Of a DNA stretch of 38,276 nucleotides, positions 1-38,276 are shown in pieces. The translations under genes and the position numbers were made by a program. A model generated the notes under the pieces. That model was not told the origin of the DNA and ran no database searches. It worked only from the letters and a program-made list of their open reading frames with translations. How positions within the stretch are numbered: the stretch's first letter is position 1; each line of letters starts with the position of its first letter. Origin of the DNA: Burkholderiales bacterium (GTDB lineage: Bacteria; Pseudomonadota; Gammaproteobacteria; Burkholderiales; Burkholderiaceae_C). The stretch lies in contig RXJV01000098.1 of the NCBI GenBank assembly GCA_003963075.1, forward strand, positions 1 to 38,276, read 5' to 3'.

Positions 1-1
1 C

Positions 2-58
2 GAGGCCGAGGCAAACTACTACCGGCAACTCGCCGAACGTCAGGCCGCTGAGGCCTGA
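2..58 (+). pseudogene. C-terminal tail of a CDS cut by the window edge, possibly an IS3-family transposase
   Basis: Only 18 codons and the stop lie in the window. The visible residues end in NYYRQLAERQAAEA. The basic and aromatic tail resembles the ends of some IS3-family OrfB proteins, but this is a memory-based resemblance and too short to be firm. The next 400 bases are IS66 debris on the other strand, which fits a junction between mobile elements. Confidence 0.3.
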
Positions 59-94
59 CTCACACCAACTGGCCTCCACGAATGCCGGTGCGAT

Positions 95-160
95 TCACAG
101 CGACTGCACCGCCTGCCGCGTCTGCGGGTCCAAGGCGTCCAGCTGCTGCGCACTGATCAT
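95..160 (-). pseudogene. IS66 tnpC N-terminal fragment
   Basis: An ATG at 160 opens 21 codons (MISAQQLDALDPQTRQ..) that resemble the start of IS66-family TnpC transposases, then a TGA stops it. The normal protein is about 500 residues, so nearly all of it, including the DDE catalytic domain, is missing. It lies downstream of the tnpA and tnpB remnants in the order normal for IS66. Confidence 0.5.
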
Positions 161-235
161 GGACGGCTATCGTGCCGAACCCCGCACCTGAGCGCATCGG
201 CATATCCAGCAATTGCCGAGCTCGGCCAGCGTTCC

Positions 236-529
236 TCAGATCGTGCGGATGATGCCGGCGTCGCCCAAGCGCTGCCAGGGCAGCCCCAGCACGAGCGCAT
301 CGAGCTGCACGCGGGTGAGGCTCTGCTTGCTCGCACCCTCCAGCGGCCACACGCCGATGCCGTCGTGCACTAGGCACTTCAGCCGGTTGGCGCGCCGGTT
401 GGTGAACAGGTAGGCATGGTGGGGGTGGGCCGCACCGAAGATGCCGACCACACGGGCCAGTGCGGCCTCAGTGCCAAGTCGCATGTCCAGGGGTTGAACC
501 GCAAGCCACACGGCATCGACGCGGATCAA
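236..529 (-). pseudogene. tnpB: IS66 tnpB (Orf2) with an internal deletion
   Basis: The reading frame from a TTG at 529 gives RVDAVWLAVQPLDMR and HPHHAYLFTNRRANR, followed by LVHDGIGVW. These are hallmark stretches of the IS66 accessory protein TnpB. The frame then jumps to VQLDALVLGLPWQRLGDAG, the family C-terminus, so roughly 15-20 residues between the two blocks are missing, in frame. The product would be 97 residues against about 115 normally. It overlaps the tnpA stop by a few bases, the usual IS66 coupling. A non-functional remnant is most likely because tnpA and tnpC are also broken. Confidence 0.75.
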
Positions 530-714
530 CCCAGCACCTCGCGCAGCCAGGCGGCGCTGCGTGCATCCAGCGGCAGCTCGGCCTGCACCGAGGTGCTGCC
601 ACGGCGGATCTCCACCGAACCGGTGCCCGGAGCCTGCAAAGATGTGGGCATCACGGTGGGGGGCGCTTCGGCCGGCATGGGCAGTTGCACGAACGCGGGC
701 ACGCTCCGCCACTG
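526..714 (-). pseudogene. tnpA: IS66 tnpA (Orf1) C-terminal fragment
   Basis: The frame ending at 526 reads FVQLPMPAEAP, then SVEIRRGSTSVQAELPLDA and AAWLREVLG. This is the C-terminal pattern of IS66 TnpA (proline/alanine linker, a short beta hairpin, then the final AWLRELL-like helix). An in-frame stop lies just upstream at 715-717 and the N-terminal helix-turn-helix region is not found, so the gene is truncated. The stop overlaps the tnpB start. Confidence 0.65.
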
Positions 715-994
715 TCACCCTCCCAGGCTTGGATTGAGGGCGGCCTGTTGGAACTTGGCCGCCTCGCCGCAAACGCTGATTGTGCAGGCTCAGATGCCGT
801 GGAAGCTGCGGCGACTTATGTCGGCCGCGCGGGACGAGACGGAGGGCGCTGGGTCATTGCTGACTCGAGGTGGCTGCCGTCGCGCAGGGCGAGGACGTAT
901 TCGCCGAGCGCGCCGTGCAGGGGCTTCTCGCGGTTGAGCTACGTTGACGTCGCAAAGCTGTTTGCTGAGCGGCGCCATCGTTCGAGAAGGGGGG

Positions 995-1120
995 GCCGGG
1001 CGCTGTGCGCCCGGCGGCCTGTGGACATGTGGACGATGCGCCAGATGGCGCACCGGCCTCTGCCGTGGACAACTGCAGGCAGTTGCCCACCGCCTCGGCC
1101 TTCGCCCACATGCCCACAGG
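995..1120. repeat. Nested hairpin cluster
   Basis: An 8-bp stem with a 5-base loop lies at 995-1015. A 15-bp arm at 1018-1032 (CCTGTGGACATGTGG) is matched 14 of 15 by the reverse complement of 1106-1120. Inside it are a 6-bp stem at 1037-1052 and a 10-bp stem with one mismatch at 1065-1090. No CDS is recognised between about 780 and 1273. The structure could be a mobile-element end or recombination site; function is unknown. Confidence 0.6.
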
Positions 1121-1273
1121 CTCCACCATTTGAGTCAATTTCCAGCGAATGCTCGCAGCCAAATCTACGCGCGGACCCGTCCTATCCGTAGAAATTGGCC
1201 CATCGACGGAAATTGAGAGACTTCGGCTTCAAATCTGCATTTAAGCCTAGCGAGCTAGGAAATTTGCAAAGAA

Positions 1274-1465
1274 ATGATCATGTTCATCTACCGCGACGAG
1301 TACTACACCAAGGACGAGTGCAAGGAGCCTGGCGTCGCCGAGATCATCATTGCGAAGCAGCGTAACGGCCCGGTGGGCACGGTGAAGCTGGCCTTCCAGC
1401 GCATGCACACCAAGTTCGAGAACCTCGCCCCGGGCTACGTGGGGGTGGAGCGGGACGAATACTGA
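1274..1465 (+). pseudogene. dnaB: Orphan 3' end of dnaB (replicative helicase)
   Basis: The 63 codons match the extreme C-terminus of the replicative DNA helicase DnaB: MFIYRDEYYTKDECKEPG, then AEIIIAKQRNGPVGTVKLAF, then TKFENLAPGY and a native-looking end. The full protein is about 450-470 residues with a RecA-type ATPase domain; all of that is absent. An in-frame TAG lies a few codons upstream of the ATG, so no longer frame exists here. Because dnaB is essential, a complete copy must be elsewhere. The piece is best read as a duplicated or displaced 3' end created by recombination or element integration; expression is unlikely. Confidence 0.85.
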
Positions 1466-1654
1466 GCCTTGCGAAGGCAGCGCGCGGCGAGGCCGCGGTC
1501 TGCGCGCAGATGTGGCGTCGGGCGCCATTGCCATCCCCCTTTGGTGGGGGTTGTGGGGGAGGGCGGGTGCCCATCCCCCCCCGGGCTCCCCAACGGGTGA
1601 TGGCCCGGGTGACGGCCGGTGCCGAGACTGGCGGCATCGACACCGGAGCCCGTC

Positions 1655-1852
1655 ATGCAGCCTCAACTTCGCGACCTCGCCCACGATTCACTCCATCAGA
1701 TCCGCGACACGATGCGCCGCATGCAGGAGTTGCACCCGGCGCCATTGGCGGGCCGGCAGGTACCGGCGCGCAGCGTCGCCGTCACGCAGCCCGAACCCGA
1801 TGTGGCCGCCTGGGAGGACACCGAGATCGATATTCGGCGGGTGGTGCTGTGA
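1655..1852 (+). CDS. Small hypothetical protein (65 aa)
   Basis: An ATG at 1655 follows a GGAG ribosome site at about 1644-1647 and opens a 65-residue acidic protein (MQPQLRDLAHDSLHQ..) with a predicted N-terminal amphipathic helix and an acidic end (WEDTEIDIRRVVL). No family recognised. Its stop overlaps the start of the next gene by four bases (GTGA), implying translational coupling. The 189 bases before it hold only G-rich tracts and no recognisable gene. Confidence 0.5.
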   Translation: MQPQLRDLAHDSLHQIRDTMRRMQELHPAPLAGRQVPARSVAVTQPEPDVAAWEDTEIDIRRVVL

Positions 1853-2175
1853 GCGAGCTTGGCGCCTGCGCCATGGCCGCCACGCTCTCGGTGGCCGCGG
1901 CCCTTGTCCTCGTGCTGGCCTCACCGTCGGAGGCCCGGCCGGTGGGCACGCTGGCCGCCGTGGCGCAATTCCGGCAGCTCAACCCTTGCCCCTCCACCGG
2001 CAAGGTCGTGGGCCGATGCCCGGGCTATGTGGTCGATTACGTCGTGCCGCCCTGCGCCGAGGGTGAGAACGCGGTCGACAACCTGCAATGGCTGGCACTG
2101 GCCCAGGCCAAGGGCAAGGGCGACTGGGAGCGCGAGTACTGCCGCTTCCATCGCGCCCGGCAGCGCATGACCTGA
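1849..2175 (+). CDS. HNH-endonuclease-like small protein with altered HNH histidine
   Basis: A GTG start overlapping the upstream stop gives 108 residues. Residues about 9-27 are hydrophobic and end in SEA, a possible signal peptide. The rest (FRQLNPCPSTGK, RCPGYVVDYVVPPC, NLQWLALAQAK) follows the pattern of phage-type HNH proteins, which usually read GYVIDHIVPL and MQWQT. Here the DH pair is DY, removing the expected first catalytic histidine. If the family call is right, the protein is probably inactive as a nuclease or uses another residue. The four cysteines could form disulfides if it is exported. Confidence 0.55.
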   Translation: MSELGACAMAATLSVAAALVLVLASPSEARPVGTLAAVAQFRQLNPCPSTGKVVGRCPGYVVDYVVPPCAEGENAVDNLQWLALAQAKGKGDWEREYCRFHRARQRMT

Positions 2176-2176
2176 G

Positions 2177-2229
2177 GCTGTACCGCCTCGTCGGCTGATA
2201 CAGCGCGCTGCAACACCCGGCCCGCTGTA
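2177..2229. promoter_or_regulatory. Candidate operator for the LysE/MocR unit
   Basis: The hexamer GCTGTA occurs at 2177-2182 and 2224-2229, and inverted (TACAGC) at 2199-2204, all within the 106 bases before the exporter gene. MocR-type regulators typically bind repeated short motifs at the promoter they control. The link is inference from position and repetition only. Confidence 0.3.
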
Positions 2230-2281
2230 GCTTCTCGCCCGGGCGGCGGGGCATTGCAATGTCGGCATCGGCCACTTGACG

Positions 2282-2875
2282 ATGCCTTGCGTGAACGAAC
2301 TGCTGCCCTTCCTGACCTATTGCGCGCTGATGTCCGGCACGCCCGGCCCGAACAACCTGATGCTGGTCGCCAGCGGTGCCCACCATGGCTACCGGCGCAC
2401 ATTGCCGGCCATCCTCGGCATGGTCAGCGGTGTGGCGGCACTGACCTTCCTCATGTGCATGGGCCTGGGGGCGCTGTTCATGGCCTGGCCGGCCTTGCAC
2501 ACCGCGCTGAAGCTGGCCGGCACGCTCTATATGCTGGTGCTGGCCTGGCGGCTGGTTGGGCAGCCGGTCGCGATGGACCGCCCGCCGCAGACGCTGGGCT
2601 TCGTGCGGGCCGCGCTCTTCCAGGCCGTGAACCCCAAGAGCTGGCTGCGGGCGGTGACGGTGGCGTCGGTCTTCATGCCCACGCAGCTGAGCCTGACCGC
2701 GGGCGCGCTGCTGGTCAGCCTGGCCGGCGCGGTGGTTGGCTTTCCGTGCGTGTCCAGCTGGGCGCTGTTCGGCAGCGGAATCCGCCGCTTTCTGTCCAGC
2801 CCCGGGCGGCAGCGGGCGTTCAATGCCATCATGGCCACCTCCCTGGCCGTGCTGGCCCTGCTGCTGTTGTTCTGA
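2282..2875 (+). CDS. LysE/RhtB-family amino-acid exporter
   Basis: A 197-residue inner-membrane protein with about six hydrophobic segments. The N-terminal signature SGTPGPNNLMLVASGA is diagnostic of the LysE/RhtB superfamily, and FQAVNPKSW is the second conserved block. The substrate cannot be read from sequence; family members export amino acids or related metabolites. The ATG at 2282 is preferred to the TTG at 2276 because it fits the family length of about 200. The stop overlaps the next start by one base (TGATG), so exporter and regulator are translated together. Confidence 0.85.
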   Translation: MPCVNELLPFLTYCALMSGTPGPNNLMLVASGAHHGYRRTLPAILGMVSGVAALTFLMCMGLGALFMAWPALHTALKLAGTLYMLVLAWRLVGQPVAMDRPPQTLGFVRAALFQAVNPKSWLRAVTVASVFMPTQLSLTAGALLVSLAGAVVGFPCVSSWALFGSGIRRFLSSPGRQRAFNAIMATSLAVLALLLLF

Positions 2876-4338
2876 TGTTCTCGCTGGACCGCAATTCGCC
2901 CCTGCCCTTGGCCGACCAGATCGAGCAGCGCCTGCGCGGCCTGCTGGCCAGCGCGCAGTTGCCGCCCGGCGCGCGGCTGAGCTCCATCCGCCAGCTCGCG
3001 TCTCAGCTCGGCGTCAGCCCGAACACCGTGGTCATCGCCTATGACCGCCTCGTCGGTGCCGGTCTGATCGACTCCCGTGGCACGGCCGGCTTCTATGTGG
3101 CCGAGGGCCCGGCCGATGCGATGCCGGACGCGGTGCGCGTGGAGGCCGGCGAGGAGCAGGAGGCCGTCTGGCTGGCCCAGCAGGCCAACGACCAGCGCTC
3201 CGGTGTGCTGCTGGCCAGCAGCGGGGCGCTGCCTGCCACCTGGCTGGAGGATGCCGTGCCCGCGGCGGCGGTGCAGCGCGGCCTGGCGCGCTCGCATCTC
3301 GGCATGGCCTCGCGCTGCCCGCCCCAGGGCCTGCCCGAACTGCGCGAGCGCATCGCGGCGATGCTGCGCGGCCAGGGCATGGCGGTGGACGCCAGCCGCG
3401 TGCTGACCACTTACGGCGGCACCCAGGCCATCGACCTGATCTGCCGCGCCCTGCTGCGGCCGGGCGATGCGGTCGCGGTGGAGACGCCGGGCTACTTCCT
3501 GCTGTTCGACCGGCTGCGCCAGGCCGGCGTGAACATCGTGCCGGTGCCGCGCCGGCATGACGGCATCGATCTTGACGCGCTGGACGCCGCCTGCACCGAA
3601 CACCGGCCGCGCCTGCTTTTTCTGCAGAGCGTGCTGCACAACCCGACCGGCTGGGGCAGCACGGCCGCCAATCTGCACCGCGTGCTGATGCTGGCGCAGC
3701 GCCACGGCTTCCTGATCGCCGAGGACGATGTGCAGGGACATTTCCATCCCGGCACGCCGACGCGGCTGGCCCAGCTCTCCGGGCTGGACCGGGTCATCTA
3801 CTACTCCAGCTTCTGCAAGGCCCTGAGCCCGGCGTTGCGACTGGGCTATCTGGCGGCGGAGCCGGCCCTGGTGAAGGCGCTGCTGCGCGAGAAGATCGTC
3901 TCGGTGCTGACGACCGGCGCGCTCAGCGAGTTCGTGCTGCTGGAGGTGCTGTCCGCCGGCCGCTGGCGCAAGCACCTGGACCGGCTGCAGCAGCGCCTGT
4001 CCGCGGCACGGGTGGCAGCGACGCGGCAGCTCCGGGAGGCTGGCGTGCTGTTGGAGCATCCCGGGGAGGGCGGCCTCTTCCTGTGGGGCGCGGTGCCCGT
4101 CGGCGTGGAGGTCGACGGCGTGGTCAAGGAGGCCTTCCGGCGCGGCATCCTGCTGGTGCGCGGCGCCACCTTCGCGGCCGACGGCGCGCCTGATCCGCAC
4201 ATCCGCTTCAACGTTGCCTTCAGCCAGCAACCCAGGCTGTCGCAGTATCTGCAGGAGCAGCTTGGCGTGGCCGCGAGCGCCCAGGCGGCGCTGGACCGGG
4301 CGCGCGGCCCGCGCGCGCCGGTGGGTGCTGCGCGCTGA
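2875..4338 (+). CDS. MocR-type GntR regulator with aminotransferase domain
   Basis: The 487-residue protein has a GntR-type winged helix at about 8-75 (PLADQIEQRLRG, LSSIRQLASQLGVS, NTVVIAYDRL) joined to a fold-type I aminotransferase domain. The PLP lysine is expected at about residue 315 in SSFCKALSP. Such fusions sense PLP or amino compounds and regulate transcription rather than catalyse transamination. Overlap with the exporter gene suggests it controls that unit and itself. A PdxR-like role is less likely because no pyridoxal synthesis gene is adjacent. It ends nine bases before the convergent iorB stop. Confidence 0.88.
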   Translation: MFSLDRNSPLPLADQIEQRLRGLLASAQLPPGARLSSIRQLASQLGVSPNTVVIAYDRLVGAGLIDSRGTAGFYVAEGPADAMPDAVRVEAGEEQEAVWLAQQANDQRSGVLLASSGALPATWLEDAVPAAAVQRGLARSHLGMASRCPPQGLPELRERIAAMLRGQGMAVDASRVLTTYGGTQAIDLICRALLRPGDAVAVETPGYFLLFDRLRQAGVNIVPVPRRHDGIDLDALDAACTEHRPRLLFLQSVLHNPTGWGSTAANLHRVLMLAQRHGFLIAEDDVQGHFHPGTPTRLAQLSGLDRVIYYSSFCKALSPALRLGYLAAEPALVKALLREKIVSVLTTGALSEFVLLEVLSAGRWRKHLDRLQQRLSAARVAATRQLREAGVLLEHPGEGGLFLWGAVPVGVEVDGVVKEAFRRGILLVRGATFAADGAPDPHIRFNVAFSQQPRLSQYLQEQLGVAASAQAALDRARGPRAPVGAAR

Positions 4339-4347
4339 CCGCGGCGC

Positions 4348-6660
4348 TCAGGCCTTGCGGCTGAGCTGGTCCTTCAGCGGCAGCTGGCGGATGCGCTTGC
4401 CGGTGGCGGCGAAGATCGCATTCATCAGCGCCGGCGCGATCGGCCCGATGGCGGGCTCGCCCACCCCGCCGAGCGGCTGGTCGTAGCCGCTGCTGGGCAT
4501 GATGTGCACGGCGATCGTTTTTGGCGCGATGTTGAGCCGGGCAATCTCGAAGTCGTGGTAGTTGCTCTGCTCGACGCGACCGTTCTTGAACGTGATCTCG
4601 CTGTACAGCGCCTGGCTCAGGCCCATGATGCAGGCGCCCTCGACCTGGGAGCGGATGCGGTCCGGGTTGATGGCCGGGCCGCAGTCCAGGGCCACGTCGA
4701 TGCGCGGGATGCTGAGCTCGCCCTTGGCGCTGACCTTCACCTCCACCACCACGGCCATATAGGTCACGAAGCTGTAGTTGGCCGCCAGCCCCAGGCCCTG
4801 GCCCTTGGGCCGCTTGCGGCTCCAGCCGGCCTCTTGGGTCACGCGCTCGATGACGCCGCGCAGCCGGCCGATGTCGACCGGGTAGACCTGCGGCGACTCG
4901 CCGTGGTTCCAGCCATCGCCCAGCTGCGGCGGCGGGATCTGGCGCGCCGGGCCGAGCAGGTCGAGCAGGAAGTCGCGGTGGTCGCGCTGGGCCGCATGCG
5001 CCAGCTCGGCCACGAAGGACTGGGCTGCGAACGCGTGCTGGATGTTGTTGACCGAGCGCAGCCAGCCGATGCGGGCATGGGCTTCGGCGGGCGGGTTCTC
5101 GATGCGGATGTTGGGGATGGCGTAGGGCAGGTTGATCAGGCCCAGGCCCAGCTCGAACCCGGAGAGCTGCTTCGGGTCGGGCGCGAAGATGGACAGGATG
5201 GTCGGCTCCGCCGCACGCTGTAGCCAGGCGGTGACCTTGCCTTTCGCGTCGAGCCCCGCCTCCAGATGCTGGGCGGTGACGGTGTGGAAGTAGTCGTGGT
5301 GCAGGTCGTCGTCGCGGGTCCAGGTCAGCTTGACCGGCTGGCCCTGCAACTGCTGGGAGATCAGCGCCGCCTCGACGGCGAAGTCGGGCTTGGACTTGCG
5401 CCCGAAGCCGCCGCCCAGCAGCGTGACGTTGATGGTCACCTTGTCGACGCCGAGCCCGAGCCGCTGGGCCACGCGCTCGCGCGCGGCCTGGGGCGACTGC
5501 ACCGAGGTCCAGACCTCACAGCGGCCGTCGACGAGGCGTGCCGTGGCGGCCGGCGGCTCCATCGTCGCGTGGGCCAGATGGGGCACGTAGTAGTCGGCCG
5601 CCACACGCTTGGCCGCCTGGGCCAGCGCCGCCTCCGCATCGCCGTCGTTGCGCACCGCCTTGCCGGCGGGCTTGGCGACCGCTGCCTCCAGCGCCTTGCG
5701 GAAGGCCACCGAGTCGTAGCCGGCATGCGGCCCATCGTCCCAAACGATCTTCAGCGCCTCGCGGCCTTTGATGGCGGCCCAGGTGTCCTTGGCCACGACG
5801 ACCACGCCGCCCAGGGGCTGGAACTCGGCCGGCGCTGGCGTGCCTGAGATCTCGAACACCTTGACGACGCCGGGCAGCTTCAGCGCGTCCGCCGCATCGA
5901 ACGACTTGACCTTGCCGCCGAACACTGGCGGCCGGGCGATGACGGCGTAGAGCATGCCGGGCAGCCGCGTGTCGATGCCGTACTGCGAGCGGCCGGTGAC
6001 GATCACCTCGGCGTCCACCAGATAGCCGTCCTGCTTGCCGATGTAGCGGAAATCCTTGGCGTCCTTGAGCCTCAGCGACTCGCGCTTGGGCACGTCCAGT
6101 TTGGCGGCAGCCTCGGCCAGCGCGCCGTAGCCCAGGCTCCTGCCGCTGGGCTTGTGCGTGACCACGTGGTTGATGGCCTGCACCTCGGCGACCGGCACAC
6201 CCCATTGCTGCGCCGCGGCGAGCGCGAGCATCTGCCGCGCTGCGGCGCCGCAGCGGCGCATCGGCATGAACCAGTGCCGCATGCTGCGCGAGCCGTCGGT
6301 GTCCTGGTTGCCGTATTTCTCTTCATCGCCCGGCGCCTGCACGACCTTGACCTTGGACCAGTCGGCCTCCAGTTCGTCGGCCAGCACCCTGGGCAGGCTG
6401 GTGCGCACACCCTGGCCCATCTCCGATCGGTGCACGACGATGCTGACCGTGCCGTCCGGCGCAATCGACACGAAGGTGCGCGGGCTGTCCTGCAGGCCAT
6501 GGGGCATGGCGTCGCCACCGAACTTGGCGGGTTCATCCGCGCCGGCGATGCCCGGCAGGCCGACGCTGAGCACCAGGCCGGTCAGCGGCAGCGCACGCAG
6601 CAGGGAACGGCGGCTCAGGCCGGCATTGCGCGTCAGTGCTTGGGGGAGGAAGGCGTTCAT
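4348..6660 (-). CDS. iorB: Molybdopterin-binding subunit of an isoquinoline 1-oxidoreductase-type dehydrogenase
   Basis: A 770-residue large subunit of the xanthine dehydrogenase/aldehyde oxidase superfamily, IorB branch. The N-terminus has a Tat-type signal with twin arginine at 17-18 (SRRSLLRAL), a hydrophobic core and a likely cut near residue 41, so the enzyme would be periplasmic. Conserved cofactor blocks include [28 protein letters not shown] and, near the C-terminus, [15 protein letters not shown], which carries the catalytic glutamate. It oxidises an aldehyde or N-heterocycle; the true substrate is unknown. It overlaps the iron-sulfur subunit gene by four bases (ATGA). No FAD or cytochrome subunit gene is adjacent. 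Confidence 0.85.
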
Positions 6661-7124
6661 ACGGCACCGCCTTCCAGGCCGGCGGCCGTTTTGATCGCGC
6701 TGCGGATGCGCGTGTAGGTGCCGCAGCGGCACAGGTTGCCGCTCATGGCTGCGTCGATGTCGGCGTCGGTGGGCTTGGGCTTTTTCTGCAGCAGCGCGGT
6801 TGCGCTCATGATCTGGCCGGCCTGGCAGTAGCCGCACTGCGGCACGCCGAGCTTGACCCAGGCGTGCTGCACCGCCTGGCCGGTCTTGCTGGCGCCGACG
6901 CCTTCGATGGTGACGATCTTCTTGCCCGTGGCGGCGGACAGGGGTGTCTGGCAGGCCCGCACCGGCTGCCCGTCCAGGTGCACGGTGCAGGCACCGCACA
7001 GCGCCAGGCCGCAGCCGAACTTGGTGCCCGTCATGCCGAGGTGGTCGCGCAGCACCCACAGCAGCGGGGTGTCGTCGCCGGCCTCCACCGTCATCGACTG
7101 GCCATTGATCTGCAAGGTCGTCAT
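6657..7124 (-). CDS. iorA: 2Fe-2S subunit of an isoquinoline 1-oxidoreductase-type dehydrogenase
   Basis: The 155-residue protein carries both [2Fe-2S] sites of the family. The plant-ferredoxin-type site uses Cys38, Cys43, Cys46 and Cys58 ([14 protein letters not shown]). The helical site uses Cys97, Cys100, Cys132 and Cys134 (QCGYCQAG and NLCRCGTY). It passes electrons from the molybdenum centre of the downstream subunit. There is no signal peptide, so export would be as a complex by hitchhiking on the Tat signal of the large subunit. The ribosome site CGGAGA lies about six bases before the ATG. Confidence 0.9.
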
Positions 7125-7330
7125 CGAAGTCTCCGTCTGTTGGAATGGGAAGGCCGCATCGGCCTCAGGGCGAAGCGATTATTCGGGCACGGCGCGGTGG
7201 GCCCAATAGCCCTCTCGGCGGCATGGAATGCATGCCATCAGGCGCCGTTCTGTGCTGAGTTTTCGCTTCCCTTATGCGCCGCTAACGCGCAGACCGCCAG
7301 AGTGGGGGCTCCTTCACCTCCGTGCTCCGT
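7125..7330. other. Intergenic region between iorA and the SPFH gene
   Basis: A 206-base gap between divergent genes must hold promoters for both. Apart from the iorA ribosome site I see no convincing -35/-10 pair or repeat, and no small gene. Confidence 0.4.
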
Positions 7331-9382
7331 ATGGACACCCTGCTCACTCTCCTGTCCTACCCTGGTCTGGCCACGCTGGCCGTGGTGGCCCTGATCGCGC
7401 TGATCTTCTACAAGCGCAGCTTGCGGCTGCTCGGCTTTGTCATCGTGCCGGACGATTCCATCGGCACCGTCACGAAGAACTTCGTGCTGTTCGGCCGCCA
7501 CAAGGAGCTGCCCCCGGGCCGCATCGTGGCGCTGTACGGTGAGGCCGGCCTGCAGGCCGACACGCTGGCGCCCGGCCTGCACCTCGGCCTGTGGCCCTGG
7601 CAGTACCAGGTCGACCTCGTCAAGTTCACCGTTGTGCCCGATGACGCCATCGGCATCGTCGAGGCCTGCGACGGCCTGCCGCTGCCCGATGGCCGCGTGC
7701 TGGCCCGTCATGTGGACTGCGACAACTTCCAGGATGCGCGCGCCTTTCTCGCCGCCGGCGAGCGCGGCCTGCAGATGACGGTCGTGCCGCCGGGCGCCTG
7801 GCGCATCAACACGCTGCTGTTCACGGTCCGCCTGGAGCGCATGACCGTCATCGAGCCGGGCAAGATCGGCATCGTCGAGGCCCGCGATGGCCGCCCGCTG
7901 ACCGGAGGCCGCGTCATCGGCCGCACGGTGGCCTGCGACAGCTTCCAGGATGCCCGCGCCTTCATGGCCGGCGGCGGCGAGCGCGGCCCGCAGATGAGCG
8001 TCATCCCGCAAGGCAAATACCGCATCAACCCGGGCCTGTTCAAGGTCACCCAGGTGCAGGTGACCGACGTGCCGGACAACAAGGTCGGCATCGTCACCAC
8101 CCGCGAGGGCGCGTCGCTGGCCACCGGCGAGATCGCCGGCCCCGAGGTGCTCGGCCACAACCTGTTCCAGGACCCGCAGGCCTTCGTCAACGCTGGCGGC
8201 ACCAAGGGCCTGCAGGAGCAGGTGCTGCTCGCGGGCCGCTACTTCATCAACCCGATGTTCGCCACCGTCGAGATCATCGACATGACCGAGGTGCCGATCG
8301 CCTCGGTGGGCGTCGTCGTCGCCTTCGTCGGCAAGGCCGGTGTGGACGTGACCGGCGAGGGCTTCCGCCATGCCAACATGGTCCGCCGCGGCGAGAAGGG
8401 CGTGTGGGTGGACGTGCTGGACCCCGGCAAGTACGCCATCAACACCTACACCCACAAGGTGCGCGTCGTGCCGACCGCCAACGTCGTGCTGAACTGGGCC
8501 ACCGGCAAGACCGAAGCGCACAAGCTGGACGCGAATCTCTCGACCATCACCGTACGCTCGGCCGACGGCTTCACCTTCAACCTGGACGTGAGCCAGATCA
8601 TCCACATCCCGCGCAACGATGCGCCCAAGGTCATCGCCCGCTTCGGCAGTATGGAGGCGCTCGTCACGCAGGTGCTGGAGCCCACCATCGGCAACTACTT
8701 CCGCAACGCCGCGCAGAACTCGGACGTCATCGACTTCCTGAAGAAGCGCAGCGAGCGCCAGGCCGAGGCCAAGGCGGCCATCTCGGCCGCGCTCAAGGCC
8801 TACGACGTGGGCGCCGTGGAGACACTGATCGGCGACATCGTGCCGCCGGCTGAGCTGATGAAGACGCTGACCGACCGCAAGCTGGCCGAGCAGGAGAAGG
8901 TCACCTTCGAGACGCAGATGGAAGCCCAGGGCGTGCGCCAGCAGTTGGAGCAGGCCACGGCCCTGGCGCGCACCCAGGCCCAGGTGGTGGACGCCGAGCG
9001 CAAGGTGGCGATTGCCGAGTTCACGGCCCAGGCCGCGGTGAAGACGGCGGACGGCGCGGCGCGCTCCAAGAAGATCACCGCCGAGGCCGATGCCGAGGTC
9101 ACCCGCGTCACCGGTCAGGCCGAGGCCGGCCGCACGCTGGCCATCGGCGAGGCCGAGGCCGAGGTCATCCGCCAGAAGATCGGCTCGATGGAGTCCGGCA
9201 ACTACGCCATCGTGCAGGTGGCCCAGGCCCTGGCCGGCGCGGGCGTGCAGCTGGTGCCGGAGGTGCTGGTCGGAGGCGGTCAAAGCGCAGGGCAGGGCGG
9301 CACCCTGGTCGATGTGCTGCTGGCCGGTTTGGTGAAGGACCGCCTGGCCAGGCCCGAGGTCGCTGGGGCTGAGGCCTCCTAA
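7331..9382 (+). CDS. Membrane-anchored SPFH (flotillin-like) protein with five tandem beta repeats
   Basis: The 683-residue protein has a single N-terminal membrane segment (about 5-27). Five imperfect repeats of about 60-75 residues follow (38-102, 103-174, 175-247, 248-321, 322-380), each opening with a version of VPDDAIGIV and closing with PGKYRIN. An SPFH domain lies at about 381-510 and an alanine/glutamate-rich coiled coil at about 515-615 (QMEAQGVRQQLEQA, TAEADAEVTRVTGQAEAG). The order beta repeats, SPFH-like shoulder, long helix resembles the eukaryotic major vault protein. Flotillin relatives form membrane-associated oligomers. The ATG at 7331 is preferred to a GTG at 7322. A sensor kinase gene starts 12 bases downstream. 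Confidence 0.8.
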   Translation: MDTLLTLLSYPGLATLAVVALIALIFYKRSLRLLGFVIVPDDSIGTVTKNFVLFGRHKELPPGRIVALYGEAGLQADTLAPGLHLGLWPWQYQVDLVKFTVVPDDAIGIVEACDGLPLPDGRVLARHVDCDNFQDARAFLAAGERGLQMTVVPPGAWRINTLLFTVRLERMTVIEPGKIGIVEARDGRPLTGGRVIGRTVACDSFQDARAFMAGGGERGPQMSVIPQGKYRINPGLFKVTQVQVTDVPDNKVGIVTTREGASLATGEIAGPEVLGHNLFQDPQAFVNAGGTKGLQEQVLLAGRYFINPMFATVEIIDMTEVPIASVGVVVAFVGKAGVDVTGEGFRHANMVRRGEKGVWVDVLDPGKYAINTYTHKVRVVPTANVVLNWATGKTEAHKLDANLSTITVRSADGFTFNLDVSQIIHIPRNDAPKVIARFGSMEALVTQVLEPTIGNYFRNAAQNSDVIDFLKKRSERQAEAKAAISAALKAYDVGAVETLIGDIVPPAELMKTLTDRKLAEQEKVTFETQMEAQGVRQQLEQATALARTQAQVVDAERKVAIAEFTAQAAVKTADGAARSKKITAEADAEVTRVTGQAEAGRTLAIGEAEAEVIRQKIGSMESGNYAIVQVAQALAGAGVQLVPEVLVGGGQSAGQGGTLVDVLLAGLVKDRLARPEVAGAEAS

Positions 9383-9394
9383 ACTGCCCGTCGC

Positions 9395-10675
9395 ATGACA
9401 ACCCGCCCCTACTTCCAGCTCCTTCCCTGGATTGCCACCGGCTCGCTGCTGGCGCTCGCGTGGCTGGGCTGGAAGCTGCGCCAGGCCTGGGCCGGCCTGC
9501 GGGCCGCGCAGCGGGCTGCTCAGCTGGAGCGGGCGCTGCGCGAGTTCGGCGACCTGATGCGCGATGCCGAACGGCCCGAGGCCCATGCGCATGAACTGCT
9601 GCAAGCGCTCACGGGCCTGGCCGGCCGGCCGGTGGCGGCGCTGCTGCGGCCGGCCTGCGGCGAGCAGGATGTCATCCTCGGTGAACCCGATGCGAATGCC
9701 CTGGCCGGGCTGCAGCTTTGTGCGGACGGCGGCCGGGCGCTTGGCCCCGGCACCGCGCACCACGCGGGCGAGCCCGACCTCTACCTGCCGCTGCGCGGCC
9801 GTGACGCCGCCCTCGGCGCGGTGACCCTGCGCGGCCTGGGCAGCGTGGCCTTGCCCGCCGACCAGCTGGCCCATGCCCAGGCCCTGTGCGACCAGATGGG
9901 CCTGGCGCTGCAGCGCCGCCGCGTGCAGGACGAGGCGCGCCGTGCCGGCGAGCTGGCCGACCTGCAGTCCACCCGCAATGCGCTGCTGGCCGCCATCGCG
10001 CATGACTACCGCACGCCGCTGGCCACCATCATGGGCTCGGCCTCGGCGCTGCAGACCCAGGGCGACCGGCTCACCCCGACGCAGCGCCAGGAGCTGGCCG
10101 GCCGCATCGTCGACGAGACCGGCCGCCTGGTGCGCCTGACCGACAACACCCTGCAGCTGGCCCGCCTGGGCGCCCCCGGCGTGGCGCTGCGCTGCGACTG
10201 GGAATCCGCCGAGGAGATCGTCGGCGCCGCGCTGCGCCGCGTGCGCCGCCGGCCGGACGGCGACCGCGTGAAGGCGCGCATCGACCCCGAGCTGCCCTTG
10301 CTGTGGTGTGATGCGGCCCTGATGTCCCAACTGCTCGACAACCTCGTCGACAACGCCTTGAAGTACAGCCCCGCCACCGCGCCGGTCGAGCTGGTCGTGC
10401 GCCGCCTCGGGCCCGAGGCCCTGTTCGCCGTGCGCGACCGCGGGCCCGGCATCGAGCCGGCCTGGCGCGACCGCGTGTTCGATGCCTTCCAGCGCGGCGA
10501 CCTGGCGGCCTTCCAGCAGCGGCCCCCGGGCGCCGGCGTGGGCCTGGCCGTGTGCCGCGCCATCGCCGAGGTGCATGGCGGCACGCTGAGCCTGCGCCCG
10601 CGCGGCCACGGGGGCTGCAGCTTCGAGGCGCGCCTGCCGCTGCGCGACGCCCCCGCCTTGCCGGAGCTGGCATGA
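9395..10675 (+). CDS. KdpD-like sensor histidine kinase
   Basis: The 426-residue kinase has one N-terminal membrane segment (about 6-26), a GAF-like region (about 55-175), a HisKA box with His203 in AIAHDYRTPLATIMGSASAL, an N box at about 312-322 (LLDNLVDNALKYS) and a G box (RDRGPGIEP). The H-box wording is KdpD-like, but the long N-terminal KdpD and Usp domains and the four-helix membrane region are missing, and no kdpFABC genes are near. The signal is therefore unknown. It overlaps the response regulator gene by four bases (ATGA) and follows the SPFH gene closely, so the three are probably one operon. Confidence 0.85.
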   Translation: MTTRPYFQLLPWIATGSLLALAWLGWKLRQAWAGLRAAQRAAQLERALREFGDLMRDAERPEAHAHELLQALTGLAGRPVAALLRPACGEQDVILGEPDANALAGLQLCADGGRALGPGTAHHAGEPDLYLPLRGRDAALGAVTLRGLGSVALPADQLAHAQALCDQMGLALQRRRVQDEARRAGELADLQSTRNALLAAIAHDYRTPLATIMGSASALQTQGDRLTPTQRQELAGRIVDETGRLVRLTDNTLQLARLGAPGVALRCDWESAEEIVGAALRRVRRRPDGDRVKARIDPELPLLWCDAALMSQLLDNLVDNALKYSPATAPVELVVRRLGPEALFAVRDRGPGIEPAWRDRVFDAFQRGDLAAFQQRPPGAGVGLAVCRAIAEVHGGTLSLRPRGHGGCSFEARLPLRDAPALPELA

Positions 10676-11358
10676 AACTCCTCCTTGTCGAAGACGACCG
10701 CGAGCTGCGTGTGACGCTGCGCGAGGCCCTGGAGGTGGAGGGCTACGAGGTGCTCACCGCCGCCAGCCTGGCGGATGCGATGGCCCAGCTGACGCATGCC
10801 GGCCCGCTGGACGCTGTGCTGCTGGACCTGGGCCTGCCTGACGGCGACGGCGAAGCGCTGCTGCAGGCGCTGCGGCGCGAGCGCTCGACGCCGCTCATCG
10901 TCATCTCTGCCCGGCAGGTCGAGGGCCAGAAGATCCGCCTGCTCGATGCCGGCGCCGACGATTACCTCGTCAAGCCCTTTGGTATCGGCGAGCTGCTGGC
11001 GCGGCTGCGCGTGGCGCTGCGCCACCGCGGCACCGTGGCCCAGCCGGCGGTCACGCTCTACCGCCGCGCCGGGCTGGAGGTGGACCTGACCGCCCACCGG
11101 GTGCGCCGCGACGGCGTGGACGTGCACCTGACGCCCACCGAATTCAAGCTGCTGGCCCGGCTGGTGCGCCAGGCCGGCCAGGTCGTGACGCACCGCCGCC
11201 TGCTGGCCGACGTGTGGGGCGGCGACGCCACCGAGCAGACCCACTACCTGCGGCTCTACATGGCCCAGCTGCGCGCCAAGCTGGAGGCCGAGCCGGCCGA
11301 GCCCAGCGTGCTGCTGACCGAGCCGGGCGTGGGCTACCGCATTGCCGAGCCGGGCTGA
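10672..11358 (+). CDS. KdpE/OmpR-family response regulator
   Basis: The 228-residue protein has a receiver domain with phospho-acceptor Asp52 (LLDLGLPDGDG), acidic pocket at residues 8-9 and Lys101 (YLVKPF). An OmpR-type winged helix follows at about 130-225 (LTPTEFKLLARLVRQAG, VWGGDATEQTHYLRLYMAQL). It is the cognate partner of the overlapping kinase. KdpE-like wording suggests common descent with the potassium system, but the targets here cannot be inferred. Confidence 0.9.
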   Translation: MKLLLVEDDRELRVTLREALEVEGYEVLTAASLADAMAQLTHAGPLDAVLLDLGLPDGDGEALLQALRRERSTPLIVISARQVEGQKIRLLDAGADDYLVKPFGIGELLARLRVALRHRGTVAQPAVTLYRRAGLEVDLTAHRVRRDGVDVHLTPTEFKLLARLVRQAGQVVTHRRLLADVWGGDATEQTHYLRLYMAQLRAKLEAEPAEPSVLLTEPGVGYRIAEPG

Positions 11359-11363
11359 GCGCG

Positions 11364-12185
11364 ATGCAGGTCACGCACTGGGTTCCGGTGGACGGCGCCG
11401 AGCTGGCCGTCGAGTACCGCCCGCACGACGACGGCCGGCCCCCCTTGGTGTTCCTGCATGCCGGCGTGTGTGACGGCCGCATGTGGGACGGCGCCATGGC
11501 CGCTGCGGCCGGGCAGCGGGCCGCGCTGCGCATGGACCGCCGCGGCTTCGGTCGGACGTCCATCAGCGCGCCCCGGCCCTACGCCTGGATCGACGACCTG
11601 CGCGCGGTGTTGGATGCGCTGGGGCTGGATCGTGTCGAGCTGGTCGGCTGCTCGCAGGGCGGCCGTATCGCGATCGACCTGGCTCTGGCGGAACCGGAGC
11701 GCGTGGCCGGGCTGACGCTGGTGGCGCCGTCGGTCAGCGGTGCGCCGGTGCCGGTGCTCAGCGGCGCGGCCCAGGCGCTGTACGCCGCGATCGACGTCGC
11801 CGGCGCGGCCGGTGACCGCGCCGGGGTGAACCGCCTGCAGGCCTGGTTGTGGCTGGACGGGCCGGGTCAGCCCGAGGGCCGCGTCGGCGGGGCCGCGTGC
11901 GAGCTGTTCCTCGCGATGAACGGCATCGCGCTCGCCGCGCCGCCGGCCGGCGAGGTGCGGCCCGCACCCGATGCCTGGCCGCACCTGGAGCGCCTGCCCG
12001 GGCCGGTACACCTGGTGTGGGGCGACCTGGACCTGCCCCATCTTGTGGAGCGCTGCGAGCGGATGGCCACACGGCTACCGGCCGCGCGCTGTTGGCGGCT
12101 GGCCGGACTCGCGCACCTGCCGCCGCTGGAGGCACCCGAGCGCTTCAACGCGGTGCTGCGTGAAGCCGGGCTGCTTGGCGTTTGA
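11364..12185 (+). CDS. Alpha/beta hydrolase
   Basis: A 273-residue single-domain alpha/beta hydrolase. The oxyanion strand is VFLHAGVCDGRMWD. The nucleophile elbow is VGCSQGG with Ser97, the acid is likely in VWGDLD and the catalytic His in LAGLAHLPPLE. No signal peptide is seen, so the enzyme is cytoplasmic. The substrate is unknown; esterases, lactonases and epoxide hydrolases share this layout. It starts six bases after the response regulator stop and may be read with it. Confidence 0.82.
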   Translation: MQVTHWVPVDGAELAVEYRPHDDGRPPLVFLHAGVCDGRMWDGAMAAAAGQRAALRMDRRGFGRTSISAPRPYAWIDDLRAVLDALGLDRVELVGCSQGGRIAIDLALAEPERVAGLTLVAPSVSGAPVPVLSGAAQALYAAIDVAGAAGDRAGVNRLQAWLWLDGPGQPEGRVGGAACELFLAMNGIALAAPPAGEVRPAPDAWPHLERLPGPVHLVWGDLDLPHLVERCERMATRLPAARCWRLAGLAHLPPLEAPERFNAVLREAGLLGV

Positions 12186-12231
12186 ACGGCCGCAGGCCCT
12201 AAGCTACGGGCCACATCTAAGGAGGGCGCGC

Positions 12232-13833
12232 ATGGCAGGGGGGCGTTGGGGCTGGGTCGTCGTGGCGGCGCTGTGGGTTGCGCTGCCGGCATGGGCCGGC
12301 GAGGCCACGCTGAGCCTGAACCAGCGCAAGCTGGTGACGCTGCATGCGACGCTCAAGGGCGAGTCGCCGGCCGAGCGGGTCGAAGCTGCGGGCGAGGCGC
12401 TGGCCGTGGCGCTGGCAGCCTCGGGGCCGGACCGAGTCGAGCGCGTGGCGCTGCCGGGCGATCCGCCGGCGGTGAGGCTCAAGCTCAATGACGTCGTGGT
12501 GCTGCACCTTGTGCCGGAAGATCTGGGCGGTGCGCGGTCGTCGGCGTTGCTGGAGTCGGCCGCCGTTGACGTGGAACGTCGCCTGCGGGTGGCGGTGGCC
12601 GAGGCGCGGGAAGCGCGTGACCCCAGGGCCTGGGCCGTCGGTCTGGCCGTCTCTCTGCTGGCCAGCGCGGTCGCTTTGGGGGTTCTTTGGGGTCTCGTGG
12701 TGCTGCGCCGCCGCGCGCTGAAGCATCTGTTGCGGCACTGGGGTGGGGCCGACGCGTCCACGGCGCGGCCGTGGTGGCAGGTGTCGGGCGAGCATGCGAT
12801 CGCGCTGCTGAGGGGCCTGGCCGGGCTGGCGAGCTGGGGTGTGCTGCTGGTGGTGCTCGATGTGTGGGCCAGCGTCGTGCTGCGCCAGTTCGCGCTGACG
12901 CGCGTCTGGGGCGAGCGGGCCGGCGACTGGCTGCTGGAGCAACTGCTGGGCCTTGGCCAGGCAGCCCTCGGCGCCGTGCCCGGCCTGCTGACCGCCGGCC
13001 TGATCTTCCTGTTTGCGCTGGGCGTGCAGCGCGTCGCCCGCGGCGTGCTGGAGCGCGTCGAGCGCGGAGAGATCTACCTGGCGGGGCTGGATGCCGACAC
13101 CGCCGGGCCGACACAGCGCCTGGTCAGCCTGGTGGTCTGGCTGTTCGCGGTGGCCATGGCCTACCCCTACCTACCGGGCGCCAGCAGCGAGGCCTTCAAG
13201 GGCGTCACGGTGCTGACCGGCGTGATGGTGTCCCTCGGCGCGTCGGGTGTCGTCGGGCAGGTGATGGCAGGGCTGTCGCTGATGTATTCGCGGGCGCTGC
13301 GGGTCGGCGAGTATGTGCGCATCGGCGAGGTCGAGGGCACGGTGACCGCGCTCGGCGTGTTCGCGACCCGGCTGCACACCGGCCTGGGCGAGGAGGTCAG
13401 CCTGCCGAATGCGGTGGTGTTCAGCCAGCCGGTGCGCAACTTCTCGCGGCTGGTGGAAGACGACGGCCAGTACATGCTGCACACGGCCGTCACCATCGGC
13501 TATGCGACGCCCTGGCGCCAGGTGCACGCGATGCTGCTGGAGGCCGCGCGGCGCACGCCCGGCGTGCTGTCGGAACCGGTCCCCTACGTGGTGCAGACGG
13601 CGCTGAGCGACTTCTACGTCGAGTACCGGCTGTGCGCCCAGGGCAGCCGTGCCGCCCCGCGCCGCCGTGCCGAGGCGATGAGCCAGCTGCACAGCCACAT
13701 CCAGGATGTGTTCAACGAGAACGGCGTGCAGATCATGTCGCCGCATTACCTGGCTGACCCGGCCGCTGCGCAGGTCGTGCCGGCCGGTCCGTGGTTTGCG
13801 CCCGAAGGCGAGCCGCTGCGGCCGCCGCGCTGA
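12232..13833 (+). CDS. MscS-family mechanosensitive channel
   Basis: The 533-residue protein has a signal peptide (cut after about residue 22, PAWA), a periplasmic domain to about 125, several membrane helices, and the MscS pore helix and upper beta domain at about 323-400 (VSLGASGVVGQVMAGLSLMYS, then LRVGEYVRIGEVEGTV). It would act in the inner membrane as a pressure-release channel, with the extra N-terminal domain of larger YnaI/YbdG-like members. A strong TAAGGAGG ribosome site lies about seven bases before the ATG, separating its start from longer upstream frames. Confidence 0.87.
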   Translation: MAGGRWGWVVVAALWVALPAWAGEATLSLNQRKLVTLHATLKGESPAERVEAAGEALAVALAASGPDRVERVALPGDPPAVRLKLNDVVVLHLVPEDLGGARSSALLESAAVDVERRLRVAVAEAREARDPRAWAVGLAVSLLASAVALGVLWGLVVLRRRALKHLLRHWGGADASTARPWWQVSGEHAIALLRGLAGLASWGVLLVVLDVWASVVLRQFALTRVWGERAGDWLLEQLLGLGQAALGAVPGLLTAGLIFLFALGVQRVARGVLERVERGEIYLAGLDADTAGPTQRLVSLVVWLFAVAMAYPYLPGASSEAFKGVTVLTGVMVSLGASGVVGQVMAGLSLMYSRALRVGEYVRIGEVEGTVTALGVFATRLHTGLGEEVSLPNAVVFSQPVRNFSRLVEDDGQYMLHTAVTIGYATPWRQVHAMLLEAARRTPGVLSEPVPYVVQTALSDFYVEYRLCAQGSRAAPRRRAEAMSQLHSHIQDVFNENGVQIMSPHYLADPAAAQVVPAGPWFAPEGEPLRPPR

Positions 13834-13874
13834 TCGAGGCCCGGTGATGGCCGAGGGCGCGCGCAGGCCAGCGC

Positions 13875-14567
13875 TCAGCGCTGAGCGAGCTGGCGCCGGC
13901 CGAACAGCACCTCGCGCGCGCGCTCATCGGTCAAGGGCCGGCGCGCGCCGGCCAGCACCTCCAGGCCCCGTTGCACGGCGGGGCGCTTGGCGATCTCGTC
14001 GAACCAGCCCTTGAGGTGAGGGTAGTCGGCCATCTCCACGCCCTGGTTCTTCCAGGACCTCAGCCACGGGAAGACGGCGATGTCGGCAATGCTGTAGGCG
14101 GGGCCGCCCAGGTAGGTCGAATGGGCCAGACGCTTGTTGATGACCGTGTAGAGCCGTTTCGCCTCGTTGGTGTAGCGCTCGATGGCATAGGGCAGCTTCT
14201 CCTCGGCGTAGATCCGGAAGTGATGCGCCTGGCCCAGCATGGGCCCGACGCTGCCCATCTGGAACATCAGCCACTGCAGCACTTCGTACTTGCCGCGGGT
14301 GTCGGCCGGCAGCAGCCGCCCGGTCTTGCCGGCGAGGTAGAGCAGGATGGCGCCGCTCTCGAACAGCGAGATGGGCGAGCCATCGGGGCCCTCGGCGTCG
14401 GTGATGGCCGGGACCTTGTTGTTCGGACTGATGGCGAGGAAGTCGGGCGCGAACTGGTCGCCGGCGCCGATGTCCACGGGATGCACCCGGTAGGCCAGGC
14501 CACACTCCTCAAGCATGATGTGCACCTTGTGGCCGTTCGGGGTGGGCCATGAATACACTTCGATCAT
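13875..14567 (-). CDS. Glutathione S-transferase (YfcG/Nu-class-like)
   Basis: The 230-residue protein has a thioredoxin-fold N-terminal domain (IEVYSWPTPNGHKVHIMLEE, then NNKVPAITD and LFESGAILLYLA) and an all-helical C-terminal domain (LQWLMFQMGSVGPMLGQAHHF, YSIADIAVFPWL). The TPNGHK segment and QMGSVGPMLGQ loop are typical of YfcG-like enzymes, which act as disulfide-bond reductases with glutathione. It is divergent from the next gene over 58 bases and converges with mscS. Confidence 0.88.
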   Translation of the reverse strand: MIEVYSWPTPNGHKVHIMLEECGLAYRVHPVDIGAGDQFAPDFLAISPNNKVPAITDAEGPDGSPISLFESGAILLYLAGKTGRLLPADTRGKYEVLQWLMFQMGSVGPMLGQAHHFRIYAEEKLPYAIERYTNEAKRLYTVINKRLAHSTYLGGPAYSIADIAVFPWLRSWKNQGVEMADYPHLKGWFDEIAKRPAVQRGLEVLAGARRPLTDERAREVLFGRRQLAQR

Positions 14568-14625
14568 CGTCGCCTCCGTGCGCTGCGCCTCAACCGGCCC
14601 TCATTCTCAGACTTCCTCACGACTC

Positions 14626-15363
14626 ATGGTGGTAAAGCAAGTCAAGCACTGGCTCGTGACGCGTGCCAACGCCGCGCGCTGGCGCCCGATTCTGGAATGG
14701 GCCGAGTCGCGCGAGGCCGAGTTCACGCAGTCGCGCGACGCCCAGGGTTTCCTGATCGAGCAGCCGCGGGCCGAGCCCGGGCCCTTGCGCATTGAATGGG
14801 GCGTGTCGCAGCGCAGCTACCTGCCAGGCACCGAACTGCGCATGCGCTGCGAGATGGGGCTGCACCCGGACCTGCAGTTGATGGCCCTGTGCCGCACGCT
14901 GATGGAGGACCTCGAACGTGCGGTCTTCGAGGCCTACACCGACACGCTGAAGACCCGGGTCGATACCGACACGCCGGAGGAGATGCGCTGGCTGGTGATG
15001 TTCCCGAAGTTCAATCAGGCCAGCTCGCAGATCGTCCGTCAGCGCTACGGCCTGGTCGGCGTGACCAAGGAGCTGACCGGCGACTGGATCGACGGCGAGC
15101 TCGGTGAAGCCCTGGCCCAAGCCAGCCAAGACCTGCTGCCCGAGGGGCATCCCTTCGTACTGATGTGCATGCGCGGCAACGTCTATCTGCGCACCGAGAT
15201 GGGCGAGGCCGACCATCCCAAGCTGATGGCATTTGTGCGGCTGCTGGAATGCGCGGCCCGAGCGGCGCGGCGGGTCAACGGCCGGCTGTCCGATACCGGC
15301 GCCTGGCCGACCACCACCTCGATCGCCTGGACCCACTCGACCCGGCCGGGCGATGCGAGCTGA
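14626..15363 (+). CDS. Conserved hypothetical protein (245 aa)
   Basis: A soluble 245-residue protein, rich in Trp, Met and Arg, with no signal peptide or membrane segment. I do not recognise a domain. Recognisable blocks are IEWGVSQRSYLPGTELRMR and EEMRWLVMFPKFNQ. The ATG at 14626 is preferred because upstream frame residues overlap the divergent GST gene. It converges on the phosphotransferase gene with a six-base gap and no visible terminator. Confidence 0.7.
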   Translation: MVVKQVKHWLVTRANAARWRPILEWAESREAEFTQSRDAQGFLIEQPRAEPGPLRIEWGVSQRSYLPGTELRMRCEMGLHPDLQLMALCRTLMEDLERAVFEAYTDTLKTRVDTDTPEEMRWLVMFPKFNQASSQIVRQRYGLVGVTKELTGDWIDGELGEALAQASQDLLPEGHPFVLMCMRGNVYLRTEMGEADHPKLMAFVRLLECAARAARRVNGRLSDTGAWPTTTSIAWTHSTRPGDAS

Positions 15364-15369
15364 GTCGGC

Positions 15370-16443
15370 TCAGGCCTGCTGAGCGAAGCGCCACGCCAGC
15401 TCGGCCAAAGGCCGGGCCGTGGCGGCGGTGTCCCGGGCCTGGGCGCTGGAGGCCGTGCCATCGACGACTCGCTTCGCAATGCCCTGCACGATGGCCGCGA
15501 TGCGGAACAGGTTGTAGGCCAGATAGAAGTTCCAGTCGGCCATCACCGCGTCCATGTCGCTGCGGCCGGTGCGCTCGCAGTAGCGCTGCACATAGGCCCG
15601 TTCGCTCGGGATGCCCAGAGCCGCGAGGTCCTGCCCGCCCAGGCCGCGCGCGGCGCCCGAGGTCTGGATGTGCCAGCTCATGCAGTGGTAGCTGAAGTCG
15701 GCCAGCGGGTGGCCCAGCGTGGACAGCTCCCAGTCGAGCACGGCGATCACGCGGGCTTCGGTGGGATGGAAGACGAGGTTGTCCATGCGGTAGTCGCCGT
15801 GGACGACGGCAACCTCGCGCTCGTCGCGTGCCGATGCCGGGATGTGGTCCGGCAGCCAGGCCAGCAGGGCGTCCATCGCCGGGTTGGGCTCGGTGACCGA
15901 CGCCAGGTATTGCTTGCTCCAGCGGCCGATCTGGCGCTCGAAGTAGTTGCCGGGCTTGCCAAAGGCCTCCAGGCCCGCCGCCCGCACGTTCACCTGGTGC
16001 AGGGCCGCGATGACCCGGTTCATCTCGTCGTAGTGGGCGGCGCGTTCGGCCTGGCTCAGGCCCGGCAGGGTCTGGTCCCAGAGCACCCGACCGGGCACGA
16101 AGGCCATCACGTAGAAGGCGCGGCCGATGACCGATTCGTCCTCGCACAGCGCCAGCATCGCCGGCACCGGCACCGCGGTGCCGGCGAGTGCCTGCATGAC
16201 CTGGAATTCGCGCTCGATCGCATGGGCCGACGGCAGCAGCTTGGCCAGCGGCGCCGGCTTGCTGCGCATCACATACCGCGCCCCCGGCGTGGTCAGCAGA
16301 TAGGTGGGGTTGGACTGGCCGCCCTTGAACTGCTCGATGCCGAGCGGCCCGGCAAAGCCGTCGATGTGGGCCGCCAACCAGGCCTGAAGGGCATCGGTGT
16401 CGAGCGGCTGGGCGAGCGGGCGGGTGCCGGTGAATGCGTCCAT
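15370..16443 (-). CDS. Phosphotransferase of the APH/ACAD10-11 kinase-like family
   Basis: The 357-residue protein has the aminoglycoside-phosphotransferase fold: nucleotide loop FKGGQSNPTYLL, catalytic loop VVHGDYRMDNLVFHP with His215 and Asp217, and metal-binding VLDWELSTLGHP. The NRVIAALHQV and PLADFSYHCMSW blocks are those of proteins related to the kinase domain of ACAD10/ACAD11, often near acyl-CoA dehydrogenases. No such dehydrogenase gene is beside it. It likely phosphorylates a small hydroxyl compound, possibly a hydroxyacyl-CoA; resistance to aminoglycosides is not implied. Confidence 0.85.
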   Translation of the reverse strand: MDAFTGTRPLAQPLDTDALQAWLAAHIDGFAGPLGIEQFKGGQSNPTYLLTTPGARYVMRSKPAPLAKLLPSAHAIEREFQVMQALAGTAVPVPAMLALCEDESVIGRAFYVMAFVPGRVLWDQTLPGLSQAERAAHYDEMNRVIAALHQVNVRAAGLEAFGKPGNYFERQIGRWSKQYLASVTEPNPAMDALLAWLPDHIPASARDEREVAVVHGDYRMDNLVFHPTEARVIAVLDWELSTLGHPLADFSYHCMSWHIQTSGAARGLGGQDLAALGIPSERAYVQRYCERTGRSDMDAVMADWNFYLAYNLFRIAAIVQGIAKRVVDGTASSAQARDTAATARPLAELAWRFAQQA

Positions 16444-16504
16444 GGCGGTGTGCAGCGAAACGTGGGCCTGCGATTCTGAGAGCAGGCCCCCCGCCGGCGT
16501 GTCC

Positions 16505-17221
16505 TCAGCGCGACGCCGCGGCCAGCAGCTTGTCGCGGCTCAGCACCACCAGCCGCGTCGGTTCCACGCGCACGGCACCCTCGCGCTCGAAGGCCTTGAG
16601 CTCCTGGTTCACGCGCTGGCGTGAGGCGCCCAGCAACTGGGCCAGGTCTTCCTGGGCGAGCTGCAGGCCGATGCGGATCACGGCTTCGTCACCCTGGCCC
16701 TCCTGCACGCCGTAGGAGCGGGCCAGCAGCAGCACCTGCTTGGCCAGGCGCGCGGCCAGGGGCCGCGTGTTCAGGTCCTCGATCATGTCGAACATCAGCC
16801 GCAGGCGGCGGCAGTTCAGCCGCAGCAGCGCGTCGTAGAGCTCGGAGTGGGCCTGCAGCAGCGCGCGGAAATCGGCCTTGCGCACGCACAGCAGCGTGGT
16901 GTCGCCGTGGGCATAGGCGTCGTGGGTGCGGGGCAGGCCGTCGAACAGCGCGATGTCGCCGAACCAGGTGCCGGGCTCGACATAGGTCAGCGAGATCTGC
17001 TTGCCCGCCAGCGACACCGAGCTGACCCGCACGGCGCCCTTGGCGACGCCGCACCATTCCTCGGCAGGCTCGCCGCGGTGGGACAGCATGGTCTCGTCGG
17101 CCAGGCGGCGCACGAAGGCGCGCTGCAGGATGTCTTGGCGCAGGGCCTCGGACAGCCTGGAGAACCAGGCGCCTTGGTCGATCTGCAGGCGTTCGGCAGG
17201 GGTGAGGTTGAGTGAATTCAT
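16505..17221 (-). CDS. Crp/Fnr-family transcriptional regulator
   Basis: The 238-residue protein has a cyclic-nucleotide-binding-like beta barrel (about 30-140, with GTWFGDIALFDGLPRTHDAY) and a C-terminal winged helix (about 175-230, LAQEDLAQLLGASRQRVNQE). No N-terminal FNR cysteine cluster is present, so it does not sense oxygen through an iron-sulfur centre. The effector is unknown. It is divergent from the fimV-like gene with a 115-base gap and could control it. Confidence 0.88.
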   Translation of the reverse strand: MNSLNLTPAERLQIDQGAWFSRLSEALRQDILQRAFVRRLADETMLSHRGEPAEEWCGVAKGAVRVSSVSLAGKQISLTYVEPGTWFGDIALFDGLPRTHDAYAHGDTTLLCVRKADFRALLQAHSELYDALLRLNCRRLRLMFDMIEDLNTRPLAARLAKQVLLLARSYGVQEGQGDEAVIRIGLQLAQEDLAQLLGASRQRVNQELKAFEREGAVRVEPTRLVVLSRDKLLAAASR

Positions 17222-17336
17222 GGCTGTCGCAACATTGTGCCGCCAGGTCCAAGTGCTTCAGGTTGTAACGACGTGCTAGAGTGACCGCCGTTGTTCCCAA
17301 CCTTCGTTCAACCGCCTCGCTAGCTGTTCGCCGTCA

Positions 17337-19112
17337 ATGCCCTTCACGGCCCTGCGCCCGACGTTGCTGGGTGCCCTCGCCCCCGCCTTCGCGCTGCTTC
17401 TCGGCCTGACTCCCCAAGGCGCCCACGCGCTGGGGGTGGGCCGACCGCTGGCCCTGTCGAGTCTCGGCAAACCGTTGGATGTCTTCATCCCGGTGACGCT
17501 GGCCGACGGTGAAACCCTGACCGACAGCTGCCTGCGCGCCGAGGTCACCGCGGGCGATGCACGCGTCCCGGCCGGCCTGCTGCAACTGCGTCTGGAGGGA
17601 GAGACCGGACAGCAGCGCATCCACCTGCAAAGCGCGGTGCGCATCGAGGAGCCGGCGCTGCGCATCACGCTGGCCCTGGGATGCCCGCTGCGGCTGACGC
17701 GCGAGTTCCATGTGTTGATCGATCCGCCCGGCGGTGTCGAGGCAGCGCCTCCGGTCCCGGCGCCGCCCCCGCTGGCCGCGCTGCCGGTCGCGCCGGCTCC
17801 GGTCGCTACACCCGCGTCGGCGCCGCGCGAGGCCGTCGAGGGCGTTCAGGCCGTTCAGGCCGAGCCGCGCAGCAAGCCACGGCCGCGGCCGCAGGCGCAC
17901 GCCAGGCCGCGCAGCAGCGGCCCGCGTCTGGTGATGGAGCGGCCCGAGGTGCTGGTCAACCCGGCAGCGCCGCGTCCCGCGGCGACTGCAGAGCCGGCCG
18001 CGGAACTGACGCCTGAACTCGAGGCACAGATCAGCCAGTTGGAGCGGACCGTGGCGCAGCTGCGCGCCGAGCTGGAGGCCCGGCAGGCGCAGCCGGCTGC
18101 GGAGCCGCAGGCGGTCCCGAGCAGCACTGCCGCGGCGGCCGACCTGCCGGCCTCGCGACCCACGGCCTCAACCCCACGGACGCCGGCGGCGCCGCACGCG
18201 AGCCCCTACCGGGACCCGCAGATCTGGCTGATGACCTTCGCGCTGAGCCTGCTGGCCGGGTCGGCGGCCTTCTTCGGCAGCCGCTGGTTCGACGAGCGTG
18301 CACGGCGCGAGCGGGCTCACTGGCGGTCGCTTCAGGCCAAGGCCGAGGGCGCTGTGCCGCCTCCGTCGCCCGCCCCAGCGGTCGGCATCGCGCCTCCAGT
18401 GGCGGCGGCGCTGACGGCGGCGCTGCCCGATGCGCATGCGAATGACGCGACGCGCCCCCAGCCCAAACCGATGGCCTGGCCGCCGCCGCAGTTAGTGACT
18501 GCAATACCGATCGCGGAGGCCACCCCGGTGGCGCCGACCGAGCCGGCCATGCTGTCGACCGTGCCGATGCCGGTGCATGCGTCAGCACAGCCTCAGGCGC
18601 CGCAGCTGGCGATCGCCGACGAGTTGCTGGACCTGCAGCAGCAGGTCGACTTCCTGCTGCTGCTCGGCCAGCACGAGGCGGCGGCCGAACTGCTGACCCA
18701 CCGGCTGACGCGCGGCGCCGGCGGCGCGATGCCGCTTCTGATGCTGATGGAGCTGTGCCAGCAGCGCGGCGAACCCGAGGTCTTCGCCGAGCTGGCGCAG
18801 CAGTACGCGCAGCGCTTCCAGCTGCCGGGGCCGGACTGGGCGCAAAGCCTGGCGCGCGGGCGTGGCCTGGACCTCTGCCCCAGCGTCATTGCGCACCTGC
18901 AGGTGGTCTGGGACCAGCCGGAAGCCGCGATGCAGATGCTGCAGGATCTGCTGGCCGCTGGCGGCGGCCCGGGCGTGCAGGGGTTCGAGCTGCCGTCCTA
19001 CCGCGATCTGCTGACCCTGTACAGCGTGGCCCGGGACCTGTACGAGGCCGGGCTGCGCGGGGACGGCGTGGACGTGATGCTGCCGATCGACTCGCGCTTC
19101 AGCGGCGACTGA
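17337..19112 (+). CDS. FimV-like protein
   Basis: The 591-residue protein starts with a signal peptide (about 1-32) and the FimV N-terminal domain (LALSSLGKPLDVFIPV). An Ala/Pro-rich linker, a short coiled coil (about 220-245), a membrane segment (about 295-315, IWLMTFALSLLAGS) and a cytoplasmic C-terminal region with TPR-like helices (LLDLQQQVDFLLLLGQ, AAAELLTHRLTRGAGG) follow. FimV organises type IV pili and polar protein localisation. I see no LysM peptidoglycan-binding motif and the protein is shorter than Pseudomonas FimV (about 900). It converges on cysB. Confidence 0.8.
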   Translation: MPFTALRPTLLGALAPAFALLLGLTPQGAHALGVGRPLALSSLGKPLDVFIPVTLADGETLTDSCLRAEVTAGDARVPAGLLQLRLEGETGQQRIHLQSAVRIEEPALRITLALGCPLRLTREFHVLIDPPGGVEAAPPVPAPPPLAALPVAPAPVATPASAPREAVEGVQAVQAEPRSKPRPRPQAHARPRSSGPRLVMERPEVLVNPAAPRPAATAEPAAELTPELEAQISQLERTVAQLRAELEARQAQPAAEPQAVPSSTAAAADLPASRPTASTPRTPAAPHASPYRDPQIWLMTFALSLLAGSAAFFGSRWFDERARRERAHWRSLQAKAEGAVPPPSPAPAVGIAPPVAAALTAALPDAHANDATRPQPKPMAWPPPQLVTAIPIAEATPVAPTEPAMLSTVPMPVHASAQPQAPQLAIADELLDLQQQVDFLLLLGQHEAAAELLTHRLTRGAGGAMPLLMLMELCQQRGEPEVFAELAQQYAQRFQLPGPDWAQSLARGRGLDLCPSVIAHLQVVWDQPEAAMQMLQDLLAAGGGPGVQGFELPSYRDLLTLYSVARDLYEAGLRGDGVDVMLPIDSRFSGD

Positions 19113-19121
19113 GCGCGCCCG

Positions 19122-20066
19122 CTACAGGTCGAAGTCGTCGGCCGCGCCGGTCATCGCCCGCTCGATCAGCTTGCGGCTCAGTCGCTCGGACAGCAGGGAC
19201 GCGAACGCATAGACGTAGTTGCGCAGATAGGCGCCGCGCTTGAACGCAATGCGCGTGACGTTGCTGCCGAGCAGCGTGCCCAGCGGTCGCGCGACCAGTT
19301 CGCTGCCGACGGGTTCCTCGCGCATCGCCATCTCGGCGACGATGCCGACGCCCATGCCCAGCCGCACATAGGTCTTGATGACGTCGGAGTCGATGGCCTC
19401 CAGCACCACATTGGGTGTCAGGTGGCGGGCCGCGAACGCCTTGTCGATGCGGGTGCGGCCGGTGAAGCTGGGGTGGTAGGACACCAGCGGCTCGGCCGCC
19501 AGCGCTTCGAGGCTGATGCGCTCGGCCGTCGCCAGCGGGTGCTCGCGCGGCACCACCATCACATGCTGCCATTCGTAGCAGGGCAGGGTGACCAGCTCCG
19601 GATATTGGGCCAGCGATTCGGTGGCCAGGCCCAGGTCGGCGCTCTCGTCCAGCAGCATCTTGGCGACCTGATCGGGGCTGCCCTGGTGCAGGCTGATGCG
19701 CAGCTGCGGCAGGTTCTTGCGCAGCTGGGCGACCGGCGCGGGCAGAACGTAGCGGGCCTGGGTGTGGGTGGTTGCGATCGAGAAGGTGCCGCTGTCCTGG
19801 CGCGAATACTCCTCGCCGATGCGCTTCAGATTGCCCACCTCGCGCAGGATGATCTCGATGCAGGCCAGCACCTGCTGGCCGGGCTCGGTGATGCGGCGCA
19901 GGCGCTTGCCGTGGCGCGAGAAGATGTCGACGCCCAGTTCCTCTTCGAGTTCCAGGATGGCCTTGGACACCCCGGGCTGTGACGTGAACAGCGCCTTGGC
20001 CGTTTCGGTCAGGTTGAGGTTGCGGCGCGCGGCCTCCTGGACAAAGCGGAATTGATGCAGGTTCAT
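19122..20066 (-). CDS. cysB: CysB-family LysR regulator of sulfur assimilation
   Basis: The 314-residue regulator has an N-terminal helix-turn-helix (LNLTETAKALFTSQPGVSKA) and a co-inducer domain typical of CysB/Cbl (FSIATTHTQARYVLP, LHQGSPDQVAKML, TDVIKT-like SDVIKTYVRLGMGVGIV). CysB controls cysteine biosynthesis with N- or O-acetylserine as co-inducer. The start chosen is MNLHQFRF; a longer frame upstream is a shadow of cbiX. Its ATG overlaps the cbiX stop by four bases (ATGA), so both are read as one unit. Confidence 0.9.
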   Translation of the reverse strand: MNLHQFRFVQEAARRNLNLTETAKALFTSQPGVSKAILELEEELGVDIFSRHGKRLRRITEPGQQVLACIEIILREVGNLKRIGEEYSRQDSGTFSIATTHTQARYVLPAPVAQLRKNLPQLRISLHQGSPDQVAKMLLDESADLGLATESLAQYPELVTLPCYEWQHVMVVPREHPLATAERISLEALAAEPLVSYHPSFTGRTRIDKAFAARHLTPNVVLEAIDSDVIKTYVRLGMGVGIVAEMAMREEPVGSELVARPLGTLLGSNVTRIAFKRGAYLRNYVYAFASLLSERLSRKLIERAMTGAADDFDL

Positions 20067-20431
20067 TCGAGGACGGCCAGGCAGGCCTGGCTGATCGCTT
20101 GGAGAACGGCGTCGTGATCGCCCAGTGGCGGGTGCAGCAACCACTCGACGCCGTCGCCATGCTGGGCGCGCAGGCGCTGCAGCAGATCCGGCAGGTCGCG
20201 GCGCACATGGCCGCCGGTGCCGAGGAAGAGGGGCAGCACATGGACCCGGCGGCAGCCGGCCGCCACCAGCTGCGCCGCCGCCTGCTCGATGTCGGGCGTC
20301 ATGAACTCGAGGTAGGCAAGGGCCAACGGCAGGCCCGGCCGTGCGGCGCCCAGGCCCCGGGCAATCGTCTCAAACGGGCGTGCCCATGCTGGATCGCGGG
20401 CGCCATGCGCAAACAGCAGCAGCCCGTCCAT
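20063..20431 (-). CDS. cbiX: CbiX-like short sirohydrochlorin chelatase
   Basis: The 122-residue protein has the small CbiX form: LLLFAHGARDPAWARPF carries the metal-binding histidine in the first strand, and AAGCRRVHVLPLFLGTGGHVRRD the second metal-binding histidine. Family members insert Fe or Co into sirohydrochlorin, supplying siroheme for sulfite and nitrite reductases. Co-transcription with cysB fits a sulfur assimilation role. It overlaps the lptG stop by one base (TGATG). Confidence 0.87.
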   Translation of the reverse strand: MDGLLLFAHGARDPAWARPFETIARGLGAARPGLPLALAYLEFMTPDIEQAAAQLVAAGCRRVHVLPLFLGTGGHVRRDLPDLLQRLRAQHGDGVEWLLHPPLGDHDAVLQAISQACLAVLE

Positions 20432-21558
20432 CAGCGAAACCTCACCAGCCAGGTGAACGCGGCCATCGACAGGCCGAGGTAGATCAGGCTGGGCGCCGCG
20501 GCGACGGCCCAGGGCGTCCAGTTCTTCAGCAGGCCCAGATCGCCAGCCACATTGTTCAGCAGCACGAAGCTGATGCCCAGCATGATGCCGCCGAACACCT
20601 TGAGGCTGATGCCGCCCGAGCGGCCATGCAGATAGGCGAAGGGCAGGGCCAGCGCCACCATCACGAAGCAGGCCAGTGGGTAGAGGGCCTTGCGCCAGAA
20701 CTGGATGCTGTAGGCCTGGGCCGACTGCTCCTGCGCCGACAGGTGCTCGGTGTAGCGCATCAGCTCGAGCGTGGACATCGACGAGGCCGGCAGCACGGCG
20801 GCCGCGATCACGCCGGCGTGCAGAGAACTCTGCCAGCCCAGCGTGTCGAGCGTCTGTTCACTGACGACCACCTCGCCGACCGGGCCGCCGGCGGTCGCTG
20901 CGCCTGCATTCCAGACCGTGCGCCTGACGCCGCGCAAGCGCCACAGGCCCTCGCCATCGACAGTGGCCGCCGCCGCCGCTGTGCGGGTGATCAGCCGGCC
21001 GTCGGCGTCGAACTCGTAGATCTGGACGTCCTCCAGCTCGCCGCCGCCACCGACCCGGCCGACCCGGACCGAGTAGTTGCGGTCCTGGCCATCGACGTGC
21101 CGGTGGTCCTTGAGCCAGGCGCCGCGGCGTGCCGGGTTGGCGTCATGGTTGAAGCGGGCGCGCAGTTCATCGCGCTGGCGTTCGAACTGCGGCGCGACAT
21201 AGTCGCCGACGACGAAGGTCAGCGCCGCGAACACGGCGGCCAGGCCGGCCAGCAAGCCCAGCGCCCGCGTCGGCCCGAGGCCGCCGGTGCGCAGGATGGT
21301 GAACTCGCTGCTCTGGGCCAGACGGGCGAGCGTGATGATGGCGCCGATCAGCACGGCGATCGGGAAGAGTTCGTAGAAGTGCCCCGGCAATCGCATGGCC
21401 GCCAGCAATGCGGCCTTGCCGGCGCCGGCTCCGATGCGCGCCATGCGTTCAAGGTCGTCGACGAAGTCGAAGAAGAAGAACAGCGACAAAAAGGCCAGCG
21501 CGACCAGCACCACCGAACCGACGATGTCCTTGTAGAGCAGACTGCGGACGGTTTTCAT
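20431..21558 (-). CDS. lptG: LPS export permease LptG
   Basis: The 375-residue inner-membrane protein has N-terminal membrane helices (LYKDIVGSVVLVALAFLSLF, then YELFPIAVLIGAIITLARLA with SSEFTILRTGG), a periplasmic beta-jellyroll domain in the middle and three C-terminal helices. With LptF and LptB it extracts lipopolysaccharide from the inner membrane and passes it to LptC and LptA. It overlaps lptF by four bases (ATGA). Confidence 0.95.
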   Translation of the reverse strand: MKTVRSLLYKDIVGSVVLVALAFLSLFFFFDFVDDLERMARIGAGAGKAALLAAMRLPGHFYELFPIAVLIGAIITLARLAQSSEFTILRTGGLGPTRALGLLAGLAAVFAALTFVVGDYVAPQFERQRDELRARFNHDANPARRGAWLKDHRHVDGQDRNYSVRVGRVGGGGELEDVQIYEFDADGRLITRTAAAAATVDGEGLWRLRGVRRTVWNAGAATAGGPVGEVVVSEQTLDTLGWQSSLHAGVIAAAVLPASSMSTLELMRYTEHLSAQEQSAQAYSIQFWRKALYPLACFVMVALALPFAYLHGRSGGISLKVFGGIMLGISFVLLNNVAGDLGLLKNWTPWAVAAAPSLIYLGLSMAAFTWLVRFR

Positions 21559-22652
21559 GCCGGCGCTCCCCGCAGCGCGCGGCGCAGGCAGAAGCGATTG
21601 CCGTTGTCGCGCAGCCAGATCGCGGCCAGCGCGAGGAACAGGGCGCTGCCGTGCAGGGCGGTCATCGCGCGCAGCATGCCGGCCTGGCCATTGGCCACCC
21701 AGGTCTGCGACAGCACGATGAGCTGGAAGTAGACGACGAAGCTCAGCAGAGCAAACAGCAGGTTCCAGTTGCTGGCACGGCGCGGGCTGCTGGCCGACAG
21801 GCCGATGCCGAGCAGGGCCATGTTGATGCTGCCCAGGATCATGCCGAGGCGCCAGGTCAGTTCGCCCTGGTTCTTGGCCCCGGGGCTGCGCACCAGGTCC
21901 AGGGTCGGCATCGCCTTGGGCGGCAGCTGGCCGTCGCTCGGCACGGCCTGGCTGTCGGTCAGCACCCGGTACTGCTCGAACCGGGCGAGGCTCTTGTCGC
22001 CGGTCTTGAGCTGGGTTTCATTGCGCTGCCCGTGGTCCAGCACCAGGAAGCGGTCCTCGCCTTCAATCTCCAGCCGTCCGCGGGACGAGGTGGTCACCGA
22101 TTCCCGGTCGTTCTGAACCCCGAGGATGAACACATTGCGGCCCGTTGCGGCGTCGTCCTCTCCGCGCTCGATGAAGAAGACCCGGCTGCCATCGCGCGAG
22201 GTCTGGAACTGGCCGGGCGCCACGCGCGACAGGTCGCCGCGCTTTTGGTATTGGTCCAGCAGTTCGGCACTGTTGCGATTGCCCCAGGGCCAGACGATGA
22301 GCTCCAGCACGATGACCGCGAGCAGCACCGGCCAGGCCATCCCCAACACCGGCTTCACGAAGCTCGACAGCGGGATGCCACTGGCGAACCAGATGGTCAT
22401 TTCGGATTCCCGATACAGGCGGCCGAGCGTCAGGATGACGGCGACGAACAGCGACAGCGCGAGGATGGGCGCAAGCGACGACAGGGTGGCATAGCCCATC
22501 AGCAGCACAACGTCCTGGGGCGCAACATTGCCGCCGGCGGCCTGGCCGACGTTGCGGATCAGCATCGAAGTCAGCACGATGGTCAGGACGACCACCAGCG
22601 TGACGCCGAAGCTCTTGGCCAACTCGGACCGCGTCGATGAATCGAATAGCAT
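21555..22652 (-). CDS. lptF: LPS export permease LptF
   Basis: The 365-residue partner of LptG. The N-terminus [20 protein letters not shown] and the block [20 protein letters not shown] (coupling-helix region) are typical of the family, followed by a periplasmic domain and C-terminal helices. It is the first gene of the lptF-lptG-cbiX-cysB unit and is divergent from pepA with only 26 bases between the chosen starts, so the promoters must overlap coding DNA. An AT-rich TTTATAAG lies at 22659-22666 in the middle of this gap. Confidence 0.95.
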
Positions 22653-22678
22653 CAGGGCTTTATAAGTTTCTGGTCATT

Positions 22679-24142
22679 ATGGACTTCAAGATTCAAACCA
22701 CGGCTATCGACGAGCTCGCCGGCGTCGGTGTCGATGCACTGGTCGTCGTGTTGGGCGGCGACGCGCTGCCCAAGGGCCTGGATGGCCGCATTGCCCGGCA
22801 TGCCGAAGCTGCGATCAAGCTGGGTGACTTCGCGCTGAAGGCCGGCCAGGCACTGACGCTGACGCAGGCCGAAGGGGTCAAGGCGCCACGCCTCGTGCTT
22901 GCGGCCAGCGGCGCGCTGACGCTGGCGGCGGCGCGTGCCGCCTTCGCGGCAGCTCTGGCCCAGATCAAACCGCGCGGCGTGTCGAGCGCGGCCGTGGCCT
23001 TCGTGGGTTTCGACGCCGCGCTGACCGAAGCCCTGGCCGAGCAGACCGCACTCGCGGCCTCGGAAGCCGTCTACCTGTACCGCCACACCAAGCCCAGTGC
23101 GCCGGCAGCGCCGAAGCTGGCCAAGCTGGCCCTGCTGGTCGGCAAGGCAGACGCGAAGGCCGCCAAGGCGGGGCTGGCGCGTGGTGAGGCCATCGCTGCG
23201 GGCATCGAACTTGCACGTGAATGTGCCAACCGGCCCGCGAACTATGCGACGCCCAGTTATCTCGGCGATGTCGTGCTTGGGCTGGGCAAGCGCCATGGCC
23301 TGAAGGTCGAGGTGCTGGACCGCAAGGCCATCGAGAAGCTCGGCATGGGCAGCTTCCTGGCCGTGGCCCAGGGTTCGGAGGAGCCGCCGCGTTTCATCGT
23401 GGCCCGCTACGACGGTGCGGCCAAGTCGGTCGCGCCGGTGGTGCTGGTCGGCAAGGGCATCACCTTCGACACCGGCGGCATTTCGCTGAAGCCGGGCGCC
23501 GAGATGGACGAGATGAAGTTCGACATGGGTGGCGCGGCCGGTGTCATCGGCACGCTGCGCGCGGTGGCCGAACTCAAGCCCAAGCTCAACCTGGTGATGA
23601 TCGTCGCCGCCTGCGAAAACATGCCGAGCGGCCGCGCGGTCAAGCCGGGCGATGTGGTCACGTCGATGTCCGGCCAGACCATCGAGATCCTGAATACCGA
23701 TGCCGAAGGCCGGCTGATCCTGTGCGACGCGCTGACCTATGCCGAGCGCTTCAAGCCCGCCGTCGTCGTCGACGTGGCGACGCTGACCGGGGCCTGCGTG
23801 ATCGCGCTCGGCGGCGTGCGCAGCGGCATGTATGCCAGCGACGACGAACTCGCCGCCTCGCTGAGCGCGGCCGGTGAGGCCGCGCTGGACCCCTGCTGGC
23901 GCCTGCCGCTGGATGACGAGTATGCCGAGGGCCTGAAGAGCAACTTCGCGGACGTGGCCAATATCGCCGGGCGTGCCGGCGGCTCGATCACGGCCGCCAA
24001 GTTCCTGCAGCGCTTCGCCAGCAAGTACCGCTGGGGCCATCTCGACATCGCCGGCACGGCCTGGAAGGGCGGTGCCGCCAAGGGGGCCACCGGCCGTCCG
24101 GTCGGCCTGCTGACCCACTTCGTCCTCAGCCACGCGAAGTAA
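22679..24142 (+). CDS. pepA: Leucyl aminopeptidase (M17)
   Basis: The 487-residue enzyme has an N-terminal macro-like domain and a C-terminal M17 catalytic domain. Metal ligands and active-site blocks are visible: [18 protein letters not shown] with the catalytic lysine, [11 protein letters not shown] and, at about 339-346, NTDAEGRL, the family signature. It is a cytoplasmic hexameric two-metal aminopeptidase; PepA relatives can also bind DNA. The ATG at 22679 (MDFKIQ..) fits the family better than an upstream ATG at 22637 that overlaps lptF. Confidence 0.95.
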
Positions 24143-24148
24143 GCCCGC

Positions 24149-24571
24149 GTGGGCCTGCAAGTCAGCTTCTACAGCGATGCGGCCGATCCGCTGCGCTTTG
24201 CCTGCCGGCTGGTGCGACGCGCCCTCGCGTCGGGCAAACCGCTAGGCGTCTGCGTACCAGCGGCCCAGGCCGCGGCACTGGACGAATTGCTGTGGAGCTT
24301 TGAGGCGCAGGAATTCATCCCGCACCGGCGCTGGAACCCGGCCGCCACGGCCGAGCCCGGTGAGGTGCTGCTGGTCAGTGATGCCGCCAGCCTGCCGCAT
24401 CGGGCGCTGCTGCTGAACCTCGGCGAAGACATGCCGTCGGCTGCGCTGGAGTTTGAGCGCATTCTCGAAGTGGTGGGTTCCGATGCCGGGCGGGTGAGGG
24501 CGGGCCGGGCCCGCTACCGCCTCTACCAGCAGGCTGGCGCCCGCCTCGATCATTTCTCCGCAGCGGGTTGA
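24149..24571 (+). CDS. holC: DNA polymerase III chi subunit
   Basis: The 140-residue protein begins at a GTG six bases after the pepA stop. The blocks VSFYSDAADPLRFACRLVRRA, LDELLWSFEAQEFIPHRRW and FERILEVVGSD are those of HolC. Chi links the clamp loader, through psi, to single-stranded DNA-binding protein. Position directly behind pepA is the usual proteobacterial arrangement. Confidence 0.92.
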   Translation: MGLQVSFYSDAADPLRFACRLVRRALASGKPLGVCVPAAQAAALDELLWSFEAQEFIPHRRWNPAATAEPGEVLLVSDAASLPHRALLLNLGEDMPSAALEFERILEVVGSDAGRVRAGRARYRLYQQAGARLDHFSAAG

Positions 24572-24688
24572 CCGTATCGCGTCCACGCTTTCCCGAATGA
24601 GAGCCCCCCGGATTTGCGGTATGTTCATTTGGTTGAAAACTCAACAGTTGTCTGTCTGTTCCTCTCTCTTTCAAACTGGAGTCGATCC

Positions 24689-25831
24689 ATGCAAGTCAAG
24701 TTGAATCTGGTGGTGGGTGCTGTGGCTGCGCTGCTCAGCGGCGTCGCCATGTCTCAGGATCTGATCGTCAAGATCGGTCACGTCGGCCCGACCAGCGGCG
24801 CCATTGCCCACCTGGGCAAGGACAACGAGCTGGGCGCCCGCCTGGCCATCGAGGAGCTGAACGCCAAGGGCGTCATGATCGGCGGCAAGAAGGCCAAGTT
24901 CGAACTGCTGGCTGAAGACGACGCCGGCGATCCGAAGCAGGGCACCGCGGCGGCGCAAAAGCTGGTCGACTCCAAGGTCAACGGCGTCATCGGCCACCTG
25001 AACTCGGGCACCTCCATCCCCGCCTCCAAGGTCTACAGCGACGCCGGCATCCCGCAGATCTCGCCGTCCGCCACCAACCCCAAGTTCACCCGCAACGGCT
25101 ACAAGACGACCTTCCGCGTTGTTGCTGACGACGTGCACCTGGGCGGCACGCTCGGCAAGTACTCGGTCACGCAGCTGAAGGGCAAGTCCATCGCCGTCAT
25201 CGATGACCGCACGGCCTACGGCCAGGGCGTCGCCGACGAGTTCGAGAAGGGCGTCAAGGGCGCGGGCGGCAAGGTTATCGGTCGCGAGTTCACCAACGAC
25301 AAGGCCACCGACTTCACCGCCATCCTGACCTCCCTGAAGGGCAAGAAGCCCGACGTCGTCTTCTTCGGCGGCATGGACGCGGTGGCGGGTCCGATGCTGC
25401 GCCAGATGAAGCAGCTGGGCATCGAGGCCAAGTTCATGGGTGGTGATGGCATCTGCACCGGCGAACTGCCCAAGCTGGCCGCTGGCACCATGGGTGACGG
25501 CCAGGTCGTCTGCGCCGAAGCCGGTGGCGTCGAAGGCGAAGCCAAGAAGTCGATGGACGACTTCCGGGCCAAGTTCAAGGCCAAGTTCAACGTCGAGGTG
25601 CAGATCTACGCGCCTTACGTGTATGACGCCGTCAACGTGATGGCCGCGGCCATGGCCAAGGCCGGCTCCGCCGAGCCTGAAAAGTACCTGCCGGTGCTGG
25701 CCAAGACCTCGGGCTACAAGGGCGTGACCGGCACGATCACCTTCGACGAGAAGGGCGACATCAAGAACGGCGCGCTGACGCTGTTCACGTACAAGGGCGG
25801 TGCTCGCGAGCAGCTCGCCGTGGTCCGCTGA
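24689..25831 (+). CDS. Periplasmic branched-chain amino-acid ABC transporter binding protein (LivJ/K-type)
   Basis: The 380-residue protein has a signal peptide (about 1-23, ending GVAMSQ) and a type I periplasmic-binding fold (IKIGHVGPTSGAIAHLGKDN-like start, then GVIGHLNSGTSIPAS). Family members bind Leu/Ile/Val or other amino acids and amides in the periplasm. The ATG at 24689 follows a GGAG ribosome site. No permease or ATPase genes are nearby, so it must use components encoded elsewhere. Codon use is strongly biased to favoured codons (AAG, GGC), suggesting high expression. Confidence 0.9.
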   Translation: MQVKLNLVVGAVAALLSGVAMSQDLIVKIGHVGPTSGAIAHLGKDNELGARLAIEELNAKGVMIGGKKAKFELLAEDDAGDPKQGTAAAQKLVDSKVNGVIGHLNSGTSIPASKVYSDAGIPQISPSATNPKFTRNGYKTTFRVVADDVHLGGTLGKYSVTQLKGKSIAVIDDRTAYGQGVADEFEKGVKGAGGKVIGREFTNDKATDFTAILTSLKGKKPDVVFFGGMDAVAGPMLRQMKQLGIEAKFMGGDGICTGELPKLAAGTMGDGQVVCAEAGGVEGEAKKSMDDFRAKFKAKFNVEVQIYAPYVYDAVNVMAAAMAKAGSAEPEKYLPVLAKTSGYKGVTGTITFDEKGDIKNGALTLFTYKGGAREQLAVVR

Positions 25832-25859
25832 GATCGCAGGCGCTTCGTCGCTTGTCAGC

Positions 25860-25884
25860 AAGCCCGCCTTCGGCGGGCTTTTTT
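25860..25884 (+). terminator. Intrinsic terminator of the binding-protein gene
   Basis: A perfect 9-bp stem AAGCCCGCC / GGCGGGCTT with a TTC loop is followed by a run of six T. It lies 28 bases after the stop codon. Because the stem starts with AA and ends in TT it could also serve the convergent minus-strand gene. Confidence 0.92.
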
Positions 25885-25915
25885 CATGCGGGTGGCGCCT
25901 GCGGCGACTCCGGCA

Positions 25916-26488
25916 TCACAGCCAGCTGTCGACCTTCAGCAGCGTCAATGCGCCGAGGATCGCAAACATCGCCGCGGCGATGCCGTGGACCAGTCGCATC
26001 GGGATGCGCTTGGCAAACCGGTCGCCGACGAAAACGGCCGGCACGTCGGCGATCAGCATGCCCAGCGTCGTGCCGGCCACCACCCACAGCGGCTGCGGGT
26101 AGTGGGCGGCCATCGCGACGGTGGCAATCTGGGTCTTGTCGCCCATCTCGGCCAGGAAAAACGCGACCGCCGTGGTGCCGAACACGCCGAGGCGGCCGCT
26201 CAGGCGGGCGTCCTCGTCATCCAGCTGATCGGGAATGAGCGTCCAGACCGCCATGCCGAGGAAGGACAGCCCAACCGTCCAGCGCAGCACCTCGGGGCTC
26301 AGCACGGCGGTGATCCAGGCGCCCAGGGCGCCGGCCGCGCCGTGGTTGACGAGGGTCGCGGCCAGGATGCCCAAGATGATGGGGACGGGCCGCTTGAAAC
26401 GGGCGGCCAGCACGAAGGCCAGCAGTTGGGTCTTGTCGCCGATCTCGGCCAGGGCCACCACGCCGGTGGACATCAGGAGTGCTTCCAT
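25916..26488 (-). CDS. Manganese exporter of the GDT1/TMEM165/UPF0016 family
   Basis: The 190-residue membrane protein has six predicted helices and two copies of the diagnostic motif, EIGDKT at 15-20 and EMGDKT at 113-118. Family members exchange Mn2+ or Ca2+ for protons; bacterial forms export manganese. The riboswitch directly upstream supports the manganese role. The gene is oriented with the arginine operon and lies about 250 bases after its end. Confidence 0.92.
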   Translation of the reverse strand: MEALLMSTGVVALAEIGDKTQLLAFVLAARFKRPVPIILGILAATLVNHGAAGALGAWITAVLSPEVLRWTVGLSFLGMAVWTLIPDQLDDEDARLSGRLGVFGTTAVAFFLAEMGDKTQIATVAMAAHYPQPLWVVAGTTLGMLIADVPAVFVGDRFAKRIPMRLVHGIAAAMFAILGALTLLKVDSWL

Positions 26489-26520
26489 GTTGCTGCGGAT
26501 TCCTCGGCCGGATGAAGACG

Positions 26521-26664
26521 ATTGACCACGCGCCTCCCCGGCTGAACCGGAGGCACATGGTCAAAGGTCTTGCCAAGTCGTGTACCGCGCGCGCCATGGC
26601 CTGTCGGCCAAGTGTGTTGACGCGAGCCGCCGAAGGATCTTCGGCGCGGCTACTCCCCAATGAC
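26521..26664 (-). ncRNA. yybP-ykoY (manganese) riboswitch
   Basis: Read on the minus strand, the leader opens with TTGGGGAGTAGCC, contains GTCAACACACTTGGCC and ends with a long hairpin in which TTGACCA (about 26565) pairs with TGGTCAA (26522-26528) and GCCTCCGG pairs with CCGGGGAGGC. These are the conserved elements of the yybP-ykoY Mn2+-sensing family. It stops about 32 bases before the exporter ATG, so control is likely by termination or ribosome access; manganese would switch the exporter on. Confidence 0.9.
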
Positions 26665-26670
26665 TCGCGC

Positions 26671-26676
26671 ATTCTA
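26671..26676 (-). promoter_or_regulatory. -10 element of the riboswitch transcript
   Basis: TAGAAT (5 of 6 to TATAAT) on the minus strand, with transcription expected to begin near 26664, exactly where the riboswitch starts. No good -35 is seen, so an activator or weak recognition is possible. Confidence 0.5.
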
Positions 26677-26742
26677 GCCGCGCGCCCGCCGGCCGCATCC
26701 TGCAGGTCGTCGGCGCGACCGCCGGGCAAGGCTGTAGCGGGA

Positions 26743-27411
26743 TTACTTGGCGTCAGGCGCCGTGAAGCGCCATGCCAGCACCGGCCCGCCATCGTCGATA
26801 CGCGCATGCGTCGCCGGCTGAAAGCCCGCCCTGCGCAGAGCGGCCAGGGCCGGCAGGGCAGTGTCGGCCGGCTGGGCGAGCCTGGCCTCGGCGGCCTCGC
26901 CGAGGAAGGACAGGTAGATGGTCTGCCGCGGCAGCAGGGCCGCGAGATGGCTGCGCCAGGCGGGGCCGTGCTGCGCCTGCGCCAGCGCCGGGTCGCCGGC
27001 GTAGAAGCGCGAGCCCAAAGCCTGCCAGAGCGGCGAGCGGCCGTCCGCATCACGCCAGCCCGGCAGTTCGGCCACCAGCCAGTCGCCAAAGTCCTGCGGG
27101 CGCCGCTGCATCAGGTCGCGCGCCGCGCCGATGAGGCGCAGCAGGGCGGCGGTCTGTCCGGCCTCGGCGAGGCCGGGGGCGAACTGCAGCTCGGCCAGTT
27201 CGGACTGGCCGGTGTGGTCATTGCCGAGCAGCAGCGTGGTCTGCACGCGGAACAGGCCCAGCTCCTGCGCGGCATGCACGACCCGGCCGATGTGGAAGTG
27301 GTAGCGCGGCAGCGTCAGGCCCAGGCGCGGCACGAGCAGCAGCGAGGCGGAGCCATCCGCGAGGGCGAGCCGCTTTCCGCCGGGTTCGATGGCGATCTGG
27401 ATCTCGTTCAT
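26743..27411 (-). CDS. Shortened AruG-like arginine N-succinyltransferase subunit
   Basis: A 222-residue protein at the end of the arginine operon, overlapping astA by four bases (ATGA). It keeps the central blocks of the second AST-pathway succinyltransferase subunit: LGNDHTGQSELAEL, SPLWQALGSRFY and LLPRQTIYLSFLGEAAEARL, but the first 60-70 residues (acyltransferase start) and the C-terminal 60-70 of the usual 340 are absent. In Pseudomonas, AruF and AruG form a heteromer. This form could still pair with AstA as a structural or regulatory partner. The start at 27411 is set by the overlap; longer frames are shadows. Confidence 0.7.
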   Translation of the reverse strand: MNEIQIAIEPGGKRLALADGSASLLLVPRLGLTLPRYHFHIGRVVHAAQELGLFRVQTTLLLGNDHTGQSELAELQFAPGLAEAGQTAALLRLIGAARDLMQRRPQDFGDWLVAELPGWRDADGRSPLWQALGSRFYAGDPALAQAQHGPAWRSHLAALLPRQTIYLSFLGEAAEARLAQPADTALPALAALRRAGFQPATHARIDDGGPVLAWRFTAPDAK

Positions 27412-28439
27412 GCCTGCTCCTGCGCTTGCAGCGGCGTGGCCAGCAGCCGTTCGCCGACACGCGCGTCCAGCGCTGGGGCGTCGGCCGGCGTGATGCGCTC
27501 GCCGGCCTCGGCCAGCACTGCGGCGAAGTTCGCGCGCGTCGGCCGCACCAGCAGCTGCCAGTGGCGCGGGCCGCCGGCCTCGGCGTGCACCTGCACCTCG
27601 CGCGCCAGTCGCACGCTGCGCAGCGAGGCCAGCGGCGCCTGAACGGTCGGGCCGCCGTCGAAGATGTCGATGTAGGTGTCGGCGTCGAAGCCCTCGTCCT
27701 GCAGGATGGAGAACGGCAGCTCGCCGACCGGGTGCAGCTGGCCGATGGCCCATTGGGCCGCCTCGGGCAGCAGCGCGACATAGACCGGCGACGGCGGCAT
27801 CAGCTCGGCGATGCAGGCGCGGCTGCGCCCGCCGATGACGGCCTCGGCCTCCGGGTAGTCCATGCCGAAGAAGCGCCGGCCCACGGCATCCCAGAACGGG
27901 CTCTGGCCCGCGTCGTCGGTCACGCCGGGGCTCTCGGCCGCGATGCGGGCCGAGAAGCGTTCGGCATGGGCGCGGATGAAGAGCAGCCGCGCGCGGCTCA
28001 GCAACTGGGCCGCGGGCCCTTGTTCATAGTCGGGGTCCAGGTAGAAGGAGGTCAGCAGCGTGGCGCCGGTCAGGTCGTGGCACAGGTGCAGGGTGTGCAT
28101 GCGCTGCGATACGCCCAGTGCCGCGCTGGCGTGCACGACGAACTCGTTGCGGTAGCTGTAGAAGCGGTCGAAGAAGCCCGCGCTCGCGGCAATGCCCGAG
28201 CAGCCGACCAGGCGGCCGCGGCCCGCGTCGGCGGCCTGGTCCTCCAGCACGAATAGATAGGTCTCTTCACCGCTCGCATCGTCCGCGCTGGCGAAGGACT
28301 GCAGCGAGGCCTCGATGCGCCGGCGCAGCTTGGTCTCGTCGTTGGGCAGGGAGCTGATGCCGTCGGCACTGGCCGCGGCCATGCGCTGCAGGTCGGCGAG
28401 GTCGGCCGCCGCCACCGGGCGCAGCAGCAGGTGGTTCAT
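27408..28439 (-). CDS. astA: Arginine N-succinyltransferase (AruF/AstA)
   Basis: The 343-residue full-length enzyme transfers succinyl from succinyl-CoA to arginine, the first step of the AST pathway of arginine degradation. Blocks include LRPVAAADLADLQRMA, GISSLPNDETKLRRRI, FYSYRNEFVVHAS, HDLTGATLLTSFY, SPFWDAVGRRFFGMDYPEAE and YIDIFDGGPTVQA, all matching AruF. The next genes of the pathway (astB, astC, astD, astE) are not in the window and must be elsewhere. The ATG overlaps the regulator stop by four bases. Confidence 0.92.
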   Translation of the reverse strand: MNHLLLRPVAAADLADLQRMAAASADGISSLPNDETKLRRRIEASLQSFASADDASGEETYLFVLEDQAADAGRGRLVGCSGIAASAGFFDRFYSYRNEFVVHASAALGVSQRMHTLHLCHDLTGATLLTSFYLDPDYEQGPAAQLLSRARLLFIRAHAERFSARIAAESPGVTDDAGQSPFWDAVGRRFFGMDYPEAEAVIGGRSRACIAELMPPSPVYVALLPEAAQWAIGQLHPVGELPFSILQDEGFDADTYIDIFDGGPTVQAPLASLRSVRLAREVQVHAEAGGPRHWQLLVRPTRANFAAVLAEAGERITPADAPALDARVGERLLATPLQAQEQA

Positions 28440-29428
28440 GGAAGGTCTCCCGTGGGGCCGCCGGCGCGCCAGGCAAGCGCGCGGCGGCTGCGCTCGTCGC
28501 GCGGCGTGTGGCCGAAGTGGGCCTTGTAGGCGTTGGAGAAATGCGGCCCCGACGAGAAGCCGCAGGACAGGCCGATCTGCAGGATGGACTGGCTGCTCTG
28601 CTGCAGCAGGCGTTGTGCGCGCGCCAGCCTCAGCTCCAGGTAGTGGCGCGAGGGCAGGGTGTCGAGATGCTGCTTGAACAGGCGCTCGAGCTGGCGCCGC
28701 GACACGCCGACCAGGCGCGCCACTTCCTCGGTGGGCAGCGGCTCGGCGAGGTTGGCCTCCATCAGCGTGAGCGCCTCGGCCAGCTTGGCGCTGCCGGCGC
28801 CACGCTGCTCGCTGTAGCCGGCGCGCTGGCGCTCGTCGCGCGGACGCAGGCCGCGCAGGCCCAGGGCATGCACCAGCTCCTGGCCGACGCGCTCGCCGTG
28901 CAGGCTGGCCAGCCAGGCGCAGCACAGGTCCAGGCTGGCGGTACTGGCCGCACAGCTGAGCCGGCTGCCATCGGGGGCGATTTCCCACAGGCCGGCCGCC
29001 CAGGCCACGGCCGGATGGCTGTCGGCCAGGCTGTCGAGCAGGGTCCAGTCGGCACAGGCGCGCTGGCCGTCGAGCAGCCCGGCCTCGGCGAGGGCTGCGG
29101 CACCCGCTTCGACGCCGCCAAGGATGGTGCCGGCGCCGGCCCAGGCCCGGAGCTGGTCGCCGAACAGCGGGTCGGCCGGAGCCGCATCGGCCGCAAGGAC
29201 AAGCACCGCATGCCATTCGGCCGGCAGCGACCACGGCTCGGTCAGCACTCGCAGCCCGGCCGAGGACATCACCGTGCCGCCGGCGTCGGACAGGGGCTCG
29301 CCGCGGTAGACGGCATCGGCCTGCAGCGCGTTCACCGCCGTCAGGCTGTCGAGGATGCCGGCGAGCGACAGCGCCGAGAAGCCGGGCTGCAGCACCAGGC
29401 CGACACGGCGCAGCGGAGCCGGGCTCAT
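28436..29428 (-). CDS. ArgR-type AraC/GlxA-family transcriptional regulator
   Basis: The 330-residue regulator has an N-terminal DJ-1/PfpI-like domain (about 8-185) and a C-terminal AraC DNA-binding domain with two helix-turn-helices at about 233-254 (TEEVARLVGVSRRQLERL) and 281-303 (ILQIGLSCGFSSGPHFSNA). The nucleophile cysteine position of DJ-1 proteins is occupied by GGVEAGA, so it senses rather than catalyses. This is the family of Pseudomonas ArgR, which controls arginine uptake and catabolism. Its placement between the transporter and astA, plus ArgR-type sites upstream of the operon, argue that it is the arginine sensor of the locus. Confidence 0.87.
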   Translation of the reverse strand: MSPAPLRRVGLVLQPGFSALSLAGILDSLTAVNALQADAVYRGEPLSDAGGTVMSSAGLRVLTEPWSLPAEWHAVLVLAADAAPADPLFGDQLRAWAGAGTILGGVEAGAAALAEAGLLDGQRACADWTLLDSLADSHPAVAWAAGLWEIAPDGSRLSCAASTASLDLCCAWLASLHGERVGQELVHALGLRGLRPRDERQRAGYSEQRGAGSAKLAEALTLMEANLAEPLPTEEVARLVGVSRRQLERLFKQHLDTLPSRHYLELRLARAQRLLQQSSQSILQIGLSCGFSSGPHFSNAYKAHFGHTPRDERSRRALAWRAGGPTGDLP

Positions 29429-29444
29429 GCGTGCGTGGCGGCGC

Positions 29445-30833
29445 TCAGGGCCATTGCGTCAGCGCCGGCACGGCCAGCAGCGCCAGGGCCATGACGAGGT
29501 AGGCCGCCTGCAGCGGCAGCATCCAGCGCACCCAGGTGCCATAGGGCAGGCCGGACAGCGCCAGCACGCCGACGGTGATGCCCGAGGTTGGGATGATGGC
29601 GGTGGTCAGCTCGCCGAACTGGAAGGCCAGCACGGCGGTCTGGCGGGTGATGCCGACCAGGTCGGCCAGCGGCGCCATGATGGGCATGGTCAGGGCCGCC
29701 TGGCCGGTGCCGGAGTGGATGAAGAAGTTGATGACCGACTGGATCAGGAACATCTTCTGCGCCGCGAACACGGGGCTGTCCGAACCCACCAACGGCGCCA
29801 GCGCATGCAGCATGGTGTCGATGATCTGGCCGTCGCGCATCAGGATGACGGTGGCCTTGGCCAGCGCAATAACCAGGGCCGTGCCGACGAGATCACGCGC
29901 GCCCTGCAGGAAGGCCGCGACGATGTCGTCGGCCGACAGCCGCGCGATCAGGCCCACCGCGACGGCCATCACGAGGAAGAGGGCGGCGATCTCTTCGATG
30001 TACCAGCCCCACTTCACGACGCCGACGATCATGCCCGCCAGCGTCGCGACGAAGGCCCACAGCACCAGGCGCTGGCGGCCCGTCATGCCGGCGAACTGTT
30101 CGAAGCTCGCAAGGTCGAGCGTACGGCGGCGCTCCTGGTCCATCGCATAGCTGGGGCTGAGCGTCGGGTCGCGCCGGATGCGCGCGGCCCACCACATCAG
30201 GAAGGCGATGGTCAGGCCGGTCGCGATGGCCCAGCAGACGGCACGGTAGCCAATACCGGAGAACAGCGGCACGCCGGCGATGCCCTGGGCCACGCCGACA
30301 TTGAAGGGGTTCAGGAAGGCGGTCGCAAAACCCACCTGCGAGCCAACGAACGGAATCGCCACGCCGGTCAGCGAATCCAGCCGCAGCGCCAGTGCTAGCG
30401 GGATGAAGATCAGCACGAAGGGAATCGCTTCCTCGGCCATGCCGAAGCTGGCGCCGCCGAGCGAGAACAGCGTGACGAAGCCCGGGATGACGGCGGCTCG
30501 CACCAGGGCCGAGCGGCTGTGCGCGCGGGCCACGGCCTTGATCATCGCGTCGATGGCCTCGGTCTTTTGCAGCACCGCGAAGGCGCCACCGACGATCAGC
30601 ACGAAACCGATGATCAGCCCGGCCTCGACGAAGCCCTTGATCGGCGCGGTCAGAAAGGCCGCCAGCCCTTGCGGGCAGGACTCGGCGGCGTGGAAGCTGC
30701 CGGCGATGATGAGCTTTTTGCCGTTGACGAGCTCGGTGTCGAACTGGCCACCGGGCACGACCCAGGTGGCCAGCGCGATCAGCGCGAGCAGGCCGAACAG
30801 CAGGACGAAGGTGTTGGGCAGCTTGAGGGTCAT
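29445..30833 (-). CDS. YfcC/DcuC-family transporter, probably for arginine or beta-Asp-Arg
   Basis: The 462-residue inner-membrane carrier has 11-13 hydrophobic segments. Blocks TWVVPGGQFDTE, GGASFGMAEEAIPFVLIF, FLNPFNVGVAQG, FIHSGTGQAALTMPIMAPLADLVG and FGELTTAIIPTSG match the YfcC branch of the DcuC superfamily. Substrates of the family are poorly known, often basic or dicarboxylic amino acids. Here its ATG overlaps the stop of the CphZ-like gene (ATGA), so a role in moving cyanophycin products is inferred from context. Confidence 0.85.
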   Translation of the reverse strand: MTLKLPNTFVLLFGLLALIALATWVVPGGQFDTELVNGKKLIIAGSFHAAESCPQGLAAFLTAPIKGFVEAGLIIGFVLIVGGAFAVLQKTEAIDAMIKAVARAHSRSALVRAAVIPGFVTLFSLGGASFGMAEEAIPFVLIFIPLALALRLDSLTGVAIPFVGSQVGFATAFLNPFNVGVAQGIAGVPLFSGIGYRAVCWAIATGLTIAFLMWWAARIRRDPTLSPSYAMDQERRRTLDLASFEQFAGMTGRQRLVLWAFVATLAGMIVGVVKWGWYIEEIAALFLVMAVAVGLIARLSADDIVAAFLQGARDLVGTALVIALAKATVILMRDGQIIDTMLHALAPLVGSDSPVFAAQKMFLIQSVINFFIHSGTGQAALTMPIMAPLADLVGITRQTAVLAFQFGELTTAIIPTSGITVGVLALSGLPYGTWVRWMLPLQAAYLVMALALLAVPALTQWP

Positions 30834-31948
30834 AGGGACAGCAGTTTGCCGCTGCGGAAGGCCGTCGGACCCGCGATTTTCATCAGGCGCATGCCCCGCG
30901 TGGCGTAGCGGCGGGCGCTGCGTGCAAAACAGCGGCCGCTGACCTGGGCGTGCAGCGGCGTGCGGGCGTCGGTGAGCGGGTCGATCAGTTCCGCGACGAG
31001 TTCACCGGCGTCGACCCAGTCACCCGGGGCCTTGCTGAAAACGACGATGCCCTGGCTGGTGGCTGTGACCGGCTCGACGCCTTCGAGCGGCGTTGCGGCA
31101 CAGGGCCGCGGCAGCGCCGGCGGCGTGCCGGCGACATGCCCGGCGTGCTGCAGGAAGGCGACCAGCGCGTCCGCATCATGCTCGGCGAGGTCGTGCGAGA
31201 CCTCGGTCTCGCCGCGCAGTTCCACGGTGGCTGCCAGGCAGCCCAGCGGGTCGATCGGGAAGCGGCCCTGGAAATGCGCGGCCAGCTCCCACCAGATGCG
31301 CGAGACCGACTCGTCAAAGGGTTCGTCGCCCGACACGTCGGCGAACAGCAGGGCCTGGGCGCCGAGGTAGCCGGCCAGCGGCGCGAAGGCCGCCACCTGG
31401 GGCGTGCCGGTGTAGAGATGAAGCACCGCCTGGTTGTCGCAGTGCAGGTCCAGCACGAGCTCGGCGTCCATCGCCAGCCGCTGCAGCAGGCGCTTGAGGG
31501 CCTCGGTTTCGCTGGCCGGCTGCCAGGCCTCCAGCAGGCCGGCGCAGGCCGTGCGGATGACGCGCGCATTGGCCTCGGCGTCGTCGCCGAGCTGCGGCTC
31601 GATGATCGGGACCAGGGCGGCCGTCAGGTGCTTGAAATGCCGGTTGAAATTGGTGCCGGTGGCCAGGTCGAAGCGACCGCAGGCCGCGCCTTGCAGGTCC
31701 TGGGCCAGGCCGATGGGGTTGGCCATCGGCACCAGCACGATCTCGCCGTCGATGGCGCCAGCAGCGTCCAGCAGTTGCAGCCTCTCGCTCAGCGCCTGGG
31801 CGACGAGCATGGGCGGGACCTCGTCGGCATGCAGGGAGGCCTGCAGATAGGCCTTGCGGCCCGATGCGCCGCGGCCGAAGTGAAGGCTGCGCAGCCGGCG
31901 TGTCGTGCCGGCGCTGGCGCCGGGCAGTTCGTGGATCTGGGTTCGCAT
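30830..31948 (-). CDS. cphZ: CphZ-like zinc dipeptidase (succinylglutamate desuccinylase/aspartoacylase family)
   Basis: The 372-residue M14-type enzyme has zinc ligands His40 and Glu43 (LHADEVPPM) and His169 (LVLDLHCDN), with a catalytic glutamate probably at 243 or 247 (ATVELRGETEVS). A C-terminal beta domain follows (TSQGIVVFSKAPGDWVDAGE). The nearest known functions are AstE, aspartoacylase and CphZ, which splits beta-Asp-Arg in the cytoplasm. Neighbouring cyanophycinase makes CphZ the best call. No signal peptide, so the dipeptide must be imported. The ATG at 31948 lies 28 bases after cyanophycinase; longer frames are shadows. Confidence 0.8.
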   Translation of the reverse strand: MRTQIHELPGASAGTTRRLRSLHFGRGASGRKAYLQASLHADEVPPMLVAQALSERLQLLDAAGAIDGEIVLVPMANPIGLAQDLQGAACGRFDLATGTNFNRHFKHLTAALVPIIEPQLGDDAEANARVIRTACAGLLEAWQPASETEALKRLLQRLAMDAELVLDLHCDNQAVLHLYTGTPQVAAFAPLAGYLGAQALLFADVSGDEPFDESVSRIWWELAAHFQGRFPIDPLGCLAATVELRGETEVSHDLAEHDADALVAFLQHAGHVAGTPPALPRPCAATPLEGVEPVTATSQGIVVFSKAPGDWVDAGELVAELIDPLTDARTPLHAQVSGRCFARSARRYATRGMRLMKIAGPTAFRSGKLLSL

Positions 31949-31976
31949 GGGGATGGAGCGGTGCAGCCTCGAGGGG

Positions 31977-33212
31977 TCAGTGCGCCGGGATCGGCGTGAA
32001 CAGGGGGGTGGCCATGCGCACCGGCACCACGTCCAGCCGGGCCTTGAGCACGGTGTAGTCGTCGCTGCCCAGCGCGCTGCTGAACCAACCCACCAGGCCG
32101 GGCCCGCGATACAGCCGGAACTCGAAGCCGACATCGGGCGCCAGGTCGTCGGGCCGGGGCCGGGCGCGGAAGGCCAGGCCGCGCACCTCGGGCTCGGTGC
32201 CGTCGAGCAACTGGACCATGGCGGTCACCAGGGTGTTGTCGCCCAGCATGTCGAGGAAGTAGTCACTCGTGCGCAGAAAGGGCTTGAAGTCGGGCGCGGC
32301 CGGGTCGATGCGGGGCTCGCGCAGCTTGTGCGGCGCCGGGGTGCTGACGCCGGTCTTCAGCTGGTGCCGGTCGCCGCGGTCCAGATAGCTCAGCTGGGCG
32401 CCGCGCAGGTTGAAATAGGGCAGGCGCTCGTCGCTGCTCGCGTCGCCGAGCTCCACCAGCAGCGCGCCACGCGCGCCGATGACCTCGATCTCGTCGCCCT
32501 TGACGACGATGGCCGAGTTCTCCTCCACGCCGATGCCCACCCGGTAGCCGAGGGCGCGCATGGCCGGCAGCATGCGGCCGATGCGGCCCCGGCGCAGGAA
32601 ATGCTGGTCGACGAACAGCTCGGGGCCGACGAAGCCCAGGCCCCGGTCGAAGTCGCGCCGTTCGCGCCATTGGCCCTTCAGGATCTGCAGGTTGTCCGGC
32701 GGGTCGCGAAACATCATGCGGCTCATGATGGCCGCGCCGGCGCTGGTGCCCGCGATGACGCCGCCCCGGTCGAACACCTGGCGGATCGCCTTCAGCATCT
32801 CGGAGGGTTCGCCGCCGGGCTGCAGGGTGTCGACGATCAATGCCTGGGCGCCGCCGGAGAAGAACACGCCGCGCGCCGCAGCGACCTTGGCGATCAGCAC
32901 CGGGTCGGCCAGTTGGGTCGCGAGGTCGACATCGCGCAGCCGCGGTGCGACCGGGACCAGCTCCGCAACCGCGCCACGCCGGGCCAGCGCCGCCACGATC
33001 TGCGCGCCGCTGCGCTCCGGGTTGCCGGCCGCGGTGGCGAACACGGCGATGTAGGCGCCGTTGCCGCCGGCCTCGGTGACGACACGCTGCCAGACGGCGT
33101 CGTTGTCGCTCTTCAGGGCCCCGCCGATGACGATGGCGGTGCCCGCATGGGCCGATGCAGCGGCGCACAGCAGCAGGCCAAGGAGTCGGAACAGGAAGCG
33201 CATGAGGGCCAT
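31977..33212 (-). CDS. cphE: Exported cyanophycinase (S51, CphE type)
   Basis: A 411-residue protein (408 if the ATG at 33203 is used) with a signal peptide (MRFLFRLLGLLLCAAASAHA). The S51 nucleophile is Ser154, counted from MRF, in VIAGTSAGAAIMS. The glutamine-binding FFSGGAQ, the FVDQHFLRRGRIGR block and VGIGVEENSAIVV complete the active-site region. It hydrolyses cyanophycin to beta-Asp-Arg. Export places it outside the cytoplasm, as in CphE of scavengers, unlike cytoplasmic CphB. About 110 extra C-terminal residues may help secretion or binding. It heads the operon. Confidence 0.9.
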   Translation of the reverse strand: MALMRFLFRLLGLLLCAAASAHAGTAIVIGGALKSDNDAVWQRVVTEAGGNGAYIAVFATAAGNPERSGAQIVAALARRGAVAELVPVAPRLRDVDLATQLADPVLIAKVAAARGVFFSGGAQALIVDTLQPGGEPSEMLKAIRQVFDRGGVIAGTSAGAAIMSRMMFRDPPDNLQILKGQWRERRDFDRGLGFVGPELFVDQHFLRRGRIGRMLPAMRALGYRVGIGVEENSAIVVKGDEIEVIGARGALLVELGDASSDERLPYFNLRGAQLSYLDRGDRHQLKTGVSTPAPHKLREPRIDPAAPDFKPFLRTSDYFLDMLGDNTLVTAMVQLLDGTEPEVRGLAFRARPRPDDLAPDVGFEFRLYRGPGLVGWFSSALGSDDYTVLKARLDVVPVRMATPLFTPIPAH

Positions 33213-33267
33213 GTTCGCAGCGCTCGCGCCGCCCGCCCAGCGGGTTCGGCCCTGCAACGGTGCGTCA

Positions 33268-33309
33268 TGCACCGCCGACGCAATTGCATGTCGCTTGGTT
33301 GCAAGCCCT
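33268..33309 (+). promoter_or_regulatory. ArgR-type operator facing the receptor gene
   Basis: The half-site at 33289-33309 reads TGTCGC-N8-AA-N5, an exact fit to the Pseudomonas ArgR consensus, with GCAA preceding the last bases. The 21 bases before it (33268-33288) form a weaker partner with TG....C and GCAA in the same phase. Direct 21-bp tandem half-sites are how ArgR binds. The site lies about 150 bases before the receptor ATG. Confidence 0.6.
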
Positions 33310-33326
33310 GTGGCGGCGCTGCGCCG

Positions 33327-33368
33327 CCTGCTTGCGAAGAAGCGACGCGCATTTGCGCCCAAGCGACC
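33327..33368 (-). promoter_or_regulatory. ArgR-type operator facing the cyanophycinase operon
   Basis: On the minus strand two half-sites stand in exact tandem with 21-bp spacing: GGTCGC-N8-AA (33368 to 33348) and CGTCGC-N8-AA (33347 to 33327), both with GCTT after GTC and GCAA at the end. Each matches the ArgR pattern in all but the first base. It is about 115 bases before the cyanophycinase start, a normal activator distance. Confidence 0.68.
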
Positions 33369-33456
33369 GCTGCGCCGAAACCCCATAGGCAATGCGCAAG
33401 CGGCCTCCCTAACCTGAATGGCATCCGCAGACCCATCTGTTCAACCCGAGGCCCTC

Positions 33457-36216
33457 ATGACTTCAGCTCGCCTGCCTTCCCTGCACGCACTGGCCCACGC
33501 CGCGCTGCTCACCGTCACCGCCCTGGCCGCGCACGCCCAGGAACAGAAGCTCGAACGCGTGGAGATCACCGGCTCCAGCATCAAGCGCATCGATGGCGAG
33601 ACGGCCCTGCCGGTGCAGACCATCAAGCGCGAGGACATCGCCAAGACCGGCGTGACCACCGCTGCCGAGCTGATGAAAAACATCAGCGGCAATGCCGCGG
33701 GCCTGACCGACGGTGCCAGCATCACCGACAACCAGGGTGGCCAGCGCGGCTTCAACGGCGCCAACCTGCGCGGCATCGGCGTGTCGTCCACGCTGGTGCT
33801 GCTCAACGGCCGGCGCATGGCCAATTTCGCCTCGCCTGGCGACAGCTCGGGCGTCGACCTGAACAACATCCCGGCCGGTGCCATCGAGCGCGTGGAAATC
33901 CTGAAGGACGGTGCCTCCGCGATCTACGGCACCGATGCCATCGGCGGCGTCATCAACTTCATCACCCGAAAGGATTACCGCGGCGCGGACGTCAACCTCT
34001 ACACGGCGCGCACCCAGGAAGGCGGCGCCGACAAGACCAGCGTCTCGATCGGCGGTGGCGTGGGCGATGTCAACAAGGACGGCTACAACGTCTTCGCGGT
34101 CATCGATGCGCAAAAGCTCGGTTCGCTGAGCGCACAGGATCGTGACTTCATCCGTTCGCGCCCCCTGGCCGACAACGATCTGTCGCTCTATCTGTCCTCG
34201 CGCACCTACCCGGCCAACATCCGCCTGCAGGGCAGCTCCAGCTCGCGGCGCAACCAGCTCGCCGCGCTCAAGGCCGGCGGCTACAAGATCAACGGCCAGG
34301 ACGTGACCCAGCGCACCTTCAACCCGTCGGCGCCTGGCTGCAACCCGCCCAACACCATCTTCGCGCCCTTCAACCTGCCCCAGGCCTGCAGCTACGACTA
34401 CATGCAGGACACGCAGATCTACCCCGAGGCCAAGAAGCTCTCCTTCCTGACCCGCGGCGTCGTCAAGCTGGCGGCCGACACCGAGCTGTTCGGCGAACTG
34501 CTGGAGGCCCGCGCCACGACCAACTACGTCAACAGCGGCGTGCCGGTGCAGGTCTTCGATGTGCCCTTCGGCATCCTCAACAAGAACCTCAGCACCAAGA
34601 TCCCGCTGCCCGACAGCCAGCTCACCACACTGCGCCTGCGTGCATCGGAGGCCGGCAACCGCACCAATGAAGTCACCAGCCGGGCCGAGCGCATCGTTCT
34701 GGGCGTGAGCACGACGCGCGGTGACTGGGACTACAGCGCCGCTGTCAACCGCGCCGTCAACACCACCAACGACCGCTACACCGGCGGCTACTTCCGCTAC
34801 GACAAGATGGTGGCCGGCGTGCTCAGCGGCGCCATCAATCCCTTCGGTCCCTCGGGCAGCGCGGGCCAGGCCGTCTGGGCCGATGCCCGTGTGGTGGACG
34901 ATGCCCGCAAGGCCAGGGGGGTGACCACGACCTTCGACGTCAAGGCCAGCGGCACATTGATGGAGCTGCCCGCCGGGCCGTTGGGCGCCGCCTTCGGCCT
35001 GGAGCGCCGCCGCGAATCGACCTCCTTCACGCCGTCCGACCTGATCAACAGCAACCTGATCGCCGGCGACCGTGGCACCTCGACGGATGCGAGCGGTGTG
35101 TTCACCGGCGACCCGACGCGCGATCGCGTCGTGGCCACCAGCAACAGCCGCAACATCAGCAGCGCCTATGGTGAACTGAACGTGCCGGTGACCAAGGAGC
35201 TCGAAGCCCAGCTGGCGCTGCGCTATGACAACTACAGCGGCGTCGGCAGCACGACCAATCCCAAGCTCGGCATCCGCTGGCAGCCGAACAAGCAGTTCCT
35301 GCTGCGCGGCTCGGCCGGCACCGGATTTCGCGCGCCGACCATCAGCGAGCTCTACCGGCCGATCAGCTACGGATCGGCATCGGCGTCGCCGACCGATCCC
35401 GTCTGCGTTGCGGCCGGAAACTCGCCGACGGACTGCTCGGGCCAGCCGCCCGTCACGCGCTACAGCAACCCCAACCTGAAGCCCGAGAAGTCCAAGCAGG
35501 CCTCCTTCGGCGTGGTGCTGGAGCCGGTCAAGCAGCTCAGCATGAGCCTGGACTACTGGGCCATCCGCAAGACCGATGTGATCAGCGATATCGGCATCCA
35601 GACCATCATCAACAACCAGGCCAAATACGCGCGGCTGATCACCGACGATGCCGACGGGTTCATCACCAACATCGACCTGCGCAAGGAGAACCAGGGCGGC
35701 CTGAAGACCTCCGGCATCGACGTCGAGGCCAACTGGCGCGGCGACAGCAGCGAGTACGGCCGCTTCAGCGCCAGCTTCAGCGGCACCTATGTCTTTGAGT
35801 ACAAGCGGCAGTTCGGCGCCGGTGACGACTACGTCAGCAACGTCGGCCGCTTCCTGAACGACCAGGTCATCCAGCGCTGGCGCCACCGCGCCAGCATCGA
35901 CTGGGACCTGGGTGCCTTCGGCGTGACGCTGGGCAACACCTACTACTCCAGCTATGCCGACCAGAGCACGCTGTGGAACCCGCGCACCAACAAGAAGCTG
36001 GACGACCGCATGGTGGCCGCCTACAGCCTGTGGGACCTGAGCGCGTCCTGGAAGGTCAACAAGGCATTCCGCGTTCGCGGCGGCATCCAGAACCTGCTCA
36101 ACACCCAGCCGCCGTTCTCGAACCAGGACCAGTACTTCCTGTCGACCTACGACCCGACCTACACCGACCCGCGAGGCCGCACCTTCTACCTCAGCGCGAG
36201 CTACCAGTTCCGTTGA
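33457..36216 (+). CDS. TonB-dependent receptor, likely for cyanophycin or its fragments
   Basis: The 919-residue outer-membrane protein has a signal peptide (cut after about 27, AAHA), a plug domain (about 35-160; VEITGSSIKRIDGETALPVQ, LRGIGVSSTLVLLNGRR, IERVEILKDGASAIYGTDAI) and a beta barrel ending in FYLSASYQFR. The GSSIKR type of plug is common in receptors for peptides and carbohydrates rather than siderophores. It is transcribed away from the cyanophycinase operon, sharing the operator region. Role in capture or uptake of the polymer or its products is inferred from context; no tonB-exbBD genes are here. The ATG at 33457 follows a CGAGG ribosome site. Confidence 0.88.
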   Translation: MTSARLPSLHALAHAALLTVTALAAHAQEQKLERVEITGSSIKRIDGETALPVQTIKREDIAKTGVTTAAELMKNISGNAAGLTDGASITDNQGGQRGFNGANLRGIGVSSTLVLLNGRRMANFASPGDSSGVDLNNIPAGAIERVEILKDGASAIYGTDAIGGVINFITRKDYRGADVNLYTARTQEGGADKTSVSIGGGVGDVNKDGYNVFAVIDAQKLGSLSAQDRDFIRSRPLADNDLSLYLSSRTYPANIRLQGSSSSRRNQLAALKAGGYKINGQDVTQRTFNPSAPGCNPPNTIFAPFNLPQACSYDYMQDTQIYPEAKKLSFLTRGVVKLAADTELFGELLEARATTNYVNSGVPVQVFDVPFGILNKNLSTKIPLPDSQLTTLRLRASEAGNRTNEVTSRAERIVLGVSTTRGDWDYSAAVNRAVNTTNDRYTGGYFRYDKMVAGVLSGAINPFGPSGSAGQAVWADARVVDDARKARGVTTTFDVKASGTLMELPAGPLGAAFGLERRRESTSFTPSDLINSNLIAGDRGTSTDASGVFTGDPTRDRVVATSNSRNISSAYGELNVPVTKELEAQLALRYDNYSGVGSTTNPKLGIRWQPNKQFLLRGSAGTGFRAPTISELYRPISYGSASASPTDPVCVAAGNSPTDCSGQPPVTRYSNPNLKPEKSKQASFGVVLEPVKQLSMSLDYWAIRKTDVISDIGIQTIINNQAKYARLITDDADGFITNIDLRKENQGGLKTSGIDVEANWRGDSSEYGRFSASFSGTYVFEYKRQFGAGDDYVSNVGRFLNDQVIQRWRHRASIDWDLGAFGVTLGNTYYSSYADQSTLWNPRTNKKLDDRMVAAYSLWDLSASWKVNKAFRVRGGIQNLLNTQPPFSNQDQYFLSTYDPTYTDPRGRTFYLSASYQFR

Positions 36217-36228
36217 GCGGCACCGGCA

Positions 36229-36265
36229 CGCCGGCAGGCAGTGGCTGCTGAAGGGCCTGCCGGCG
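36229..36265 (+). terminator. Stem-loop after the receptor gene
   Basis: A perfect 11-bp inverted repeat, CGCCGGCAGGC / GCCTGCCGGCG, with a loop of 15 bases, begins 13 bases after the receptor stop codon. It has no T tract, so it may be a stability or Rho-linked structure rather than a classic terminator. Confidence 0.5.
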
Positions 36266-36597
36266 CTGGAACGGGCAAAAAGCAAGAGGGGGACGGCCGA
36301 AACGGCCTGCGCCTCGATCCATAACTTTGCGAGAACGGCAGAGCCATAACTGGGTCTCACCTTGCCGGTGGCGCTTATCTGCGCGAGAAGTACCGGCGGA
36401 CTCATATACAAGCTGCTGGCTGCCATGGGCAAGACAACTAGCGCACTGCGACAGCACAGTTATGCAGCGCCTTTCTGGTCCTTGGCAAGGTTATTGGGCG
36501 GCGGCGACGGGGAGTGAGCCCCGGCTTGTGCGGCTGCCCGCATGGGCTGCCGGAGGAGGGACAATCAAAAGAGGCGCGGCAATATTCACCTGAGCGA
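36266..36597. other. Gene-free region with short repeats
   Basis: No gene is recognised. CCATAACT occurs at 36319-36326 and 36344-36351, and its inverse AGTTATG at 36458-36464. Two nearby stretches share GCGAGAA followed by GGC (36330, 36383). The look is that of recombinase-binding end repeats of a mobile element, not proved. Confidence 0.4.
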
Positions 36598-36851
36598 TTT
36601 GGGAAATTCGAGTTGCCGCTGCGCACCTTGTACTACGGCCCCGTGAAGGCGGCCTCGCCGCTGCAGGAGCGCTTTGTCACGCCTATCAAGGCCATGATCG
36701 AAGAGAACCCTGGTTTGGCTACCGGACGGTGGCGCATCTGCAGGGGTTCAACAAGAACACGGTGCGCCGGATCTTCCAGCTCAATGGCTGGCACGTGCGC
36801 AAGCGGCCGGCGGGCTTCAGGCCTCGGATGTTGGTGCCGATTACGGTCTGA
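36598..36851 (+). pseudogene. IS3-family transposase fragment with a frameshift
   Basis: Two frames give one conserved piece of an IS3-type OrfB. The first reads LYYGPVKAASPLQERFV and IKAMIEENPG. A single-base loss near 36713-36716 then shifts the frame, after which FGYRTVAHLQGFNKNTVRR, IFQLNGWHVRKRPAGFRPR continues to a TGA at 36849. The catalytic DDE core that should follow is missing. It is non-functional and marks past insertion beside the Rhs locus. Confidence 0.75.
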
Positions 36852-37019
36852 GCCATGTCCGACGGTTCCGCCGGCATCATCGTGAGCCAGCGGGAGTGGG
36901 ACAAGTTTCAGGATGCGTGCGGCCAAGCCGCTCGCTTTAGTTGGCTTACGACTTCGTCGGCGAGATGTCTCAAATCCCTGCCGGCAGCAACGCCTGGCGG
37001 CCAGCCCGGACACGGCCTC

Positions 37020-37481
37020 TTACCTTTTCGACCCAGAAGGAAGGCGGCTCTCATAGTCTACGAGCAAGGTGGCTAGTTTTTCGGCCTCGCTTGCGCCAGG
37101 TTCAATGCCGCCGCCCTCCAGTATCCCCTTCACCAAATAATACTCATTGAGGGACTTAATATTCCCTCTCTTGAGCACCTGAAGATAATTTTTTGAATAT
37201 TTCGCCCTGACCTGAGACAGCGATGGCGCACCATTAAACAACAACCTCTTATCAGCTTCCGAAACCAGTTCTGGACTCCAATGACTGGACACTTCGACAC
37301 AGTCGTTGACTGCCATTCCAAGACCACGTCTTGCCTTCGAGGGGGATTTTCTTTCCAACTCTGCCAGTACGACGAGAGGATGAATTTCCGGAGGGTGATG
37401 CGGTTTGGCTTCAAACCATTCGTAAAAGAAGCCCAGGAACTTCTTCAAACCCTCAAAATCTTCTTCTGACATTGTTGACAT
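37020..37481 (-). CDS. Probable immunity protein for the Rhs toxin
   Basis: A 153-residue soluble acidic protein (MSTMSEEDFEGLKKFLGFFY..) starts five bases after the toxin stop. A GTG at 37496 overlapping the toxin end is an alternative start. No family is recognised, but the position directly behind an Rhs toxin tip, small size and lower GC content than the surrounding genome fit a cognate immunity gene. Blocks include LAELERKSPSKARRGLGM and SKNYLQVLKRGNIKSLNEYY. Confidence 0.6.
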   Translation of the reverse strand: MSTMSEEDFEGLKKFLGFFYEWFEAKPHHPPEIHPLVVLAELERKSPSKARRGLGMAVNDCVEVSSHWSPELVSEADKRLLFNGAPSLSQVRAKYSKNYLQVLKRGNIKSLNEYYLVKGILEGGGIEPGASEAEKLATLLVDYESRLPSGSKR

Positions 37482-37486
37482 TTCGT

Positions 37487-38276
37487 TTACTGACACGTGC
37501 AGTTTCCTGAGGGAATTGCTTCTCCAAATTCTACCAATGCATCGTTCAAGTAAAACGGACGCCGCGGATTCCAAGTGCTGATGCCGTTAATCATATTTCT
37601 TGAACTCCCTCCAGAACTTTGAGCGCCTCCGTTGACTTCAATCAACTTCTGCTCTCTGCCTCGAATAGCGGAATAGTTATCCGAGGAGCGATCGAGCACT
37701 GGCGGCAGGAATCCTTCAGCGTTCAACAGTGGTTGACCCATTGCTCTATTTTTAATGTTTGTGTTCGGGTCATCGTAGCCTGAGGTCCGGCCGCTATAGC
37801 ACTTGCCTGTCTTGGGGTTGTAGCGCGTATAAGTCTGATAAGTCTTCTTGCGCTCCTCTTCGGCCGTTCGTGTCGTTGAGGTCGAACTTGAGTTCGATTC
37901 GCTATTTGGACCGACACCAGGAGGGAAGTCTGGGTCAAAGCGTCCGCTCTTCCTGCCAGGGACAACGATGACTACCTGTCGACCATCCGCATCCGTGTAG
38001 CTGACAGGATTGCCCAGTACGTAAGCATACGGATCAATGCCCGCCACCAAGCCCAGCGGATCTGGCTGCGTGTACCGCCCCACCCGCGGGTCATAGTAAC
38101 GGTTGCCGTTGTAGTACAGCCCGCTCTCGGCGTCGAAGTACTGCCCCGGCAGGCGCAGGTTGATCGTGGTCTTGGTGCCGGTACTGCTCGGGTCTTCGTT
38201 GGGCGGTGTGCTGCCGAAGGCGTCGCTCTCCCAGGTCCAGACGATCCTGGCGCTCTGGTCGCTGGCTTTCCTGGGG
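37487..38276 (-). CDS. Rhs-family protein, C-terminal part with GIY-YIG/URI-like toxin tip (5' end outside window)
   Basis: 262 residues are visible. The first part is the RHS core end: [38 protein letters not shown] and [19 protein letters not shown], the usual cleavage-site region before a variable toxin. The tip then has [18 protein letters not shown], like the first half of GIY-YIG, and [13 protein letters not shown], with Arg and Glu where that fold has its catalytic pair. Nuclease activity is inferred. Rhs proteins are delivered by type VI or similar machines to competitors. The tip switches to lower GC than the core, showing exchange of toxin modules. Confidence 0.85.

What the first reader, a model, noticed from the sequence alone, without database searches (positions are those of the whole stretch)
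26743..36216. Arginine-controlled cyanophycin scavenging locus
A six-gene overlapping operon (exported cyanophycinase, CphZ-like zinc dipeptidase, YfcC transporter, ArgR-type regulator, AstA, AruG-like protein) sits opposite a TonB-dependent receptor. The enzymes cover a full route from external polymer to N-succinylarginine: receptor or secretion outside, dipeptide import, dipeptide cleavage and entry to the AST pathway. No cyanophycin synthetase is present, so the host would consume polymer from others. Cyanophycinase, CphZ and AST enzymes are known individually; the receptor and transporter roles are new inferences. Cyanophycin would be an unusual substrate for a TonB-type system.
Basis: partly seen in the sequence, partly recalled or inferred. 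Interest (0 to 1): 0.85.

Follow-up and report, generated by a model that had tools for sequence, protein, structure and literature searches.

The report
Arginine-controlled cyanophycin uptake and degradation operon

Summary
In detail: exported cyanophycinase, CphZ-type dipeptidase, YfcC-family carrier, AraC/ArgR-type regulator, an AstA protein and a shortened AstA-like partner, divergent from a TonB-dependent receptor (TBDR).

New support: (1) the receptor is kept beside the cyanophycinase in 33 of 34 CphZ/ArgR-type loci and belongs to a cyanophycinase-linked TBDR clade whose members seem to have been exchanged at this fixed slot; (2) the divergent promoter holds three ARG boxes, a tandem pair 21 bp apart plus an inverted one; at least one box occurs in 30 of 30 ArgR-linked promoters, and the window's pair is the only perfect tandem site in its assembly; (3) YfcC and Aot-type ABC genes replace each other in this operon.

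Corrections: the genome encodes cyanophycin synthetase, so "no synthetase" is true of the window only. The AST pathway is missing: AstB is in 0 of 48 genomes of the family, yet 13 of those 48 keep the AstA pair, always in this operon. The pair is orphan, under purifying selection, and its product's fate is unknown.

TBDR-cyanophycinase linkage and cyanophycin utilization loci are already in print. This is a new variant of a known kind, with an open enzymatic question.

The parts
31977..33212 (-). cphE: cyanophycinase (peptidase S51), 411 aa, signal peptide-like N-terminus, S51 domain plus a C-terminal beta-rich part of unknown role
   Evidence: NCBIfam TIGR02069 131.8 bits over cut-off 126.6; aligned to CphB 3en0/7uqw; S157, Q123, D202-Q203-H204, R208, R210, R213, E231 invariant in 30 aligned homologues; model pLDDT 90.3, best folds are cyanophycinases and a 'pseudo-CphB'; N-terminus read
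30830..31948 (-). cphZ: zinc-type cyanophycin dipeptide hydrolase (AstE/AspA fold), 372 aa
   Evidence: Pfam AstE_AspA_cat 53.4 bits; PDB 8ein/8eip E 5e-66 over residues 8-362, with the LHADE, DLHxDNQ and TxEL motifs kept; no NCBIfam match
29445..30833 (-). yfcC/dcuC-family inner-membrane carrier, 462 aa
   Evidence: Pfam DcuC 334.9 bits; NCBIfam YfcC 363.8 bits, under its cut-off of 500
28436..29428 (-). AraC-family regulator, ArgR-like, 330 aa
   Evidence: HTH_18; 42% identical to the regulators near AstA gene pairs in L209 and L210; ARG boxes in the promoter; best NCBIfam match is GbdR, 219 bits against a cut-off of 480
27408..28439 (-). aruF/astA-like arginine/ornithine N-succinyltransferase alpha subunit, 343 aa, orphan (AST pathway not found)
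   Evidence: Pfam AstA 346.4 bits, TIGR03243 subfamily over cut-off, TIGR03245 under cut-off; 1yle E 2e-91
26743..27411 (-). aruG-like shortened AstA subunit, 222 aa
   Evidence: Pfam AstA 122 bits over profile positions 77-261 only; 1yle E 3e-18; dN/dS 0.14-0.29 in five close pairs of relatives
33457..36216 (+). TonB-dependent outer-membrane receptor of a cyanophycinase-linked subfamily, 919 aa
   Evidence: Pfam Plug and TonB_dep_Rec beta-barrel over cut-off; closest own-genome paralogue is the TBDR beside the C58 cyanophycinases, 798 bits against 308 for the next; tree
33289..33304 (+). ARG box 1 (TGTCGCTTGGTTGCAA), inverted to the tandem pair
   Evidence: consensus from PMC10963909
33332..33347 (-). 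ARG box 2, one of a tandem pair 21 bp apart
33353..33368 (-). ARG box 3, the other member of the tandem pair

Best explanation
A cyanophycin utilization locus switched by arginine. CphE is exported and cuts cyanophycin outside the cytoplasm to beta-Asp-Arg (chemistry strongly inferred from residues and fold; localisation inferred from the signal peptide-like start). The divergent TBDR is a dedicated outer-membrane porter for cyanophycin pieces (inferred from conserved pairing and clade membership; ligand not shown). YfcC, or an Aot-type arginine ABC transporter in sister operons, carries beta-Asp-Arg or arginine through the inner membrane (inferred). CphZ splits beta-Asp-Arg to Asp and Arg (strongly inferred). 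The AraC-type ArgR senses arginine and acts at three ARG boxes between cphE and the receptor gene, controlling both directions (sites shown by sequence; ligand and sign inferred). The AruF/AruG-like pair then acylates arginine or a related product, but not as step one of the normal AST pathway, which was not found in the family; its role is open. The host also has cyanophycin synthetase, so polymer from lysed kin, or its own, is as likely a source as that of cyanobacteria.
For: Families and residues. Conserved arrangement: of 69 CphE loci, 33 of 34 with a downstream CphZ or ArgR gene have the divergent TBDR; 28 have ArgR, AruF and AruG together, 26 of these with CphZ and 23 with YfcC. ARG boxes (first base left free): at least one in 30 of 30 ArgR-linked promoters, three in 22 of 30, all 22 same-strand spacings 21 bp, shuffled expectation 0.016 per region; the only perfect tandem GTCGCN6GCAA site in the 4.65-Mb assembly is here; published ARG box TGTCGCN6GNAA in tandem with 5 bp between (PMC10963909). 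Receptor. Carrier swap: among 21 operon loci, YfcC (over 850 bits) in 11, AotJ- or AotP-like (over 300 bits) in 8, both in none; L068 reads TBDR | cphE, binding protein, permease, permease, cphZ, ATPase. AST not found. Selection on AruF and AruG.
Against: No ligand is known for the receptor; its model (pLDDT 73) best matches siderophore and B12 receptors at about 15% identity. 17 of 18 stand-alone CphE genes with room upstream have no TBDR beside them (the 18th, L055, looks like a tandem locus cut by its contig end), 2 of 14 tandem CphE loci lack it, and the CphZ-linked L041 lacks it, so cyanophycinase does not need this receptor. In a phylum sample only 1 of 11 fetched loci with a cyanophycinase over the cut-off had a TBDR within 1.5 kb, and a CphE-like gene of G368 (L206) had none found in 18 kb. 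The best fold match of CphE is named pseudo-CphB, and the C-terminal part is not covered. beta-Asp-Arg is small enough for porins (general knowledge). YfcC is under its NCBIfam cut-off; CphZ matches no NCBIfam model. Loci come from close relatives and some are the same genomes seen twice.
Confidence: 0.68

Rival explanations
1. One reading: external polymer is degraded and arginine enters the ordinary AST pathway through AstA, in a host that cannot make cyanophycin.
For: AstA and AruG-like genes are in the operon; the related cluster in G079 (L209) has cphZ, ATPase, argR, then both AstA genes and, further on, astB.
Against: AstB in 0 of 48 family genomes, including genomes rated 100% complete; in G000 AstE has no match and AstD none over cut-off; CphA present in G000 and over cut-off in 24 of 29 family genomes examined.
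Confidence: 0.07
2. The receptor has nothing to do with cyanophycin (for example a siderophore receptor) and is kept beside cphE only because both share a promoter region or by chance.
For: Nearest solved structures are siderophore and B12 receptors; most stand-alone CphE genes do without it.
Against: 33 of 34 CphZ/ArgR-type and 12 of 14 tandem-CphE loci keep it; the receptors of the two locus types are nearest paralogues in the genome, 798 against 308 bits; at the fixed slot the receptor seems to have been replaced by another member of the same clade; the tandem-CphE loci keep it without ARG boxes.
Confidence: 0.12
3. The locus mainly recycles the cell's own or its dead kin's cyanophycin rather than scavenging that of cyanobacteria; the second, cytoplasmic-looking cyanophycinase of the sister locus (C58) handles internal polymer.
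For: CphA tandem in the genome; C58 and 15 further tandem loci pair an exported-looking with a cytoplasmic-looking cyanophycinase.
Against: CphE of this operon has a signal peptide-like start (its orthologues too) and sits with an outer-membrane receptor, which points outward; sources of polymer cannot be told from sequence.
Confidence: 0.13

Closest known systems
P. aeruginosa aotJQMOP-argR region and AotO = CphZ (Sharon et al. 2023 PNAS; paper not held, content recalled)
   Same: CphZ-type hydrolase with an arginine transporter and an AraC-type ArgR with ARG boxes; L068 shows the order binding protein, permease, permease, cphZ, ATPase.
   Different: Here an exported cyanophycinase and a TBDR are added, YfcC stands in for the ABC transporter, and of the AST genes only the AstA pair was found.
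Cyanophycin utilization locus (Ben Hania et al. 2017, seen only as cited in passages of PMC10206079)
   Same: Cyanophycinase, a beta-Asp-Arg hydrolase and a transporter clustered for scavenging.
   Different: That locus is described with IadA; here CphZ, ARG boxes, a TBDR and AstA genes; this host also has CphA.
TBDR beside a cyanophycinase in Citromicrobium JLT1363 (PMC3400609, passages seen)
   Same: Same idea: the TBDR takes up cyanophycin-derived material.
   Different: One genome; no operon, regulation or clade analysis in the passages seen.
AST pathway (aruCFGDBE / astCADBE)
   Same: AruF aligns with the solved alpha subunit over most of its length and keeps most invariant residues.
   Different: AstB, AstE and AstD not found in the assembly; second subunit shortened to 222 aa.

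Membership tests
Cyanophycinase, CphE type (exported S51) | Passes the cyanophycinase model; catalytic Ser/His/Glu and polymer-binding Gln, Asp, Gln, Arg positions (roles recalled); signal peptide | tested here: met
   131.8 bits over 126.6; positions aligned to 3en0/7uqw and invariant in 30 aligned homologues; SP-like N-terminus read from sequence. Activity not testable.
CphZ (cyanophycin dipeptide hydrolase) | AstE/AspA fold with zinc motifs, catalytic Glu and full-length similarity to the solved CphZ (8ein/8eip identified as CphZ from recall; the database calls them succinylglutamate desuccinylase) | tested here: met
   E 5e-66 over residues 8-362 of 372, motifs kept; activity not testable here
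ArgR (AraC/XylS type) regulon | ARG box TGTCGCN6GNAA in tandem, 5 bp between, at the controlled promoter | tested here: met
   Tandem pair fits except the first T of each box (C and G here); the third, inverted box fits fully (consensus from PMC10963909)
AST pathway | AstB, AstD and AstE in the genome with AstA | tested here: not met
   AstC not searched
Arginine/ornithine N-succinyltransferase heteromer (AruF/AruG) | Two full-length AstA-family subunits passing the NCBIfam models | tested here: not met
   AruF over the subfamily cut-off (345.6 against 284.35) but under the alpha equivalog cut-off (374.9 against 458.8); AruG-like only 124.2 against 284.35 and 222 aa
TonB-dependent receptor | Plug and beta-barrel domains over their Pfam cut-offs | tested here: met
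   model (pLDDT 73) matches PirA, PfeA and BtuB folds
TonB-dependent cyanophycin transporter | Binds and imports cyanophycin or its pieces | not testable with these tools
   only genomic association
Cyanophycin scavenger without synthetase | Cyanophycinase present, CphA absent | tested here: not met
   CphA over cut-off at C72

The most novel reading that the evidence does not exclude
The operon holds a previously undescribed end to cyanophycin use: an AruF plus shortened-AruG acyltransferase, split off from the AST pathway and, in this family, found only in this operon, modifies arginine (or beta-Asp-Arg) for a new catabolic, storage or signalling fate, fed by the first family of TonB-dependent receptors dedicated to an isopeptide polymer.
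Probability: 0.3. Interest if true: 0.72.

Novelty: new variant of a known kind. Interest (0 to 1): 0.5.

Why it matters
It gives a compact, regulated and genetically tractable system in ordinary environmental bacteria for testing whether a TonB-dependent receptor can import pieces of an isopeptide polymer, and it isolates an arginine acyltransferase pair that has lost its known pathway. It also shows that genomes with cyanophycin synthetase carry exported degraders, which bears on how this nitrogen store is shared in communities.

Tried and rejected
Rejected: the AST route; chance neighbourhood; host without synthetase. The TBDR-S51 pairing in the phylum looked at first like broad support: of the 29 loci that one search gave, 13 of 18 under the cut-off had a TBDR within 1.5 kb against 1 of 11 over it. 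But in the 17 of those 18 in which my profile found the protein, 0 have the GTSAGA or DQHF..R.R..R signature by a simple pattern (10 and 8 of the 11 over the cut-off have them), so I do not count them as cyanophycinases. At up to 3 mismatches the tandem-box search of the own genome gave 27 matches against 111 for the backward control, so its weaker hits are noise and no wider regulon can be read from it. The own-genome two-domain S51 protein on C11 gave only one match, 28% and local (L042), in the 21 related loci searched. The dS values are near-uniform between genes and probably limited by codon bias, so dN/dS is only indicative. The first signal-peptide script anchored on the wrong motif for some rows and was replaced. 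The AotJ and AotP profiles were built from 5 and 4 sequences, some of them from the very loci that they then matched. The receptor fold search gave no substrate hint. Paper searches joining cyanophycin with AotO and with arginine succinyltransferase gave 0 and 2 listings; the 2 were not opened.
Full report
1. What is there. On the minus strand lie cphE (31977-33212), cphZ (30830-31948), a DcuC/YfcC-family carrier gene (29445-30833), an AraC-family regulator gene (28436-29428), an astA/aruF-like gene (27408-28439) and a short aruG-like gene (26743-27411); on the plus strand a TonB-dependent receptor (TBDR) gene (33457-36216). Three of five junctions overlap by 4 bp; two have gaps of 28 and 16 bp. 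The window is one whole contig, C63, of a 173-contig assembly of 4.65 Mb rated 95.65% complete.

2. Cyanophycin chemistry. CphE passes the cyanophycinase model (131.8 bits against 126.6), aligns with solved cyanophycinases, and keeps Ser157, Gln123, Asp202-Gln203-His204, Arg208, Arg210, Arg213 and Glu231 invariant in all 30 homologues that I aligned (their roles are recalled from the CphB literature). Its model (pLDDT 90.3) matches first a protein named pseudo-CphB (7uqv) and then Synechocystis cyanophycinase, one entry bound to a cyanophycin dimer; the C-terminal part of about 130 residues is not covered. CphZ aligns over residues 8-362 of 372 with 8ein/8eip (E 5e-66), which I know as CphZ structures from recall; zinc and catalytic motifs are kept.

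3. Arginine control. The 244-bp divergent promoter holds three sites of the form NGTCGCTTNNNNGCAA: a tandem pair 21 bp apart and an inverted one. The published ARG box of Pseudomonas ArgR is TGTCGCN6GNAA in tandem with 5 bp between, that is 21 bp start to start (PMC10963909, passages; a P. syringae paper gives TGTCGCN8AAN5, PMC4997734, passage). The inverted box fits fully; the two tandem boxes have C and G for the first T. With that base left free, over 52 promoters, all 30 linked to an ArgR gene have at least one box (22 have three, 5 two, 3 one) and all 22 same-strand spacings are 21 bp; of the 22 others 17 have none, and two of the five with boxes (L015, L044) are operons cut off by a contig end before any ArgR gene; shuffles give 0.016 sites per region. 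In the window's assembly the only perfect tandem GTCGCN6GCAA site is this one; hits with up to 3 mismatches (27) are fewer than for the backward control (111). The regulator is 42% identical to those near AstA pairs in two other genomes.

4. The receptor. Each of the 69 CphE loci was classed once, by the CphE that brought it in. Of these, 34 have a downstream CphZ or ArgR gene and 33 of the 34 have the divergent TBDR; of 15 tandem-CphE loci 12 have it, 2 do not and 1 runs off its contig; of 20 other, stand-alone CphE genes 1 has it (L055, probably a tandem locus cut by its contig end), 17 do not and 2 run off the contig. In the window's genome the nearest paralogue of this TBDR is the one beside the two other cyanophycinases on C58 (798 bits, 49%), then 308 bits. 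In a quick tree the 52 cyanophycinase-linked TBDRs separate from 3 other own TBDRs, whose branches are very long. The receptor tree disagrees with the CphE tree: holding together the receptors of a 12-member clade of the CphE tree is rejected (p-AU 6.75e-06). I read this as replacement of the receptor by another member of the same clade while the slot stays filled; long branches (window, L009) are a caveat. No ligand can be read from sequence or model.

5. The carrier. Among 21 operon loci, YfcC (over 850 bits) is in 11 and AotJ- or AotP-like genes (over 300 bits) in 8; no locus has both; L202 has neither and L057 a weaker YfcC relative on the other strand. L068 reads TBDR | cphE, lysine/arginine/ornithine binding protein (over cut-off), two permeases, cphZ, ATPase, the order that I recall for the Pseudomonas aot operon. 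This swap supports beta-Asp-Arg or arginine transport by YfcC, as inference.

6. The fate of arginine. AstB has no match in the window's genome and in 48 of 48 genomes of its family; it is in 5 of the 32 other genomes of that call. AstE gives no match and AstD none over cut-off in the window's genome (AstC not searched). AstA-family pairs occur in 13 of the 48 family genomes, and AstA-family genes in the same 5 others (in G051 a single one). The window's pair and the 13 fetched pairs of the other 12 genomes (G026 has two) lie in the cphZ/argR operon; in G030 no cphE was detected in the stretch, and G013 is cut by its contig end. AruF keeps most AST-invariant positions (27 of 37, in a group of 30 rows that also held four long second subunits), and the second subunit ranges from 334 matched residues in Niveibacterium to 198 here and 184 at the least. 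Five close pairs give dN/dS 0.06-0.18 for AruF and 0.14-0.29 for AruG. The pair therefore seems kept by selection without its pathway. G079 (L209) has cphZ, ATPase, argR and two AstA genes in this order with astB further along, so the operon looks like a cut-down relative of such a cluster.

7. The host can make the polymer. CphA (over cut-off) and a tandem second CphA lie on C72; all 10 AstA-pair genomes among the 29 family genomes examined have CphA over cut-off, 24 of the 29 overall; the other 3 AstA-pair genomes were not examined. The genome has two further cyanophycinases, in tandem on C58 (the second scores 127.3 there and 126.1, just under the cut-off). In 16 of 16 tandem loci the first has a signal peptide-like start and the second does not, by a crude hydrophobicity scan (best windows 1.57-2.76 against at most 1.53).

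8. What is known. A TBDR beside a cyanophycinase, with cyanophycin as proposed substrate, is in PMC3400609 (passages). Scavenging loci with cyanophycinase, IadA and transporter are cited in PMC10206079 (first of five parts, and passages), which also reports the CphZ family. My searches (1, 4, 6, 0, 9, 2 and 6 papers listed) showed by their listings no paper on this operon; of these papers I opened only PMC3400609, PMC2536512, PMC12661447 and PMC10206079. The key PNAS paper on CphZ is not held, so it may describe more of this than I know.

9. Verdict. A real, conserved, arginine-controlled cyanophycin utilization operon with a dedicated receptor subfamily; the AST ending and the pure-scavenger reading are not supported; the orphan AstA pair is the open question.

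Noticed in passing
L087 (G000:C58), L022, L024, L026-L034, L038, L045, L047, L056: A sister locus pairs an exported-looking cyanophycinase, with a Pro/Ala-rich stretch of some 50-70 residues after its signal peptide-like start, with a second cyanophycinase lacking such a start; 13 of these 16 have a TBDR beside them, and the 13 promoters examined have no ARG box.
   Followed up: partly
L193-L196, L199, L200, L205: In 7 of the 12 other family genomes with the AstA pair another S51-like open frame (81-91 bits) lies just after the aruG-like gene; in the window a GDT1-type transporter gene lies there instead.
   Followed up: partly
L088:8557-10509 (G000:C11): A 650-aa protein with two S51-like stretches, the second without an obvious catalytic serine motif.
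   Followed up: partly
L145 / L207 (G467): A cyanophycinase over cut-off in a different family of the class has a divergent TBDR, a possible independent case.
   Followed up: partly
L154-L161, L163, L165-L168: S51 proteins under the cut-off and lacking the simple cyanophycinase signature have a TBDR within 1.5 kb in 13 of 18 fetched loci; their substrate is unknown.
   Followed up: partly
L015, L033: Contigs labelled Methylotenera MAG carry loci nearly identical to Roseateles puraquae (L012, L034) in the trees; probably mis-binned.
   Followed up: no
L068:6957-9605: The TBDR gene of this aot-type locus has an in-frame stop.
   Followed up: no
window 37487-38275 (-): RHS-repeat core fragment at the contig end, followed by a 184-aa open frame (37020-37574) with no NCBIfam match.
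   Followed up: no
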